From Archangium violaceum (GTDB taxonomy: Bacteria > Myxococcota > Myxococcia > Myxococcales > Myxococcaceae), in NCBI RefSeq assembly GCF_016859125.1, contig NZ_CP069338.1:8745501-8809500 (forward strand): a stretch of 64,000 nt of DNA, written 5' to 3'. Of the stretch, positions 1-64,000 are shown piece after piece. Within the stretch, counting starts at the first letter, position 1, and the number at the start of each line of letters is the position of its first letter. Under the pieces are notes generated by a model, which had not been told where the DNA came from, did not search any database, and saw only the letters and a program-made list of their open reading frames with translations. Both the position numbers and the translations under genes were made by a program.

Positions 1-215
1 ACGAACTGCCCGTGGGCGTCCACCACCCGGGTGGAGGGGCCCACCGCGCCCTTGGGCAGGCTGCCCTCGGAGCCCACGTACCAGACCTTCCCCCGGCGCA
101 CGCCCACGCAGGCGTTGGGACGCGGGGTGAGGGCCTGCTCGGCGGGCTCCTGGTGGGAGCCCTCCACGGTGAGCACCTCGGACGTGTTGCGGATCAACAG
201 CTCCAGGGTTTCCAT
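1..215 (-). CDS. hutI: Imidazolonepropionase, N-terminal part (cut by window edge)
   Basis: The first 71 residues of a minus-strand protein are visible. They begin METLELLIRNTSEVLTVEG and continue with VGVRRGKVWYVG and VVDAHGQF, the beta-sandwich start of the amidohydrolase fold typical of HutI, which opens imidazolone-5-propanoate to N-formimino-L-glutamate in histidine degradation. The ATG lies only three bases after the hutU stop codon on the same strand, so the two are almost surely co-transcribed. The metal-binding HxH motif and the rest of the enzyme lie outside the window, so the call rests on the N-terminal pattern and on the operon context. Confidence 0.8.
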   Translation of the reverse strand, partial: METLELLIRNTSEVLTVEGSHQEPAEQALTPRPNACVGVRRGKVWYVGSEGSLPKGAVGPSTRVVDAHGQF

Positions 216-218
216 TCG

Positions 219-1874
219 TCACTCGGTGATGCCGGGGATGCGCACGCCGCGGGTCCGGGCGACCTCGACGGCCTCGGGGTAACCAGCGTCGGCATGGCGC
301 AGCACGCCCATGCCAGGGTCCGAGGTGAGCACGCGCTCGATGCGGCGCGCGGCCTCGGGGGTGCCGTCGGCGACGATGACCTGGCCGGAGTGCAGCGAGT
401 AGCCCATGCCCACGCCGCCGCCATGGTGGAAGGACACCCAGGACGCGCCGTTCACCGCGTTGACGAGCGCGTTGAGGATGGGCCAGTCGGCCACCGCGTC
501 CGTGCCATCGCGCATGGACTCCGTCTCGCGGTTGGGCGAGGCCACCGAGCCGCAGTCCAGGTGATCACGCCCGATGACGATGGGGGCCTTCACCTCGCCC
601 TTGCGCACCATCTCGTTGAAGCGCAGGCCCGCCTTGGCGCGCTCTCCGTAGCCCAGCCAGCAGATGCGCGCGGGCAGACCCTGGAAGGCCACGCGCTCTC
701 GCGCCATCTTGAGCCACCGGCGCAGCGACTCCTTCTGGGGGAAGAGCTCCAGCACGGCCTCGTCCGTGCGGCGGATGTCCTCGGGGTCTCCGGAGAGGGC
801 CACCCAGCGGAAGGGCCCGAGTCCCTCGCAGAACATGGGCCGGATGTAGGCCGGGACGAATCCGGGGAAGTCGAAGGCGTTCTCCAGCCCGGCGAGCTGC
901 GCCTGGGCGCGGATGTTGTTGCCGTAGTCGAAGACGTGGCTGCCGGCGCGCGCGAAGTCCAGCATCGCCTCCACCTGCATGGCCATCGACTTCTGGGCCT
1001 TCTCGATGTAGCCCTTCGGGTCGCGCTGGCGCAGCTCGGCCGCCGCCTCGAGCGACAGATCCGCGGGGATGTATCCGTTGAGCGGATCATGCGCGCTCGT
1101 CTGGTCGGTGACCAGGTCCGGCTTGAGGCCCCGGCGGTACAGCTCGCGGAACACCTGGGCGGCGTTGCCGATGATGCCGATGGAGCGGCCCACGCGCTTC
1201 TGCTGGGCCTCCTTGGCCAGGGAGATGGCCTCGTCGATATCCTTCGCGACGACATCCAGGTAGCGCGTCTCCACGCGGCGCTGGGCGCGGTGCGGGTCGA
1301 TCTCCACGCCGAGGAAGACTGCGTTGTTCATGGTGGCGGCCAGGGGCTGGGCGCCGCCCATGCCGCCGAGGCCACCGGAGAGGACGAGCCGGCCGGACAG
1401 GTCATCCGAGCCGAAGTGGACGCGGCCGGCCTGGGCGAAGGTCTCGTAGGTGCCCTGGAGGATGCCCTGGGTGCCGATGTAGATCCACGAGCCGGCCGTC
1501 ATCTGGCCGTACATCATCAGGCCCTTCTTCTCGAGCTCGAAGAAGTGGTCCCAGTTGGCCCAGCGGCCCACGAGGTTGGAGTTGGCGATGAGAACGCGAG
1601 GGGCGTCCGGGTGGGTGCGGAGGATGCCCACGGGCTTGCCTGACTGGACCAGGAGCGTCTCCTCGTCGGTGAGGCGGCGCAGGCTGTCGACGATGCGATC
1701 GAACGACGGCCAGTCGCGGGCGGCCTTGCCGATGCCGCCGTAGACGACGAGATCCTCGGGGCGCTCGGCCACGTCCGGATCCAGGTTGTTCATCAACATC
1801 CGGAGGGCGGCTTCCTGGACCCAGCCCTTACAGGACAGGGCGGTTCCGCGGGGGGCACGAATGGTACGGGACAT
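219..1874 (-). CDS. hutU: Urocanate hydratase
   Basis: Cytosolic enzyme converting urocanate to 4-imidazolone-5-propanoate with tightly bound NAD+. At 551 aa it is full length for the family. The N-terminal [11 protein letters not shown], the NAD-site glycine cluster LGGMGGAQP near residue 165 and the signature [10 protein letters not shown] (with the catalytic Cys at about residue 405) are all present. A GAGGAGA ribosome binding site stands 5 bases before the ATG. It precedes hutI by three bases, forming a hutUI transcription unit; hutH is not in the window. The region upstream carries a small same-strand gene (1977-2210) 102 bp away, so the hut promoter probably lies in that gap. Confidence 0.97.
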
Positions 1875-1976
1875 GTGTCTCCTCGGAGATTTCGCCGTGC
1901 GGAGACTAGCCGAAGTAGGCGGTGGATGTGCGCCCGAGTTGTGGGGTTCCCACTACAGGGGGCGGAATGTCCGCCA

Positions 1977-2210
1977 TCAGCGGGAGTGGCTGGCGAGCGG
2001 GTTCCGCGGACATCTGAATTGGGTGTTGGATGCCCACCCAATGGTGAATGTGACGAGCGATTCGACAGTGTCGAATCCAGTGACGGACCACAGCCCTTGC
2101 TTCTCGAGGATACGCTTCCGTGCGTAGAGCAGTGCGTCCATGAGCCCGACCCTTCGTCCACGCCATTCTTCGGGGATTGGCTCTACCTTGGCGATCTTCT
2201 TCTCACTCAT
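1977..2210 (-). CDS. Small hypothetical protein, partner of the broken gene upstream
   Basis: A 77-aa protein starting MSEKKIAKVEPIPEEWRGRR. I recognise no domain. Its ATG overlaps by 4 bp (ATGA) the stop codon of the frameshift-corrected upstream reading frame (2207-2811), and a GAGGTGG ribosome binding site lies inside that frame; this arrangement argues that it is a real second gene of an operon. The last 20 residues look less coding-like than the first 55, so the C-terminus may be altered. With its partner broken, it may no longer be functional. Confidence 0.5.
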   Translation of the reverse strand: MSEKKIAKVEPIPEEWRGRRVGLMDALLYARKRILEKQGLWSVTGFDTVESLVTFTIGWASNTQFRCPRNPLASHSR

Positions 2211-2811
2211 GGCGCTTGTACCACCTCATAAACCACTCGGCTCGGAGACGCCGTGCTCAGTCGAGCCATGTCCTCGGAATGGGGTAGGCCGGCCAGCCCC
2301 GTGTAGGCGTCGATGACCTTGTCCTAAGTTTGATGGCCAGATGTTCTCCCGTCGTCGAGACCTGGTGGCGCCTGACCAGGACCCCTCCAGAGAACTCATC
2401 GAAACTCAGGAGCCGCACACTGCCTCGGACGCTGAAGCGCAAGAACTCCGGGTGTTGACCGAGTTGGGTCAATCCCTCGTGAATGGTCTTCGCGACCTTC
2501 TCGCACTCGTCTGCCTTCCGGTTGGCGACAGCGAAGGCGTTCTAGAACGCCACCAGCCAGCCCGGTACCCGGCCGATGTCCTTGAGCAGGAGGTACTGAT
2601 CGACAACGCAGTTGAGATCTCCCATGAGGATGCAGGCCTTGAGCCGTGCCCGGATCGACTCGTCTCCAGGCAGGGGAGCCGTGTTGAGTACGAGAGATGG
2701 CAGGGGTGCCATCGTCTCTGGAGATGACGCCAGGCCCGATAGAGGCAACAGGCAGAGGAGGATGAGCAGGGTGGTGGAGATGCCGCCTCTGGCGGATTCC
2801 GGGGCTCTCAT
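2207..2811 (-). pseudogene. Secreted hypothetical protein, broken by an amber codon and a frameshift
   Basis: The ATG at 2811 opens a frame with a signal-peptide-like segment (STTLLILLCLLPLSGLASS). The frame meets TAG at 2542-2544 but continues in the same phase (NAFAVANRKADECEKVAKTI) with normal-looking coding sequence to about 2330. Near 2325 the coding phase shifts: DKVIDAYTGLAGLPHSEDMA then runs to a TGA at 2207-2209 that overlaps the next gene's ATG. The total, 605 bp, is one base short of a whole number of codons, fitting a single-base deletion; the TAG fits a CAG-to-TAG change. The intact ancestor would have had about 201 residues. A sequencing error could explain the frameshift, but two separate lesions make true decay more likely. 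Confidence 0.7.
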
Positions 2812-2828
2812 GGGGCGTTCCAGCGTAG

Positions 2829-4241
<1,413 letters not shown>

Positions 4242-4609
4242 GCGCCCTGGCGCCATGCCACCCATGTTCGGGGCATGGCGCCTTCCGTCACGGTCGAGCC
4301 TCTTCCGCTCGACCGGACGCGCGAGCTGCTGGCCCGGTACGACACCCGGTCACGCGAGTCGTTCCGGAGCGGAGAGGGGCTACTTCGCCAGTTCGACCTT
4401 CTCCAGGTACTCGGGGATGTAGGCAGGCCAGCCGCGCGCCTCGACCCGTCCCTCGTAGGTGCTCTCCATCACGAGCATGGTGGCCGAGCGGATCGTCTGC
4501 GGAACCCCAGCTGCTTCCCTGAGACGGCGAGCCCTTCTATCCTTCCACCTCGGGAGACACGTGAGCGCCTGGCTTCACGCGAACCGTTTCAGCGGAGGAG
4601 ATGCGAGCC
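4242..4609. other. Intergenic stretch with a probable gene remnant
   Basis: No intact gene fits here. On the minus strand, about 4380-4500 reads as a coding-like C-terminus (TIRSATMLVMESTYEGRVEA, then RGWPAYIPEYLEKVELAK and a TAG at 4380-4382) with no start of its own. On the plus strand, 4275-4380 also reads like coding sequence (MAPSVTVEPLPLDRTRELLA onwards) but loses that character after about 4390. The two may be ends of decayed genes brought together by a deletion. Confidence 0.35.
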
Positions 4610-4921
4610 ATGAATCGAGTGAGGAATTCGTCGTGGTGGGGTGCGGTGCTGGTCGGTGGGTTGCTGCTGGCGCTGCCCGCGGCGGCGCAGGGGAAGGGCA
4701 AGGCGAAGAAGGAGAACGAACCGGAGATGTGCAGGGCCGCGTGTTCGCAGAAGGCCAACTCGGCGGTGGCGTCCTGCGCCCTGGCCTGCCCGAAGCCGGA
4801 TGAGAGCAATGGAGAGGCCGCCGCCAAGTGCATGGCCCGCTGCGGGGACAAGTTCCGTGCCGCCACCGAGTCCTGCGACAAGACCTGCCCGGCCATCAAG
4901 AAGCCGGAGCAGCTCCACTAG
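4610..4921 (+). CDS. Small secreted Cys-rich protein
   Basis: A 103-aa protein with a clear Sec signal peptide (WWGAVLVGGLLLALPAAAQG, probable cleavage after AAAQ or AAA). The mature part is about 75 aa, Lys/Glu-rich, with eight cysteines in four CxxxC-type pairs (CRAAC, CALAC, CMARC, CDKTC), suggesting a helical, disulfide-pinned periplasmic or secreted protein. The second ATG at 4610 is chosen because GGAGGAG sits about 8 bases before it, whereas the ATG at 4601 is too close to that site. No known family recognised; function unknown. It converges with the zinc-ribbon gene at 4953. Confidence 0.75.
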   Translation: MNRVRNSSWWGAVLVGGLLLALPAAAQGKGKAKKENEPEMCRAACSQKANSAVASCALACPKPDESNGEAAAKCMARCGDKFRAATESCDKTCPAIKKPEQLH

Positions 4922-4952
4922 GTGCGCGCATCGGAGGCGTGGGTCCTCGCGC

Positions 4953-6077
4953 TCACGCCTCTCGCGAGAATGCCCGGTACACCGAGGCGAAGCCCACCGC
5001 GGCCAGGCCCGCCAGGAAGAGCAGGGGGCCCGCGAGCAGCCCTCCGTGCACGAGCATCCAGATGAGGCCGAGCACCACCACCCCGATGGGTGAGAAGCGC
5101 AGCCAATCCGGCCTCGGCACCTCCGGGCGCAGCGCCATCACGCCCAGCACCGCGAGGAGCATCAGCTCCACCGACACGGCGAATGGCTGGTCCCAGCCCT
5201 TGTCGTAGGACTCCTCGAGCAGGTTGTAGAGGACGTCGTCGGCCGGGCGGGGCGCGTCCACCACGCGCAGCTCCGGCGGCGCCTGGGGCACCGGACCCGG
5301 GCCGTGCGTCGAGGTTCGCGCGGGGACCCACGTGAGGAACAGCGCCGCCAGGCACAGCGCCGTACCTCCGAGCGCCACCGGGGCCACCCCCCGAAGCAGT
5401 TGGCGCGGCTCGAAGAGGCGGCTCCACCCGGTCCCTCCCACGTACTCCTTGCGGTACTGGTCGAAGCCGAGCAGCCCCGCGCCTCCCAGCCACAGCAGGG
5501 GCGTGAGGCCGATGCCGAGCATCCGGATCGCCAGCGCCGCCGTCACCACCACGAACACCGCCGGCACCACCGGGCGCAGCAGGCTGTCGGGCACCCAATC
5601 CACCAGCGGGTGCTTCTCTCCGGCCCCGCGCAGCTCGCGCGCCGTCACCAGCCACCCGCCCACGAATACCACCAGGGACCAGAAGGGCCCCACTCCCGCG
5701 AAGAAGGGCAGGATGGAGAGCACCAGCGCCACCGCGAGCAGCCCCACGCCCAGCACGCTCGGCGAGTGTCCCGGGACGTGCGCCAGCCACACCGGTCCGT
5801 CGTACGGCGGCTTCGGGGGCAGGCCCGGATCCGTGCGCTCGTCCTCCTCCTCCGCGCGTGCCGGGCGCGGGCGGGGCGGCGTGTCCTCGGCCTCGCTTCG
5901 GGCGGAGGCGGCGGGCACCGCCGTGGTGCTCCGCGTCCTCCCCGATGTCTGGATGGCGGTGCGTGTACCCGTCCGGCGGATGGTGCCGGGTGGGGGCGTG
6001 GGCATCTTCGCCCCACAGTTCTCGCAGTAGCGCAGGGTCTCGTCCCTGGCGCCCTCTCCGCACTCCTTGCACCGCAT
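4953..6077 (-). CDS. Zinc-ribbon multi-pass membrane protein
   Basis: The 374-aa protein begins with a CxxC...CxxC zinc ribbon (Cys 3, 6, 18 and 21). A low-complexity Pro/Thr/Arg/Glu linker to about residue 95 follows, and then about eight hydrophobic helices to the C-terminus. The build resembles zinc-ribbon membrane proteins of unknown function. It lies 73 bp downstream of ccmG on the same strand and may be the last gene of the cytochrome c maturation operon, but nothing in the sequence ties it to heme handling. Confidence 0.8.
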   Translation of the reverse strand: MRCKECGEGARDETLRYCENCGAKMPTPPPGTIRRTGTRTAIQTSGRTRSTTAVPAASARSEAEDTPPRPRPARAEEEDERTDPGLPPKPPYDGPVWLAHVPGHSPSVLGVGLLAVALVLSILPFFAGVGPFWSLVVFVGGWLVTARELRGAGEKHPLVDWVPDSLLRPVVPAVFVVVTAALAIRMLGIGLTPLLWLGGAGLLGFDQYRKEYVGGTGWSRLFEPRQLLRGVAPVALGGTALCLAALFLTWVPARTSTHGPGPVPQAPPELRVVDAPRPADDVLYNLLEESYDKGWDQPFAVSVELMLLAVLGVMALRPEVPRPDWLRFSPIGVVVLGLIWMLVHGGLLAGPLLFLAGLAAVGFASVYRAFSREA

Positions 6078-6150
6078 GGGCTACGGCCTCCGGCACCCGG
6101 GCCCTCGGGCCCTGGGCTCTTGCCTCTCGGAGTCTACTGGAGTTTCGAGG

Positions 6151-6690
6151 CTACTGCTTCGCCGTGGGGGCGCTCGTGGACAGCTCCTTGAGCCAGTTCG
6201 CCAGCGACTCCGGATCGATCGGCCCCACGTGCTTGCCCCGGATGATGCCCTGCGCGTCGATGAAGTACGTCTCCGGCACGCCGGCCACGCCGTAGTCCAC
6301 CGCCACCTGCGAGTTGGGATCCACCAGCTGGGGGAAGCTCGCGCCCATCTGCGACAGGAACCGCCGCGCGTTGTCCTCGGTGTCCTCGAAGACCATGCCC
6401 AGGAACTGGGCCTGGCCGCCGAACTCCCGCGCGCCCCACTCGAGTACCGGGTGCTCCATCTTGCAGGGCCCGCACCAGGACGCCCAGAAGTTGATGACCA
6501 CGGGCCGGCCCTTGAGCTCGTCCAGGCTCACCCGCATCCCGCTGTTCAGCGCCCGCAGCGTGAAGGGCGATGCCGGCTGGCCCTTGAGCATGAAGGGCAC
6601 CTCGCGCGGGTTGCTGCCGAAGCCCTTGTAGAGCACCGCCAGCAGGCCCAGGCACACGACGACGAAGCTGAGCGTGACGCGCCATTTCAT
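6151..6690 (-). CDS. ccmG: CcmG/DsbE-type thiol-disulfide oxidoreductase
   Basis: Membrane-anchored periplasmic thioredoxin-fold protein (179 aa) that reduces apocytochrome c cysteines or the heme-ligation machinery. One N-terminal helix (about residues 5-22) acts as an uncleaved anchor. The active site is WCGPC (Cys 73 and Cys 76) after VVINFWAS, and the cis-Pro loop is GVPETYFID. The ATG overlaps the ccmF stop by 4 bp (ATGA), so it is translated as part of the ccm operon. TlpA/ResA proteins share these motifs; position within the ccm genes favours CcmG. Confidence 0.9.
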   Translation of the reverse strand: MKWRVTLSFVVVCLGLLAVLYKGFGSNPREVPFMLKGQPASPFTLRALNSGMRVSLDELKGRPVVINFWASWCGPCKMEHPVLEWGAREFGGQAQFLGMVFEDTEDNARRFLSQMGASFPQLVDPNSQVAVDYGVAGVPETYFIDAQGIIRGKHVGPIDPESLANWLKELSTSAPTAKQ

Positions 6691-8711
6691 GCCGCACCCC
6701 GATTCATCTCACCACCCGCCTCGGGCGGAGCACCCGCCGCCGGCGTCTCGGCCTGCGCCACCGCGCGCGCCTTCCGCGACGGCCACAGCGCGATCAGCGT
6801 CCCCAGCACCAGCACGGGGATGCTCCACCAGATCCACCCCACCAGCGGGAAGATCCACGCGTTGAAGCTCGCCGTGCCCCGCTCCTCGGAGAAGGCCATC
6901 AGCGACAGGTAGAGGTCTTCCTTCACCGTCTCGCGCACCGCCGGCGTGCCCACCGGATCCGTCATGCGCTCGTAGTAGTTCATCCGGGGTGCCATCTCGC
7001 TGACGCTGCCGTCCGGCGCCGTCACCTGCACCCGCGTGGCCATGTAGGTGCGGTGCGGCTCCTGGCCGCTGGTGAGCCCCAGGTACTTCACCTGGTAGTC
7101 GCCCACCTTGAGCGTCTCGCCCTGGCGCACCGTGCCCGAGGTGTGCGTCACGTACGCGGACGAGCCCGCCACGGCCACGAAGATGATGACGATGCCCAGG
7201 TGCACGATGTAGCCGCCGAAGCGCCGCCGCGCCTTGGTGGCGCTGCCCACGAGCGCCGTGACGAAGCCCTCCTTGCGCTCGCTCATCCGCACCTTCACCG
7301 GCAGCGCCAGCTCGCGCAGGGTGATGACGGTGACGAAGCCCGCCAGTCCGAAGGTGAGCAGCGGGTAGAAGCCCCTCAGCCCGCCCGCCAGGCACGCGCC
7401 CACCACCGCCAGGCCCACCGCCGCCGGCACCCAGAAGCGCTCGCGCACCATCTTCGGATCCGAGCTGCCCCACGGCAGCATCGGGCCCACGCCCATCAGG
7501 AACAGCACCATCACACCGCCGGGCACCGCCATCTTGTTGAAGTACGGCTCGCCCACGCTCACCCGGATGCCGCGCACGGCCTCGGAGATGAGCGGGTAGA
7601 GCGTCCCCAGCAGCACCGTGAAGGTGATGGCCACGAACACCAGGTTGTTCACCAGCACGGTGGCCTCGCGCGACAGCATCGACTTGAGGCTGCTCTCGGC
7701 CACCAGCAGGTGCCCGCGCGTGGCCAGCAGCGCGATGGACACGAACAGCAGCACGGCGATGAACACCAGGAACGTGGGGCCGATGTCCGACTGCGTGAAG
7801 CTGTGCACCGAGTTGAAGATGCCGCTTCGTGTCATGAACGTGCCCAGGATGGTGAGCACGAAGCTGGAGAGCACCAGGCTCAGCGTCCACAGCTTCAGCA
7901 TCTTCTTGCGCTCGTGCACCAGTGTGGAGTGCATGAACGCGGTGGACGTCAGCCACGGAAGGAAGGACGCGTTCTCCACCGGATCCCACGCCCAGTAGCC
8001 GCCCCAGCCGAGCACCGCGTACGCCCACCACGAGCCGAGGATGATGCCCACGGACAGGAACAGCCACGCCACCAGCGTCCAGCGGCGCAGGGGCGCCATC
8101 CACGCGTCGCCCATCTCCCCGCGCAGCAGCGCGGCCACGCCGATGCCGAAGGGCACCGTCATGCCCACGTAGCCCAGGTACAGCATGGGCGGGTGGATGA
8201 TCATCAGCCAGTGGTTCTGCAGCAGCGCGTTGGGGCCCGGCCCGTCCATGGGCACCGGTGACACCGTGTGGAACGGGTTGGCCGGCCCGGCGATCAGGAA
8301 GGTGAAGAAGACGCCCACCGCCAGCATGGTGCCCAGCGCCAGGGACATGTAGCGCGCGTGCTCGCGGCGGTGCACCACCGCGAAGGCCAGCACGTACGTG
8401 CCCATGATGAGGCCCCAGAAGAGGATGGAGCCCTCGAGCGCGCTCCACAGCGAGACGATCTTGAAGACCGTCGGCGTGGCGCGGCTGCCCACCTGCGCCA
8501 CGTACTGGACGCTGAAGTCGTTGGTGAGGAGCGCCCACTCCATCACCACGTTGGCGCTGAGCATGCAGGCGAAGAAGCCCCACACGCAGCGCATCACCCA
8601 CGGGAAGGCCGCGTCGTCGCGGCGCATCCCACCCACCAGGCCCACCAGCGCTCCGAAGCTCGCGAACGCGAGCCCCCCGAGCACCAGCCCGTATCCGAGC
8701 GTGCTGTTCAC
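6687..8711 (-). CDS. ccmF: Cytochrome c heme lyase subunit CcmF
   Basis: Large inner membrane protein (674 aa, about 15 helices) of the system I heme lyase that attaches heme to apocytochrome c. The tryptophan-rich WWD domain is seen as WGGYWAWDPVENASFLPW near residue 235, with conserved histidines in flanking loops (for example NHWLMIIHPP). The start is a GTG whose last two bases belong to the ccmE TGA (GTGA overlap), and its stop overlaps ccmG by 4 bp. No CcmH is present in the window. Confidence 0.96.
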   Translation of the reverse strand: MNSTLGYGLVLGGLAFASFGALVGLVGGMRRDDAAFPWVMRCVWGFFACMLSANVVMEWALLTNDFSVQYVAQVGSRATPTVFKIVSLWSALEGSILFWGLIMGTYVLAFAVVHRREHARYMSLALGTMLAVGVFFTFLIAGPANPFHTVSPVPMDGPGPNALLQNHWLMIIHPPMLYLGYVGMTVPFGIGVAALLRGEMGDAWMAPLRRWTLVAWLFLSVGIILGSWWAYAVLGWGGYWAWDPVENASFLPWLTSTAFMHSTLVHERKKMLKLWTLSLVLSSFVLTILGTFMTRSGIFNSVHSFTQSDIGPTFLVFIAVLLFVSIALLATRGHLLVAESSLKSMLSREATVLVNNLVFVAITFTVLLGTLYPLISEAVRGIRVSVGEPYFNKMAVPGGVMVLFLMGVGPMLPWGSSDPKMVRERFWVPAAVGLAVVGACLAGGLRGFYPLLTFGLAGFVTVITLRELALPVKVRMSERKEGFVTALVGSATKARRRFGGYIVHLGIVIIFVAVAGSSAYVTHTSGTVRQGETLKVGDYQVKYLGLTSGQEPHRTYMATRVQVTAPDGSVSEMAPRMNYYERMTDPVGTPAVRETVKEDLYLSLMAFSEERGTASFNAWIFPLVGWIWWSIPVLVLGTLIALWPSRKARAVAQAETPAAGAPPEAGGEMNRGAA

Positions 8712-9199
8712 TGAGTCCTCGCCGCCGCCGCCGTGGTGGCTTCCTGCTTCTGCATCTCCTCGAACATCTTCTTCACGTCGTCATCCGTCTTGGGCGCCCG
8801 GTACTCGTTGGAGTGGTTCACCATGAGCCGGCTGCCCTGGAAGACCTGGGACTTGTCGAAGGTGCCCTCCACCACCACGCCGATGCGCTCGCGGAACATC
8901 TGCGGAGGCACCTCGGTGGTACGCACCAGCACGTGCGCCGCGCCGGGCTCCTCGCTGTCCATCACGCGGAAGTGCAGGGTGGTGTGCTGCTCGTTCCACT
9001 GGATGCTGCCCGGCTGCACCTGGCCACCCAGGCGGATGGTGGGGCCATAGGCCTTCTCGCCCTGGGCCATCATCTCCGAGGGCCTCCAGTAATAGACGAG
9101 GTTCTCACCGATGTTGCCGAAGGCCACCAGCGCCAGGCCGGCTCCGGCCACCAGCAGGGCCACCACGGCGATGAGACGGTTGCGCGTCTGCTGCGTCAT
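8708..9199 (-). CDS. ccmE: Heme chaperone CcmE
   Basis: Periplasmic heme chaperone (163 aa) that carries heme covalently from CcmC to the CcmF lyase. It has one N-terminal membrane anchor (about residues 8-28) and an OB-fold domain. The heme-binding HxxxY motif is His129-Ser-Asn-Glu-Tyr133, so this is the classic histidine type rather than the cysteine variant. The C-terminal tail is rich in Ala, Thr and Gln and is probably disordered. The AGGAG ribosome binding site lies inside the end of ccmD, and the stop overlaps ccmF. Confidence 0.95.
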   Translation of the reverse strand: MTQQTRNRLIAVVALLVAGAGLALVAFGNIGENLVYYWRPSEMMAQGEKAYGPTIRLGGQVQPGSIQWNEQHTTLHFRVMDSEEPGAAHVLVRTTEVPPQMFRERIGVVVEGTFDKSQVFQGSRLMVNHSNEYRAPKTDDDVKKMFEEMQKQEATTAAAARTQ

Positions 9200-9202
9200 G
9201 GC

Positions 9203-9373
9203 TCACTCCTTCGAGTCGTTCACGGCCTGCCCGGGACGGCGCAGCCAGAGGGACAGTGCATACAGCGAGAGCGACACCCAGGCGATGCCATAGGAGGCCC
9301 AGACGTACTCCCAGCCTCCCTGGATGCGGCCCACACCCACCTGGGCGAGCAGCATGTACATGTGCGGGGACAT
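9203..9373 (-). CDS. ccmD: CcmD-like heme exporter small subunit
   Basis: A 56-codon frame between ccmC and ccmE. It starts at an ATG sharing one base with the ccmC stop (TGATG) and encodes MSPHMYMLLAQVGVGRIQGG, then WEYVWASYGIAWVSLSLYAL as a single transmembrane helix, and a short polar end. Size, one-helix topology, the WEYVW(A)xYG(I) pattern and position all match CcmD, which helps release holo-CcmE from CcmC. Such small genes are easily missed by automatic annotation. Confidence 0.88.
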   Translation of the reverse strand: MSPHMYMLLAQVGVGRIQGGWEYVWASYGIAWVSLSLYALSLWLRRPGQAVNDSKE

Positions 9374-10188
9374 CAGGCCACCTCCGAGGCACGGTTGTCA
9401 CGCGGGGCGGGCGCGTCCGTGGGGAGCGCCTCGGGCAGGGCCACCTCCGCCTCGCGCCGGGCGAGGGCGATCCGGTAGCGGTGCAGCAGGAAGAGGGTGA
9501 GGAGGATGAGCGAGGCCCAGGCGTTGACGCGCAGTGACAGCACCATGTCCGGGTCCACCGTCTTGGGCGTCGACTGCACCTGGTGCAGGCTGCGCCACCA
9601 CTTCACCGAGAACCACACGATGGGCAGGTTGACGAAGGAGATGATGCCCACCACGGAGCTCCACACCGCGCGCTTCTCGGGATCCTCCACGAAGCCGCGC
9701 AGGGCCACGTACGCCACGTACGTCACCAGCATGATGGCCATGGCCGTGAGCCGCGGATCCCAGTCCCAGTAGGTGCCCCACGTGGGCTTGCCCCAGATGG
9801 CGCCCAGCACCAGCCCGTAGGCCCCGAAGAGCAGCCCCACCTCGGCCGTGGACTCCGCCAGCGCGTCCGTCTTCCAGCTCGTATGGAGCAGGTACGCCAC
9901 GCAGCAGCAGAAGTTGACCGTCAGCGTCAGCATGGCCATCCACATGGCCGGCACGTGCACGTAGATGATGCGGTAGACGTCCCCCATCTCCCGCTCGGGT
10001 GGCGTCCACACCAGCCCCAGGTACGAGCCAATGCCCAACAGCAGCAGGGCCGCCGCCGTCATGACCAGCAGCGCGGGCTTCGCGTTGTACCTCGATCCGG
10101 GAGGCGCCCACTTCATGCCCAGCCGGACGCCCATACCCACAGACGCCAGCGCCGCCGCCGCCGAAACCACCTGCAGCACCGTGTTCAT
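9373..10188 (-). CDS. ccmC: Heme exporter/transferase CcmC
   Basis: Six-helix inner membrane protein (271 aa) that, with CcmABD, loads heme onto CcmE. The WWD motif WGKPTWGTYWDWDPRLT lies near residues 135-151, and conserved histidines lie in RIIYVHVPAMW and at the far side of the domain. A strong AGGAGTGAGG ribosome binding site precedes the ATG. The C-terminal ~25 residues are a charged, proline-rich extension. It follows ccmB by 16 bp and overlaps ccmD by one base. Confidence 0.95.
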   Translation of the reverse strand: MNTVLQVVSAAAALASVGMGVRLGMKWAPPGSRYNAKPALLVMTAAALLLLGIGSYLGLVWTPPEREMGDVYRIIYVHVPAMWMAMLTLTVNFCCCVAYLLHTSWKTDALAESTAEVGLLFGAYGLVLGAIWGKPTWGTYWDWDPRLTAMAIMLVTYVAYVALRGFVEDPEKRAVWSSVVGIISFVNLPIVWFSVKWWRSLHQVQSTPKTVDPDMVLSLRVNAWASLILLTLFLLHRYRIALARREAEVALPEALPTDAPAPRDNRASEVA

Positions 10189-10204
10189 GACCTCACTCCT
10201 GACC

Positions 10205-10900
10205 TCAATCCTCGATGACCCGGGGGAACAGGACGAATCCCAGCCCCCAATAAATCAGATTGAACCCGAATAGCAGCCCGTACCATGAGCCCAGCTGATT
10301 CATCGGGTCACCCTGCAACACGAGCGATGTCGCCTTCGCGGCGGCGAGCAGCGCGGGAATGATGAGCGGGAACAGCAACAGCGGGAGCAGCACATCTCTT
10401 GCCCGCGCATTGCTCGCGATGGCCGAATACACCGTGCCCGGCGCGCTGATGGCCATGCAGCCGAGCACCAGGGTGGTGGCGAAAGCTCCCACCCCCATGG
10501 ACACGTTCACCGCGTAGAGGGCCACCATCACCGGGATGAGCAGGGCGCCCAGCAGTATCAGCAACAGGGCGTTGCCCAGGGCCTTGGACAGGAAGATGGC
10601 GCGCGCGTCCGCCGGGGCCAACCGCAGCCCGTCCAGGGTGAGGTTCTCCTGCTCCACCCGGAAGGACTCGCCCAGCGCGAGCACGCTGGCGAAGAGCAGC
10701 GCCAGCCACAGGTAGCCGCCCGCGTTGCGCGCCAGCACCTTCGTGTCCGGACCCACCGCGAAGGAGAACAGCAGCAGCGTGGCCAGCGCGAAGAAGATGA
10801 GCGCGTTGAGGCGCGCGCGCGTGCGCCATTCGATCAGCAGATCCTTGGCCAGCAGCACCCCCACCGTTTTCAGCAGGGAGATGGGACGTGGCTTCCTCAT
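10205..10900 (-). CDS. ccmB: Heme exporter ABC permease CcmB
   Basis: Membrane subunit (231 aa, six helices) of the CcmAB transporter whose ATP hydrolysis frees holo-CcmE. The ATG at 10900 encodes MRKPRPISLLKTVGVLLAKD and overlaps the ccmA stop by 4 bp (ATGA); a longer frame upstream would run into the ccmA end and is not used. The conserved amphipathic start (AKDLLIEWRTR) and the ESFRVEQENLTLDGLRLAP loop identify the family. Confidence 0.94.
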   Translation of the reverse strand: MRKPRPISLLKTVGVLLAKDLLIEWRTRARLNALIFFALATLLLFSFAVGPDTKVLARNAGGYLWLALLFASVLALGESFRVEQENLTLDGLRLAPADARAIFLSKALGNALLLILLGALLIPVMVALYAVNVSMGVGAFATTLVLGCMAISAPGTVYSAIASNARARDVLLPLLLFPLIIPALLAAAKATSLVLQGDPMNQLGSWYGLLFGFNLIYWGLGFVLFPRVIED

Positions 10901-11562
10901 GCCGCCACCGCCCGGCCTTCCTGCAGGTGCAGGCGCTCCTCGCACAGGGACATGCCCTGCTCGATGAGGTGCGTGGCCAGGACGACGGTGACACCCGTGT
11001 CCTTGAGCTCGCCGATGATCTTCTCCATGGCCTGGATGCCGGCCGGGTCCAGCTCGCCGAAGGGCTCGTCCAGCAGCGCGAGCGCGGGAGCCTTCATCAG
11101 CAGCCGGGCGATGGCCAGACGCTTGCGCATGCCCGCGGAGAACTGGCGCACCGGGCTGTCCGAGCGCTTCGTCAGCCCCACCTTGGTGAGCAGCGCCCCG
11201 GCCACGTCCGAGGGCGAGTCCATCCCGAGCAGCCTCGCCAGCACCACCAGGTTCTGGTGCGCGGTGAGATCCTCATAGAGGAAGCTCGCGTGGGAGAGGA
11301 GGGCCACCTCGCGGCGCACCGTCTCGCGCTGCGTGACGCAGTCGTTGCCGAGCACCTCCACCCGGCCGTGGGTGGGGGTGAGCGCGGTGCCCACCAGTCT
11401 CAGCAGCGTCGTCTTGCCGGAGCCGTTGTGACCCGTGAGGAGCAGGGAGCGGCCCGGGGGGAGGGTGTAGCTGAGGCGCGCGAGTGCCCAGCGACGTCCA
11501 TATCGCTTGCTGACATCGTGGAGGACGAGCGCGGGAGGAGGCGCTGCGGTGGGGGCATCCAT
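10897..11562 (-). CDS. ccmA: Heme exporter ABC ATPase CcmA
   Basis: ATP-binding subunit (221 aa from this start) of CcmAB. Walker A is GHNGSGKTT, the signature is FSAGMRKRLAIARLL, and Walker B is LALLDEPFGELD, followed by the H-loop LATH. The ATG at 11562 (MDAPTAAPPP) was preferred to an in-frame GTG at 11598, but neither has a good ribosome binding site, so the start is open. It is the first gene of the ccm operon; the promoter must lie in the 450-bp divergent region shared with the polysaccharide cluster. Confidence 0.9.
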   Translation of the reverse strand: MDAPTAAPPPALVLHDVSKRYGRRWALARLSYTLPPGRSLLLTGHNGSGKTTLLRLVGTALTPTHGRVEVLGNDCVTQRETVRREVALLSHASFLYEDLTAHQNLVVLARLLGMDSPSDVAGALLTKVGLTKRSDSPVRQFSAGMRKRLAIARLLMKAPALALLDEPFGELDPAGIQAMEKIIGELKDTGVTVVLATHLIEQGMSLCEERLHLQEGRAVAA

Positions 11563-12014
11563 CGGCGGGAGCGTTCGTAACTGGAAACTTCCCCACACTC
11601 CAGCGAAAGCAAGCCGGGCTGCTCGGTTGGGGGCCAGGAGATGTGGCCCTGAAGCGCCCGGGAGGAGAGTGGGGTGGGAGGAGCCCTATTGCTCCTGGAT
11701 GGGAAACACCGTGGCACGCGGAAAGTGGAAGTTTTTTCAATTCCCTGACCCCATCTTCCGTCCTGGGTGGGGGCGGGAGCACCTGGGTTGCCAGGAAAAG
11801 CGGCCCTTGTCCTCGATGGAACGGAAGATCTTTCGAACCACTGGCTCCGGACCTGCAACGGACCTACCCGGTGGGCGTCGCGGATGGGAACGGACTTACC
11901 GTCAACAGTGACTCGGACTTCCAGACAGAGACCCGCTGGGCGGATGGCACTCCGAATGCAAACCTCCTCGTCCGGGGAAGCATGGGCGGCGGCGTCATCT
12001 GGGAGGAAGTCGCA
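11563..12014. other. Divergent control region between ccm and polysaccharide genes
   Basis: About 450 bp separate the two divergent operons. The only clear signal is a sigma-54 promoter match at 11945-11960 facing the deacetylase gene. A T-rich patch (GTTTTTTCAATT near 11731) is lower in GC than its surroundings. A long open frame through this region toward the deacetylase (from 11643) has no ribosome binding site and reads as low-complexity, so I treat it as non-coding. Confidence 0.55.
11945..11960 (+). promoter_or_regulatory. Sigma-54 (-24/-12) promoter
   Basis: TGGCAC-N5-ATGCA matches the sigma-54 consensus TGGCAC-N5-TTGCA at 10 of 11 fixed positions. The essential GG (11946-11947) and GC (11958-11959) are separated by exactly 10 bases. 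It lies 55 bp upstream of the ATG at 12015, reading into the polysaccharide genes. Myxobacterial surface-polysaccharide and developmental genes are often driven by sigma-54 with NtrC-type activators; no activator gene is in the window. Confidence 0.65.
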
Positions 12015-13202
12015 ATGGTGGACATGCGGGGAACGGTGAGGCGGGCGATGAAATCAGCGGCGGCGGGGGTGCTGCACCACAGCGGCCTCCGTAAAGCCCT
12101 GGCGGCCTACAGGAGGTACCAATCCGGTGGGCGCCGCATCCTGATCGTCAGCTATCACCGTGTGGTGGGGGACTTCACCGGAGAGTTGCAGCGCTCCATC
12201 CCGGGGCTGCTCATCTCCCAGGAGACATTCCGCGGGCACCTGGAGGGACTCTCCGCAGCCGGTTACGAGTTCGCTTCCCTCGGGGACGCGCTGGACGTGA
12301 TGGCCGGACGCCGGACGGCCCGCAGGGATCTGTGTGTCGTCACCTTCGACGACGGCTACCGGGACGTGTACCGGTACGGCTACCCCGTCCTGAAGGAGAT
12401 GGGCGTGCCGGCCATCATCTACCTGCCGGCGGCGCTCATCGGCACCAACGAGCGCTTCCATCATGACCGGCTCTTCCACCTGCTGCGGCTCGCGCAGGCC
12501 CGGGGCTACCAGCCGTTGTTCGACGTGATGCCCAAGCCCGCCACGGAGCTGCTGGACACGGTGCTCTCCGGCCGCAAGCGGCTGTCCGCGGCGCTCGACG
12601 ACTTCATCGGCCAGTACTCCTCCTCCACGCTCGCGGAGACCATCCAGGTCCTGGAGGAGAAGCTCGGCCCCGGTCCGGACCTGCTCCCCGAGCAGGGTGA
12701 TCTCATGGACTGGGACGAAGTGCGGCGCATGGTGAAGGACGGCTTCGAGTTCGGCGCGCACACCCTGGGACACGTGGTGCTGACCCACGAGCCGATCGAG
12801 GTGGTGGAGCGCGAGGTGTGCGAGTCCAAGGCCCTCATCGAGCGCGAGGCCGGCATCACCGTGCGCGACTTCGCCTACTGCAACGGCTGGTACTCGGACG
12901 ACCTCATCCGCATCCTGGTGCGCAACGGGTTCCGCTCGGCCGTGACCACCGAGGACATGCCCAACCGCATCGGAGGGGATCCCTTCACCCTCAAGCGCAA
13001 GGTGCTCTGGGAGAACTTCAGCCTGGGCCTGACGGGTGGGTTCTCGCGGAGCCTCACCGTGTGCCAGCTCGACGACTGCTTCGGGACGCTGGGCATGCGT
13101 GAGCCCGTGCCCGGCCGGCGCCCGCAGCGCTTAGCGGTTCCGACTCCCACCAACACCAACACCCTGCGGCTGGACGGCCCGCCGGAGGAGGTGACCTGGT
13201 GA
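12015..13202 (+). CDS. Polysaccharide deacetylase (NodB family)
   Basis: A 395-aa protein of carbohydrate esterase family 4, likely removing N-acetyl groups from a sugar polymer or precursor. The catalytic/metal Asp pair is in VVTFDDGYRDVY (about residue 110), and the metal HxxxH in HTLGHVVLTH (about residue 250). No signal peptide is seen, so it probably acts inside the cell or at the membrane face. GGAGGAAG six bases before the ATG at 12015 fixes this start; the open frame extends further upstream without support. Its TGA overlaps the flippase GTG (GTGA), making it the first gene of the polysaccharide operon. Confidence 0.9.
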   Translation: MVDMRGTVRRAMKSAAAGVLHHSGLRKALAAYRRYQSGGRRILIVSYHRVVGDFTGELQRSIPGLLISQETFRGHLEGLSAAGYEFASLGDALDVMAGRRTARRDLCVVTFDDGYRDVYRYGYPVLKEMGVPAIIYLPAALIGTNERFHHDRLFHLLRLAQARGYQPLFDVMPKPATELLDTVLSGRKRLSAALDDFIGQYSSSTLAETIQVLEEKLGPGPDLLPEQGDLMDWDEVRRMVKDGFEFGAHTLGHVVLTHEPIEVVEREVCESKALIEREAGITVRDFAYCNGWYSDDLIRILVRNGFRSAVTTEDMPNRIGGDPFTLKRKVLWENFSLGLTGGFSRSLTVCQLDDCFGTLGMREPVPGRRPQRLAVPTPTNTNTLRLDGPPEEVTW

Positions 13203-14746
13203 ACGGGAAACCGGACACCCCCGTGCCCGCGGCACCCGCCGCACCCGCGGTGCCCGCCTCCTCGTTCCTGGGGAAGGCGGGACCCCTGGTTCTCGCCCGG
13301 CTGTTCACCGCCGGGCTCACGTTGTCCATTCCACTCGTCCTGGCGCGGGTGTTGAGCCTGGAGGAGTACGGCACCTACTACCAGCTCTTCCTCATCGCCA
13401 CGACGCTCTACTACGTGCTGCCCTTCGGGGTGGTGCAGAGCCTCTACTACTTCCTGCCCCGGTCCGAGGAGAAGCGGCCCTGGCTGGGGCAGACGTTGCT
13501 CTTCATGTCCGCCGCCGGGGTGGTGGCCGCGGGCTTCGTGTGGGCGCTGCTCGGGCCCGTGGCGAACCACTTCGACAACCCGGCGCTGCTCGCGCACCGG
13601 GGGACGCTCGCGGCCTACACCGCCTTCCTGCTCGGCTCCTTCCCGTTGGAGATCTCCCTCACCAGCCAGGGCCGCACGAAGCAATCGGCGCTCGCCTACC
13701 TGGTGTCGGATGCCCTGCGCGCGGCCTCCATGGTGGTGCCGTGCCTGCTGGGCTTCGGCCTGCACGGGATGATGCTGGCGGTGGCGGGCTTCGCCTTCAT
13801 TCGCTACCTGGCCGCCTGGGTGGTGGTGCCCCGGGGGACGAGCGGTCCGCTGCTGCGCCCGGGGCTGTGGCGCCAGCAGCTCGTCTACGCGGCTCCGTTC
13901 GGCGCGGCGATGGCGCTCGCCATCCCCCAGCAGAACGCCCACCTCTACATGGTGGCGGGCGCGGTGGCCCCGGCGCTCTATGCCCTCTACCGCGTGGGGT
14001 GCTTCCAGCTCCCGGTGGTGGATCTGCTCTACACGCCCACCAGCGAGGTCCTCATGGTGCGCCTGGGTGAGCTGGACAAGCAGGGGCGCCTGGAGGAGGG
14101 CGTGGTGGCCTTCCGCGAGGCCGCGGGCAAGCTGGCCTTCGTCTTCCTGCCCTTCGCCGCGTTCCTCTTCGCCGCGGCCCCCGAGTTCATCGGGGCCCTC
14201 TTCGGCGCGAAGTTCCTCCCGGCCGTTCCCATCTTCCGGGTGAGCGTGGTGGGCGTGGTGCTCGCCATCCTTCCCATGGACGGTGTGCTGCGTGCCCGCG
14301 GGCACACCCGCGCCATCTTCCTGTCGTACCTGCTCAAGGCGGTGGTGACGGCGCCACTCGTCTGGTTCGGCGTGAAGTGGTTCGGGATGATGGGCGGCGT
14401 CGTGTCCTGGGCCGTGGCCGAGGTGGTGGGCAAGGGCGCGCTGCTCGTCCGCGTGCCCGCGGCACTGTCCACTCCCGCACGGACCCTGCGCATCCGGGAC
14501 ATCATTCCCTGGCGCGAGCTGGGCAAGGCGTCACTGGCGGCCGTGGCCGCCGCGGCGAGCGTCTTCCTGTTGCGCGTCGCCCTGGTGCACGCCTGGAGCG
14601 GTCTGCCCGAGGGCCTCGTCTGGAGGGCCCTGCCACTCGCGGTGGCCGGCGCGCTGTTCGCCATGGGCTATGTGGGGGTGCTGTACGCCACGGGGGTGAG
14701 GCCCCTGCGGCTGCTCGGCGGCCTACGCGCTCGTCGCGCGGCGTGA
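13199..14746 (+). CDS. Polysaccharide flippase, Wzx/MATE-like
   Basis: A 515-aa protein with about 12-14 transmembrane helices. Its opening, FLGKAGPLVLARLFTAGLTL followed by IPLVLARVLSLEEYGTYYQL, is characteristic of Wzx-type flippases of the MOP superfamily, which move undecaprenyl-linked oligosaccharide units across the inner membrane. The first ~20 residues are Pro/Ala-rich. The GTG start overlaps the deacetylase stop. Flanking sugar-modifying and glycosyltransferase genes support a surface polysaccharide role; the polymerase (Wzy) is not in the window. Confidence 0.88.
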   Translation: MNGKPDTPVPAAPAAPAVPASSFLGKAGPLVLARLFTAGLTLSIPLVLARVLSLEEYGTYYQLFLIATTLYYVLPFGVVQSLYYFLPRSEEKRPWLGQTLLFMSAAGVVAAGFVWALLGPVANHFDNPALLAHRGTLAAYTAFLLGSFPLEISLTSQGRTKQSALAYLVSDALRAASMVVPCLLGFGLHGMMLAVAGFAFIRYLAAWVVVPRGTSGPLLRPGLWRQQLVYAAPFGAAMALAIPQQNAHLYMVAGAVAPALYALYRVGCFQLPVVDLLYTPTSEVLMVRLGELDKQGRLEEGVVAFREAAGKLAFVFLPFAAFLFAAAPEFIGALFGAKFLPAVPIFRVSVVGVVLAILPMDGVLRARGHTRAIFLSYLLKAVVTAPLVWFGVKWFGMMGGVVSWAVAEVVGKGALLVRVPAALSTPARTLRIRDIIPWRELGKASLAAVAAAASVFLLRVALVHAWSGLPEGLVWRALPLAVAGALFAMGYVGVLYATGVRPLRLLGGLRARRAA

Positions 14747-14863
14747 TCGCAAGGCATCGGACTTTCGGACATATGGACAGTGGACGGTGCGGGGCCCAGG
14801 GGGGTCCCGCCCTGGAAGGCCGGTACCTAGCTTGGGAAACCGTTCAACCAGGGGAGAGGCGTG

Positions 14864-15391
14864 ATGGGCATCGATGCGATGACGTTGTACAGGATGGGGC
14901 GCAAGCTTTACCTACGGGGTGTCCCCGTATTGCCTGCCGTGCTGCGCAAGGCCATCCACTTCCTGCACGGCTCCTACATCCCGGTCGAGGCTGAAATCGG
15001 CGAGGGGACGCAGATGGGCTACGGCGGCATGGGCATCGTCATCCACAAGGATGCGCGCATCGGCCGGCACTGCCTCATCTCCCACCAGGTGACGATTGGT
15101 GGACGCTCGGGGCTCAAGGATCTGCCGGTCATCGGCGACTATGTGCGCATTGGCGCGGGCGCGAAGATCCTGGGCAACGTCCGCATCGGGGATTTCGCCG
15201 TCATCGGTGCCAACGCCGTGGTGGTGAGGGATGTGCCCCCAGGCACGGTGGTGGGTGGCATTCCGGCGCGGGAGATCCGCAAGGATCCGGATCCGCTCGC
15301 CGCCTACGAGCGCGAGATGGGACTGCGCCCACCGGTGCGGCGTCCCGAGGCGGTGCCGTCCGTTCCTCCGCCGGCATCCGCCGCGCGGTAG
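14864..15391 (+). CDS. Serine acetyltransferase-like hexapeptide-repeat acyltransferase
   Basis: A 175-aa left-handed beta-helix protein. Repeats run from about residue 45 to 135 (GEGTQMGYGGMGIVIHKDAR, IGRHCLISHQVTIGG, IGDYVRIGAGAKILGNV, IGDFAVIGANAVVV). The His in ISHQVTIGG fits the catalytic His of the CysE-type family, yet the short N-terminus and context suggest O- or N-acetylation of a polysaccharide rather than cysteine synthesis. GGGGAGAGG precedes two start options; the ATG at 14864 has better spacing than the GTG at 14861. About 117 bp separate it from the flippase gene. Confidence 0.85.
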   Translation: MGIDAMTLYRMGRKLYLRGVPVLPAVLRKAIHFLHGSYIPVEAEIGEGTQMGYGGMGIVIHKDARIGRHCLISHQVTIGGRSGLKDLPVIGDYVRIGAGAKILGNVRIGDFAVIGANAVVVRDVPPGTVVGGIPAREIRKDPDPLAAYEREMGLRPPVRRPEAVPSVPPPASAAR

Positions 15392-15409
15392 TCAGGGGGA
15401 GAGCCGCGC

Positions 15410-16471
15410 ATGAGAGTGCTCCTCGTTGGAGACTATCCGCCACCCCACGGTGGCGTGGCCGTGCACGTCCAGCAGCTCCATGGGTACCTGCGCGAGCGCG
15501 GGGTGGAGACGGTGGTGCTGGACATCGGGAAGGGAGGGCGGCCGGCTCCGGACGTCATTCCCGTCCGGACGCCGACGCAGTATGGCAAGAGGCTCGCGGG
15601 CTTCCTCCGCGAGGGGTGGACCGTCCACGTCCACACCAGCGGCAACAACCCGAAGTCCTGGATGCTCGCCGCCACCGCCGGGGTGAGGGCGCCACGCTCC
15701 CCGCGCGTCATCACGCTGCACTCGGGGCTGCTGCCGGAGTACCTGGCCGCCTCCGTGTCGCGGCGGGCCTTCGCGCGGGTGGCGCTGGCCGGCTACTCGC
15801 GCGTGGTGGCCGTGTCCGAGGCGGTGCGCGATGCGCTCGCGCGCTGCGGCGTTCCGGAGGAGAAGCTCGTGGTGTACCCGGCCTTCTGTGGCTCGCAGGT
15901 GCGGCCGGGGTCCGTGACGCAGGCGGTGCAGGAGGCGCGCATCCGCCGCCGGACGCTGCTGGCCATGGCGCACCATCCCTCTCCCGTCTACGGCCGGGGG
16001 CTGATGTTCCGCGCGCTGCGGATGCTCGCCAACGAGCTGCCCGGCGTGGGGCTCGCCGTCTTCGGGCCGGGGACCCGCTCGGAGGCGTTCCTGCGCGATG
16101 CGCGTGAATGCCAGGTCGAGGAGCTCCTCGAGGACATGGGCGAGCTGGAACATTCGCAGGCGCTGGCGCTGATCTCGCGCTGCGATGCCTTCGTGCGGCC
16201 GACCACGCACGACGGCGATGCCATCTCCGTGCGCGAGGCGCTCGCGCTCGGCGTGCCATGCGTGGCCAGTGACGTGTGCGGGCGGCCCCATGGGACGTAC
16301 ACCTTCCGCGCGGGCAACGCGGTGGACCTGGCGGATCAGGTGCACCGCGCGCTCGAGCACGGGCCCGCACAGGTGGTGTCACCGGACGCGGGTCCGGTGC
16401 TGCTGAAGCTGTACGGCGAGTTGTCGCAACCGGTGGTTCTGGGTGGAGGCGAGACACATGCGGCGCAGTGA
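15410..16471 (+). CDS. Glycosyltransferase family 4-like
   Basis: A 353-aa GT-B fold enzyme that presumably adds a sugar from a nucleotide donor to the growing repeat unit. The N-terminal RVLLVGDYPPPHGGVAVHV is the classic first beta-strand and glycine loop of GT4 proteins. The C-terminal half has RPTTHDGDAISVREALALGV, the donor-binding EALA motif (with D-A-I-S-V-R-E rather than the usual E-x7-E spacing). GGGGGAGAG precedes the ATG. Its end overlaps the next glycosyltransferase by 14 bp. Confidence 0.88.
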   Translation: MRVLLVGDYPPPHGGVAVHVQQLHGYLRERGVETVVLDIGKGGRPAPDVIPVRTPTQYGKRLAGFLREGWTVHVHTSGNNPKSWMLAATAGVRAPRSPRVITLHSGLLPEYLAASVSRRAFARVALAGYSRVVAVSEAVRDALARCGVPEEKLVVYPAFCGSQVRPGSVTQAVQEARIRRRTLLAMAHHPSPVYGRGLMFRALRMLANELPGVGLAVFGPGTRSEAFLRDARECQVEELLEDMGELEHSQALALISRCDAFVRPTTHDGDAISVREALALGVPCVASDVCGRPHGTYTFRAGNAVDLADQVHRALEHGPAQVVSPDAGPVLLKLYGELSQPVVLGGGETHAAQ

Positions 16472-17660
16472 GGAAATGGATCTGGCCCGCCGGGCCCTGC
16501 GTGGCAGGGACCTGGTGGTCTTCTCGAACGATTGGGATGGGGATCCGCTGTCCAAGGTCCACATCATGCGGATCCTCTCCCGGGACAACCGGGTCCTCTG
16601 GGTGAACAGCATCGGGAACCGGGCGCCCAAGGCCAATGCGCACGACGTGAAGCGCATCTGGAAGAAGCTGTCCTCGTTCACCGAGGGCATCCGCGAGGTG
16701 GAGCCCAACCTCTTCGTGCTCGCCCCGCTGGCGGTGCCGTTCTACGGCTCGGAGGCGGTGCGCGCCTTCAACCGCACGCTGCTGCGGGCCCAGGTGCTGC
16801 GCGCCATGCGGCGGCTGCACTTCAAGCGGCCCATCTCCTGGTCCTTCCTGCCGGCCTCGGCGCCGGTGTCCGGGCGGCTGGGCGAGGAGTTCGTCGTCTA
16901 TCACTGCGTGGACGAGTTCTCCGCCTTCAGCGACACCAACGGGCGGCACATCGCGGAGCTGGAGGAGCAGCTGCTGCGCCGGGCGGACCTGTGCATCACC
17001 TCGGCGGACCGGCTCCGGGACAACAAGGTGCGCGTCAACCCGAACACGGTGCTGGTGCGCCACGGCGTGGACTTCAACCACTTCGTGAAGGCGTGTGATC
17101 CGTCCACGCCCATTCCGGAGGACATCGCGAAGCTGCCCAGGCCCATCTTCGGCTTCTTCGGGCTGGTGGCGGACTGGGTGGACCTGGAGGCCATCGCCGC
17201 GACGGCGCGGGCGCACCGCGAGGGCTCGGTGGTGGTGATCGGCAAGGTGGCGCCGGACGTGGATCCGTCGGTGCTGACGGCCGAGCCCAACGTCCACATG
17301 CTCGGGCGCAAGGCGTACTCGGAGCTGCCGGGCTACTGCCGCGCCTTCGACGTGGCGCTCATGCCCTTCAAGGTGAACGAGCTCACGCTCAACGCCAATC
17401 CGCTGAAGGTGCGCGAGTACCTGGCGGCGGGCCTGCCCGTGGTGTCCTCGGACATCCCCGAGGTGCGCAAGGTGGGTCTGTGCAAGCTGGCGAGCGACAC
17501 CGAGGACTTCGTCCGGAAGGTGGACGAGTGTCTGGCCGAGGGCGCTGGCCCCTCCCGCGAGCGCGCCGAGCGCATCCGCCACGAGAGCTGGGAGGCCAAG
17601 GTGGAGGAGATCCGCGGCTTCGTGGGCGAGGCCATGGTCAAGGCCGGACGGAGCCTGTAA
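16458..17660 (+). CDS. Glycosyltransferase, GT-B type
   Basis: A 400-aa protein beginning MRRSEEMDLARRALRGRDLV, with FSNDWDGDPLSKVHIMRIL and later FGFFGLVADWVDLEAI, LMPFKVNELTLNANPLKVRE and EYLAAGLPVVSSDIPEV, the typical C-terminal donor-binding part of GT4-like enzymes. This family often sits in exopolysaccharide loci. The ATG at 16458 is preceded by GGAGGCGAG; the upstream in-frame GTG at 16443 is less likely. It is the last gene of the cluster. A polar stretch replaces the first glycine-rich loop seen in its neighbour. Confidence 0.86.
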   Translation: MRRSEEMDLARRALRGRDLVVFSNDWDGDPLSKVHIMRILSRDNRVLWVNSIGNRAPKANAHDVKRIWKKLSSFTEGIREVEPNLFVLAPLAVPFYGSEAVRAFNRTLLRAQVLRAMRRLHFKRPISWSFLPASAPVSGRLGEEFVVYHCVDEFSAFSDTNGRHIAELEEQLLRRADLCITSADRLRDNKVRVNPNTVLVRHGVDFNHFVKACDPSTPIPEDIAKLPRPIFGFFGLVADWVDLEAIAATARAHREGSVVVIGKVAPDVDPSVLTAEPNVHMLGRKAYSELPGYCRAFDVALMPFKVNELTLNANPLKVREYLAAGLPVVSSDIPEVRKVGLCKLASDTEDFVRKVDECLAEGAGPSRERAERIRHESWEAKVEEIRGFVGEAMVKAGRSL

Positions 17661-17796
17661 CCGTCCGCTCCCGGCGTCCCGCCCGCCGTGGTTCGGGTGG
17701 GTCGCAGGGAACCCTCACTCACGGGTGTATCCCTGGTGGGGCACTGTTGATAGGAGCAGGTCCCCCCGCATCGGGTCCGGTGTGGACCTGCCCCCT

Positions 17797-18261
17797 ATGA
17801 GCGCCGCGCGTTTCTTCATTTTCGACGATTCTCTCTGGCCGTTGCTCACCGTCCGGATGGTCGGAGAAGCGACGAGCCGGCACTTCGACGAGTTCCTGGA
17901 CATCTCGCTGTCCTACCTGCATCGGCGGGAGCCCCATGTCGTCGTCACCGACATGCTCCGGGGCGGAATGATGTCGCCCAGGCTGCGCCACCGGCTGCAC
18001 GAGTGGATGAAGTGCCACGAGCAGCTCTTCCGGGAGACGCTGATCGGCGAGGCCTTCGTCCTCGACTCCCCGTTCCTCCGGCTGGGGTTGAGCATCCTCT
18101 TCCATCTGCGGCAGCCGCCTTGCCCCTACTTCATCGACGCTCGCGTGGAGCCGGCGTTCGCGTGGGCCGCCGATCAGCTGGAGAACGTGGGCCAGAGGGA
18201 TGCCGCGGAGCGTGTCCGACAGCACTTCGGCTTGCTTCCGTCGAGGCATCGCCTCAGTTAA
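17797..18261 (+). CDS. SpoIIAA/STAS-like small protein
   Basis: A 154-aa soluble protein. The pattern FFIFDDSLWPLLTVRMVGEA, then HFDEFLDISLSYLHRREPHV and VVVTDMLRGG, resembles the beta-alpha sandwich of SpoIIAA-like/STAS proteins often annotated in myxobacteria. No catalytic motif is seen. The start is uncertain: ATG 17797 gives the natural domain start, while an in-frame GTG at 17725 would add 24 unlikely residues; neither has a strong ribosome binding site. It ends 11 bp before the FUSC gene and may be co-transcribed with it. Confidence 0.6.
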   Translation: MSAARFFIFDDSLWPLLTVRMVGEATSRHFDEFLDISLSYLHRREPHVVVTDMLRGGMMSPRLRHRLHEWMKCHEQLFRETLIGEAFVLDSPFLRLGLSILFHLRQPPCPYFIDARVEPAFAWAADQLENVGQRDAAERVRQHFGLLPSRHRLS

Positions 18262-18272
18262 CTGCCCTCGAC

Positions 18273-20510
18273 ATGAGTACCCGGCGTCTGCTCGAACACG
18301 CGAAGGAGGTTGCCCGGTTCGCCCCGGTCCGGCCGGCGGTGAAGGCCGGATTCCGAGCGGCGATCGCCAGCATCCTCCCCCTGCTGGTGGCCAGTGGCTT
18401 CCATCTCTCCGAAGCCCTCTGGCTCAGCGTGGGCGGCTTCAACACCTCCTTCGCCGACAAGGGCGGCTCGTACCGCTCTCGCGCGATCAGCATGGGGGCG
18501 GTGGCCCTCACCGGGGTGCTCTCGGTCTTCGTGGGGGGACTGGCCGGCGGCCATCCCGCCCTGGCCATCCCGGTGGCCCTGGTCTGGGTGACGGCGTGCA
18601 GCTACGCGGGGGTGTACGGACCCACGGCGGGCTTCGTGGGCAACATCGCGGCGAGCGCCTTCGTCATCTCCCTGGGCCTGCCCGCCTCCAGTCTCCTCGA
18701 GGCCCTGACGCGCGTGGGCTTCCTGCTGGTGGGAGCCCTCTGGGCGATGCTGCTCTCGCTCGTCCTCTGGCCGATCCGGCCCTATCGGCCCGCGCGATTC
18801 GCCGTCGGCCGCTGCTTCCGGGCGTTGGCGGACTTCGCGGGAGAGGTGGGGCGTCTGTCCATCAGGGGCGACAGCGCGGCCTGGCAGGCGCTGATCCAGG
18901 GCCATCACGGGAGGATCCGCGAGCTCCTGGAGGAAGCCCGGAGCACCCTGGCCGCCATCCGCCGGGGGCGCCAGGAGAGCGGGCGAGGGGAGCGGCTGCT
19001 GGTCCTGTTCCAGGTCGCGGACACGACGTTCGGGGTGGTGATCGCCCTGGCCGACGTGATGGAGAGCCTGTCGCACGGCACCGGGGTCCGTCCGGCCCAG
19101 GACGCGGTGGAGCGCGCTCTCGCCGCCTACTCCCGGACGCTCCAGGAGCTCGCGCGCATCGTCGAGACGGAAGGCCACGCCAGGCAGTTGCCCTCGCTGG
19201 ATTGGGGCGCGGAGGCGCTTCGGGAAGCGATCGCCCGGACCGAGGCCGCCGAGGGCGCCCAGGCCATGCGGGTCATCGACCGGGCACAAGCCCTCCACGC
19301 GGCCCGGTTGCTGGCGCGGCTCCGGGAGTTCGCGGGGGTCGCGGTGGAGACGGCCGCGAGCCTCGCGGACGATCGTCCCGCCTCTTTCGGACAGGCCCTG
19401 CTGGGAATCGATCTGGCCGAGCGCAAGCGTCCGTTCCTCGGGCCGCTGCGGGAGAACCTCTCGAGTGACTCGGTGGTGCTGCGGCACGCGCTCCGGGTCG
19501 GCGTCACCACGGCGATCGCGGTCTGGCTCACGGCGCGCTTGCAGCAGAGCTACGGCTATTGGGTCACGATCACCGTGCTCACCATCATGATGCCGTACAC
19601 CGGCCCGACCTTCCTCAAGGGGTTGCAGCGGGTGGTGGGGACGGTGGTGGGGGGCGTCCTCGCCGCGGTGGTCGCCGCCTGGCTGCATGATCCGCACGCG
19701 ATCTCCGTGCTGGTGTTCTTCACCGCCGCCATCAGCGTGGCCGTCATCTCGGTCAACTACGGGCTCTACACCGTCTTCCTCACGATCACCTTCGTGCTCC
19801 TGGCCGAGGTGGGCAGCGGAGACTGGAGCCTGGCCCGGGTGCGGATCATCAATACCCTCATTGGCGGGGCGTTGGCGTTGGCGGGGACCTGGTTGCTGTG
19901 GGAGCGGCCCGAGAAGGAGCGTTTCCCCGCGCAGCTCGCGGCGGCGCTGCGGGCGGATCGCGAGTACTTCCGGCAGGTGTTCTCCGCCTGGCTGGGAGAC
20001 TCGAAGGGGCAGGATCCGACGTTCGGCGAGGCACGACGGAAGATGGGCCTGGCGACCATCAACGCGGAGGCCTCCTTCCAGCGGCTGCTCTCCGAGCCAC
20101 GAAGGCGGACGGAGCCGCTCGAGCCCCTGATGACCCTGCTCGCCTATACCCGCCGCTTCTCGGCGGCGGTGATCGCCTTCTCGACGCACAACGAGCGGGC
20201 GCCGGAGCGGGTCCGGTCCCTCCTGGCGCGCTTCGCGACGACCACGGAGCATGTCCTGGAGGACCTGGCGGATGCGGTGGCCCAGGGGCGGACGCCGGCG
20301 CCGCTGCCCGATTTCGCCGGGCTCCTCGCGGGGGAGGGGGCCACCACCGGGGGCGAGGCGGCCCCGGGCGTGGGGGAGCCGTTGCTACAGGCGCAGCTCG
20401 AGCGGGTGGTGCGGCAGCTCACCGTCCTCCATGGTGCCGCGTCGCGGAGGAGCCCTGTCGCGGAAGAGCACTCCGAGCAACGCGGAGCGCTCTCGGGCGG
20501 CTACCAGTAG
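18273..20510 (+). CDS. FUSC-family inner membrane transporter
   Basis: A 745-aa protein with two membrane halves: about six helices in residues 20-170 (VKAGFRAAIASILPLLVASG onward) and again in about 410-550 (VVLRHALRVGVTTAIAVWLT, YGYWVTITVLTIMMPYTGPT). Each half is followed by a large cytoplasmic helical domain. This duplicated build matches FUSC/YccS and AaeB-type proteins, which export aromatic acids or act in envelope stress. The ATG at 18273 begins the natural domain. The stop overlaps the convergent gene at 20501 by 10 bp. Confidence 0.85.
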   Translation: MSTRRLLEHAKEVARFAPVRPAVKAGFRAAIASILPLLVASGFHLSEALWLSVGGFNTSFADKGGSYRSRAISMGAVALTGVLSVFVGGLAGGHPALAIPVALVWVTACSYAGVYGPTAGFVGNIAASAFVISLGLPASSLLEALTRVGFLLVGALWAMLLSLVLWPIRPYRPARFAVGRCFRALADFAGEVGRLSIRGDSAAWQALIQGHHGRIRELLEEARSTLAAIRRGRQESGRGERLLVLFQVADTTFGVVIALADVMESLSHGTGVRPAQDAVERALAAYSRTLQELARIVETEGHARQLPSLDWGAEALREAIARTEAAEGAQAMRVIDRAQALHAARLLARLREFAGVAVETAASLADDRPASFGQALLGIDLAERKRPFLGPLRENLSSDSVVLRHALRVGVTTAIAVWLTARLQQSYGYWVTITVLTIMMPYTGPTFLKGLQRVVGTVVGGVLAAVVAAWLHDPHAISVLVFFTAAISVAVISVNYGLYTVFLTITFVLLAEVGSGDWSLARVRIINTLIGGALALAGTWLLWERPEKERFPAQLAAALRADREYFRQVFSAWLGDSKGQDPTFGEARRKMGLATINAEASFQRLLSEPRRRTEPLEPLMTLLAYTRRFSAAVIAFSTHNERAPERVRSLLARFATTTEHVLEDLADAVAQGRTPAPLPDFAGLLAGEGATTGGEAAPGVGEPLLQAQLERVVRQLTVLHGAASRRSPVAEEHSEQRGALSGGYQ

Positions 20511-20875
20511 CGGCGTGGCGGCGCGACGGGCTGGGCCGGCGGCGCGGACACGGGCTCGAGCATGCCGCAACCGAGCAGCCGCTCGACGGCGGCCTTGACC
20601 TCCTTCGCGCTGGCGCAGTCCTCGAGGTTGCGCGTCACCTCGGAGATCGTCCGCTCTCCCAGCCCGAACTCCACGAGGAAGAGCCCATCCTCGGAGGAGA
20701 GGCCGCGGGGCTCGCTCCATGAGTCCCGGTCCGCGTCGAACTGCGCACGTCCCATCCCCGCTCGAGACTTCTCGACCATGAGGGAATACGCCGATACGGC
20801 CTCGTTGCCTTTCGAGGAGAGCTTGAACTTCTGCGCGCGTCCGAAGCGGATCCGCTCCGAATTCTCGTCCTTCAT
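20501..20875 (-). CDS. Small hypothetical protein with winged-helix-like C-terminus
   Basis: A 124-aa soluble protein starting MKDENSERIRFGRAQKFKLS, with GGAGG eight bases before the ATG. The segment LVEFGLGERTISEVTRNLED followed by VKAAVERLLGCGMLEPV reads like a helix-turn-helix plus wing of the kind found in 'PqqD/DUF'-type small regulators, but I cannot name a family. The C-terminus is proline-rich. It is transcribed toward, and overlaps by 10 bp, the end of the FUSC gene. Function unknown. Confidence 0.65.
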   Translation of the reverse strand: MKDENSERIRFGRAQKFKLSSKGNEAVSAYSLMVEKSRAGMGRAQFDADRDSWSEPRGLSSEDGLFLVEFGLGERTISEVTRNLEDCASAKEVKAAVERLLGCGMLEPVSAPPAQPVAPPRRYW

Positions 20876-20988
20876 GGTGCTGCCTCCATGGCAACTCTTC
20901 GTCACACGGCCGAAGCCCGGAGGCCGGAGGCCGGAGCCCATCGGGAGCGCGGCCCTTGTCGTGTGTCACGTTTCAAGGTCGATGCCTA

Positions 20989-21014
20989 GGGGGCTTTGCG
21001 AAATGAGAGCCCCC
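20989..21014. repeat. Inverted repeat (hairpin) upstream of the CPBP gene
   Basis: GGGGGCT and AGCCCCC form a perfect 7-bp stem around a 12-base loop. It sits in the 270-bp divergent region between the genes at 20875 and 21148. There is no T-run, so it is more likely a regulatory palindrome or mRNA leader structure than a terminator. Confidence 0.4.
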
Positions 21015-21147
21015 ATGTTGTACGGCCAATGGGCCAACCAATGGCCGCGGGTGTCCATTTCGGGGCTCTTGCCGGGGAAACGCGGTGCGATGGGGGATAC
21101 GGATTCGCACGCGAAGTGCGTGGACCGGGGTTCCCCCTCGCCTCAGG

Positions 21148-21960
21148 ATGGCGCTGCCCCGCTTTATGACTCCTGAATCCCTTTCGGCCCCGAGTGCCGC
21201 GTCCGCCGTTCTTCCCACCCCCGTGCCTTCGCTGTCGGCCCGCGTCGGGTGGGCGGCGCCGCTGATGATGACGTTCGCGCGGCTGGTGCTCGCCTATGTC
21301 GCGCACGGGGTGACCGCCGCGGTGCTCGCCGCCTCGGGTCACGCCGAGCCGTGGCAGGCCGCCATCCGGTGGTGGACGGTGTATGGCTCGCTCATCGACG
21401 CCGGGTGCCTGGTCCTGCTGGCCATGCTCACGCGCCGCGAGGGCCGGAGCATCCGCGATCTCGTGGGCTTCGACCGGACCCGTCTCGGGAGGGACCTGTT
21501 GATCGCGCTCGGCCTGCTCCTGGGGCTCGGCCTGGTGGGTTTCGTGGGCGGTATGGGGACGAGCCTGTTGCTCTATGGCAATCCCCACCATGCTCCGCCC
21601 ATGGGCGGGCTTCCCACGTGGGCCATGGTCTACAGCATCGCGATCTGGCCACTGCTCTGGGGCTTCACCGAGGAGACGACGTACAACGGCTACGTCCTGC
21701 CCCGACTGCGTGCCCTCAGTGGCCACTCCTGGATGGCGGTGGCGATCGTCTCCTTCGGCTGGGCGGCCCAGCACATCGCGCTGCCGGCCATGTTCGACGG
21801 GCGCTTCATGCTGTATCGCTTCCTGTCCTCGCTGCCGATCGCGCTCCTGGCGGCCACGTTCTACCTGCGCACCGGACGGCTCGTGCCGCTCATCGTCGCG
21901 CATGCGGCCATCGACATCCTCGCGCCCGCGAGCGTCATGTTCGCCCCGCCGCACAGTTGA
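21148..21960 (+). CDS. CPBP-type intramembrane protease homologue
   Basis: A 270-aa protein with about seven helices. The three motifs of the CPBP/Abi family are visible: FTEETTYNGYVLPRL (motif 1), FGWAAQHIALP (motif 2) and VAHAAIDIL (motif 3). Motif 1 should read EExxxR; here the Arg position is Asn, although the two Glu and both His remain. Members act as prenyl-endopeptidase-like or bacteriocin-immunity proteins. The ATG at 21148 is chosen, with 21166 as an alternative; neither has a clear ribosome binding site. It stands alone between divergent and downstream units. Confidence 0.78.
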   Translation: MALPRFMTPESLSAPSAASAVLPTPVPSLSARVGWAAPLMMTFARLVLAYVAHGVTAAVLAASGHAEPWQAAIRWWTVYGSLIDAGCLVLLAMLTRREGRSIRDLVGFDRTRLGRDLLIALGLLLGLGLVGFVGGMGTSLLLYGNPHHAPPMGGLPTWAMVYSIAIWPLLWGFTEETTYNGYVLPRLRALSGHSWMAVAIVSFGWAAQHIALPAMFDGRFMLYRFLSSLPIALLAATFYLRTGRLVPLIVAHAAIDILAPASVMFAPPHS

Positions 21961-22139
21961 AGGATGCCGAGCCTGCGGTGCGGGCCATCCAGCGGGGAGT
22001 ACAAAAAGTTCAGCATGCCAGCAGTGGGTCTGGTTCCCACGGTGTGTCCTTCCATGGGAACACCTCTCGTATTCGAGACGGGGTTTCCCGCCCACATTCA
22101 ACCCCCCCATCACGCCTGCCCGCCTGCCTAATCATCTGC

Positions 22140-22168
22140 TTGACACTCCCTCACGCTGCGGATTAGTT
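22140..22168 (+). promoter_or_regulatory. Putative promoter with consensus -35 box
   Basis: A perfect TTGACA at 22140-22145 is followed at 17 bp by TTAGTT, a poor -10 match (two of six) that lies within the left arm of the palindrome at 22163-22188. It is the only sigma-70-like signal ahead of the efflux operon, and its overlap with the palindrome would suit repression. Confidence 0.45.
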
Positions 22169-22188
22169 AGTTTGCCGTCACTAACTTA
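22163..22188. promoter_or_regulatory. TetR-type operator palindrome
   Basis: AGTTAGT (22165-22171) and ACTAACT (22180-22186) form a perfect 7-bp inverted repeat around 8 bases, extended at the outer positions 22163 and 22188. Size, symmetry and the TTAGTTAGT core are typical of operators for TetR-family repressors of RND pumps. It overlaps the predicted -10 region and lies 60 bp before the adaptor gene. No TetR gene is encoded in the window. Confidence 0.6.
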
Positions 22189-22248
22189 TCTCGGGGCGAT
22201 GAACTGTCCCTCCCAGAGTGGAGGGGTGGGGCGCACGGGAGCACAGGT

Positions 22249-23376
22249 ATGCAGAAGCTTCATCGACATGGCAGGACGGGCAGTGTCCCGACGTTCAAGG
22301 TGCTGGTGGCGGGCGGACTGGTGCTGACGCTGGGCGCGGGCTGTGGCTCGCGGTCGGACGCCGCGGCGGCCAAGAATGGCGCAGCGCAGCAAGCCGCGGC
22401 ACAGGAGGCCCCGGTGAAGGCGGACACCGTGCAGGTGGGGGAGGCGAAGGTTCCGCGCTACCTCACGCTCACGGGGTCGCTGACGGCCTACGAGGACTCG
22501 GACGTGGCGGCCGGCGCCGCGGGCAAGGTCCTGTCCGTGCACGTCGAGCGTGGCTCGGTGGTGAAGAAGGGCGACGTGCTGGTGCGGCTGGATGCGCGCG
22601 CCTCCGCGGCGAGCCTCGAGGAGGCCCGGGCCCAGGTGGAGCTGGCCAGGTCGCAGCAGGCGCTGGCCAACGCGGACTGCGAGCGCAACGAGAAGCTCTT
22701 CGGCAGCGGCACCATCTCCACGGCCGATCATGATCGCGCCCAGGCCCAATGCCGCAACGCGGCGGCGCAGCTCGCCTCCGCCAACGCGCGCCTGTCGATG
22801 CTGGAGCTGAACGTGTCGGATGCCACCATCCGCGCTCCCTTCGACGGCGTGGTGTCCGAGCGCGTGGTGTCCGTGGGCGAGTACGTCCGCCAGGACTCGA
22901 AGGTGGTGACGCTGGTGGCGTTGGATCCGCTGCGGCTGTCGCTCACCGTTCCGGAGTCCTCGGCGTCCTTCATCCGGAAGGATCAGGCGGTGGAGTTCAC
23001 CCTCACGGCGGCGCCGGACGTGGTGCACAAGACGAAGGTGTCCTTCGTGGGCCCGGGCCTGCGCAGCGGCACGCGGGACCTGGTGGTGGAGGCGCTCGTC
23101 CCGAACAAGGACCGTTCGCTGCTGCCGGGCCAGTTCGCCACCGCGAAGGTGCAGCTGGGCGAGCAGCAGTTGCCGGTGGTGCCGCGCACCGCGGTGTTGG
23201 AGGACGGTGCGCGCCGCAAGCTCTTCGTGGTGAGCGATGGGCGGCTGGAGGAGCGGTTCATCCAGGTGAGCGAGTCCGCGGCGGATTCGCTGGGCGTGAT
23301 GGCAGGCGTTCGCGTGGGCGAGCGCGTGGTGGCGGTTGCTCGCGAGGACCTGCGCGACGGCCAGAGGCTGCAGTAG
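22249..23376 (+). CDS. RND efflux periplasmic adaptor (membrane fusion protein)
   Basis: A 375-aa adaptor linking the RND pump to the outer membrane channel. The N-terminal stretch VLVAGGLVLTLGAGCGSRSD suggests a lipid anchor, although Gly at -3 is not ideal for a lipobox. The biotinyl-lipoyl halves (GAAGKVLSVHVERGSVVKKG and IRAPFDGVVSERVVSVGEYV) flank an alpha-helical hairpin (about residues 110-180), followed by beta-barrel and membrane-proximal domains. It is the first gene of an adaptor-pump-channel operon; the pump follows after 15 bp. Confidence 0.93.
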   Translation: MQKLHRHGRTGSVPTFKVLVAGGLVLTLGAGCGSRSDAAAAKNGAAQQAAAQEAPVKADTVQVGEAKVPRYLTLTGSLTAYEDSDVAAGAAGKVLSVHVERGSVVKKGDVLVRLDARASAASLEEARAQVELARSQQALANADCERNEKLFGSGTISTADHDRAQAQCRNAAAQLASANARLSMLELNVSDATIRAPFDGVVSERVVSVGEYVRQDSKVVTLVALDPLRLSLTVPESSASFIRKDQAVEFTLTAAPDVVHKTKVSFVGPGLRSGTRDLVVEALVPNKDRSLLPGQFATAKVQLGEQQLPVVPRTAVLEDGARRKLFVVSDGRLEERFIQVSESAADSLGVMAGVRVGERVVAVAREDLRDGQRLQ

Positions 23377-23391
23377 GCGAGGGCTCCGCAC

Positions 23392-26300
23392 ATGCAATGG
23401 CTCGCGAGTATTTGTGTCCGTAAACCCGTCTTCGCGTCGGTCATCATCCTGTTGATCTGCGTGGTCGGTGCCGCCGGCTACTTCAAGCTCAACGTCGACC
23501 GTTTCCCCAAGGTCGACTTCCCGGCCGTGGTGGTGATGACGGCCCTCCCGGGCGCCGCTCCCGAGGAGATGGAGACGGACGTCACCGAGAAGGTCGAGGA
23601 GGCGGTCAACACCATCTCCGGTATCGACGAGATGACCTCCACCACCACCGAGGGCAGCAGCATGGTGGTGATCTCCTTCGTCCTGGAGAAGGACATCGAC
23701 GTGGCCGTGCAGGAGGTGCGCGACCGCATCAATCAGATCGCCTACGAGCTGCCCAAGGACGTGGAGACGCCGCTGGTCCAGAAGTTCGATCCGGACTCCG
23801 TGCCGGTCGTCATCCTGTCCGTGCAGGCGCAGCGGCCCGTGCGGGAGATCACCGAGTACGCGGATCGCGTGCTGCGCCGCAGGCTGGAGACGGTGCCGGG
23901 CGTGGGGCAGGTGTCCATCGTGGGTGGCCGCAAGCGCCAGGTGAACGTGTGGATGGACCCGGCGAGGATGAGGGCGGCGGGCGTGAGCGCGGCCCAGCTG
24001 CAGATGGCGCTGGCCGGGCAGAACATGTCGCTGCCCGGTGGCAGCATCGAGACGGGCCCGCAGCGGCTCACCCTGCGTCTGCGTGGACGTGTCACCAGCG
24101 TGGAGGAGCTGGGCGAGCTCGTGCTGCGCGAGAGCAACGGCCACATCCTGCGCGTGAAGGACGTGGCGCGGGTGGAGGACGGAGAAGTGGAGGCCGATAC
24201 GGCCGCCGTGCGTGACGGAAAGTCCGCGGTGCTGCTGTCCATCCGCAAGCAGTCCGGTGAGAACACCGTGGCGCTCGTGGACGAGGTGCGCCGGCGCGTG
24301 TCGGAGCTGAGCACATCGCTGCCGCCGGGCTACACGCTGGAGGTGGTGCGCGACAACTCGGAGACCACCCTCACGGCCGTCCACGCGGTGCAGGAGCACC
24401 TCATCCTGGGTGGCATCTTCGCCGCACTGGTGGTGCTGCTGTTCCTCGGAAGCTGGCGCAGCACCATCATCTCCGCGCTCGCCATTCCCACGTCCATCAT
24501 CGGCACCTTCGCGGTGATGAGCATGCTGGATCTCAACCTCAACACCATCAGCCTGCTGGCGCTCGCGCTGGCGGTGGGTATCGTCATCGACGACGCCATC
24601 GTGGTGCTGGAGAACATCCACCGCTTCATCCACGAGAAGAAGCTCAAGCCCTTCCCGGCCGCCATCCTGGCCACGAAGGAGATCGGCCTCGCGGTGCTCG
24701 CGACCACGCTGTCGCTGCTCGCGGTGTTCCTGCCGGTGGCCTTCATGGGCGGTATGCCCGGACGCTTCCTGAGCAGCTTCGGCCTGACGATGGGCGCGGC
24801 CATCGCCGTGTCGCTGCTGGTGTCCTTCACCCTCACGCCCATGCTGTGCGCGCGCTGGCTGGTGGGGGGCTCGGCGGCCCCCGAGCATGGTGGCCACCGC
24901 AAGCCCCTGCTCGAGCGCATGACCGACGTCATCTACATGCCCCTGGAGCGCGCCTATGAGCGCTCCCTGCGCTGGGTGATGGCGCACCGCTGGGTGGCCG
25001 TCGTGGCCTCGGTGGTGACGCTCGGCTCGTGCGGTCCCCTCATGGGGGCGGTGCCCAAGGGCTTCCTCCCCAAGAGCGACGAGGCCCAGTTCCAGGTGAA
25101 CGTCCGCATGCCGGAGGGCACCAGTATGGATTCCACCCTCCTGGTCGCCGAGCGTGTCGCCCGGGAGATGCGCGAGAAGGTTCCGGAGGTCACCTCCACG
25201 CTCGTCACCATCGGTGACAGCGCGGACAAGTCCCCCAACGTGGCCGGCATCTTCGTGAAGATCGTCAACCCGGATCAACGCGAGGCCAGCCAGGACGACA
25301 TCATGAACCGGGTGCGCGAGGAGATCACCTCCAAGATGCCCAAGGAGTACCGGGTGAGCGTGTCCAACGCGCCGCTGTTCGGCGGCGCTGGCACGCAGGC
25401 CGCGGTCCAGTTCGTGGTGACGGGTCCCGAGTTCGACGAGCTGGGCAAGCAGGCCACCCTCCTGCTGGACAAGATGAAGCAGATCCCCGGCGTGGTGGAC
25501 GCGGACAGCAACCTCATCATCGGCAAGCCCGAGGTGAGCGCGTACATCGACCGTTCGCGCGCCGCGGACCTGGGCGTGCAGGTGCCCGACGTGGCCACCA
25601 CCATGCAGATGGTGGTGGGCGGTCTCGATGTCTCCACCTACGTGGAGAACGGCAACCTGTACGATGTGCGGCTGCGCGCCGAGCCCGCTTCGCGCGACGA
25701 CGTGGACGCCCTGTCGCAGATCACCGTCCCCTCCGCCCGGCTCGGGTCCGTGCCCTTGACGGACGTGGTGAAGCTGCAGCGCGAGGAGGGCCCTTCGCAG
25801 ATCAACCGCATGAACCGCCAGCGGCAGATCATGCTCTCGGCCAACACCGCGCCGGGCGCCAGCACGGGCCAGGTCGTGGCGGAGTTCGAGCGCATCATCG
25901 CGGAGACGAAGCTGCCGGCCGGTTACGAGGCGAAGCCCGCGGGTCAGTCCCGCGAGATCGGCCGTACGGTGGGCAACTTCGCCCTGGCCTTCGGTCTGGC
26001 CTTCGTCTTCATGTACCTGATCCTCGCCGCGCAGTTCGAGTCGTGGATCCACCCCATCACCATCCTCCTGTCGCTGCCCCTCACGGTGCCCTTCGCGCTG
26101 GTGTCGCTGCTGATCTTCAAGCAGTCGCTCGACATGTACTCGATGCTGGGTCTGCTGGTGCTCTTCGGCGTGGTGAAGAAGAACTCGATTCTTCAGGTGG
26201 ACCACACCAACCAGTTGCGGCATGAAGGGTTGCCGCGACTGGAGGCCATCGTTCGCGGAAGCAAGGACCGGTTGCGCCCCATCCTAATGACCACGCTGTC

Positions 26301-26586
26301 CTTCGTGGCGGGCATGATTCCGCTGCTGCTGTCCAAGGGCGTGGGCGCGAGCTTCAACCAGGCCACCGCCGGCGTGGTGGTGGGTGGCCAGACCCTGTCG
26401 CTGGTGCTCACGCTGTTGGTGACGCCGGTGGCCTACTCGCTGTTGGATGACGTGTCGGCGTGGTTCAAACGCAAGTTCGGCTCCAAGCGCTCGCCGGAGG
26501 AGACGGGCGAGGCCGAGGTGGCCCGAGCCTATGGCGGCGACACGCTCGCGGAGCTGCGCCCGGCACACACTGAGGAGGCGGCATGA
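23392..26586 (+). CDS. RND efflux pump, HAE1/AcrB family
   Basis: A 1064-aa inner membrane proton/drug antiporter of normal family length, with 12 helices and two large periplasmic loops. The proton-relay Asp pair is in ALAVGIVIDDAIVVLENIHR (TM4), and the relay Lys is in FGVVKKNSILQVDHTNQ (TM10). The FKLNVDRFPKVDFPAVVV opening and the second-loop start FLPKSDEAQFQVNVRMPEGT are family hallmarks. Substrates cannot be predicted. The stop overlaps the channel gene by 4 bp (ATGA). Confidence 0.96.
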   Translation: MQWLASICVRKPVFASVIILLICVVGAAGYFKLNVDRFPKVDFPAVVVMTALPGAAPEEMETDVTEKVEEAVNTISGIDEMTSTTTEGSSMVVISFVLEKDIDVAVQEVRDRINQIAYELPKDVETPLVQKFDPDSVPVVILSVQAQRPVREITEYADRVLRRRLETVPGVGQVSIVGGRKRQVNVWMDPARMRAAGVSAAQLQMALAGQNMSLPGGSIETGPQRLTLRLRGRVTSVEELGELVLRESNGHILRVKDVARVEDGEVEADTAAVRDGKSAVLLSIRKQSGENTVALVDEVRRRVSELSTSLPPGYTLEVVRDNSETTLTAVHAVQEHLILGGIFAALVVLLFLGSWRSTIISALAIPTSIIGTFAVMSMLDLNLNTISLLALALAVGIVIDDAIVVLENIHRFIHEKKLKPFPAAILATKEIGLAVLATTLSLLAVFLPVAFMGGMPGRFLSSFGLTMGAAIAVSLLVSFTLTPMLCARWLVGGSAAPEHGGHRKPLLERMTDVIYMPLERAYERSLRWVMAHRWVAVVASVVTLGSCGPLMGAVPKGFLPKSDEAQFQVNVRMPEGTSMDSTLLVAERVAREMREKVPEVTSTLVTIGDSADKSPNVAGIFVKIVNPDQREASQDDIMNRVREEITSKMPKEYRVSVSNAPLFGGAGTQAAVQFVVTGPEFDELGKQATLLLDKMKQIPGVVDADSNLIIGKPEVSAYIDRSRAADLGVQVPDVATTMQMVVGGLDVSTYVENGNLYDVRLRAEPASRDDVDALSQITVPSARLGSVPLTDVVKLQREEGPSQINRMNRQRQIMLSANTAPGASTGQVVAEFERIIAETKLPAGYEAKPAGQSREIGRTVGNFALAFGLAFVFMYLILAAQFESWIHPITILLSLPLTVPFALVSLLIFKQSLDMYSMLGLLVLFGVVKKNSILQVDHTNQLRHEGLPRLEAIVRGSKDRLRPILMTTLSFVAGMIPLLLSKGVGASFNQATAGVVVGGQTLSLVLTLLVTPVAYSLLDDVSAWFKRKFGSKRSPEETGEAEVARAYGGDTLAELRPAHTEEAA

Positions 26587-27851
26587 TTGCCCTACTCGCA
26601 CTGACACTCACCGTGAGCACCGCGGCGCCGGTGCTCACGTTGGACGAGGCGCTCCAGGCGGCTCGTCAGAACAACCTCGACATCCAGGTGGCGCGCGCCC
26701 GCCTGGCGCAGTCCCGATTGCTGACCAACAGGGCGTGGGCCGGCTACCTTCCCACGATCACGGTGGGCGGCAGCTACACCCGCAACTCCACGGAAGCGGC
26801 CGTGTCGTTTCCGGGGGTTCCCGAGGAGATCGTCATCCAGCCGTACGATCAGCTCGCCGGCCGGGCCGAGGTGCGGCAGGCGATCATCGCTCCGACGTTG
26901 TGGCCCGCCATCCGCAACGCGGGCATCTCCGAGGACGTGGCGGAGCTGACCACGGAGAACGTGCGCCGGGAGGTCCTCTTCGGCGTGGCCCAGGCCTACT
27001 TCGGTGCCGCGAGCTACCAGGAGGCCATCCGCGCCGCGGAGTTCCTGCTGGAGGTGAACAAGGCGCGCGAGGCGGACACGCAGAAGCGCTTCGACGCGGG
27101 CACGGTGACGAAGGTGGCGCTCCTGCGCGCGCAGCTGGACCGGGCGCGCGCCGAGCAGGATCTGGTGCGGGCGCGCAACTCCTACCTCTCCGCGAAGCTG
27201 GCGCTCTCCACGCTCATCCTGCGGGAGGGGGACTTCACGCTGGAGCTGCCGCCGGTGCCGCAGGTGCCGTCCGAGGACGTGGATCTCGTCAAGCAGGCGC
27301 TGGAGCAGCGGCCGGACGTGGCCGCCGCGCGGCGCAACGTGGATCTGGCGGTGGGTCGCCGGACGGGCGCGTGGTTCGCCTATGCCCCCTCCGTGGGGTT
27401 CTCCGGTCTCTATCAGATCAGCAATGCCGCGGGCTTCACGGGGCAGAACGACATCTGGTCGCTGACGCTGAGCGCGCAGTGGACGCTGTGGGATGGCGGT
27501 CTGCGGGAGATCAGCCTGCGCGAGGAGTCCGCTCGCGTGGCCGAGGCCACGGCCCAGCAGAAGCAGGCGGAGCTGCGCGCCGTGGAGGAGGTCTCCCGCT
27601 CCCGGCTGGACTACGAGAGCGCCAAGGCGAACCTGTCCAAGGCCGAGGAGGCCCTGGCGCTGGCGCGTGAGACGCAGCGTCTCACGGAGATCAGCTTCAA
27701 GGCGGGCGTGGCCACCTATCTCGAGGTGGCGGACGCCAACGCCGCGCTGACGAACGCCGAGGTGGGCGCCATCTCCGAGCGCCTGCAGACGTCGCTCGCG
27801 GCCCTGCGGTTGCTCCGGGCCGCCGGCCTCTTCACGGCGGCGACCGACTGA
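26583..27851 (+). CDS. TolC-family outer membrane efflux protein
   Basis: A 422-aa outer membrane channel component with a short signal peptide (MIALLALTLTVSTAAP). Two repeats of the outer membrane efflux domain are present; each has the long coiled-coil helices (LDEALQAARQNNLDIQVARA; VDLVKQALEQRPDVAAARRN) and the second carries the LTEISFKAGVATYLEVADAN motif. The ATG overlaps the pump stop, completing the tripartite operon. Two hairpins follow its stop. Confidence 0.93.
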   Translation: MIALLALTLTVSTAAPVLTLDEALQAARQNNLDIQVARARLAQSRLLTNRAWAGYLPTITVGGSYTRNSTEAAVSFPGVPEEIVIQPYDQLAGRAEVRQAIIAPTLWPAIRNAGISEDVAELTTENVRREVLFGVAQAYFGAASYQEAIRAAEFLLEVNKAREADTQKRFDAGTVTKVALLRAQLDRARAEQDLVRARNSYLSAKLALSTLILREGDFTLELPPVPQVPSEDVDLVKQALEQRPDVAAARRNVDLAVGRRTGAWFAYAPSVGFSGLYQISNAAGFTGQNDIWSLTLSAQWTLWDGGLREISLREESARVAEATAQQKQAELRAVEEVSRSRLDYESAKANLSKAEEALALARETQRLTEISFKAGVATYLEVADANAALTNAEVGAISERLQTSLAALRLLRAAGLFTAATD

Positions 27852-27903
27852 GAGGGCCACACGGCCCTCGTGCCGGGGGCCCCGCTCCGAGTGGGCGGGG
27901 CCC
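27852..27903. terminator. Two hairpins between convergent genes
   Basis: A 7-bp stem GAGGGCC/GGCCCTC with a 4-base loop starts at the end of the efflux operon (27852-27869). A second, 9-bp stem GGGCCCCGC/GCGGGGCCC (27877-27903) abuts the DUF2378 stop. They probably end transcription from both sides, although T-runs are missing, as is common at this GC content. Confidence 0.6.
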
Positions 27904-28527
27904 TCAGTCCCAGGACAGCTCGTATTCGTGGTCGAGCAATGACGTCGAGTGGACGTGCACCGTCAGCCCCCGCACCCGGGCGGCTTCGAACGAGCCCTGC
28001 AGGGAGCCCTCCGTGTACGCGGCGGGGAGGAACTGGCGGGTGATGCGCACGAGGGCCTTGTTGAATCCCACCCAGCGGACCGTGCACTCCCCCGAGCTCG
28101 TGTTCATCCGGTGGGCCACTGGCAGCGTGTCGACCAGCCGCCGGGGATCCGAGAAGATGGTTCGCAGCATGAGGGCTCCCATCCGGGACGTGGTGAAGCT
28201 CCTCGCCGACACGTAGCCCATCTGCCGCATGACCTCGTCGAAGCTCCGGGCTTCGCCACTCAGGTGCCTCGCCCCGGCGTAGGACACCTGCAGCATCCTG
28301 CTGAAGGGGTAGTTGAAGAGGTCCATGAACCGCTTCTCCTGGCTCTGGGCCAGGCAGTGCTGGACCGCGGGCTCGCCCCCCAGTTGCCGCACGGCCTCGA
28401 GCACGCCGTTGATGAAGAGTCCGCGCGTGGTGTCCTCTGGCGTCGCCAGTGCCAGCCGTTGTCGCAGATCCTCCTCGGAGCCGATTGGCCAGGAGCCGCC
28501 TGCTCCATCCCCCGTTGAATGATTCAC
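27904..28527 (-). CDS. DUF2378 (TIGR02265) family protein
   Basis: A 207-aa soluble protein. TRGLFINGVLEAVRQLGGEP near residue 34 and FNYPFSRMLQVSYAGARHLS match the myxobacteria-specific paralogous family TIGR02265/DUF2378. Members occur in many copies per genome and their function is unknown; the fold resembles heme-NO-binding-like helical proteins. The start is a GTG with a G-rich segment upstream. It follows the DUF4350 gene by 65 bp on the same strand and could be co-transcribed. The presence of this family supports the myxobacterial assignment. Confidence 0.88.
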   Translation of the reverse strand: MNHSTGDGAGGSWPIGSEEDLRQRLALATPEDTTRGLFINGVLEAVRQLGGEPAVQHCLAQSQEKRFMDLFNYPFSRMLQVSYAGARHLSGEARSFDEVMRQMGYVSARSFTTSRMGALMLRTIFSDPRRLVDTLPVAHRMNTSSGECTVRWVGFNKALVRITRQFLPAAYTEGSLQGSFEAARVRGLTVHVHSTSLLDHEYELSWD

Positions 28528-28592
28528 GCCCCCGAGTGTGCCTCCCGGTTTCCCGTTCGCGCCACCCCGGGTTCGCTCGAGTGTGTCGCTGG

Positions 28593-29798
28593 TTACGATT
28601 CCGTGGGCGGGGAGGGCGTTCGACCCGTGATGACGTCCTCGATGCGGGCATGACGGCGCACCAGCCGCGCGTAGTCCGAGGGGCGGATCTCACGCTGCTC
28701 CATCGTGCGGAGCAGCTCCTCCCTCGCGGCCAGGTAGTCCGCCGCCGGCAGTCCGCAGGTCTGCTCCAGGAGCCGCGCCGCCTCGTCCTCGGGCAGCGTG
28801 AGGGGAATGCCCAGCCGCTCGTGCATGCGCCGCCGCAACTGGCGTGCCAGCTCTGGCACCAGCTCGCGCTCCACCTTCGAGCGCCGCGCCAGCCACCCCA
28901 GGGAGCGGACGTACTCCAACGCCGAGCGGTGTTTCTCCACCACCTGGGGCCGGGGAGGGCCGAAGCGTGTCCCACGCGACACTGTGTAGAGCAGTCCCAC
29001 CACCAGTCCCTGCGCCACGAACACCCACAGGGCCCGGGCCGATGGGCGCTCCTGCTTCGGGAGCACGCCGTGGTGGTACTCGTCGAAGGCGAGGGGTCCA
29101 CGAGCCGCCAGCGCCTCCCAGAAGCGCAGGTTGTCCAGCAGCTCCAGCCGCCGGTTCTCCGCCAGGTCCACGCCCGCCGCCACGTACACCTCGCCGCGGC
29201 CCTCGGGCATGCGCCACAGCACCGCCGCTCCATGCGCGCCCGCGAGCGGCACCGCCTCCGGTCGCTCCACCGTGAGGCCCTGGTCCAGCGACACACGGAA
29301 TCGCTCCAGGCCTCGCGCCGCGCCCACGGGCACCCAGACGCGCACCGTCGTCCCGGAGAGATCCGTCTCCTCGGGGGGCAGCCCCTCGGAGTCCGGCGGC
29401 GGCAACGGGCCCTCGGAGAGCCGCAGCCAGTCATCCAGGGGCCGCTGCCGCGTCTTCGCGTCCCGCGGTGCGAGGTAGACGAGTGTCCCTCCCTGGGAGA
29501 CCCACTGGCGCAGCGCCTCGGCCTCGGCCTCCGTCACGGGCCGCTTCGTGGGCGCGGCGACCACCACCGTCCGCACGTCCTCGGGAATCCCTGGCCCGTC
29601 GAAGGACTCCCGCAGCGCGGACACCGGCGCGCCCGACTCCTGGAGGTACAGGTACAGCGCCCGGAGCCCCAGGGGCCCCGGGTTGTCCACCGAGGGCAGT
29701 GTCGTCGGAGGGGGCGGTGACTGGTTCACCGCGAGTCCCAGCGCGAGCGCCAGCGCCACCAGTACGCCATAGAAGGCCGCGGTCCGAAGGTTCCTCAT
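28593..29798 (-). CDS. DUF4350-domain membrane protein
   Basis: A 401-aa protein with an N-terminal helix (TAAFYGVLVALALALGLAVN), an extracytoplasmic Rossmann-like domain (about 40-240; RTVVVAAPTKRPVTEAEAEA, LRQWVSQGGTLVYLAP), a second helix near 255 (VFVAQGLVVGLLYTVSRG) and a cytoplasmic helical tail. This is the layout of DUF4350 proteins, normally encoded beside MoxR ATPase, DUF58 and DUF4129 genes. The ATG overlaps the DUF4129 gene stop by 4 bp. No MoxR or DUF58 gene is nearby. Confidence 0.82.
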   Translation of the reverse strand: MRNLRTAAFYGVLVALALALGLAVNQSPPPPTTLPSVDNPGPLGLRALYLYLQESGAPVSALRESFDGPGIPEDVRTVVVAAPTKRPVTEAEAEALRQWVSQGGTLVYLAPRDAKTRQRPLDDWLRLSEGPLPPPDSEGLPPEETDLSGTTVRVWVPVGAARGLERFRVSLDQGLTVERPEAVPLAGAHGAAVLWRMPEGRGEVYVAAGVDLAENRRLELLDNLRFWEALAARGPLAFDEYHHGVLPKQERPSARALWVFVAQGLVVGLLYTVSRGTRFGPPRPQVVEKHRSALEYVRSLGWLARRSKVERELVPELARQLRRRMHERLGIPLTLPEDEAARLLEQTCGLPAADYLAAREELLRTMEQREIRPSDYARLVRRHARIEDVITGRTPSPPTES

Positions 29799-30685
29799 GC
29801 CGCCGCTCCCGCCAGGCCCTGGTGGAGCCGCTCCACCTCGTCCACGAAGCGCGCGGCGTCCTCGGAGGGCACCGGCTCGAGCGAGTAGAAGGCCCGGTCG
29901 TACCAGCGCACCAGCCGCTCCACCTCTCCCGTGAGCTGCGCGGAGGCGCCTCGCCCGGGCAGCTCGCCCACCAGCTCGCGGTTCGTCTTCACCCGGTCCG
30001 GCCGCGCCAGCCGCTTCGCCTCCAGCGAGGACAGCAGGGCCAGCAGCCCCTCCCGGATGGCATCCCGGGGTTGGGCTCTCAACGCCGTCCTCGCCCGCGC
30101 CAGGTGCTCACCCGGGGTGTCGAGCCGCAGCGCTCCCGCCGGGCCCGTGTCCGTGTCCACGCTCGCCCCCCGCCGCGCCGGTCCCCGCTTCCAGTGACGC
30201 AGGCGCAGCACCGCGAAGAGCACCACACCGACTCCCAGCACCAGCACCACCGTCCGCGTGCTCGTCGCGAAGCCCTGGGCCTCCCGCGTCTGCAGCAGCT
30301 CCTCCAGCCAGGCCATCAGCATTCGAAAAAACCGCTGGAGCACGTCACCGTTGCGCTGCCTCGCCTGGGCGAACTCGGGCCTCGAGAGGATCTCCTGGAG
30401 CCGGGCCCGATCGGAGCGGGGGAGGGGAGTCACCGAGCCCCGCTCCGCCTCGAGCCGGGTGCATGCGCCCTGGATGCGGCCGGCCGCCGTCTCCACGCGC
30501 TCCGCGGGGGTCTGGTCGTCCGGCGAGCGCAGGGGCAGGCCTTCCCAACGCGACTCCAGCGCCTCCAGCTCCTCGTCCAGGGCCTCCGGCGCGCGCTCGG
30601 CCACCTCCGTGAGCTGCTGGAGCTCCCGGGCGGAGTCTTCACAGGGCAGGGCCGCGAGCCACAGCAGCGCGAGCCCGGATATCAC
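29795..30685 (-). CDS. DUF4129-domain membrane protein
   Basis: A 296-aa protein starting at a GTG (VISGLALLWLAALPCEDSAR) that overlaps the upstream stop by 4 bp (GTGA). It has a signal-like start, a periplasmic helical region, one transmembrane helix near residue 165 (TRTVVLVLGVGVVLFAVL) and a C-terminal DUF4129 domain (ARTALRAQPRDAIREGLLAL; VRWYDRAFYSLEPVPSEDAA). DUF4129 proteins accompany transglutaminase or MoxR-type systems. A longer open frame upstream is out of phase with the neighbouring gene's true product and is not used. Confidence 0.82.
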   Translation of the reverse strand: MISGLALLWLAALPCEDSARELQQLTEVAERAPEALDEELEALESRWEGLPLRSPDDQTPAERVETAAGRIQGACTRLEAERGSVTPLPRSDRARLQEILSRPEFAQARQRNGDVLQRFFRMLMAWLEELLQTREAQGFATSTRTVVLVLGVGVVLFAVLRLRHWKRGPARRGASVDTDTGPAGALRLDTPGEHLARARTALRAQPRDAIREGLLALLSSLEAKRLARPDRVKTNRELVGELPGRGASAQLTGEVERLVRWYDRAFYSLEPVPSEDAARFVDEVERLHQGLAGAAA

Positions 30686-31722
30686 GCGGACACCGCCGGA
30701 GCGGTGCGCGTCTCCAGGCGCCGCTCGAGATCCAGCCCCTCCCGGCGCACGCGCATGTCCAGGTAGAGCGTCGCGTAGACGACGAGCCCCAGCGGGTTGA
30801 AGATGGCTTGTCCCACCACCTGCACCAGCTCCGCGGGGACGAGGATCGCCTGGGATATCGGGTTGGCCGCGGCGGCCACCGGATCGAGCGGATTGCCAAA
30901 GACGAACTGGACGATCAGCGCGGGCAGCCCACACAGGAGGCTCACCCCGATCAGGATGATGGACACCACCGTGACGAGGATCATCGCGCGCACCGTCACA
31001 CGCCCGGTGAAGCCCGGCTCGACCCGTCCCGAGAGCAGCTCGCCCGAGCGCCGGAAGGCACGCACGGCCGGGAGATCCTCCAGGGCGAACACGGGTGCCA
31101 GCAGGGAGAAGCGCAGCAGGTACCAGAGGGCTCCGCCGATCATGCCGAGGACCGCGAGGAGGAGCCCTCCCACCACCAGGAACACGCCGCCCAACCGGGT
31201 TCCCGGGCCGCTCGACAGCGAGCCCATCGCCGCGCCCGCGCCGGTCAACACGCCGCCGGGCAGCATCAACAGCAGGGTGACGCCTACGCCCCACAGCAAC
31301 GACAGGAGGAACGCGCCGGTGAACGGGCCCACGCGCCGCAGCGCGCGCTCGACCCCATCCGCCGGACGCGCGGGCTCGCCGAGCTGTGTCGACACCACGT
31401 ACCGGGACACCACCAACGTGTTCAGGGAGTAGAGCCAGATGGACACCACCATCACTCCCCCCGCCACCATCAGGAGCTGGGCGTATTCGGCGCCCATGAT
31501 CCCCAGGTCCCCCTCGCGCGCCGCGTCCTGGAGGGCCAGCTGGTTCCGCCGCGTCGACAGCTGCAGGACCTTGGTGAGGATGTAGGAGACCAGGTTGAAG
31601 CCGAGGCTCAGCAGGAACAGCTGCTTGAAGTGCTTGCGCCAGAACGTGGCCGCGCGATCGATGATCTCACCGAGCGCCAGGGGCCGCAGGTCCGAAAGGA
31701 GGTTGCTCACGGGCCGCAGCAT
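30682..31722 (-). CDS. Multi-pass membrane protein
   Basis: A 346-aa protein with about six helices. The N-terminal SDLRPLALGEIIDRAATFWR followed by KHFKQLFLLSLGFNLVSYIL is typical of the glycerophosphodiester-phosphodiesterase-like membrane domain (YIP1/DUF7544-type) found in myxobacteria. No enzyme motif is seen. The ATG at 31722 is used; an in-frame GTG (VSNLLSDL) 15 bases inside is possible. It is the first of three overlapping genes with the DUF4129 and DUF4350 proteins, suggesting a membrane complex. Confidence 0.75.
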   Translation of the reverse strand: MLRPVSNLLSDLRPLALGEIIDRAATFWRKHFKQLFLLSLGFNLVSYILTKVLQLSTRRNQLALQDAAREGDLGIMGAEYAQLLMVAGGVMVVSIWLYSLNTLVVSRYVVSTQLGEPARPADGVERALRRVGPFTGAFLLSLLWGVGVTLLLMLPGGVLTGAGAAMGSLSSGPGTRLGGVFLVVGGLLLAVLGMIGGALWYLLRFSLLAPVFALEDLPAVRAFRRSGELLSGRVEPGFTGRVTVRAMILVTVVSIILIGVSLLCGLPALIVQFVFGNPLDPVAAAANPISQAILVPAELVQVVGQAIFNPLGLVVYATLYLDMRVRREGLDLERRLETRTAPAVSA

Positions 31723-31780
31723 ACCCGCGGCACGGCTGGCTTGCTCGGGGCACCGTGGCGGAGCCGGTGCCCGTTCCCGC

Positions 31781-31833
31781 GACGGTTGATGACCACGACG
31801 GCCAGGGGAGCGGCCGGGGGCCCATCAACCGTC
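31781..31833. terminator. Long inverted repeat downstream of the GH3 gene
   Basis: GACGGTTGATG (31781-31791) and CATCAACCGTC (31823-31833) form a perfect 11-bp inverted repeat around 31 bases that themselves contain GGCC repeats. It lies 17 bp beyond the GH3 stop codon and upstream of the membrane operon start, so it could end GH3 transcription or act as a regulatory palindrome. Confidence 0.5.
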
Positions 31834-31849
31834 ACTCAGGCGGCGGACC

Positions 31850-34333
31850 TCAGGGGCAGACCGCGTCGCCGTCGTTGGTGGCCAGGCGCAGGTCGGTGAC
31901 GGTCAGGGTCAGCGCCCCCGAAGTCGTCAGGGCGAGCGGAGACGTCACCGACGCCATGTTCGCGCCCGCGTCACGGAAGCAGCTGAGCTTCACCTTGAGC
32001 ATGCGGAACTCCGTCGCCGAGCCCTGGGTCAGCAGCCGCGTGATGTCGAGCGAGGCCGGACGCTCGCCGCTCGTCAGCGCCAGCAGTACCGGTGCCGTCG
32101 GCGCGCGGTCCAGGCGGTAACGGATGGCGACCGCCATGTCACCCGTGGTCTGACGGCTGAGGTCCACGGCCGGACCGGTGATGGCCACGGTGGCCTGCTG
32201 TGTCCCCGACCAGGTCAGGGTGCGGCCATTCTCCTGGGCTCCCGCGTCGACCACCCGGACCGAGACCACGCGGTTGGGGCTCTCCCCGTTGCTCTTCAGC
32301 GCGGGGCTCGAGCCGCCCGTGTCCGACACCACCAGCGACCAGGGCTCGGCCACCTTGCCCGAGCCGAAGAACAGATCCGTGCTCGTGGCGGCGACCGTCG
32401 GTCCCGGATCCTCCGACAGCATCTCCACCCGGGCGGGTTGGGCGTAGGTCAGGCCATAGCCGTAGGGGAACTGCGGGTCGTAGTTCGCGTCGCCCCGGTT
32501 CACCGACGTCTGCATGGCCTTCCTGGGCCAGGAGAAGGACAGCCTGCCGGTGAAGTCGCGCCGGGGCTTGCCGTTCGCGTCGCCAATCAGGACATCCGCC
32601 ACACCCTCGCCCTGGGTGCCGGGCAGCCACGCGGCCACGAATGCATCCGAGGCGTTGAGCTCCGGGTTCACCCACAGCGGCCGTCCCGACAGGAACACGG
32701 ACACCACGGGGATGCCCTGGGCCTTGAGCTTCTTGAGCAGGGCCAGGTCGGTCTTGTTTCCCGGCTGGTACTCGACCGTGGCGATGTCGCCCTGGAACTC
32801 GGCGTAGGGGTTCTCTCCGAAGACCACGATGGCCACATCGGGCTTCTTCGTGAACGAGCCGTCCACGCTCAACTCGGCGGTGCCGCCGCCGGCCGCCACC
32901 GCGTCGCGGATGCCGGCGTAGATGGAATGCGCGTTCGGGAAGTCGCTGTTCGTGTTGCCCGTGCCCTGCCAGGTGATGGTCCAGCCTCCGCACTGCTTGC
33001 CGATGTCGTCGGCGGCATCTCCCGCCACGAGGACGCGGGCGGACGACTTGATCGGCAGCACGCCCTCGTTCTTCAGCAGGACGAGCGATCTGGCCACGGC
33101 CTCGCGAGCGACGGCCCGGTGCTCGGGGGCGCCGAGCAGCTCGAGCCGGCCCTCCAGCGGGCGCTCCGTGTTGAACAGCCCGGCCTTGAACTTGGCGCGG
33201 AGGATGCGGCGCACGGCATCATCCAGGCGCTCCATGGGGATCTCGCCGGCGCGCACCTGGGCGAGCGTGTTGTGGTACAGCCCCTTCCAGCTGTCGGGGG
33301 CCATGTACATGTCGAGCCCGGCGATGAGCGCCTGCGGGCAGTTCTCGTTGGTGCTGCCGGGCAGCTGGCCGTGGGCGTTCCAGTCACCGACGACGAAGCC
33401 GGTGAAGCCCAGCCGGCCCTTCAGCACGTCCGTCAGCAGCGTCTTGTTGCCGGTGTGCTTGACCCCGTTCCAGCTGGAGAAGGAGGCCATCACCGACAGG
33501 ATGCCGGCGTTGATGGCCGGGGGATAGCCCGCGGCGTGGATGCGGACGAGCTCCTCCTCGCTGATCTCCGCGTCGCCCTGATCCTTGCCGCCCGAGGTGC
33601 CACCGTCGGCGAGGAAGTGCTTGGCCGAGCCGGCGATATGGCCCTGCGCCAGCGGCTGACCCGGACGGAGCTCGCCCTGGAGCCCCAGCGTCATCGGGCC
33701 CGCGTAGCTCGCCACCACCTCGGGGTCCTCGGAATAGCCCTCGTAGGTGCGGCCCCAGCGGTCATCGCGAGGCACGGCCAACGTGGGTCCGAAGGTCCAG
33801 TCGATGCCGGTGACGGCGCTCTCCAGCGCGGTGACCTCGCCGATGCGACGGATCAGCTCCGGATCGCGCATCGCGCCCAGGGCGATGTTGTGCGGAAAGA
33901 TGGTGGCACCGGGGATGTTGTTGTTCCCGTGCACGGCGTCCACGCCGAAGATGACGGGGATGGGCGTGTGGCCCGGACGTTCCTCGAGCGATATCGCGCG
34001 GAAGTCACGAGAGAGTTTCAGCCACTCGGCCGCGGGGGCGCGATCGTCGTTGTTCGGACCGGAGTTGCCGCCCGCGAGGATGGAGCCCAGTGGATAGGTC
34101 CGCAGATCTTCCGCCTTGATCGAACCGATATCGGCCTGGATCACCTGACCGACCTTCTCCTCGAGGCTGAGTCGGGCCAGCAGGGACTCGATGCGCGCCT
34201 CGGTCTGGGCGTCGGTCAGGGCCTCGGGGCTGCGCGCCTGGGGCCAGAGGGCAGGGTGGGCCGTGGCCCGCTGGGGCGTGGGTGCTTCGGCCAGCGCCTG
34301 GGGGGTCGTCATTCGCAGGGGGATCGTCGTCAT
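31850..34333 (-). CDS. Glycoside hydrolase family 3 (exo-beta-glucosidase type)
   Basis: An 827-aa enzyme that should release glucose from beta-glucan ends. Order: GH3 N-terminal barrel (about 50-390; FGVDAVHGNNNIPGATIFPH, KHFLADGGTSGGKDQGD), with the nucleophile Asp317 in GFVVGDWNAHGQL; the GH3 C-terminal alpha/beta domain (about 420-620; RSLVLLKNEGVLPI, VVFGENPYAEFQGD); and a C-terminal beta domain to the end. It resembles marine ExoP-type exo-1,4/1,3-beta-glucanases. The ATG at 34333 has GAGG upstream. No signal peptide is visible from any start, which is odd for this type. It is divergent from the beta-barrel gene. Confidence 0.92.
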   Translation of the reverse strand: MTTIPLRMTTPQALAEAPTPQRATAHPALWPQARSPEALTDAQTEARIESLLARLSLEEKVGQVIQADIGSIKAEDLRTYPLGSILAGGNSGPNNDDRAPAAEWLKLSRDFRAISLEERPGHTPIPVIFGVDAVHGNNNIPGATIFPHNIALGAMRDPELIRRIGEVTALESAVTGIDWTFGPTLAVPRDDRWGRTYEGYSEDPEVVASYAGPMTLGLQGELRPGQPLAQGHIAGSAKHFLADGGTSGGKDQGDAEISEEELVRIHAAGYPPAINAGILSVMASFSSWNGVKHTGNKTLLTDVLKGRLGFTGFVVGDWNAHGQLPGSTNENCPQALIAGLDMYMAPDSWKGLYHNTLAQVRAGEIPMERLDDAVRRILRAKFKAGLFNTERPLEGRLELLGAPEHRAVAREAVARSLVLLKNEGVLPIKSSARVLVAGDAADDIGKQCGGWTITWQGTGNTNSDFPNAHSIYAGIRDAVAAGGGTAELSVDGSFTKKPDVAIVVFGENPYAEFQGDIATVEYQPGNKTDLALLKKLKAQGIPVVSVFLSGRPLWVNPELNASDAFVAAWLPGTQGEGVADVLIGDANGKPRRDFTGRLSFSWPRKAMQTSVNRGDANYDPQFPYGYGLTYAQPARVEMLSEDPGPTVAATSTDLFFGSGKVAEPWSLVVSDTGGSSPALKSNGESPNRVVSVRVVDAGAQENGRTLTWSGTQQATVAITGPAVDLSRQTTGDMAVAIRYRLDRAPTAPVLLALTSGERPASLDITRLLTQGSATEFRMLKVKLSCFRDAGANMASVTSPLALTTSGALTLTVTDLRLATNDGDAVCP

Positions 34334-34514
34334 GCACGGCCTCATAAAACAAAGAGGCGCGGGGGATCGATACCCGTTGAAATCGACTGTTCCGTCTGGC
34401 GGTAGCTTTCCGCCGGTTCGGATCTTCTCAGGGGCTGAGTCTTCCGGAGGGCCGGGTTTGTGTTCACGACTGTGCTCGCAACCGCGGGGAGGAGATGGTC
34501 TATGGTCCCGCCGC

Positions 34515-35435
34515 ATGAACGCTCGGCTTTCGACCTTCGCTCTCGCCACCGCTGTCTGTCTTCTCGCACCCACCGCGTGGGCCAAGCCCTATCGAGCCAT
34601 GGTGACACGCACCGCGGCGACGACACGCAATGGAAACCTGGAGCTCGGTCTTCGCTATCAGGGCTTCTTCGCCCTCGAGTCGGACAAGGCGCTGCCCTAC
34701 CATCAGGTCTCACCCAGCATCCGCTGGGGCATCCTCGACAACCTGGAGGCCAACGTCTACTTCGAGGTCCTCGGGCTCGGAAACCCTGGCGAGGACAATT
34801 TCCAACTGGCCTTTGGTGACATTCCGCTCGGCCTGCAGTGGACGTTCCTCGAGACGGGCCCCTTCGCCCTCGGAGCCTACGGGCGCGTCGTGTTTCCCAC
34901 CGGGCCGAGCGATCTGGACGTCATCCCCCCGGAGCTGTCCGACGGGACGTGGGACTTCGATGGAACGCTCGTCGGCGAGCTGCGGGTGAGCAAGGACCTG
35001 CGCTTCATGCTCAACGCGACCTACCTGCACCATGGAACGCGTGATCGCGGCGCGCTCCCGGACTTCGACGTCCCCGACGCCGTGCAGCTGGCGGTGGCGG
35101 GTACGTACAACATCGACAACTTCACCCTGGTGGGCCTGGAGGTCATCGGCCGCCGCTACTTCGCCAACGCCATCACCCCGGCGTGGACGAACAACGCCAA
35201 CCAGGTGGAGATCATCCCCGTGGTGCGCCGCGAGGTGTATCCGGGCCTGGTGCTGGAGGCGGTGGCCGGTATCGCGGTGACGCCGGACCTCTCGGACATC
35301 TACCAGTTCCGCCTCCTGCTCGGCGGCACCTACGAGTTCGACCTCGCCTCGGGTCCGAACCTGCCGGAGAAGGGCAAGTCGACGAAGAAGAAGCCCGCTC
35401 CGAAGAAGAAGCCCACCTCCAAGAGCAAGCGCTGA
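34515..35435 (+). CDS. Outer membrane beta-barrel protein with Lys-rich tail
   Basis: A 306-aa protein with a Sec signal peptide (LATAVCLLAPTAWA, cleavage before KP). Alternating aromatic/hydrophobic strands (GNLELGLRYQGFFAL, NLEANVYFEVLGLG, GPFALGAYGRVVFPTGPSD) resemble transporter-like barrels of the OmpL/phenol-degradation 'MetA' type. The last ~20 residues are Lys/Pro-rich (KSTKKKPAPKKKPTSKSKR), unusual after a barrel. The in-frame extension upstream is ignored because the signal peptide begins at ATG 34515. It sits between two glucan-degrading enzymes, suggesting a role in carbohydrate uptake or adhesion. Confidence 0.75.
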   Translation: MNARLSTFALATAVCLLAPTAWAKPYRAMVTRTAATTRNGNLELGLRYQGFFALESDKALPYHQVSPSIRWGILDNLEANVYFEVLGLGNPGEDNFQLAFGDIPLGLQWTFLETGPFALGAYGRVVFPTGPSDLDVIPPELSDGTWDFDGTLVGELRVSKDLRFMLNATYLHHGTRDRGALPDFDVPDAVQLAVAGTYNIDNFTLVGLEVIGRRYFANAITPAWTNNANQVEIIPVVRREVYPGLVLEAVAGIAVTPDLSDIYQFRLLLGGTYEFDLASGPNLPEKGKSTKKKPAPKKKPTSKSKR

Positions 35436-35495
35436 AGCGCCGGGGAGGTGAGCTCCGAGGGGGAGGGTGGGCGTGGCCTGCGCATATGGTCCACA

Positions 35496-38135
35496 ATGTC
35501 GCCCATGCAAGCGCGTTCCCTCTCGTCGAAGCTGCTGGCGCTCGCGTTCGGTGCCAGCACCATCCTCGGTTGCAAATCCACCCCTCCACCTCCCACGCCT
35601 CAACCTCCGGCGGACTCGCTGCACGTGCCCTCACCGGACTGGCGGGACCAGATCATCTACTTCGTCATGACCGACCGCTTCGCCAATGGCGAGCCGGGCA
35701 ACGACGACCAGGGCGCTGGCGAGTTCGATCCCGCCAACGGGGCGAAGTACAGCGGAGGGGATCTGAAGGGCATCGAGAGCAGGCTGGACTACATCCAGGG
35801 GCTGGGGGCGACGGCCATCTGGATCACCCCGCCTGTCGCCAACCAGTGGTGGGATCCCCTGGTCAATTACGGCGGGTACCACGGCTACTGGGCGCTCGAC
35901 TTCACCCGGGTGGATGCCCACCAGGGCACGCTGGAGGACTACCGGAACCTGTCCCGAGCCCTGCACGGGCGCGGCATGTACCTGGTGCAGGACATCGTCC
36001 TCAACCACATGGCCAACTGCTTCCGCTACACGCGCTACGACCCGTCGGACGTGACGTCGGGCGTGGTGCTCAACACGGGCGCCAGGCCCGCCTGTGGCCC
36101 CACCCAGGCCCCGTTCTCTCAGTGGGATCCCACCCGGCCCGAGCACCGCGACGCCCACGTCTTCCATTGGACGCCGACCATCGCGGACTACGCGATCCGT
36201 GAGCAGGAGCTCGGCTGGCAGCTGTCCGATCTGGACGATCTGAACACGGAGAACCCCGCCGTCATCGCGGCCCTCAAGGACAGCTACAACTTCTGGATCC
36301 GCGAGGTGGGTGTGGATGCCTTCCGCGTGGACACCGTCTTCTACGTGCCCCCGACCACCGTCCAGGACTTCCTCCACTCGGAGGACCCGGCCCACCCGGG
36401 CGTCCTCGAATATGCCCGGAGCCTGGGCAAGGACGACTTCCTCGCCTTCGGTGAGGGCTTCGCCAGCGACAAGCCCTTCGAGGACACGATGTCGCGCAAG
36501 GTGGCCAGTTACATGAAGGACCCGGTCACCGGTGACGAGCGGCTGCCGGGGATGCTCGACTTCCCCCTGTACCGCACGGCCGGGGACGTCTTCGCCCGGG
36601 GCAGCCCCACGTCGGAGCTCGCCTTCCGGATGCAGCGCGGCGCCGAGCTGTTCCCCCGGCCGCACCTGATGCCCACGTTCCTGGACAACCATGACGTGGA
36701 CCGCTTCCTGTCGGGAGGCTCGCGAGCCGCGCTCGAGCAGGGGCTCCTGTTCATGATGACGGTGCCCGGCATTCCGGTGATCTATTACGGCACCGAGCAG
36801 GGCTTCACCGAGCAGCGTGGCGCCATGTTCGCCCGGGGCTACGGGTCGGGAGGGAAGGACCACTTCGATACCGAGGCGCCGCTGTATGCCCGCATTCGCG
36901 AGCTGACCACGCTGCGCAAGACGCACGCGGTGTTCCGCCATGGCACGCCCACGGTGCTGCGGCAGAACGATGCGCGGAGCGGCGTCTTCGCCTACGAGAT
37001 GCGCGATGGGGCGGACATGGCCCTCGTCGTGTTCAACACCTCGGACGAGGACACGCTGCTGGACAACCTGGGGACGAATCTGCCCGAGGGCAGCCGGCTG
37101 AAGCTGCTGGCGAGCCTGGATGCCGGGGCCGGTGATGCCACCGTGGGGCGAGGGGGGCGGCTCTCCCTGAAGCTGCCCGCACGCGCCGCCCGGGTCTTCA
37201 TGCCGGATGGGACGATGACCTCGCTTCCACCGGAGACCGCCCGCATCACCTTGTCCTCATCCAGCGGCGGCACGGTGGCGGGAGACTTCGAGCTGACCGG
37301 CACCGCCACCGGGGTGTCCAGCTTCCTGGTGGTGGTGGACGGGGTGCTCGGCACGGCGCAACGGGTGACGGTGGAGCCGGATGGCACCTGGCGCACGACC
37401 GTCGCCGTGGGCGGCATGGTGGACCCCGACATCCAACACTCGCTCGTGGCCTGGAACGAAGAGGCCCAGGTGTTGTCCGACACACTGACGTTCCGTGTCG
37501 ATCGCGCCTTCAAGGATCTGGTCATCCACGAGGACCCGGCGGGCGATGACATCGGCCCCGAGGGTCGCTACCACTACCCGACGGACACCTCGTGGGGAGA
37601 CAACCACCAGGGGGACCTGCGTCGCGTCACGCTCCAGGGCTCCGGGACGGTGCTGAAGCTGGCCCTCCAGACGCCCCGCGTCACCACGACGTGGAACCCG
37701 CAGAACGGCTTCGACCACGTGGCCTTCACGGTCTTCGTCGACGTGCCCGGCCGCACGGGCCTCACCGTCATGCCACAGCAGAACGCCTCGGTCCCCGCTG
37801 GCATGGATTGGGATTACCGCGTCCGGGTCCACGGCTGGTCCAATGCCCTCTTCGATACGCGCGAGGCCTCGGCCACCCAGGAAGGCACTCCCGTCTCGCC
37901 CGCCGCCTCCATCGAGGTGGACGCGGCATCGAGCACCATCCTGCTCACGCTCCCGGGCCAGCTGTTCGCGGGCCTGACGAGCCTCACGGGCGTCAAGGTG
38001 TACGTCACCACCTGGGACTACGACGGAGGCTATCGGCCGCTGGTCCCCACGGCCGAGCAGTGGAAGTTCTGGGGCGGGGATGGGGCCGTGGACCCGCTGG
38101 TGCTCGACGACACTCCGGTGCTCACCATCCCCTGA
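35496..38135 (+). CDS. GH13 alpha-amylase lipoprotein with C-terminal accessory domains
   Basis: An 879-aa surface or periplasmic lipoprotein (lipobox ILGC after LLALAFGAST) that cleaves alpha-glucans. The GH13 barrel has the nucleophile Asp279 (DAFRVDTVF), acid/base Glu320 (LAFGEGF) and Asp400 (LDNHDVDRF). After an all-beta domain (about 500-570) comes an Ig-like segment and then a DOMON/glucodextranase-type C-terminal domain (KDLVIHEDPAGDDIGPEGRY onward) likely to bind sugar. ATG 35496 or 35505 could be the start; neither has a clear ribosome binding site. It follows the barrel gene by 60 bp. Confidence 0.9.
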   Translation: MSPMQARSLSSKLLALAFGASTILGCKSTPPPPTPQPPADSLHVPSPDWRDQIIYFVMTDRFANGEPGNDDQGAGEFDPANGAKYSGGDLKGIESRLDYIQGLGATAIWITPPVANQWWDPLVNYGGYHGYWALDFTRVDAHQGTLEDYRNLSRALHGRGMYLVQDIVLNHMANCFRYTRYDPSDVTSGVVLNTGARPACGPTQAPFSQWDPTRPEHRDAHVFHWTPTIADYAIREQELGWQLSDLDDLNTENPAVIAALKDSYNFWIREVGVDAFRVDTVFYVPPTTVQDFLHSEDPAHPGVLEYARSLGKDDFLAFGEGFASDKPFEDTMSRKVASYMKDPVTGDERLPGMLDFPLYRTAGDVFARGSPTSELAFRMQRGAELFPRPHLMPTFLDNHDVDRFLSGGSRAALEQGLLFMMTVPGIPVIYYGTEQGFTEQRGAMFARGYGSGGKDHFDTEAPLYARIRELTTLRKTHAVFRHGTPTVLRQNDARSGVFAYEMRDGADMALVVFNTSDEDTLLDNLGTNLPEGSRLKLLASLDAGAGDATVGRGGRLSLKLPARAARVFMPDGTMTSLPPETARITLSSSSGGTVAGDFELTGTATGVSSFLVVVDGVLGTAQRVTVEPDGTWRTTVAVGGMVDPDIQHSLVAWNEEAQVLSDTLTFRVDRAFKDLVIHEDPAGDDIGPEGRYHYPTDTSWGDNHQGDLRRVTLQGSGTVLKLALQTPRVTTTWNPQNGFDHVAFTVFVDVPGRTGLTVMPQQNASVPAGMDWDYRVRVHGWSNALFDTREASATQEGTPVSPAASIEVDAASSTILLTLPGQLFAGLTSLTGVKVYVTTWDYDGGYRPLVPTAEQWKFWGGDGAVDPLVLDDTPVLTIP

Positions 38136-38148
38136 GGCGCGAGGCCCG

Positions 38149-38168
38149 GGGGATGGTGAGCCATCCCC
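38149..38168. terminator. Hairpin between convergent genes
   Basis: GGGGATGG/CCATCCCC with a 4-base loop lies 14 bp after the GH13 stop codon, in the 150-bp gap before the convergent gene at 38289. There is no T-run. Confidence 0.5.
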
Positions 38169-38288
38169 TGGATGCCATCCACCCGGGTGCCGATTTCGTC
38201 GCGGATGCCAGCATCGCGAATATCGAAGCCGGGGTGGCGCTCCTTTGGGTTCAATGTGGCCCGAATGAGTTCCCAGCCTCACTGGTTT

Positions 38289-39629
38289 TCAGCCCCGGTG
38301 CCGCTCGGCCACACGATAGATTTGGGTGAGTGAGTAGTCCAGCAGCGCCTGTCGCGAGCGCATGTAGTGACGGGCCCGGACAAACGGCAGCCACGCGCGG
38401 TTGCCCACCAGCACTTGTGCCTCCTCGAGCTTCTGGCGCGGAATCCACCTACCACCCAGGTCTCGTACCAGCACTTCTCCCAGGTACGCGCCAATGGCCG
38501 GCACCGCGTGCTCGTCGATGGCTTCCCGTAAGCGGCTCGTCGGGAATTCTTCGCGCCAGAAGTAGAAGTCAGCATCGGTGAGGGATTCTGGCTTCGCCTC
38601 GAAGACGGAGGGCACCTCCGAGTGCAGCAGCGCCACGAGGTGCTCGGCGAGGGCGCTGTAGTGCTCGCGCGCGCGCTCCAGGTCCTCCACGTCCGGTGGC
38701 AGGGCGGAGTCGGCCGGGAGCCACTCCTCAGGCTCGGGCGGTTGCCACGCGTTGAGCTCGGCAATCCTGCGCTGGCGCTCGTGGCTGGCGGCGCGGTCCA
38801 CCACACGCGAGAGGAGCGGGGCCATGTCTGGATGGAAGCGGGGCTTCACGGGGGCGAGCATGGCACTGCGCTCATTCAAGATGCGCAGAATGGTATCGAA
38901 GTCGAGGTCCGGCCGGAGGTGGGCGTGGGCGCGGGCCTGGGCGAGCCGTGCCTCCTTGCTGGCGAAATCCGCCACCGTTGGCCACGTCACCAGGAGAACG
39001 GAGCCATTGGGCAACTCCTCTACACGGTGAGCTGGTGTAGACAGCATCCGTTCACGGCCGACAGCCTCCACAAGCTTGGGGCCGAAGATGTTGAGCCAGA
39101 ACACCTCGTAAACTTTGTCGAAACCGTCCTTCCGAGAAGTCTTCTCGTCGCGCCCGAAACGGGGAGAGCCCGCCAGTTCCGTGTCATCGGCGCTGTGAGC
39201 CTTGGCATGACTGACCGGGTAGCGGGAGGCCCAGGCTCGCACCATCTCCACGATTTGGTGACAACGCTCCTCTTCGGCAAAGAAAGAGAGCGGCTTCACG
39301 TTGACGGCAATGTCCAGCTTGGGTGGCCGGGGATGTTGCCAGAGCCAGAGAGTCATGTCCAGCGCGGGCCACTCGGTGCGATGAAACCCCAAGCTCGTGA
39401 ACACATCGTCGCGCCCCTCTTCTAAACCCTTCCAGATTGCGGCGCGAGCGTACTTGCGTCGACGCTTGCCTTCAGCAACGTCCGGCATCCACCCATCGGC
39501 GTACCTTTCGAGTGCTTGGAGAAAAGGCTCCAGCTCTCTTTCCAATGCAGCCTGCTGGTCGAAGCTTCCAACGAAGGTGAGTCGAAGGAGATCCTCCGGC
39601 TTCAAGTCGTGCACGCTCAGTCGATTCAT
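38289..39629 (-). CDS. Putative immunity protein of the lipoprotein toxin
   Basis: A 446-aa protein without a signal peptide or membrane helix, so cytoplasmic. I recognise no catalytic motif or named domain. Its ATG overlaps the last bases of the lipoprotein gene by 4 bp (ATGA), the usual layout of toxin followed by immunity gene. The sequence is rich in charged residues and Trp/Phe (HRTEWPALDMTLWLWQHPRP) and has slightly lower GC than its neighbours, typical of horizontally moving immunity genes. At 446 aa it is large for an immunity protein; it could instead be a partner enzyme. Confidence 0.6.
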   Translation of the reverse strand: MNRLSVHDLKPEDLLRLTFVGSFDQQAALERELEPFLQALERYADGWMPDVAEGKRRRKYARAAIWKGLEEGRDDVFTSLGFHRTEWPALDMTLWLWQHPRPPKLDIAVNVKPLSFFAEEERCHQIVEMVRAWASRYPVSHAKAHSADDTELAGSPRFGRDEKTSRKDGFDKVYEVFWLNIFGPKLVEAVGRERMLSTPAHRVEELPNGSVLLVTWPTVADFASKEARLAQARAHAHLRPDLDFDTILRILNERSAMLAPVKPRFHPDMAPLLSRVVDRAASHERQRRIAELNAWQPPEPEEWLPADSALPPDVEDLERAREHYSALAEHLVALLHSEVPSVFEAKPESLTDADFYFWREEFPTSRLREAIDEHAVPAIGAYLGEVLVRDLGGRWIPRQKLEEAQVLVGNRAWLPFVRARHYMRSRQALLDYSLTQIYRVAERHRG

Positions 39630-41977
39630 TGGAACAGCACCTCCACTCCCGGAACCGCTTCCTCGGCAGCGGTCACTGCTGCATCCAGGTTGTCTACCTT
39701 CGTGGGTTTGAGTGCACCCCCCTCGTAAACGAGGCGGACCCGCTGAACGGGAACCTCGCTAGCCGCGCCGAAAGGACGTTGGAGGGAATCCCGGCGGATA
39801 TCCAGACTCCCTCCGTACTTCTGCAGAGCTTCCTTCGCGTCCTCAATCACCTGCCGTCTCAGTGCTCCTTCTTCCAACAGCGCGAAATCACGGCTCTTGA
39901 AGCTGAACGTCTCCACTCGCCGTGGACCGCCGCCGAGCTCGCCCTCTTCGATGACGAGCACATCGGCGTAGCGCAGGCCGGGGCCTGACTTTCTCACGCC
40001 CACACTCGTCTCGATGCGGGGCTTGTCGAAGTCCCCGAGGAAGCGGCGTTCGGCCCGGGGCTTCTTCGCGTCAGCATTCAGCAGCTTCACCATGTCGCGC
40101 TCGAAGGCCAGCCCCCGGGCGAACCACGCGCGCATCCGCTCGTAGGGCTCCCACATCAGGGGGCCCTCGGCGGCCCTGCTCTTCTCCGCCTCCCGCAGGC
40201 GCTTCTCGTAGTAGTCGACGTACTCGCGCCAGCGAGGGTTGCCCCGGGCCTCGGGCGGCGGGGCGTCGAGGGAGGGGTGGTGCTTCTTCAGCACGCCCAC
40301 GTCCTTCGGAAGACGCGGGCCCGTGGCCTCGAGCTCTGCGGCCGCGAGCTTCGCCTCCACCACCGCCGGCGTGTGGCCGACTCCCTCGTCCACGAGCGAG
40401 GCCAGTGTGCCCTGGCGCTCCGCAGCACCGGCCTTCGTAGCGGAGGGGCGTGCGGCCTCGTCAGTCACAGCGGCGGCTTCCCCGGCACCGGCCCCCGCGC
40501 CAGCCTTCACGGGCGGGGAGCCCGTAGCCCCGGGCTTCGCCCTGGACATGAGTGGCCGGGCCTTGGCCACATTCCCTCGCGCCTCGTACAACGCCAGCGC
40601 GGCATCCGCCCCGCCCACGGCGACGAAACGGCCCGCCTCCCGGCTGGCTTGTATGTACCTGGCCAGCTCCCGCAAGCCCTCCATGCCCGTGCCCAGTTGT
40701 GCTTGCAGTGGCCGCGTCTTCTCCGCCAGGGCACCCACTCGTGCCCGCAGCATCTCAAGTCCTCTCGCGAGTCCGGCTCCTCCTTTCCGGTCCTTGTAGA
40801 GGGTGGGCGTGCCCTTGCCCTCCACGTACAGGATTGCCAGCAGCAGCGTGATGGGCGTCAGCTCGCGCGTGGCCTGCTCGTACTCGCCCTGCGTCAGCGA
40901 GTACAGCCCGTGGCCCGTTCCGGCCACGAGGTAGTAGAAGCCCAGCGGCACGCCGAACGTCACCGCGTCGAATGTCCCCACCGCCACGCTGCCCGGGGCG
41001 AAGTGCCGCAGTGCCAGGGCCCGCTCCACCTCATGCAGGGCCAGCTGGTAGGGCGGAGGCAACTGTGCCCGCCGCGCGGTCATCTCCTTGTAGCGGAGGC
41101 CGTCAATCGTTGGACTGGTGGAGAGCACGTCCCTGGCGGCGCGGCCCAGGCCCCGCAGCACGTCTCCGGCCTGCTCGGCTCGGTCCGGGTAACGCGACAG
41201 TGGCATGCCCCGCCGCTCCAACTCCTCATGCACGGCCGGCATGAGGGCCAGCGTCTGCCCCAGCTGCTTGTCCCGGGCCAGCAGCAGCAACACCTCGTCC
41301 ACTTCGTCGTCGTAGGCCGAATGCAGGACATAGAGGGTGAACACCTCGGCATGGAAGAGGCCAGAGCGCTCGGTGGTGCTGACGAGGAAAGAGGCTCGCT
41401 TGCGCTGGAGGAGGTGGGCGGAGTCTTCGCGCACGGGCCCCAGGGCGCCCAGCCGCACCGCGCGCCAGTCGTCCAAGGCCTCCACCAGCCGGGGCATGTC
41501 CACCCTGTCCTGCAACGCGACGAATTCGCCGGGCGAGGTGCACGTGAGAAAGGGGGCGAGGAGCGCCTCCGCGTCGTCGTCGGAGAAGTCGGGCCACCCT
41601 GGGGGCACGGCCTGCCCTCCGCACGAGGGCGGCTCCTGGGGGGTTGGCACCGCGCGGGCTACCTCGTACGCGGGCACCTCGCCCGAGCTCGCCAGTGCAG
41701 CGTCCGGACCCAGTCCGCGGGCGCTGCGGCGGCGGTGCAGCCGCTCCTGCTGGCCCGACTCGGCGGAGAGGACGTGCTCGCTCAACTCGGCAGAAGCAAG
41801 AGGGGAGGGCGCCTCGAGCGGAGGCGCAGTGGCCGCCGTGTCTCGCAATGTGGAGAGTGTGTAGGAGCCCTCCGCGAGGCTGCCACCCTGTCGCGGCGCC
41901 AGCGTGACGCAGCCGGTGGAGAGCAGCACGGCCCCCAGCAGCGCCGCCCACCCGAGCGCCAGGGCCTCAGCGCGCAT
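39626..41977 (-). CDS. Polymorphic-toxin-like lipoprotein with putative nuclease C-terminus
   Basis: A 783-aa protein starting with a lipoprotein signal (LALGWAALLGAVLLSTGC, lipobox LSTGC), with GGAGGTGG before the ATG. A long helical region to about residue 400 contains a hydrophobic segment (PLGFYYLVAGTGHGLYSLTQ; TPITLLLAILYV). Next comes an Ala/Gly-rich linker (about 470-530), and last a C-terminal domain of about 200 residues. In that domain RYADVLVI (Asp672), then ETFSFKSRD (Lys694), resembles the core of PD-(D/E)XK nucleases. The lipid anchor, linker and distinct C-terminal domain with a downstream overlapping gene match myxobacterial polymorphic lipoprotein toxins such as the SitA group. 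Family membership was not tested. Confidence 0.65.
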   Translation of the reverse strand: MRAEALALGWAALLGAVLLSTGCVTLAPRQGGSLAEGSYTLSTLRDTAATAPPLEAPSPLASAELSEHVLSAESGQQERLHRRRSARGLGPDAALASSGEVPAYEVARAVPTPQEPPSCGGQAVPPGWPDFSDDDAEALLAPFLTCTSPGEFVALQDRVDMPRLVEALDDWRAVRLGALGPVREDSAHLLQRKRASFLVSTTERSGLFHAEVFTLYVLHSAYDDEVDEVLLLLARDKQLGQTLALMPAVHEELERRGMPLSRYPDRAEQAGDVLRGLGRAARDVLSTSPTIDGLRYKEMTARRAQLPPPYQLALHEVERALALRHFAPGSVAVGTFDAVTFGVPLGFYYLVAGTGHGLYSLTQGEYEQATRELTPITLLLAILYVEGKGTPTLYKDRKGGAGLARGLEMLRARVGALAEKTRPLQAQLGTGMEGLRELARYIQASREAGRFVAVGGADAALALYEARGNVAKARPLMSRAKPGATGSPPVKAGAGAGAGEAAAVTDEAARPSATKAGAAERQGTLASLVDEGVGHTPAVVEAKLAAAELEATGPRLPKDVGVLKKHHPSLDAPPPEARGNPRWREYVDYYEKRLREAEKSRAAEGPLMWEPYERMRAWFARGLAFERDMVKLLNADAKKPRAERRFLGDFDKPRIETSVGVRKSGPGLRYADVLVIEEGELGGGPRRVETFSFKSRDFALLEEGALRRQVIEDAKEALQKYGGSLDIRRDSLQRPFGAASEVPVQRVRLVYEGGALKPTKVDNLDAAVTAAEEAVPGVEVLFQ

Positions 41978-42308
41978 TGTCCACCTCCAGGCCCAGCGAA
42001 GCGTTGGGCTTGCCCCGGTTACGTGGACAGAGGGCTTGGGCAGCCATCGACAGCACGCAAGTCGTTGTCGAGCGCGTGGGACACCCCCGCGGCGATGTCG
42101 AAATTATCGTAGGACATGAAGAAAAGATAATGCGCACCACATCGCGAGCGATGAGTCGCTCCAGGTCGCTCACGACCTCCCCGGTTTCGGGAGTCCACGA
42201 CATATATCGGATGGGTCCTGGGATCCGGACTCGTGTGCAGATGGATGTCATGGGCGTATCTATTGGCGAATGATGGCACGCTGAGGGGTGATGAGGGCAG
42301 GAGGGCAC
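41967..42308 (-). pseudogene. Possible frameshifted remnant upstream of the toxin gene
   Basis: The minus strand here has coding-like pieces in two phases: PIRYMSWTPETGEVVSDLER and LIARDVVRIIF in one frame, and MSYDNFDIAAGVSHALDNDL in another. The first frame also reaches MAAQALCPRNRGKPNASLGL, and its stop (41967-41969) falls just inside the toxin start, giving a coupled overlap. GC is lower than in neighbours. This may be a decayed gene once located ahead of the toxin gene, or merely its leader. Low confidence. Confidence 0.3.
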
Positions 42309-42391
42309 TCACTGCCGAGGCGCTTATAGGGTGCCATCTGCGCCTGCACCCAAATCCCTCGCTTCCGCCACCTCTCGCTATACTCGGGGGC

Positions 42392-42775
42392 ATGTTCTCC
42401 GTTCGAAGCAGGCTCGTGGCCTCCGCGCTGGTGCTGACGCTCGGGCTGCCCGCCGTAGCCGAGTCGCCCCGCGCCCCGGATGCCCCCGCTCAGGCTCCCT
42501 CTGGTCTCTACGGTCACCGGTATGCCTTCGTCGCCGGGGGCGTGTTGCTCCTCGGGGGCGCTGGGTTCGGCTACCTCGCCCAGGGGGAGTCGAATCGCGC
42601 CCGGACCCTCTCCTCGGCGCGCGAGTCCACCGCCGCGCTCGATCGGGCTCGCGCCAACGCCGCCACCGCCAACGTGCTCTACGCCGTGGCGGGGGTGACC
42701 GTCCTCTATGGGCTCGTGCTGGAGCTGCTCCCGGAGCCCGCGGCCGAGAAGGCGAGCCTCACGTTCCGCTTCTGA
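42392..42775 (+). CDS. Small signal-peptide membrane protein
   Basis: A 127-aa protein with a Sec signal (LVASALVLTLGLPAVAES) followed by two hydrophobic segments: about residues 45-62 (YAFVAGGVLLLGGAGFGYL) and about 95-112 (ATANVLYAVAGVTVLYGLVL). Between them is a Ser/Ala/Arg helix. No family recognised. The frame is open further upstream, but the signal peptide sets the start at ATG 42392. It is convergent with the glycosyltransferase at 42793. Confidence 0.7.
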   Translation: MFSVRSRLVASALVLTLGLPAVAESPRAPDAPAQAPSGLYGHRYAFVAGGVLLLGGAGFGYLAQGESNRARTLSSARESTAALDRARANAATANVLYAVAGVTVLYGLVLELLPEPAAEKASLTFRF

Positions 42776-42792
42776 GGCCGGGTCGCGCCAGG

Positions 42793-44841
42793 TCAGCCAC
42801 CGAGCGCAACCGGGGTCTTCATCCCGGGCAGCTCGAGCTTCTCCACCTCGTCCGCCCGCGGGCCCAGGACGGGGATGATGAACCACGCAGCGTCCTTGAG
42901 GGTCGTCCGGTGGCGCAGGGCGGCCTCTGGTTTGAGGAGCATCGTCTGGCGTGACCCGCCCTTCAGGTGGAACGTGACGGAGAGGGTGGCTGGCTCGCCG
43001 CGCGGCGCGACGAAGAAGGCCCACCGGTCTCGCGTCTGACCGGTGCGGACGAACGCCACGCCCTTCACCCGCACGTTGACGGTCTCCACGTCCAGGCGCT
43101 GTGCTCCGGGTGGCAGCTCCGGGAGCGGCGCGGGCGTGGAGAGATCGTACAGGCGCAGCGCCGAGCCAGCCGGTACGTCCAGGGGCGCGAAGGGCTCGGC
43201 CGCCGGTGAGGCGAGGTAGTGCCGGTAGCCCCGGGTCTGGCCCCACTCCAGTCTCGGGCTTCCCTTGAACGCCATCCGGCCGCTCCAGAACATGAAGTTG
43301 TGCTGCTCGAACTGCTCCGGCGCGTCCGTCTGGATGTTCATCCAGACGATCGCCTTCTCCGGGAGGAGCTTCGCCGCGGCGAGTCCCGCCTCCTTCGTGC
43401 TCGTCCGCTCGCCCACGTCGAGTCTGGCCGCCCGCATCTTCTGGTGTGCGAGCACGGTACGCGGGACGAGGAAGTAGAGCGCGAACGCACCACACGCCAG
43501 TCCGAGCCCGAGCGAGAGGTGCCGGCGGGTGCGAGGGAGGAGGAGCAGGGCGCCCTCGACGAGCGCCAGTGCGAGCGTGAGGCAGAGGCCCTCGAAGAGC
43601 GCGTAGTCGTCGCTCCGGGTCTCGGCGAGCGCGGCCGGCAGCCGGGTGCGTACGGATTCGAGGAAGGCCAGCCTCTTGAGCAGGAAGGGGGTGGAGAGCG
43701 CGCCCACCACCGCGGCCGCGAGCACCGGTCGGCGGAAGCTGTCGCGCAGGAGCAGCGCCAGCGCGCAGAACACCGCCGTGACCGCGCCCCAGCTCGTCGC
43801 CGGGACCTTCGCCGCCGCGAACGAGAGGACGAGCCAGGTGGGCCACAGCCACAGCGCCACCGCGAGGAGCTCGAGCTCGCGGGTGCGCAGCGCCCGGTAG
43901 AGGAGCCAGAGCCCGGCGAGCAGCGGCAGCGCCACCGGGAAGGGCTCCAGGGTGCGCATGTGGATCTCATTGAAGATCGCGTCCATCGGGCGGATCCACA
44001 TGACGATGGACGGGTTCCTCCGGGCCTCGTCGAGGAACAGGTGGCTCCGGGTGACGTGCGACTCGATGGCCCAGAGCTCGGGGTAGGCGCGCTGCGCGTA
44101 GAGCGACCACGGGAGCGCCACGACGGCCGCGCACGCGAGGAGGAGGGCGAGCTGGCGTGGCCTGGGGCCGGCGGTGAGCCCGAACAACCGGCCCGCGGTC
44201 AGCACTCCCGCCACGCCCACCGGAGTCAGCGCCAGCGTGCTCTTGCACAGGTAGCCGAGGCCCACGGCGATCCCCGCAAGCGCCGCCAGCGGGAGCGAAT
44301 CACGCCGGATGGACGCGACGAGCAGCACCATCGCCAGCGCGAGACAGCCCGCGAGCGTGGTGTCGGTCAGGTCTCCGAACATGAAGCCCTGGGTGAGCTC
44401 GTAGGTGAAGGGCAGGGTGAGCAGGGCGCAGGCGGCGAGCGTGGACCAGAAGCGCCCGGCGGCCGAGCGCATGAGGAAGAAGACGCCCAGCGCCGCGCTC
44501 AGCATGCCGAGCACGGAGCCGAAGCGGGCCGCTCCCGTGCCGACCCCCACCAGTCGCATGCAGAGCGCCGCGAACCACAGGGAGCCTGGCGGCTTGTGGA
44601 GCCAGAGCCCGCCGTTGATCCAATCGTCGAGGGCCGGGCCGTGGAAGGGCTCGGCGTAGACGTGGGGCCGGAGCGGCGTGTCCATCAAGCCGCGCGAGAC
44701 GACGAGGTGGATGGCCTCGTCCCAGTTGTGGATGCCCGGATGGTCCAGGCCGGGCAGGAGCGTGAGCAGCCCCGTGAGGAGGATGGCTCCCGCACAGAGC
44801 GCGTCTGGAAGGTGCCGATGCCTGGGCGGCGGTGCGTCCAT
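42793..44841 (-). CDS. GT-C glycosyltransferase (ArnT/PMT-like, family 39)
   Basis: A 682-aa protein with about 12 helices in the first 480 residues and a soluble C-terminal domain. The first periplasmic loop carries HNWDEAIHLVVSRG with the Asp-Glu pair expected at the active site of dolichyl/undecaprenyl-phosphate-sugar-dependent GT-C enzymes. Such proteins move a sugar from a lipid carrier onto lipid A, a polymer or a protein. The C-terminal part (about 500-682) is beta-rich. It stands alone, divergent from the lipoprotein gene at 44889. Confidence 0.82.
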   Translation of the reverse strand: MDAPPPRHRHLPDALCAGAILLTGLLTLLPGLDHPGIHNWDEAIHLVVSRGLMDTPLRPHVYAEPFHGPALDDWINGGLWLHKPPGSLWFAALCMRLVGVGTGAARFGSVLGMLSAALGVFFLMRSAAGRFWSTLAACALLTLPFTYELTQGFMFGDLTDTTLAGCLALAMVLLVASIRRDSLPLAALAGIAVGLGYLCKSTLALTPVGVAGVLTAGRLFGLTAGPRPRQLALLLACAAVVALPWSLYAQRAYPELWAIESHVTRSHLFLDEARRNPSIVMWIRPMDAIFNEIHMRTLEPFPVALPLLAGLWLLYRALRTRELELLAVALWLWPTWLVLSFAAAKVPATSWGAVTAVFCALALLLRDSFRRPVLAAAVVGALSTPFLLKRLAFLESVRTRLPAALAETRSDDYALFEGLCLTLALALVEGALLLLPRTRRHLSLGLGLACGAFALYFLVPRTVLAHQKMRAARLDVGERTSTKEAGLAAAKLLPEKAIVWMNIQTDAPEQFEQHNFMFWSGRMAFKGSPRLEWGQTRGYRHYLASPAAEPFAPLDVPAGSALRLYDLSTPAPLPELPPGAQRLDVETVNVRVKGVAFVRTGQTRDRWAFFVAPRGEPATLSVTFHLKGGSRQTMLLKPEAALRHRTTLKDAAWFIIPVLGPRADEVEKLELPGMKTPVALGG

Positions 44842-44888
44842 GGGTTCTTCGCATACTATCTCCCCCTCACTTCGAGGGACTCTTCTCC

Positions 44889-45407
44889 ATGCGCGTCCTC
44901 CTGAAATCCCTGGTGCCCGTCTGTGTCGTGGCGGCCGCCGGCTGCTTCATCTCCGAGAACGCCGGGCCGGGACATGCCTGCTCGGACGACTCCGAATGCC
45001 CCGAGTCCTACCGCTGCGTGACGGTCTCCGCGGGCCAGGCCTCCTGCGAGGTGATGTACCCCCCTCGCCCCCAGGAGACCGACGCGGGCACTTCCGACGC
45101 CGGGCCGGTGCCCACCTGGTGTCAGGACATCCGGCCCGTCCTCGCCGCCAGCTGCGTGTCCTCGTGCCATGGCGCGGACACGACGGGCAGTGGCAACTCG
45201 AGCTTCCGGTTGGATATGTACGAGGCCAGTGGCGGGGTGCTCGGGGCCCGGGACATGGCCGCGCGCCTCAAGGCCCGCGCCGTGGATCAACAGACGATGC
45301 CGCCCGCGGACGCGGGCGTCCCCGCTCCCTCGGAGGCCCAGCGGGAGCTCCTCACGCGGTGGATCGCTGGCGGTACTCCGTTCTGCTCCGATGGTGGTAC
45401 TCCGTAG
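44889..45407 (+). CDS. Lipoprotein with cytochrome-like CX3CH motif (copy 1)
   Basis: A 172-aa lipoprotein (LVPVCVVAAAGC, lipobox AAGC). After the lipid Cys comes a small Cys-rich module (HACSDDSECPESYRC). A cytochrome c-like domain follows: TWCQDIRPVLAASCVSSCHG, GNSSFRLDMYEASGGV and TMPPADAGVP. The layout is that of planctomycete-type cytochromes (xIxPILxxxCxxCHG ... MPP), but the heme motif reads C-VSS-CH, with three residues between the cysteines instead of two. Whether heme is attached is therefore open. It is followed 7 bp later by a paralogue of identical length. Confidence 0.72.
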   Translation: MRVLLKSLVPVCVVAAAGCFISENAGPGHACSDDSECPESYRCVTVSAGQASCEVMYPPRPQETDAGTSDAGPVPTWCQDIRPVLAASCVSSCHGADTTGSGNSSFRLDMYEASGGVLGARDMAARLKARAVDQQTMPPADAGVPAPSEAQRELLTRWIAGGTPFCSDGGTP

Positions 45408-45414
45408 GGCACCC

Positions 45415-45933
45415 ATGAACCGCATCCACCTGAGCCTCCTGGGCCTCTGCGCCGCCGCGGTCGCCGGCTGCACCATCGAGGCCCCCGACTTCTCCGGCAA
45501 GTCGTGCGCCTCCATCGCCGATTGCCCCAAGTCCTATACCTGCGTCGCGGCACGTCCGGGCGCGGGGCGCACCTGCGAGGTGCTCAACGCGCCCGGTGTC
45601 ACCGACCCCAACGACGGGCCGGTGCCCACCTGGTGCCAGGACATCCAACCCATCCTCGCGGCCAACTGCGTGTCCTCGTGCCACGGGGCGGACACGAGTG
45701 GGAGTGGCCGGGCCGACTTCCGGTTGGATATGTACGAGGCCGATGGGGGTGTGGCCGGAGCGAAGCTGATGGCGCCCCGCATCCATGCCCGCGTCGTCAC
45801 CTATCGCGACATGCCGCCCCCCTCGAGAGGTCTCCCCGAGCCCACCGAGGATGAGCGCTCCCTCATCGACAGATGGGCGTCCGGGGGTTCTCCCTCCTGC
45901 GATGATGGCGGAACCCCCGACCCGGGGACCTGA
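45415..45933 (+). CDS. Lipoprotein with cytochrome-like CX3CH motif (copy 2)
   Basis: A 172-aa paralogue of the preceding gene (same length, roughly half of residues identical by eye). Lipobox VAGC, Cys-rich module SCASIADCPKSYTC, then VPTWCQDIQPILAANCVSSC-HGADTSGSG, FRLDMYEADGG and RDMPPPSRG. The CX3CH spacing is the same as in copy 1, so it is a conserved feature and not an error. A tandem duplication followed by divergence of the N- and C-terminal ends is the simplest history. The two are probably co-transcribed. Confidence 0.72.
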   Translation: MNRIHLSLLGLCAAAVAGCTIEAPDFSGKSCASIADCPKSYTCVAARPGAGRTCEVLNAPGVTDPNDGPVPTWCQDIQPILAANCVSSCHGADTSGSGRADFRLDMYEADGGVAGAKLMAPRIHARVVTYRDMPPPSRGLPEPTEDERSLIDRWASGGSPSCDDGGTPDPGT

Positions 45934-46133
45934 ACCCGAGGGCAATGCGGGGAAGTCCGCGAAATCCTTCCCGTCTCCAGCAGGCAGGCGCCCGAGCGTC
46001 CCGCGCCCTGGCCGGCACCCCTGGGCCCGCGCTCTCGCTCGGTCAAGGCTGTGCAGCCGCGGGGCAGGCCACCAGTTTCCCGCCACACACCGGGGGTGAC
46101 CTCCCGGGTTGGGAACTGAAAGGAGCGGTCGAC

Positions 46134-46706
46134 ATGCGGAAGCTCATGATGGCGGTGGCGGCGGTGGCGGGGCTGGGTCTCGTGACGGGCTGCCAGCAGA
46201 GGAGCGAGGTCCAGTCGGAGCGCGAGGATGTGGCCGAGGCCCAGAGCGAGCTGGGGCAGGCGCAGCACAGCGTGAACACCGAGGTCGCCGAGACGCGCCA
46301 GGATGCGCAGCAGGATGTGAACGAGGCGCAGCGGGAACTGAACGAGGAGCAGAAGGATCTGGCCCAGGCTCAGCAGGAGCAGGCCGCCAACCAGAACGAG
46401 GAGGCCACGGGTGGTAGCGGCATGGCCAACTCCGATGCCAAGGCCGAGGAGGTGAAGGGCACCATCAAGTCCGCGTCCTCCAGCGACCTCACGCTGATCG
46501 TCCCGGACAAGAACAACCAGCTGATGAGCTTCCAGGCGAACCAGCAGGTCCAGGTGACCCGGGACGACAAGCCGGTGGCCCTGTCCGACCTGAAGCCCGG
46601 TGACGAGGTCCGTGCCTCCTACCAGATGGAGAACGGCCAGATGGTCCTGCGCAGCATCGACGTGACGAAGCAGAGCGCGCAGCACCCGGGCAAGCAGAAG
46701 AAGTAA
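46134..46706 (+). CDS. Coiled-coil lipoprotein with DUF5666-like domain
   Basis: A 190-aa lipoprotein (GLGLVTGC, lipobox VTGC). Residues 22-95 are a long Glu/Gln/Ala-rich coiled coil (SEREDVAEAQSELGQAQHSV; DVNEAQRELNEEQKDLAQAQ), resembling Lpp-like or periplasm-spanning helices. Residues 105-178 form a small beta domain (EVKGTIKSASSSDLTLIVPD; LSDLKPGDEVRASYQMENGQ) of the DUF5666 type. AGGAGCGG precedes the ATG. A 200-bp region without genes lies upstream, and a terminator follows. Confidence 0.78.
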   Translation: MRKLMMAVAAVAGLGLVTGCQQRSEVQSEREDVAEAQSELGQAQHSVNTEVAETRQDAQQDVNEAQRELNEEQKDLAQAQQEQAANQNEEATGGSGMANSDAKAEEVKGTIKSASSSDLTLIVPDKNNQLMSFQANQQVQVTRDDKPVALSDLKPGDEVRASYQMENGQMVLRSIDVTKQSAQHPGKQKK

Positions 46707-46729
46707 TCCCGCGCACGTCGTGGGGACGC

Positions 46730-46761
46730 GGCCTCCGCCTCCGGGCGGGGGCCGTTGCTTT
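46730..46761 (+). terminator. Terminator after the coiled-coil lipoprotein
   Basis: A 10-bp stem GGCCTCCGCC/GGCGGGGGCC (one mismatch) with a 4-base loop is followed by GTTGCTTT, a modest T-rich tail. It lies 24 bp beyond the stop codon. Confidence 0.6.
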
Positions 46762-46819
46762 GTGACAGGGCCTCGCCGGAACGCTTGTGATGGGGAGGCG
46801 GAGCGCCGAGACTGGTGCC

Positions 46820-47836
46820 ATGGCTCTGACGACGCGTGACGTGCTCGAGCTTCACAAGCGCTGGTGCATCGCGGATGGGCACGCGGACTCGTTGATGTGG
46901 AACAGGGATCTCTGCGAGCGCTCCGCCGATGGCCACGTGGACTTCCCCCGCCTGCGTGAGGTGGGGATGAAGTTGCAGTGCTTCACCGTGGTGACCCGCG
47001 GCTTCCCCTTCATCGGAGGCTTCGAGGCCTTCGCCGCCTGGAGGGGCTGGCCCCGGGAGGCCCGTGCCAACGAGTGGACGCGCGCCGTGTGGCAGGTGGA
47101 CCGGCTGGCCGAGTTCTGCCGCCGCTCCGATGGGCAGGTGCGCATCACCACCTCGGGGGCGGCGCTGGAGGAGAACCTCGCCCAGGGGCGGCTGTCGGCG
47201 GTGATCGGCATCGAGGGTGCTCACGCCATCGAGGGCCGGGTGGAGCGGGTGGCCGAGCTGTACCAGCGGGGCGTGCGCTTCATGGGTCTCACCCACCTGT
47301 CCAACAACGAGGCGGGGGGCTCCTCCTTCCCGCTCATGGGCAACCGGCCCCTGTCGCCGTTGGGCCAGGCGGTGCTGGAGGAGATGGTCCGGGTGGGCAT
47401 GAGCGTGGACGTGGCCCATGCCTCCGAGCGGACGCTGGAGGACATCCTGGCCCACCCCACCGCCCGCGTCTTCTCCTCGCACACGGGGGTGCGCGGGGCG
47501 GGTGGCGGCTGGCGCAACCTCTCGGACGAGGCGCTGCGCCGCATCGCGGACAGGGGAGGGGTGGTGGGCATCATCCTCGCCCCCGTGTACCTGGGGGGAG
47601 ATGCCATCGACGATGTCGTCCGGCACATCGAGCACGCACTGAACGTGATGGGCGAGGCGGGCGTGGGAATCGGCTCGGACTACGACGGCATGGTGGCCAT
47701 GCCCAAGGGCATCCGCGACGTGACGGACCTCCCCAAGCTCACCGAGGTCCTGCTGCGCCGTCATCCGGAGGCGCTCGTGGAGCGTATCCTCGGGGACAAT
47801 TTCCGAAGGTACTTCCGCGAGACGCTCGGGGAGTGA
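46820..47836 (+). CDS. Membrane dipeptidase (renal dipeptidase), family M19
   Basis: A 338-aa zinc dipeptidase of the amidohydrolase fold. Metal ligands are seen in order: HxD in DGHADSLMW (about residue 18), Glu in VIGIEGAHAIEG, His in DVAHASERTL, His in VFSSHTGVRG and Asp in IGSDYDGM. No signal peptide, so it is likely cytosolic in this organism. The ATG at 46820 (MALTTRDVLELH) begins the natural domain; an in-frame GTG at 46787 would add 11 residues. It follows a terminator and is monocistronic or joined with the lipoprotein gene 45 bp downstream. Confidence 0.9.
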   Translation: MALTTRDVLELHKRWCIADGHADSLMWNRDLCERSADGHVDFPRLREVGMKLQCFTVVTRGFPFIGGFEAFAAWRGWPREARANEWTRAVWQVDRLAEFCRRSDGQVRITTSGAALEENLAQGRLSAVIGIEGAHAIEGRVERVAELYQRGVRFMGLTHLSNNEAGGSSFPLMGNRPLSPLGQAVLEEMVRVGMSVDVAHASERTLEDILAHPTARVFSSHTGVRGAGGGWRNLSDEALRRIADRGGVVGIILAPVYLGGDAIDDVVRHIEHALNVMGEAGVGIGSDYDGMVAMPKGIRDVTDLPKLTEVLLRRHPEALVERILGDNFRRYFRETLGE

Positions 47837-47881
47837 CATGGGTTGACCGGACTCGCGGCGCCTGGAATCGTCGGCGCCGTG

Positions 47882-48259
47882 ATGAACCGCCCCCCCGTCC
47901 TGTTCTCGTTGTTGATCGGCTCCCTCCTGCTCTCCGCCTGTGGCACCAAGGCGGGCGACTCGTGCGAGGGCGCGGGCTACATGTGTGCCTCGGAGAACGC
48001 GGCCCTCGAGTGCCGCGACAGGGTATGGCGTGAGCTGCCCTGCAGGGGCGCCTCGGGGTGCGACGAGTCCGGTAACTCCATCACCTGTGACATGAGCGGC
48101 AACGTCGAGGGGGACGCGTGCGCGGCGTCCGCCGAGGGCCGTGGCCTGTGCACGGCCGACGGCAAGGGCATCCTGGAGTGCCGCATGGGGATCCTGGTGC
48201 TGTCCAGGACGTGCATCACGTGCACCGAGAGCGGCGGCTTCGCCAGCTGCCAGCAGTGA
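47882..48259 (+). CDS. Small Cys-rich lipoprotein
   Basis: A 125-aa lipoprotein (LIGSLLLSACGTKAG, lipobox LSAC). The mature part holds two similar Cys-rich modules (CEGAGYMCASENAALECRDR and CAASAEGRGLCTADGKGILE), each about 45 residues with evenly spaced cysteines, suggesting a duplicated disulfide domain. Such proteins are common and uncharacterised in myxobacteria. The open frame upstream of ATG 47882 is ignored because the signal peptide starts here. Convergent with the beta-helix gene. Confidence 0.75.
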   Translation: MNRPPVLFSLLIGSLLLSACGTKAGDSCEGAGYMCASENAALECRDRVWRELPCRGASGCDESGNSITCDMSGNVEGDACAASAEGRGLCTADGKGILECRMGILVLSRTCITCTESGGFASCQQ

Positions 48260-48289
48260 ATCGGCTCCAGGCGGGCCGCTCGCCGGGGT

Positions 48290-49762
48290 TCACTCCAGCA
48301 CGGTGGCCCCCTGGTCCACCCCGAGCACCCGCCGCCACACCTCGAGCTTCTCCGGTGACGAGATGGTGAGCTGCTCCCCGGGGAAGTCCTCGCCATCGGC
48401 TTTCAGGACGCCACCGAGGGCGTAGTGGTTCTCCCGCTGGACGAGCCCCGGGCGGAAGCGCTCGGCCCCCAGGCGGAGGAGCAGCGGTTGCGAGCCGCCG
48501 CGCAGGAAGTTGTTCCTGACCTCGAGTCCGGTGACCACCCCGCCATCGGCGGCCAGCATCAGCCCGTAGCTGGCCGTGTTCTCGAGGATGTTGTCCACCA
48601 CCTTCACGTTCCTGGCGCCCGCGATGCGGATGCCTTGCCCGTTGCCCGCGGGGATGTTGCGGATGTCCCGGAAGTGATTGCCCTCCACCCGGACGTTCTC
48701 GACCGGGGTGCCGCCATTCAGGACGGAGACACCGCGGCCCGCGCGGGAGATGGAGTTGCCCTGGATGAGGATGTCCCGGGCGGATGCATGGATGACCACG
48801 GCCTCTCCGGCCGAGGAGCCGGCCGCGCGGATGGCCGTGTTGGGAAACCCGGAGATGACATTGTCACGCACGGTGACGCGCAGGCATTGCTTGATGTCCA
48901 CTCCGTTCTCGCCCTCGTCATGCAGCGTATTGCCCTCGATGAGCACGCTTTCGGCCGGGGCGGTACCCGCCTGACATTGGATGGAGTCACCCGAGTTGTG
49001 ATGGATGTCATTGGACCGGATGACGATGTTCCGGGACGGCCCCACCACCACCACGCCATGGGCGTCATCTCCCGGCTTGATGAAGTGGTGGAGGGTGTTG
49101 TTCTGGATCGTGATGTCCCGCGCGCCCTCCAGGTACACCCCCGCGCCGGAGGTGCCTGCACGAAGCTCGCTTCCGGACAGGATGGACTGGTTGGCGGTGG
49201 CGTCGAAGAGGACGGCGAACATCCGCGCGCCGCCCACGTCGATGTGCAGGTTCTCCAGGTTCCAGCGCCCCTGCACGCGGATGACCGCGCTGCGCACCTT
49301 GTCCTTCGGGACGAGGGTAGGGCGGGGCGAGCCCTCTCCGCGCAGGGAGATGGGGGCGACGTCCGTGCCTCGCGATTCGAGGACGAGCTCCTCCGGGTAC
49401 ACCCCGGGGAGCACCCGGATGAGCTCGCCCGGTTTCGCGAGCGTCGCCGCCCGGCCAATGGTGCGCAGCGGGGCCTCGAGCGTGCCCGCGCCGGTGTCCG
49501 AGCCCTTCGTGCTCACGTACCAACTACGGCCCGAGGGCACCGGTGGCGGTGGTGTGGGCGGCGTGGGAGCGGGTGGCGAGGATTGCGGCGGAGGCGATGG
49601 TTCCTCCGGAACCGGGGCGGGCTGCGACACCTGCTGAGGGGACTGTTCATCGGCGGGCCTGTCCGCGGCGGGCATCTCCGGCTCGCAGGCGAGCAGGAGC
49701 AGGCAGGTGAACAGTCCGCACGTCCCCTTGAGGCTTCCCTCGCGACCCGCTCCTCGCGTCAC
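48290..49762 (-). CDS. Right-handed parallel beta-helix lipoprotein
   Basis: A 490-aa surface lipoprotein. Signal TCGLFTCLLLLAC (lipobox LLAC), a Pro/Ser/Gln-rich spacer (about 30-80), then a DUF1565-type start (YVSTKGSDTGAGTLEAPLRT; GELIRVLPGVYPEELVLES) and about ten beta-helix coils (ITIQNNTLHHF, IVIRSNDIHHNSGDS, VRVEGNHFRDI). It resembles pectate-lyase-like proteins but has no clear lyase residues, so binding or degrading a polysaccharide is inference. The GTG at 49762 is preceded by GGGAGGGG; in-frame ATGs at 49789 and 49828 lack a ribosome binding site. Confidence 0.8.
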   Translation of the reverse strand: MTRGAGREGSLKGTCGLFTCLLLLACEPEMPAADRPADEQSPQQVSQPAPVPEEPSPPPQSSPPAPTPPTPPPPVPSGRSWYVSTKGSDTGAGTLEAPLRTIGRAATLAKPGELIRVLPGVYPEELVLESRGTDVAPISLRGEGSPRPTLVPKDKVRSAVIRVQGRWNLENLHIDVGGARMFAVLFDATANQSILSGSELRAGTSGAGVYLEGARDITIQNNTLHHFIKPGDDAHGVVVVGPSRNIVIRSNDIHHNSGDSIQCQAGTAPAESVLIEGNTLHDEGENGVDIKQCLRVTVRDNVISGFPNTAIRAAGSSAGEAVVIHASARDILIQGNSISRAGRGVSVLNGGTPVENVRVEGNHFRDIRNIPAGNGQGIRIAGARNVKVVDNILENTASYGLMLAADGGVVTGLEVRNNFLRGGSQPLLLRLGAERFRPGLVQRENHYALGGVLKADGEDFPGEQLTISSPEKLEVWRRVLGVDQGATVLE

Positions 49763-49887
49763 TCCGTGCCCCTCCCTCGCCGACCCCATCGAAGCGCCGA
49801 AGGTCGTCACGAGGCTCGCCGGCATCAAGGGGGCTGCCCTGCGGTGAGGTGCGCACGAAGCGCACCCCTGGCGTTCGCGCGGGACGC

Positions 49888-50670
49888 TCAGAGGCCCGAC
49901 AGGAAGCTGTCGAGCACCGCGTTGAACTTCTCCGGCTGCTCCTGGTTGGGCAGGTGGGCCGCGTCCGGAATCACCTCCAGCCGGGCTCCGGAGATGAGGT
50001 CCGCCATCTGTTTCGCCTTCTCCAGGGGCGTTATCGGATCCTTCTCGCCCACCACCACCAGCGCGGGGCCGGCGTAGCGCGCGAGGATGTCCTTGCTGTC
50101 CGGCCGCAGCGCCATGCCCCGCTGTGCCGCCGCGAGCCCCGCGGGGCTGGCCGTCCGGATGAGCGCCGCCACCTCGCGCCCCACCTCCGAGTCCGCTCCC
50201 GTCGCCACCAGTTTCGGCAGCAGCGCTCGCACCGACGCCTCGGGGCCCTCCCGCAGCGCCTCCTGGGCCGAGGCCTCCCGCCGCGCGCGTCCCGCCTCGT
50301 CATCCGCCGTGGCCTGCGTGTCCACCAGCACCAGTCCCCGCACGCGCCCCGCGTCCTCCCGCAGCAGCGCCATGCTGGCGTATCCACCCATGGACACCCC
50401 ACCCACCACCGCCGACTCCACCTTCAACGCATCCAGCAGCGCCAGCGCGTCCTGGGCGATGCGCGACATCTCCGTGGGGCCCTCGCCCACACCGCTCCGC
50501 CCGAGGCCACGGATGTCCGGGATGATGAAGCGGTAGCGCTCCGACAGCGCCTTCACCTGCTTCGCGTAGGCGTCCCCGTTCAGCGGGAACGCGTGGAACA
50601 GCAGCACCGGCAGCCCGCGGCCTTCGTCGCGGTAGTGCAGGGGTACACCGTCGAGGGTGAGGGTGGGCAT
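49888..50670 (-). CDS. Alpha/beta hydrolase
   Basis: A 260-aa cytosolic alpha/beta-fold hydrolase. The nucleophile is Ser93 in GGVSMGGYASM, the oxyanion segment is LLFHAFPLNGD, and the acid and His lie in VVVGEKDPITP and IPDAAHLPNQEQP. This matches the 3-oxoadipate enol-lactonase/esterase-like group, but the substrate is unknown. AGGAGGAGCCC precedes the ATG. It starts 16 bp after the CorA gene on the same strand, so the two are likely one transcript. Confidence 0.9.
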   Translation of the reverse strand: MPTLTLDGVPLHYRDEGRGLPVLLFHAFPLNGDAYAKQVKALSERYRFIIPDIRGLGRSGVGEGPTEMSRIAQDALALLDALKVESAVVGGVSMGGYASMALLREDAGRVRGLVLVDTQATADDEAGRARREASAQEALREGPEASVRALLPKLVATGADSEVGREVAALIRTASPAGLAAAQRGMALRPDSKDILARYAGPALVVVGEKDPITPLEKAKQMADLISGARLEVIPDAAHLPNQEQPEKFNAVLDSFLSGL

Positions 50671-50686
50671 GGGCTCCTCCTGGGTC

Positions 50687-51631
50687 TCAAATCCACTGCT
50701 TGCTCTTGAACCAGAACAACAGGGTCACGGGCAGCCCGACCACCGACACCATCATCAACCAGAAGAACCCCGTGTGTGACAGGAAGTCGAAGTTCTGTCC
50801 GAAGAACCCCGTGATGAAGGACAGGGGCAGGAAGATGGTGGCGAAGATGGTGAGCTGCTTGGTGATGTCGTTGGTCCGGTTGGCCACCATGGACAGGTAG
50901 CCATCCATGACGTTGCCCAGCAGATCCCTCCCCGCGTCGATCTGTTCGTACAGCCGCACCAGGTGGTCGTACACGTCGCGGAAGTACAGCGCCGTGCGCT
51001 CGCCCACGTTGGGGATGCCCCGCCTCGCCAGCAGGCCCAGCACGTCCCGCTGCGGTGACAGCACCTTGCGCAGGGTCACCAGCGCCCGCTTCATCTCGAA
51101 GATGCGTTGCAACTGCTCCGACTGGGGGTTCTCGAAGACCGCCGACTCCAGGTCCTCCAGCTCGTCGTTGAATCGGTCCAGGATGGGGAAGTTCCGGTCC
51201 ACCATCGCGTCCGTCAGCAGGTACAGCAGGAAGTCCAGCCCTCGCCCGATCATCGTCTGCGGATCGATCAGCACCCGCTGCCGCACCGCCTCCATCCCCT
51301 CGAAGGGCAGCTCGTGGACGCTGATGAGCCATTCTGGCCCCAGGAAGAAGTGGTGCTCGTGCAGCGTCAGCTCGCAGACGTTCCCATCCTTCGCGGTAAA
51401 TCCTTGCAGTACGAGAAACTGATGATTCGGGTACTCCTCCAATTTGGGCCGCTGGTCCAGGTGGAGGCAGTCCTCGATGGCCAGCTTGTGCAGGCCGTAG
51501 CGATCCCCGAGCCGCTTCATCACCTCTTCCGTCGGCTGGACGACGTCGATCCACTTGGGGCCGGGTTGGTCGAGCAGCTCCTCACCGCCGGTGAGGGCCT
51601 TGCCTTCGTTCAGGAGCAGAACCTGGATCAT
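50687..51631 (-). CDS. corA: CorA-family magnesium/cobalt transporter
   Basis: A 314-aa pentameric divalent-cation channel: a large cytoplasmic domain (residues 1-250) with a long stalk helix, then two C-terminal helices (IFATIFLPLSFITGFFGQNF; FWLMMVSVVGLPVTLLFWF) and a basic C-terminus (KSKQWI). The pore-mouth motif, normally GMN, is GQN here (FFGQNF), keeping the Gly and Asn. Family length and topology are normal. First gene of a two-gene unit with the alpha/beta hydrolase. Confidence 0.92.
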   Translation of the reverse strand: MIQVLLLNEGKALTGGEELLDQPGPKWIDVVQPTEEVMKRLGDRYGLHKLAIEDCLHLDQRPKLEEYPNHQFLVLQGFTAKDGNVCELTLHEHHFFLGPEWLISVHELPFEGMEAVRQRVLIDPQTMIGRGLDFLLYLLTDAMVDRNFPILDRFNDELEDLESAVFENPQSEQLQRIFEMKRALVTLRKVLSPQRDVLGLLARRGIPNVGERTALYFRDVYDHLVRLYEQIDAGRDLLGNVMDGYLSMVANRTNDITKQLTIFATIFLPLSFITGFFGQNFDFLSHTGFFWLMMVSVVGLPVTLLFWFKSKQWI

Positions 51632-51763
51632 GCGCGCGCGTGCTTAGTCCGCACTCCCCATGAAAGTCGAGCATCCGCGCCCCGGGGAAAGTGCCAGGAT
51701 CCGCACGCTCCGGGAGCCGAAGTCCGCGACGCGCCTCGCGGGACTCGTTAGAGTGGGCGCGCC

Positions 51764-52933
51764 GTGGATGCCGCGACTCCTTCACCCATTCTCTCTCCCA
51801 GGCTCGAAGAGCTGCTCCAATCCCTGTCCGATCGCTCCTTCTCCGAGCGACTGCGCAAGGTCTACGGCGCCGCGAGCCAGGCCATCACCCGCCTGAGCGA
51901 TCTGGATCTGCTGAAGTACGAGACCGCTCACGTGGACGAGAGCCCGGACCTGTCGCTCTGGGAGGAGATGGCCCCCGTCATCCGGGACACGGTGGTGGAC
52001 GTCAACGGGCTGCTCAACGTCATCCGCGAGCAGTTCTCGGCGCGCTCGGCCGGAGCGACCCCCGCGGGCCCCGGGCCGCTCCTGGCGGCCACCGTGGAGG
52101 CGCGGCGGGCCAAGGACGCCTCCGAGCTCCTCCAGGGGTGGATGCAGCAGCTCGCCCAGGGCGTCACCCAGCTCGGCGAGACGATGCGCAACCCCGCTGT
52201 CGTGTCGGACCGGTGGACGCTGCTGGCGGAGATCCAACGGCTGCGCGAGCGCTTCCGCGAGCAGATCGGCAACCTCGTCTTCGAGTCCGCCAGTGCCTTC
52301 GGGCCGGTGACACGGCAGCAGGTGGTGCCCGGCCACGAGGCCGAGGTGAAGGCGGCGGTGATGGTGCGCGCCATCGTGGCGGATCTGTCGCGCATCGTCT
52401 CGGCGCGGCTGTCCAAGGTGCGCGAGGCCGAGCCCGAGGACGTACAGTGGAACGCCCAGCAGCTGCAGACGGAGCTGGATGCCTTCGGCCGCACCGCCGC
52501 GTACAAGCACCTGCGCGCGCAGGACAAGCGGCACATCATCGAGCTGCGGGGCAGGGTGGGGAAGCTGGCCATCCAGGACGCCCCGCTCAATCAGGATGTG
52601 CTGTCGCTGGTGGAGGAGCTGGACGCCTTCGTGCGCTCGCTCTCCAGCGTGAACCAGCGGCAGGTGCTCCTCGCCCATGACCGCGAGGTGTGGGCCGGCT
52701 GCGGCGTGCGGTTGGAGCGGGCCCTGGCCCTCGAGAGCTCGGATCCCTCCGGGGCGGCGAAGGCCCTGGCCGAGGCGGCCGCCAGCGCCCAGTCCCTCTA
52801 CGGGCGCGATCCCCGGCTCGATGCCTTCCTGCGCAAGGCGCGCAAGCTTCAGCTCGCCCAGCTCTCCGGCGCCGAGCTGGACTCCACCATCGCCACGCTC
52901 CAGTCCCTGCTGGCCCTCCTGGACATGATGTGA
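51764..52933 (+). CDS. Helical coiled-coil protein of unknown function
   Basis: A 389-aa soluble protein, nearly all alpha-helical, with heptad-like segments (LEELLQSLSDRSFSERLRKV; LLAEIQRLRERFREQIGNLV; AAKALAEAAASAQSLYGRDP). No motif or family recognised. The start is a GTG at 51764 with a weak G-rich sequence upstream. It is divergent from corA and followed by a 390-bp gene-free region. Codon usage is typical of the genome, so it is a real gene. Confidence 0.72.
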   Translation: MDAATPSPILSPRLEELLQSLSDRSFSERLRKVYGAASQAITRLSDLDLLKYETAHVDESPDLSLWEEMAPVIRDTVVDVNGLLNVIREQFSARSAGATPAGPGPLLAATVEARRAKDASELLQGWMQQLAQGVTQLGETMRNPAVVSDRWTLLAEIQRLRERFREQIGNLVFESASAFGPVTRQQVVPGHEAEVKAAVMVRAIVADLSRIVSARLSKVREAEPEDVQWNAQQLQTELDAFGRTAAYKHLRAQDKRHIIELRGRVGKLAIQDAPLNQDVLSLVEELDAFVRSLSSVNQRQVLLAHDREVWAGCGVRLERALALESSDPSGAAKALAEAAASAQSLYGRDPRLDAFLRKARKLQLAQLSGAELDSTIATLQSLLALLDMM

Positions 52934-53322
52934 GTCACCGCGGGAGGTGACGGCCGTCCCCTTGGTTTATTTGCATCTCAAACGATTGAAGGGTATACAT
53001 TCGTCCGTATACATGTGGATGTGTGTCGCCGGACACGCCCTGTATGGGAAACGGAGCGTTGTCAGGAATCAGGACACCTCTGTCCCTTATCAGGACACCT
53101 CCCGCGCATGCCCTGAAAGCCGCTGGAATCCGAAGGCTTTCCTTTGAATGTGTAAACTTCCATTACTTTCGGAAGTGCGGGGGATGCGACATCCACGCTC
53201 CATCCGGAGCGTAGGGGAAATCCCAAAGGCTCATATTCTCGGGATTTGCGAAGCTGGCGCGATTCCTGCTCAGGAGTCCCGCGTCCAACGGCAAGCCGCC
53301 GTTGGCCAGGAGGAGTCCCCCC
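52934..53322 (+). other. Lower-GC intergenic region with short repeats before the M4 protease gene
   Basis: No gene fits. Two 13-bp direct repeats ATCAGGACACCTC at 53068-53080 and 53089-53101 are spaced by 21 bp, two helical turns, and the first overlaps a perfect inverted repeat GGACA-CCTC-TGTCC. GTATACAT occurs twice at 52993 and 53007. These look like regulator sites for the secreted protease; no clear -35/-10 pair was seen. Confidence 0.5.
53068..53101 (+). repeat. Tandem 13-bp repeats, 21-bp period
   Basis: ATCAGGACACCTC is repeated exactly with 8 bases between the copies. A 21-bp period puts both on the same face of the helix, as for a transcription factor binding in tandem. They lie about 220 bp upstream of the protease start. 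Confidence 0.6.
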
Positions 53323-55206
53323 TTGGTTCGTACCCGCTTCCTTGCTGCAGCGCTGCTCGCCCTTCCCCTTGCCGCCTGCGAGGCCGACAACTCGCAGCTG
53401 CCCGATGGCGCCCAGAAGTTCGACGAGGCCGCCGACTCCCTCGGTGACGTCCAGGCCGCGCTGGCGGCGCTGCCCTCCGCCCGCGTCGTGGGCTCGCACG
53501 ATGACGGTCTCCCCTTCATGATCGAGGGCCGGCTGAGCGGGGCCCAGAGCCTCGCCGCGGGCTCGTCGCTGTCGAACATCGCCGCGGTGTTCCGCCTGCA
53601 GTCCTCGGATCTGGTGACGAAGAGCATCCGCACGGACGAGCAGGGCAACACCCACATCCGCTACAGCCAGACGAAGAACGGGCTGCCGGTGCTCGGTGGC
53701 GAGCTCATCGTCCACCAGGACATCGAGGGCGTCATCTTCGCGGCCAACGGTTCGGCGCGTGACGGCGAGCTGGCTCCCGCCAAGGCGCGCATCGACTCGA
53801 GCGCCGCGGGGATCGCCGCCCTGAACGCCACCACGGGCCGCCACCTGGAGATCGAGGGCGCGCCGCGCCTGGCGTACGTGCGCTCCAGCAAGGACAACAA
53901 GCTGAAGCTGATCTACGAGGTGGTGGTGACGGGCGAGGGCCTGGATCTGCCCATCCGGGATCACGTGTACGTGAGCGCGCAGGATGGCTCCATCGAGGGG
54001 GTGGCCACGGACATCCACTCGGCGCTCAACCGCGCGGTGTACTCGGCCAACAACGGCACCAGCCTGCCGGGTACCCTCAAGCGCTCCGAGGGGGGCGCGA
54101 CCACGGGTGACTCCCACGTCGACGAGAACTACGGTCACCTGGGCACCACCTACAACTGCTACAAGACCAACTTCAACCGCGACTCGTACAACAACGCGGG
54201 CGCGCAGCTGAAGAGCACGGTGCACTACAGCACCAACTACACCAACGCCTTCTGGAACGGCAGCCAGATGGTGTACGGCGACAGCAACGGCACGGACTCC
54301 GCGCCGCTGGGCAAGTCGCTGGACGTGACGGTGCACGAGCTGACCCACGCGGTGACCAGCTCCGAGTCCAACCTCACCTACTCCAAAGAGTCCGGCGCGC
54401 TCAACGAGGGCATGAGCGACATCTTCAGCGCGTACTGCGAGGCATGGACGAAGGGCTGGACGGTGGACGCGGCGGTCTGGAAGATCGGCGACGACGTGTG
54501 GACGCCGAACATCGCGGGTGACGCGCTCCGCTACATGAACAACCCGACGCAGGACGGCTCGTCCTACGACTACTACCCCGAGCGCTACACGGGCACCTCC
54601 GACAACGGCGGCGTGCACTGGAACTCGGGTATCGCCAACCTGTCCTTCTACCTGCTGAGCCAGGGCGGTACGCACCCGCGCGGCAAGACGAGCACCGTCG
54701 TGACGGGCATCGGCGTCCAGAAGGCCGGCGCCATCTTCTACAAGGCGAACGTGGACCTCTTCACGTCGTCCACCACCTTCGCCCAGGCGAAGACGTACAC
54801 GGAGTCGGCCGCCGCGACGCTCTACGGCTCCGGCTCGGCCGAGCAGGCCGCGGTGACCAAGGCCTGGCAGGCGGTGGGCGTGGGCGTGGCGGTCGCGTCC
54901 ACCCCGCTGAGCAACGGCGTGGCGATCACCGGCATCTCGGGCGCCTCGGGCTCGGAGAAGCACTACTACCTGGACGTCCCGTCCGGTAAGGCGGTGACCT
55001 TCACGCTGAGCGGTGGCTCGGGTGACGCGGACATGTACGTGAAGTTCGGCTCGCAGCCGACCACGTCCTCGTACGACTGCCGCCCGTACAAGAGCGGCAA
55101 CAGCGAGACGTGCTCCTTCGCCGCGAAGACCACCTCTGGCCGCTACAACGTGATGCTGCGCGGCTACAGCTCCTACTCCAGCACCTCGCTCAAGGGCCAG
55201 TACTAG
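53323..55206 (+). CDS. Secreted M4 (thermolysin-like) metalloprotease with PPC domain
   Basis: A 627-aa zinc protease. Lipoprotein-like signal (LAAALLALPLAAC), FTP and PepSY propeptide domains (about 40-240), M4 catalytic domain with VTVHELTHAVTS (His338, Glu339, His342) and third ligand Glu362 in GALNEGMSDIF, and a C-terminal pre-peptidase domain (about 540-627; YYLDVPSGKAVTFTLSGGSG). The likely start is TTG 53323, with AGGAGGAG seven bases before; a TTG at 53302 lies ahead of that site. Probably a predatory or nutritional exoprotease; it is unclear whether the lipid anchor is kept, since the propeptide is removed. Confidence 0.92.
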   Translation: MVRTRFLAAALLALPLAACEADNSQLPDGAQKFDEAADSLGDVQAALAALPSARVVGSHDDGLPFMIEGRLSGAQSLAAGSSLSNIAAVFRLQSSDLVTKSIRTDEQGNTHIRYSQTKNGLPVLGGELIVHQDIEGVIFAANGSARDGELAPAKARIDSSAAGIAALNATTGRHLEIEGAPRLAYVRSSKDNKLKLIYEVVVTGEGLDLPIRDHVYVSAQDGSIEGVATDIHSALNRAVYSANNGTSLPGTLKRSEGGATTGDSHVDENYGHLGTTYNCYKTNFNRDSYNNAGAQLKSTVHYSTNYTNAFWNGSQMVYGDSNGTDSAPLGKSLDVTVHELTHAVTSSESNLTYSKESGALNEGMSDIFSAYCEAWTKGWTVDAAVWKIGDDVWTPNIAGDALRYMNNPTQDGSSYDYYPERYTGTSDNGGVHWNSGIANLSFYLLSQGGTHPRGKTSTVVTGIGVQKAGAIFYKANVDLFTSSTTFAQAKTYTESAAATLYGSGSAEQAAVTKAWQAVGVGVAVASTPLSNGVAITGISGASGSEKHYYLDVPSGKAVTFTLSGGSGDADMYVKFGSQPTTSSYDCRPYKSGNSETCSFAAKTTSGRYNVMLRGYSSYSSTSLKGQY

Positions 55207-55241
55207 TCCCGAGCACGCTGAACGCGAGCTGAGCTGAACGG

Positions 55242-55275
55242 CCCCTGGGAGGCACTGCCTCCCGGGGGTTTCGTT
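55242..55275 (+). terminator. Strong rho-independent terminator after the M4 protease
   Basis: A 13-bp stem CCCCTGGGAGGCA/TGCCTCCCGGGGG (one G-T pair) with a very short loop is followed by TTTCGTT. It lies 35 bp beyond the stop codon. Confidence 0.8.
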
Positions 55276-55362
55276 CTGCGGGAGGGGAGGCACCGGAATC
55301 CGACGCGAGGTGCAGCCGGGCCTTCCCGTGGAGCCGGGAAGGGTGTAGGTGCGGCGGACCGT

Positions 55363-56184
55363 ATGGCTTCCCCCCGACCCTTGCGCGACGCGGACCTCTC
55401 CCGGGTGGAAGGGGTCTTCACCGATGTCGACGGCACCCTGACCACCTCGCACCGGATGCTCTCCACCACCGTGCGGGCGCTCGAGCGCCTGGCGGACGCT
55501 GGCCTCAAGCTGGTGCTGGTGACCGGACGCCCGGCGGGCTGGGCCGAGGCCTGGGCTCGCACGTTGCCGGTGGAGGGCGTCGTCGCGGAGAACGGGGGTT
55601 TGTTCTTCCTGCGGGGGCCCGCGGGTAGGTTGCGCAAGGTGTACGCCGAGTTTCCGCGCGTCCGGGAGTCGAACCGGCGGCGGCTGGAGGCGGAGGTGGC
55701 GGCCGTGCTGCGACAGGTACCGGGCGCGCGCCTGTCCGTGGACAGCGCCTACACCGAGGTGGACCTGGCGGTGGACTACAACGAGGAGGCGCGGCTGGGC
55801 GAGCAGGGGGCCGAGCGGATCGAGGCGCTGCTGCGGGCGCGTGGGGTGACGGCGGTGCGCTCGTCGGTGCACATCAACTGCTGGCTGGGCCGCTTCGACA
55901 AGCGCTCCGCGGTGCGCCGCTTCCTGAAGCTCGCCTGGGGGCTGCGGCTGGAGCCGGGGGATGGGCGCTTCGTGTATGCCGGGGATAGTTTCAACGATGC
56001 CCCGATGTTTGGAGAGTTCGCCCTGAGTGTCGGGGTGGCCAACGTGCGGCGGGTGCTGGAGCGCATCGACACGCCGCCGGCCTTCATCACCCGGGCGGAG
56101 GAGGGGCGGGGCTTCGAGGAGCTGGCCCGCGCCATTCTCGCCCAACGGGCCCGCCGGGCCCCTCGTCGAGGAGTGGGATCGTGA
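55363..56184 (+). CDS. HAD-superfamily (Cof/IIB-type) sugar phosphatase
   Basis: A 273-aa phosphatase. Motif I is VFTDVDGTLTT (nucleophile Asp near residue 20), motif II VLVTGRP, and motif IV YAGDSFNDAPMF; a Lys in FDKRSAVRRFL serves motif III. The IIB cap lies between motifs II and III. Similar proteins hydrolyse sugar phosphates or mannosyl-3-phosphoglycerate; the substrate is unknown. The stop overlaps the GTG of the methyltransferase gene by 4 bp (GTGA), so they form an operon. Confidence 0.87.
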   Translation: MASPRPLRDADLSRVEGVFTDVDGTLTTSHRMLSTTVRALERLADAGLKLVLVTGRPAGWAEAWARTLPVEGVVAENGGLFFLRGPAGRLRKVYAEFPRVRESNRRRLEAEVAAVLRQVPGARLSVDSAYTEVDLAVDYNEEARLGEQGAERIEALLRARGVTAVRSSVHINCWLGRFDKRSAVRRFLKLAWGLRLEPGDGRFVYAGDSFNDAPMFGEFALSVGVANVRRVLERIDTPPAFITRAEEGRGFEELARAILAQRARRAPRRGVGS

Positions 56185-57377
56185 ACGTCGTCAAGCTGGA
56201 GCTGGCCCCGGGACTGGGCCGTCACCTGCGCGCGGGGCACCCGTGGGTCTTCCGCAAGGCGCTGGACAAGGTGCCGAAGATTCCCCCCGGCAGCGTGGTG
56301 GACCTGGCCGAGAACGGGAAGTTCGTGGCGCGCGGGTACTTCGATCCGTACTCGGCCATCGCGGTGCGCGTGCTGACGCGCAACCCGCGGCAGAACATCG
56401 ACGCGGCCTTCTTCGCGCAGCGGGTGAAGCAGGCGCTGGCCGAGCGGCGATCCCTGATCGACCTGACCGACACGGACAGCTTCCGGTTGATCCACGGCGA
56501 GGGGGATGGGCTGCCGGGCGTGGTGTTGGATCTCTATGGCCGGTACGCGGTGCTGAAGCTGTACTCGGCGGGGCTCACGCCGTACCGGGGGCTCATCGTC
56601 GAGGCGCTGAAGGCGGCGGTGCCGGAGCTCAAGGGGCTCATCGGCCGGGACGAGGTGGGCCGGGACGACGCGGAGGACGACGAGGGCCGGGGCTCGGGGC
56701 GGATGCTCTGGGGCGAGAAGGCGCCGGAGGTGCTGGAGATCCTCGAGCGGGGCGCGAAGTTCGGCGTGGATGCGTGGCGCGGGCAGAAGACGGGCTTCTT
56801 CCTGGACCAGCGGGAGAACCGCTTCCTCATCCGGCGGCTGGCCAAGGGGAGGGACGTGCTCAACTGCTTCTGCTTCAGCGGCGGGTTCTCGGTGAACGCG
56901 GCGCTGGGTGGGGCCAAGAGCGTGTTCTCCGTGGATCTGGATCCGGATGCCGTGGCGCTGGCGCGGGAGAACTTCACGCGCAACGGGCTGCCGGCGGAGA
57001 AGTACGACTTCCTGGCCGCGGACGTGTTCAAGCTGCTGGCGTCCTTCCGGGAGGAGGGGAGGACGTTCGATCTGATCATCCTGGACCCGCCCGCGTTCGC
57101 GAAGAGCCAGAAGGCGGTGCAGGCGGCGATCGACGGGTATGCGTCGCTGAACCGTCAGGCCTTGGGACTGCTGCGGCCCGGGGGCCTGTTGGCGACGGCC
57201 TCGTGCTCGGCGCGCGTGGGTCCGGAGGCGTTCCTGGGCGCGGTGAAGGAGGCGGCCTTCAAGGCGGGGGTGGATCTCGCCATGGTGGAGGAGCGCTACC
57301 AGCCGCCGGACCATCCGATCCGGCTCCAGTTCCCCGAGGGCCGCTACCTGAAGTTCTACGTGATGGCATCCGTGTAG
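56181..57377 (+). CDS. 23S rRNA (cytosine) methyltransferase, RlmI-like
   Basis: A 398-aa SAM-dependent enzyme. The N-terminal PUA domain (AGHPWVFRKALDKVPKIPPG) is followed by a linking EEHEP-like domain (SFRLIHGEGDGLPGVVLDLY) and a Rossmann methyltransferase (about 190-398) with the SAM loop LNCFCFSGGFSVNAALGG, the catalytic LDPPAFAKSQK and the Cys in ATASCS. This is the layout of RlmI, which makes 5-methylcytosine in 23S rRNA. A charged insertion near residue 160 (VGRDDAEDDEGRGSGRM) is unusual. GTG start overlapping the HAD gene. Confidence 0.92.
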   Translation: MNVVKLELAPGLGRHLRAGHPWVFRKALDKVPKIPPGSVVDLAENGKFVARGYFDPYSAIAVRVLTRNPRQNIDAAFFAQRVKQALAERRSLIDLTDTDSFRLIHGEGDGLPGVVLDLYGRYAVLKLYSAGLTPYRGLIVEALKAAVPELKGLIGRDEVGRDDAEDDEGRGSGRMLWGEKAPEVLEILERGAKFGVDAWRGQKTGFFLDQRENRFLIRRLAKGRDVLNCFCFSGGFSVNAALGGAKSVFSVDLDPDAVALARENFTRNGLPAEKYDFLAADVFKLLASFREEGRTFDLIILDPPAFAKSQKAVQAAIDGYASLNRQALGLLRPGGLLATASCSARVGPEAFLGAVKEAAFKAGVDLAMVEERYQPPDHPIRLQFPEGRYLKFYVMASV

Positions 57378-57383
57378 CCGGCG

Positions 57384-57408
57384 CGCGCGAGTCCGCGGGG
57401 CTCGCGCG
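57384..57408. terminator. Hairpin between convergent genes
   Basis: CGCGCGAG/CTCGCGCG, a perfect 8-bp stem with a 9-base loop, fills the 33-bp gap between the methyltransferase stop and the DUF4261 gene stop. It can serve both strands; no T-run. Confidence 0.55.
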
Positions 57409-57410
57409 TC

Positions 57411-58211
57411 TCACACGTCGATCCGGTACACCGTGCGGGATGGCTCCACGACGGAGGGCAGGTGCCGGACGCGGAAGCGCTCCTGCGCCGACAGGCCGAT
57501 GGTGTCCCCGTCCTTCAGCACGGGCCCGTGGTCCAGCAGGTAGTGGGCGAAGTTGAAGGCCCGGTCCACGAGCTCCGCCGGCTTCGTCCGGCACGCCACC
57601 AACTCCAGCTCCATGAGCTCGAAGCTCTTCATGCCCGAGGTGCACAGCGTGAAGGAGCCATCGGGGTTGCGCGCGAGTTGGAAGGCGAGCCACAGGTAGA
57701 GGGGGAGCCGTTCGCGCGAGGTGCGCCGGGTCTCCTCGATGAAGTCCTCCGGTGCGTTCACCACCGGGCCCTCGCCCCAGTACACGCCGGAGGCATCGGC
57801 CGTGGCGGCCACCGCGGCCACCACCCGGGTGAGCAGGAGCATCGTCGAGACGCGGTCCAACCCGGGCGCCAGCACGGCGACGAGGACGTGCCCCAGGTGG
57901 GCCTTCAACCGCTCCGTGGCCTCGGGCCAGTGCCACGCGGCGCGCGCCGGACCTTCCAGGTCACCCCACGGAATGGGGGAGCGCATCAGCGAGAGGGTGA
58001 CGACGGCGCCGTCCAGCTCGAAGCTCAGCGTGTCATCCTCGTGGCGGATTTCCTTCGGGCGCGGCAGGTCCTTCCAGTTGTCCTGCAGGAAGGCCAGCAG
58101 GGCGCCTTCGGGAATCGGCCTCGCCCGATCGAGCGTGACCATCGCGAGGCCCACGTTGCGCCGCGGCTTCGGCGCGTCCACGTCCACCGACTTCCTCCGC
58201 AAGAAACCCAT
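57411..58211 (-). CDS. DUF4261-domain protein
   Basis: A 266-aa cytosolic protein. The pattern DRARPIPEGALLAFLQDNWK, then VVTLSLMRSPIPWGDLEGPA, SGVYWGEGPVVNAPEDFIEE, and LYLWLAFQLARNPDGSFTLC matches DUF4261 proteins, whose function is unknown. GAGGAGG stands a few bases before the ATG. The region just upstream (58212-58325) belongs to a repeated block that also precedes the HEPN gene. Confidence 0.8.
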   Translation of the reverse strand: MGFLRRKSVDVDAPKPRRNVGLAMVTLDRARPIPEGALLAFLQDNWKDLPRPKEIRHEDDTLSFELDGAVVTLSLMRSPIPWGDLEGPARAAWHWPEATERLKAHLGHVLVAVLAPGLDRVSTMLLLTRVVAAVAATADASGVYWGEGPVVNAPEDFIEETRRTSRERLPLYLWLAFQLARNPDGSFTLCTSGMKSFELMELELVACRTKPAELVDRAFNFAHYLLDHGPVLKDGDTIGLSAQERFRVRHLPSVVEPSRTVYRIDV

Positions 58212-58325
58212 CCATCCTCCTCACCCCACGCCGGAGCAGCGCCTTGGATGACCGCTCGGGTGGGGACGCGCGAGCCCATGTCGGAGGTGGGTGATAGCAA
58301 TGAGCGGTGTGGGAGGGGAAGGGCG

Positions 58326-58665
58326 ATGGAGCGGAACCGTGTCCAACGCGGCGGCCTCGCGGGCGTACTACGCGGCCTACCATGGGATTACGTCATGGAT
58401 GACTTGACGGTCGAATTGGTGAGGGAGGCTGTGGGAGACAGGCCCGTGCGGTGGACGGATCACCGGACCACGAAGGGCGACTTTCCGGGACGCGACTGGG
58501 CCCTGGAGATCTTCGACGTGCCCTTCTCCGAGCAACGCGAGCTTCACGGTCGCCTGTTCCTGGGAATCATGAGACAGGCTCATCTTCCACACCCCAGAGA
58601 ACACGGACCGGTACTACGCCTGGGTCCGCGAGGAGCACGCGGCGGAAATGGCCGGAGCGACCTGA
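58326..58665 (+). pseudogene. Decayed copy of the HEPN gene and its partner
   Basis: This stretch aligns with the intact pair at 59318-59994. The ATGGAGCGGAA start, then the HEPN core (gcctcgcgggcgtactacgc, 58355-58384) and the end (gacttgacggtcgaa) remain, with the sequence between lost in two deletions. The partner gene follows from about 58434 (VRWTDHRTTKGDFPGRDWAL) and is frameshifted by a deletion after RLF, with its end (cgcggcggaaatggc) still recognisable up to TGA 58663-58665. The leader upstream (58263-58325) matches 59256-59317. It is a once-functional tandem copy. Confidence 0.82.
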
Positions 58666-58736
58666 CGTCGCTTCCAGGCGGGCCATTCCACCGTCGTTCG
58701 CGGGGGTGATGGCCCGTCCTGCCGAGGCCTTCGTCC

Positions 58737-59156
58737 TCAGTGCTTGAACACGCGCGAGGCGACGCGGTCCAGCACCTCGTCGCCCCACACGAGACTCGCC
58801 TGGGTGAGGCGCCGCATGTCCTCCTTGAAGGCCGCGTCCTGTGGCACCGTGGAGTAGGTACGGCTCAGGAAGAGGCTCTTGTTCTCGGGTTCGTAGTCCA
58901 CCGCGCCACCGCCGGTGTCCGTGCCGGACTTCTCCTCGGCGCGGAAGCCCTCGAGGACGCCGGGCTTGGGGGGATCGCGGAACTTGTAGACGAGCGCGCT
59001 CGCCTCGAGCGCCTGCGTGTCCGAGTGGTACTCGAAGTAGAGCTGCGCATCGCCGAGCACCGCTCCACCGAATCCCTGCGGGTTGAGGCCTTCGCTCGGC
59101 TGCCCGAGGGACTTCATGAACGCCTGCACCAGTCGTTGCGCTTCGTCGCGGGTCAT
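58737..59156 (-). CDS. CesT-like small protein of unknown function
   Basis: A 139-aa soluble protein: RDEAQRLVQAFMKSLGQPSE, then FGGAVLGDAQLYFEYHSDTQ and ALEASALVYKFRDPPKPGVL. This resembles the type III secretion chaperone-like (CesT) fold, with no secretion genes nearby, so function is unknown. GGAGGACCC precedes the ATG, and a perfect 15-base palindrome CGCCTCCAGGAGGCG lies just upstream. It sits between the decayed and the intact HEPN copies and was probably there before or inserted during the duplication. Confidence 0.65.
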   Translation of the reverse strand: MTRDEAQRLVQAFMKSLGQPSEGLNPQGFGGAVLGDAQLYFEYHSDTQALEASALVYKFRDPPKPGVLEGFRAEEKSGTDTGGGAVDYEPENKSLFLSRTYSTVPQDAAFKEDMRRLTQASLVWGDEVLDRVASRVFKH

Positions 59157-59317
59157 GGGTCCTCCGCCTCCAGGAGGCGTCGTTCTTCCGACGGCACGTT
59201 AGCAGCAGCCCACGCGGCATCGCGAGCAATGCGGCCCGGGATGACCGCCGGGGTCGGGGTGGGCTGCCCCATGTCAGAGGTGGGCGGTAGGAAGGGCGGA
59301 GGTGGAGGGGAAGGGCG

Positions 59318-59695
59318 ATGGAACGGAAGGCGTGGGAGAACCTGGCGGCGGCGCGTGTGCTTCTGGACGTTGAGGAGCCGTGCCCCAATGCGGCGGCTTC
59401 ACGGGCGTACTACGCGGCCTACCATGCGTGCTGGCATGCGATGAACGAAGTGGGTATCCCTACTCCAGAAGTCAGGTCCGGTGTATATTACTTCCTGCAT
59501 GAGCCTCTGCCGTACGAGGCACGTAGGACCGGGGTGCTCGATGACTGGACGAGCCAGGAGTTGTTCGACCTGCGCGAGCTACGGATCGCCGCGGACTATC
59601 TGGAGGAAGACGTGACGGTCGAGGATGCCTGGGAGGCACTGAAGGCGGCCACGGTCATTGTCCGGCATGTGCTTGGGGAGGAGCCCACATGGTGA
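59318..59695 (+). CDS. HEPN-domain protein, putative RNase toxin
   Basis: A 125-aa all-helical protein of the HEPN superfamily (COG1895 type): ENLAAARVLLDVEEPCPNAA, then ASRAYYAAYHACWHAMNEVG. The RX6H motif (Arg29 to His36), the proposed RNase site in many HEPN toxins, is intact. GGAGGGGAAGG precedes the ATG. The stop overlaps the next gene by 7 bp. HEPN toxins usually pair with a MNT nucleotidyltransferase; the partner here is not one. A DNA uptake or nucleotide-binding role without RNase activity is also possible. Confidence 0.78.
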   Translation: MERKAWENLAAARVLLDVEEPCPNAAASRAYYAAYHACWHAMNEVGIPTPEVRSGVYYFLHEPLPYEARRTGVLDDWTSQELFDLRELRIAADYLEEDVTVEDAWEALKAATVIVRHVLGEEPTW

Positions 59696-59994
59696 ACGAA
59701 CGAGAGGAGATCCGCCGGCAGGTGAGGGAGATCGTCGGGAAGCGGCCCGTGAGGTGGACGGACCACCGGACCACGAAGGGCGACTTCCCGGGCCGGGATT
59801 GGGCCCTGGAGATTTTCGACGTGCCTTCCTCCGAGCGCCGGGAACTCATCCACCGCCTCTGGGGACTGTTGACGAGTCTCTGGGACGAGAGGCGTCTGGC
59901 GCTCACCGTCCTCTTCCACACCCCGGAGAACACGGATCGGTACTATGCGTGGGTCCGCGAGGAGCACGCGGCGGAAATGGCGGGAGCGACCTGA
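59689..59994 (+). CDS. Unrecognised small partner of the HEPN protein
   Basis: A 101-aa soluble protein: RRQVREIVGKRPVRWTDHRT, TKGDFPGRDWALEIFDVPSS, and LTVLFHTPENTDRYYAWVRE. There is no GSxxRG nucleotidyltransferase motif and I know no family. AGGAG is six bases from its ATG, and it overlaps the HEPN stop by 7 bp, so its translation is coupled. The same gene order is kept in the decayed copy at 58326-58665, so this pairing is old. A natural guess is antitoxin. Confidence 0.72.
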   Translation: MVNEREEIRRQVREIVGKRPVRWTDHRTTKGDFPGRDWALEIFDVPSSERRELIHRLWGLLTSLWDERRLALTVLFHTPENTDRYYAWVREEHAAEMAGAT

Positions 59995-59995
59995 T

Positions 59996-60514
59996 ATGCG
60001 ACAGCTGGGAACCGTGGTGCTGTTCACCGTGCTCGCCGGTTGTGGAGGGGGCGAGGAGATCCGGCGCTACCGCGTGGCGGTGGATCCCGCGCCTCTCTCG
60101 GCGCTTCCGGCCTCCTGTTATCTCGGGGGGACGCCGCCCTCGCCGCGGGTGGAGGAGCGCAACCTCTACCGCGATTTCATCTGGACCGTCTGGGAGGCCG
60201 GGAGCTCCGATCGGGCCTTCCTGGAGATGGACTCTCCCGAGGGCGGCTGGCGGCTCGGGGACGCCCCGCCGGTGAGGCTCTCGGGGGCCATCGCCGGGAG
60301 CGGAGACTCCTTCTCGGCCGAGCGGGTGCTGGTATCGGCCGACGGTCAGGAGCTGGAGTCCACGGCCCTGCGCATCGTTTTCGAGGACCTGGACACCCTT
60401 TCCCGGGGCGTGGTGGAGCTCAAGTCGAGCTGTGCCTCGTGCGCGGGGGGCAGCCCCCTGTCCTGCGAGGCCCGGCTGTCGTTCACTGCCCGGGAGGAAG
60501 CGCTCCAGGAGTGA
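59996..60514 (+). CDS. Small lipoprotein
   Basis: A 172-aa lipoprotein (GTVVLFTVLAGC, lipobox LAGC). The mature part is beta-rich (YRVAVDPAPLSALPASCYLG; ERVLVSADGQELESTALRIV) and has a Cys-x-x-Cys near the end (SSCASCAGG). No family recognised. Its ATG begins 2 bp after the partner's TGA (TGATATG), so it may be carried on the HEPN transcript, although the link in function is unknown. Confidence 0.7.
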   Translation: MRQLGTVVLFTVLAGCGGGEEIRRYRVAVDPAPLSALPASCYLGGTPPSPRVEERNLYRDFIWTVWEAGSSDRAFLEMDSPEGGWRLGDAPPVRLSGAIAGSGDSFSAERVLVSADGQELESTALRIVFEDLDTLSRGVVELKSSCASCAGGSPLSCEARLSFTAREEALQE

Positions 60515-60553
60515 AGCGCGCGGACCCACTCCGGGTTAATCTCCAGGCCCTCT

Positions 60554-61186
60554 ATGGTCCTCAAAGGTCAGTTCCTCGAGCGTCCCACGCTCATCCCCCT
60601 GGGGTCCGAGGTGATGGAAGGCATGGCGCATCGGGGTGATGAACGCCCCCCGCTGCTCGTCCTCCCGCCCCGTCCCGAGGACGGGGGCGGCATGGACCAT
60701 GTCATCGGCGCCGAGCTGGCCTTCGCCGCGTCCTCGGCCGGCCACCCCACCTTGCGCTTCAACTACCGCGGCGTCGGCGGGAGCCAGGGGACTCGGGGCT
60801 CGGGCGAGGCGCTGGTCCAGGACGCCGGGGCCGCCCTGGAGGTGGCGCTGGAGAATGCCCATGCCCCCGCCGTGGCGGTGGCCGCGCTCCATGGGAGTGC
60901 CCGGGTCGCCCTCGCGCTTCGCGCGCACCATCCCGAGGTGGCGGGCCTGTGTCTGGTGAGTCCCAGGGAGGTGGAGGCCCGGGAGCTGGCCGGGCTCGGA
61001 CGGGGGCTGCTGGTGGTGGTGGGCGAGCTGGACTCCACCCTGTCCCGGGCGGAGCTGGCCCAGGCCGTGGACGCCGCGGGGGGCACGCTGGAGGTCGTGG
61101 AAGGCGCCGGGGCCAATTTCCATCACGCCCTGCCCCAGGTGGGAAAAGCCGTGCGCGCCTGGCTGAAGCGGCTGTCGGGCAAATGA
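60554..61186 (+). CDS. Alpha/beta hydrolase-like protein with degenerate nucleophile elbow
   Basis: A 210-aa alpha/beta-fold protein of the COG2945 type: LRFNYRGVGGSQGTRGSGEA is the hallmark segment, and VVVGELDSTLSRAELAQAVD and VEGAGANFHHALPQVGKAVR carry the likely acid and His. The usual GxSxG elbow is replaced by ALHGSARVAL, which has the Ser but not the Gly spacing, so activity is doubtful. The start ATG at 60554 has no clear ribosome binding site. Alone on the plus strand between two lipoprotein genes. Confidence 0.72.
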   Translation: MVLKGQFLERPTLIPLGSEVMEGMAHRGDERPPLLVLPPRPEDGGGMDHVIGAELAFAASSAGHPTLRFNYRGVGGSQGTRGSGEALVQDAGAALEVALENAHAPAVAVAALHGSARVALALRAHHPEVAGLCLVSPREVEARELAGLGRGLLVVVGELDSTLSRAELAQAVDAAGGTLEVVEGAGANFHHALPQVGKAVRAWLKRLSGK

Positions 61187-61326
61187 CCTCGTGTCGTGTA
61201 ACCTATTGATTTGACGAAGGTTCCTCATCCCGGAGGGAACTTGCCCGCTGGGAGGGGTATCAAACAGATTCGATCCAGACCCAATCGTTCCGCGGTTCGT
61301 TCGTATGGGTCGTCAAAGGAGCGCCC
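61187..61326 (+). other. Short intergenic region before the subtilase gene
   Basis: Contains GTTCC/GGAAC arms (about 61220-61242) that could form a small hairpin. An AGGAG lies six bases before the subtilase ATG at 61327. No convincing promoter boxes were found. Confidence 0.4.
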
Positions 61327-63192
61327 ATGCCCATGAAGCGTTGGACCCTGGCAAGTGCGGTGCTGGCCCTGGTGATGGCGGCGGCCTGCGCGTCTCCCCC
61401 GGAGTCCGGGGGCGAGCAGGCGCGGGAAGCGCCCGCGGTGGACACCTCGCGGCGTGAGCTGGCCGAGGAGGTGCCCGGCGGCATCGTCGTGGATTTCAAG
61501 GACGGCACCTCCAAGGCCGAGTTCGATGCCTGGGAAGCCGAGTGGGGTGTGAACCTCGAGTTCAACTCCGTGGAGGGCGAGCGAACGGGCGTGACGATCG
61601 CCCGGGGCGTGGGTTCCGTGGACGAGGTGCTCGCGCGCATCCGCCAGAACCCGGCCGTCGAGTCCGCCGAGCCGCTGAAGGTGTACTCGGTGCCGCCCGC
61701 GGAGGAGGCCGTGTCCGGGCTGGAGGCGCCGCTCGAGGAGGTGGGCAAGGACGGCTACACCCCGAACGATCCGGACTACCCCAAGCAGTGGAACCTCCGG
61801 ATGATCCACATGCCGAGCGCCTGGCAGCAGAGCCGTGGCAAGGGCGTGGTGGTGGCGGTGCTGGACACGGGCGTGGCCTACGAGGATCACGACGACTTCA
61901 AGCAGGTGCCGGACCTCGAGGGCGTCAAGTTCAAGACGGGGTACGACTTCGTCAACGACGATGCGCACGCGAATGACGACCACGGGCACGGCACGCACGT
62001 GGCGGGCACCATCGCGCAGGCGACCAACAACGGCCAGGGCGTGGCCGGCGTGGCCTTCGAGGCGACGCTGATGCCGGTGAAGGTGCTCAACCACTTCGGT
62101 GCCGGCACGTCGGCGGACATCGCCGAGGCCATCCGCTTCGCGGCGGACAACGGCGCCAACGTCATCAACATGTCCCTGGGTGGGGGTGGCTACTCGAAGG
62201 TGATGGCGGACGCCGTGGAGTACGCGCGGAAGAAGGGCGTCACGGTGGTGGCCGCGGCGGGCAACGCGGGGCGCTCGCGGGTGGAGTTCCCGGCGGCGTA
62301 CCCGGGCTCGGTGGCGGTGGCCGCGGTGGGCCCGAATGGCACGCGGGCCCCGTACTCGTCCTATGGCAGGGAGCTGGACATCGCGGCCCCGGGTGGTGAC
62401 AAGCGCCAGGGAGACGCGGGCGGCATCCTGCAGAACACCATCGATCCGCGGGATGTGTCGCGCTCCGTCTACGCGGCCTACCAGGGCACGAGCATGGCGA
62501 CCCCTCACGTGGCGGCCGTGGCGGCGCTGCTCTACGCCGAGGGCGCCAGCGGGCCGGACGAGGTGGAGAAGGCCCTCTACGCCGGGGCGAAGCGGGTAGG
62601 GGGCCAGGCCTGGACGGAGGAGTACGGGCACGGGCTGCTGGACGCCGAGGCCTCGCTGAAGGCGCTCGGAGGTGGGGCCTCGCGCTGGCCGTCACTGTGG
62701 TGGGCCCTGGCCCTGCTGGCGCTGGTGCTGCTGACGATGCGCGGGCGCGAGCGTCCGGGCTACTTCAACATCCTCTTCCGTCCGAGCTTCCTGGTGCCGC
62801 TGGTGCTTGCCACGGTGGGCGTGTTCTTCGCGCGCTCGTGGTTCGGCGGGGCCTCGGGTGTGGCGGGTGATGTGGTGGACGCGGCGTACCTGCCCATCCC
62901 CGACTGGCAGCGCATCATCTTCGGCCGGGGCAAGATGGCCAACCCGCTCTTCTACAGCTCCCTCATCCCCCTGCTGCTGTCCTTCCTGGCCATCAAGTTC
63001 CGGGGGCTCCGGCCGGCCATCGGCGGGCTCGCGCTGGGCTTCGCCGGTTTCCTCGCCTACGCCGCCTGGAGCAAGGCGCCCGCCCTGGCGTGGATGCCCT
63101 TCACCTTCCTCGCCGTGCCATGGCTGGTGGTCAATACGTTCATCTGCCTCTTCATCGCGCGGGCCCTGCTGCGCAAGGAGTCCGCGGTATGA
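61327..63192 (+). CDS. Subtilisin-like serine protease lipoprotein with C-terminal membrane domain
   Basis: A 621-aa S8 protease. Lipoprotein-like signal (VLALVMAAACASPPE, lipobox AAAC), propeptide-like domain (about 50-125), then the catalytic triad Asp180 (VVVAVLDTGVAYED), His221 (DDHGHGTHVAGT) and Ser389 (YQGTSMATPHVAAVAALL). After residue 450 come about five transmembrane helices (LWWALALLALVLLTM; FLVPLVLATVGVFF; LIPLLLSFLAIKF), which is unusual for a subtilase. The stop overlaps the next gene by 4 bp. Confidence 0.88.
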   Translation: MPMKRWTLASAVLALVMAAACASPPESGGEQAREAPAVDTSRRELAEEVPGGIVVDFKDGTSKAEFDAWEAEWGVNLEFNSVEGERTGVTIARGVGSVDEVLARIRQNPAVESAEPLKVYSVPPAEEAVSGLEAPLEEVGKDGYTPNDPDYPKQWNLRMIHMPSAWQQSRGKGVVVAVLDTGVAYEDHDDFKQVPDLEGVKFKTGYDFVNDDAHANDDHGHGTHVAGTIAQATNNGQGVAGVAFEATLMPVKVLNHFGAGTSADIAEAIRFAADNGANVINMSLGGGGYSKVMADAVEYARKKGVTVVAAAGNAGRSRVEFPAAYPGSVAVAAVGPNGTRAPYSSYGRELDIAAPGGDKRQGDAGGILQNTIDPRDVSRSVYAAYQGTSMATPHVAAVAALLYAEGASGPDEVEKALYAGAKRVGGQAWTEEYGHGLLDAEASLKALGGGASRWPSLWWALALLALVLLTMRGRERPGYFNILFRPSFLVPLVLATVGVFFARSWFGGASGVAGDVVDAAYLPIPDWQRIIFGRGKMANPLFYSSLIPLLLSFLAIKFRGLRPAIGGLALGFAGFLAYAAWSKAPALAWMPFTFLAVPWLVVNTFICLFIARALLRKESAV

Positions 63193-63404
63193 AGCTCACC
63201 GGACGCGTGGTGTTCCGCGACATCGAGGGCGGCGTCTGGGTGCTCGAGGGGGATGATGGGCACACGTACCAGCTCGCTGGCGGCGACCGGAAGATCAAGA
63301 AGGACGGCCAGCGGGTGGAGGTCCACGGTGACGTCGCCCGAGACGTGATGACCTTCGCCATGACGGGCCCCGTCTTCAACGTGGCGTCCTACCGTTTCAT
63401 CTGA
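63189..63404 (+). CDS. Small DUF5818-like beta protein
   Basis: A 71-aa soluble protein (MKLTGRVVFRDIEGGVWVLE, then GDDGHTYQLAGGDRKIKKDG and RVEVHGDVARDVMTFAMTGP) with the OB-fold-like pattern of DUF5818. The ATG overlaps the subtilase stop by 4 bp, so the two are translated together. No signal peptide. Function unknown. Confidence 0.72.
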   Translation: MKLTGRVVFRDIEGGVWVLEGDDGHTYQLAGGDRKIKKDGQRVEVHGDVARDVMTFAMTGPVFNVASYRFI

Positions 63405-63419
63405 CCCGTGACGACGGGT
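63404..63419. terminator. Small hairpin between convergent genes
   Basis: ACCCGT/ACGGGT with a GACG loop begins at the last base of the DUF5818-like gene and lies 18 bp from the convergent DUF3037 gene end. A 6-bp stem without a T-run, so weak. Confidence 0.35.
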
Positions 63420-63437
63420 GGGGCGGGTGGTGGGGCC

Positions 63438-63824
63438 TCAGCGCCGCACCATCCGCTGGAGCAGGTGCTCGAGCGCCTTCTCCGGCTCCTGACACAGGCC
63501 CGAGTGCACCGGGCCCGTCTGGATCATCGTGCTGCGCGGCGCCACCAGCCAGTGGAAGCGCTCCTTTTGCGGCAACTGGCCGATGGGCCCCGCCGCCTTG
63601 CCTCCGGCGCAGACGCGGGGAATGGAGGCCAGGTGGCCGCGGATGAGCTCCACGTCGGCCTCCGGTGCCAGCGCCGCGAGCCGCCGCTCGTCCAGCTCCA
63701 CCCGCGCATCGAGGTAACGCCGGGTGAGGCAGTAGAGGATGACGCCCGCGTTGATGAACTCCTCGCGCTCCACTCGCGGCACGACGCGGATGATGGCGTA
63801 GTCAAACGAGCTGTGCGCGGGCAC
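63438..63824 (-). CDS. DUF3037-domain protein
   Basis: A 128-aa protein: FDYAIIRVVPRVEREEFINA followed by GVILYCLTRRYLDARVELDE is the DUF3037 signature. The gene is usually encoded next to a HipA-like kinase, as here. A GTG start (63824) is preceded by GAGGAGG. It overlaps the end of the upstream gene by 23 bp, which suggests tight coupling. Function unknown; a helper of the HipA-like kinase is a reasonable guess. Confidence 0.82.
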   Translation of the reverse strand: MPAHSSFDYAIIRVVPRVEREEFINAGVILYCLTRRYLDARVELDERRLAALAPEADVELIRGHLASIPRVCAGGKAAGPIGQLPQKERFHWLVAPRSTMIQTGPVHSGLCQEPEKALEHLLQRMVRR

Positions 63825-64000
63825 GTTGTGCCTCCTCGATGAACGCCGGCAGCGCTTCCAGGCGCTTCAGCAGGTAGGTGGCATAGGCCTCCCGGTGCTC
63901 CGCCACCGTCGCGAAGCGAGGCTCCATCGCCGGGCCCAGCCACGCGTCGGGCACGCACGCCACGACGTGCTGGATGACGTCCGCCGTCACCCGCTGGCGC
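63802..64000 (-). CDS. HipA-like kinase, C-terminal part (cut by window edge)
   Basis: The visible 65 residues, RQRVTADVIQHVVACVPDAW then LGPAMEPRFATVAEHREAYA and TYLLKRLEALPAFIEEAQRA, form the end of a larger protein reading in from beyond the right edge. The pattern DAWL....F.....HREAYATYLLKRL and the overlap with a DUF3037 gene match the HipA-like kinase family normally found upstream of DUF3037. The catalytic part is outside the window, so the call is based on context. Confidence 0.65.
   Translation of the reverse strand, partial: RQRVTADVIQHVVACVPDAWLGPAMEPRFATVAEHREAYATYLLKRLEALPAFIEEAQRARAQLV

Follow-up and report, generated by a model that had tools for sequence, protein, structure and literature searches.

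Covalent attachment of heme at a motif with three residues between its cysteines is already known from an archaeal protein, as excerpts of the study of MmcA from Methanosarcina acetivorans report covalent heme, by mass spectrometry, at a natural CXXXCH motif (PMC11024163). Among bacterial proteins, text passages on ImcH and some CymA homologues describe putative atypical CX3CH motifs (PMC6295460), and portions of surveys of iron oxidisers and Desulfovibrionaceae count CX3CH as a possible heme site (PMC10734462, PMC5566968, PMC11434368). TfcP of Myxococcus xanthus is noncanonical and, according to extracts of its description, heme-bound when purified from E. coli (PMC8833165). For the Ccm maturation machinery (System I), sections of a review state that CXXCH only, or little more, is recognised, that altered spacing gives a faulty link in E. 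coli, and that an extra sulfur is reported to lie between the Cys and the heme when the spacing is altered (PMC3601427). Dedicated heme lyases exist for CXXCK and CX15CH, as part of a further source indicates (PMC10663686). The proteins described here bear on the way in which a bacterial heme lyase recognises its substrate. Judging by titles and the opening of abstracts, we found no description of such proteins among the papers listed for CX3CH/CXXXCH and for myxobacterial cytochromes in the open full-text literature, a body of work to which most subscription journals do not belong.

Results

A tandem gene pair for putative lipoprotein cytochromes

The window (the whole 64,000-nucleotide stretch of DNA that was analysed) belongs to a 12.68-Mb Archangium violaceum genome held on one contig. 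The initial annotation had described tandem, paralogous 172-aa lipoproteins at 44889-45933, and we found two ORFs of exactly this kind, here called A and B, separated by 7 bp (counted) and encoding proteins with 51% identity across an alignment of 175 columns (Table 1). Both have the same build, in which a signal peptide and a lipobox with Cys19 come first, and a linker joins the Cys-rich N-terminal part to a C-terminal domain containing CVSSCH and MPP. The signal peptides and lipoboxes, judged by eye from the sequence, supply the export feature expected of a class I c-type cytochrome. In five same-genus genome comparisons, dN was 0.139-0.165 and dS 0.31-0.50, indicating purifying selection on the two genes. 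Their neighbours encode a mannosyltransferase-like protein, an M19 dipeptidase and lipoproteins of no assigned function, and give no clue to the role of A and B.

Table 1. Features of the A/B gene pair and of the cytochrome c maturation (ccm) genes; coordinates are positions in the window.
Feature	Coordinates	Strand	Basis
A, putative lipoprotein cytochrome, 172 aa	44889..45407	+	ORF from ATG through stop; homologues in order
A lipobox AAGC, predicted lipidation at Cys19	44934..44945	+	by eye
A extra Cys, 11 before motif, proposed disulfide partner	45120..45122	+	co-occurrence with C-terminal Cys
A putative heme motif CVSSCH (CX3CH)	45153..45170	+	C, C, H conserved among relatives
A MPP, proposed distal Met ligand	45297..45305	+	MPP in 104/105 domains
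A C-terminal Cys, proposed disulfide partner	45384..45386	+	co-occurrence with upstream Cys
B, putative paralogous lipoprotein cytochrome, 172 aa	45415..45933	+	ORF from ATG through stop; 51% identity to A
B lipobox VAGC, predicted lipidation at Cys19	45460..45471	+	by eye
B extra Cys, 11 before motif, proposed disulfide partner	45634..45636	+	co-occurrence with C-terminal Cys
B putative heme motif CVSSCH (CX3CH)	45667..45684	+	C, C, H conserved among relatives
B MPP, proposed distal Met ligand	45811..45819	+	MPP in 104/105 domains
B C-terminal Cys, proposed disulfide partner	45898..45900	+	co-occurrence with upstream Cys
CcmG/DsbE-like thioredoxin	6154..6690	-	TIGR00385 best, just below cut-off
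CcmF, sole heme lyase subunit of its type found in genome	6690..8711	-	
CcmE	8711..9199	-	PF03100
CcmC	9376..10188	-	PF01578 over cut-off; TIGR01191 best but below cut-off
CcmB	10208..10945	-	PF03379
CcmA	10900..11598	-	TIGR01189 over cut-off

Conservation of the motif and of its proposed distal Met

A CX3CH string alone is weak evidence, since a six-frame scan of the window (ORFs of at least 60 aa; 100,590 residues) returned five such strings, those of A and B included, together with one CX2CH string. The alignment of relatives comprised 27 A-like and 36 B-like proteins that have a motif; the motif-less truncated copies L027, L031, L046 and L047 were set aside, and rows below 40 bits, including truncated L032, were left out. 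The CVSSCH and downstream MPP that had been noted in both copies were located in A and B, and the two motif cysteines, the His, the Gly that follows it, MPP and an upstream Cys were identical in 63/63 of these A/B-type proteins, all of which carry the motif.

In a wider family of 105 filtered domains, both cysteines and a His directly after the second are present in every domain, with CX3CH in 68 and CX2CH in 37, and the motif is followed by MPP in 104 and by MPL in the remaining one, so that each has a downstream Met in the proposed distal position. This filter could show motif-less rows, and none appeared; the set consists of distinct domains, omitting partial, identical and <30-bit matches (L053, whose motif is CVAGCH, and several rows of the CX2CH type among them), truncated copies and the duplicate loci L002, L040 and L043, and it takes in only part of the weak matches from the order and phylum searches described below. 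Motif and MPP are separated by a median of 43 residues in the CX3CH and CX2CH classes alike. In 64 rows hand-picked from the 105 for spread, invariance is limited to the columns for C, C, H, M, P, P, a single W and a single G. All 68 CX3CH rows come from the window's own family (Myxococcaceae), and CX2CH is the motif in all 14 rows that represent other families of the order or phylum. As A, B and the other CX3CH domains (68/105) depart from the exact CXXCH spacing, we file A and B as variant rather than canonical class I c-type cytochromes.

The CX2CH relatives align along the whole length, including a tandem pair of like build in G085 (CAVCH, CISCH), and three diheme relatives (L044, L118, L119) have CGPCH, CSPCH and CTVTCH at one shared (second) site. 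Lipoproteins with two heme motifs, of which the first is CX3CH (CVFTCH, CLGTCH), occur at L118:826-1215 and L119:717-1076 (-), where they adjoin A/B-type genes.

The initial annotation had left the choice between heme at a non-standard site and a disulfide, the latter to be favoured by homologues that had lost His or Met while keeping the cysteines. None of the 105 domains is of this kind, and the comparison supports the heme side. In the competing explanation the motif cysteines would form a structural or redox disulfide without heme, the heme having been lost when the spacing changed. The Cys-rich character of these lipoproteins, with their other likely disulfides, fits this explanation, as does the faulty product that passages of the System I review report for Ccm with altered spacing (PMC3601427). 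A disulfide needs neither His nor Met, however, and both, although free to drift in that case, are retained in 68/68 CX3CH domains; moreover, the same site is CX2CH or CX3CH among relatives. We consider a disulfide at the motif quite improbable. From the alignments, heme at CX3CH is a likely assignment for A and B, in which we have good confidence, and it is favoured by the ordinary CX2CH that relatives have at the same position.

A different pair of cysteines already behaves like a disulfide. One lies 11 residues before the motif and the other near the C-terminus, and of the 105 domains 87 have both, 15 have neither and 3 have one alone. Within the CX2CH rows the corresponding counts are 20, 15 and 2 (p 1.5e-8, a value that is too optimistic because the rows are related). 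This covariation, which also argues against a disulfide at the motif, suggests that the extra pair probably forms a disulfide linking the first and last helix; the CX3CH motif would therefore be left free for heme. A CX14CH motif using the upstream extra Cys was also considered and rejected, as that Cys is absent in 17/37 CX2CH relatives.

Fold and profile matches

AlphaFold2 (pLDDT 82.8 with the mature protein, 93.9 with the domain alone) predicts a long first helix with the motif at its end, another helix ahead of MPP and a final helix. The best match of the full-length model is PccH (4rlr; Z 6.9 over 77 residues, rmsd 2.2), a middling score of a size that can reflect a common arrangement, and its N-terminal part weakly resembles small cystine-rich folds (Z up to 4.5). 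For the domain model, a VIA list of 30 chains gave hydrazine synthase alone (Z 4.5), with PccH absent, and Foldseek searches with the two models gave nothing at E <= 0.001.

The initial annotation had assigned the pair a planctomycete-type cytochrome frame. The frame itself, CXnCHG followed by MPP, is present, but the corresponding models match A and B below their cut-offs only: PF22297 (PccH) gave 14.5 bits for A and 17.2 for B against a gathering score of 24.4, and PF07635 (PSCyt1) gave 14.6 bits against 22. NCBIfam profiles did not match A or B, nor did phmmer with A against the PDB, where the best match of the family profile was again PccH (E 0.026, not significant at 0.001). Among 68 family members, Pfam matches at E <= 0.1 were to PccH in 50 and to Cytochrome_CBB3 in 26. 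The inserted motif residue would lower the Pfam, NCBIfam and phmmer scores of A and B.

Cys, His and Met are general copper ligands, and the conserved set could in principle be a site for copper or some other metal rather than for heme. We regard this as extremely improbable, since relatives have CXXCH at these positions and the top structural match is a cytochrome. With the residues required for heme retained in intact relatives, A and B are very probably genuine, if unusual, heme proteins.

Maturation genes in the genome

The window also contains a run of ccm genes (Table 1). Across the genome we found one CcmF_C match (E <= 0.001), one CcmH and no ResB, the gene content expected of System I (Ccm). 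A single Ccm machine would accordingly have to deal with both spacings. We looked for a second heme lyase dedicated to CX3CH and did not find one in this genome, where the CcmF_C match at E <= 0.001 is single; a third Cytochrom_C_asm match falls within a frame of 373 aa that, judged by eye, resembles CcsA/HemX. Across 96 genomes of the family, CcmF_C matches number one in 91, none in 3 and two in 2. Both matches of G049 lie inside one 725-aa frame, and those of G128, which holds CX3CH proteins, lie on two contigs and may represent a second CcmF-like gene.

A search of the genome with PF13442 (E <= 0.1) recovered 21 other cytochrome regions, 12 of them over the cut-off, with CX2CH motifs only. 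A and B themselves escaped this model, which shows that part of the CX3CH class is invisible to it, and for the same reason its result does not allow A and B to be called the genome's sole CX3CH proteins. The family profile (E <= 1e-6) found A and B only.

The initial annotation had also held that standard CcmFH handles such a site poorly. That claim agrees with what parts of the System I review say of E. coli Ccm with altered spacing, and these parts give it no backing beyond E. coli (PMC3601427). Within the heme assignment, attachment through one Cys or an abnormal persulfide bridge is an unlikely variant. The same review mentions the additional sulfur, and the title of its reference 45 contains "cysteine persulfide linkage" (PMC3601427, in part), but both cysteines are present in 105/105 domains, unlike a one-Cys site, and in the excerpted MmcA data all seven motif peptides, including CXXXCH, gain ~615.17 Da (PMC11024163). 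Returning to heme at CX3CH more generally, we suggest only tentatively that one CcmF/CcmH pair forms correct heme c, with two thioethers, at CX2CH and CX3CH alike, or else a natural persulfide-linked heme at CX3CH.

A/B-type genes lie 13.4-45.5 kb from ccmF in 36/36 genomes with both on one contig, a count that omits G088, G090, G092, G119 and G128 (different contigs) and the remnants in G103 and G115. Beside ccm, window positions 11643-17654 encode a deacetylase, a flippase-like protein, a hexapeptide transferase and glycosyltransferases, in an order largely kept across the compared genomes. We considered a functional link between A/B and the ccm operon and rejected this proximity as evidence for it, as these polysaccharide genes adjoin ccm and the gene order is kept also in G103, which has a remnant only.

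Distribution, losses and tree

Searching with A, we obtained matches at E <= 0.001 in 71/145 genomes of the order. Strong matches are mostly tandem pairs, and weak matches are to other, mostly larger cytochromes, through which alone part of the 71 genomes match. A profile search of the phylum matched 99/195 genomes at E <= 1e-6, weak relatives included. As 74/145 genomes are without a match, the role of A and B is not essential; it is probably accessory, with some relatives lacking one or both copies.

Degraded copies were also observed. At L027, L031 and L032 (G108, G094 and G109, respectively), the A copy retains its lipobox and Cys-rich N-terminal part and stops at the linker, so that its heme domain is missing and B follows directly. 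B-like remnants that start shortly ahead of MPP and extend as far as the C terminus occur at L155:8465-8608 (G103) and L047:2243-2398 (G115), the former at the syntenic place.

In the family tree, the CX3CH rows fall on one branch (97/90) together with 4 CX2CH rows. The motif spacing requires 3 label changes and many forks are open, so that a single gain followed by losses and several gains of CX3CH are indistinguishable. The tandem copies at L019 (G083) are each other's nearest relatives (100/88), which suggests a recent duplication or gene conversion.

Discussion

From these analyses, we propose that A and B are envelope lipoproteins carrying one heme each, as variant c-type cytochromes. Each would be exported and then lipidated at Cys19, and the genome's Ccm (System I) would attach heme covalently at the CX3CH motif formed by Cys89, Cys93 and His94 (A numbering). 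The iron would be ligated by His94 on the proximal side and by Met137, the Met of MPP, on the distal side, and a predicted Cys78-Cys166 disulfide would tie the first helix to the last. The domain may then act as a membrane-tethered carrier of electrons between periplasmic or membrane partners.

What is new here is a fixed CX3CH motif in a bacterial, apparently single-heme (as predicted), His/Met cytochrome of a System I genome. Because altered spacing in E. coli is reported, in parts of the System I review, to give a faulty link (PMC3601427), A and B are a good natural test case. They are a cleaner test object than multiheme proteins, being small and having one motif in which the longer spacing is naturally fixed, with ordinary-spacing relatives alongside and one CcmF found in the genome. 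On the tentative suggestion made above, Ccm in this family of myxobacteria would accept a wider range of substrates, and a natural persulfide-linked heme at CX3CH, if true, would amount to a new type of heme linkage for a native protein. The family is also a warning that searches for CXXCH only can overlook real cytochromes.

Among known systems, PccH of Geobacter sulfurreducens (4rlr; PF22297) resembles A and B as the best structural match of the full model and in its single heme, which is predicted for A and B; its motif is CX2CH, unlike theirs, and the match starts at model residue 55, past the Cys-rich N-terminal part of the A/B-type protein. PSCyt1 (PF07635) shares the frame CXnCHG ... 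MPP, although A and B fall below its cut-off and the PSCyt1 family motif is CX2CH. TfcP is likewise a noncanonical myxobacterial cytochrome with a single motif, but, in the parts of its description cited above, that motif is CXXCH with a distal Cys, placing the variation in the other ligand. ImcH and the CymA homologues share with A and B an atypical CX3CH in bacteria, predicted from sequence, but differ, in the passages cited, in having several heme motifs and transmembrane segments. MmcA is like A and B in its natural CXXXCH, with covalent heme that in A and B is predicted, and, as excerpted, it differs from them in carrying seven hemes and in its archaeal Ccm.
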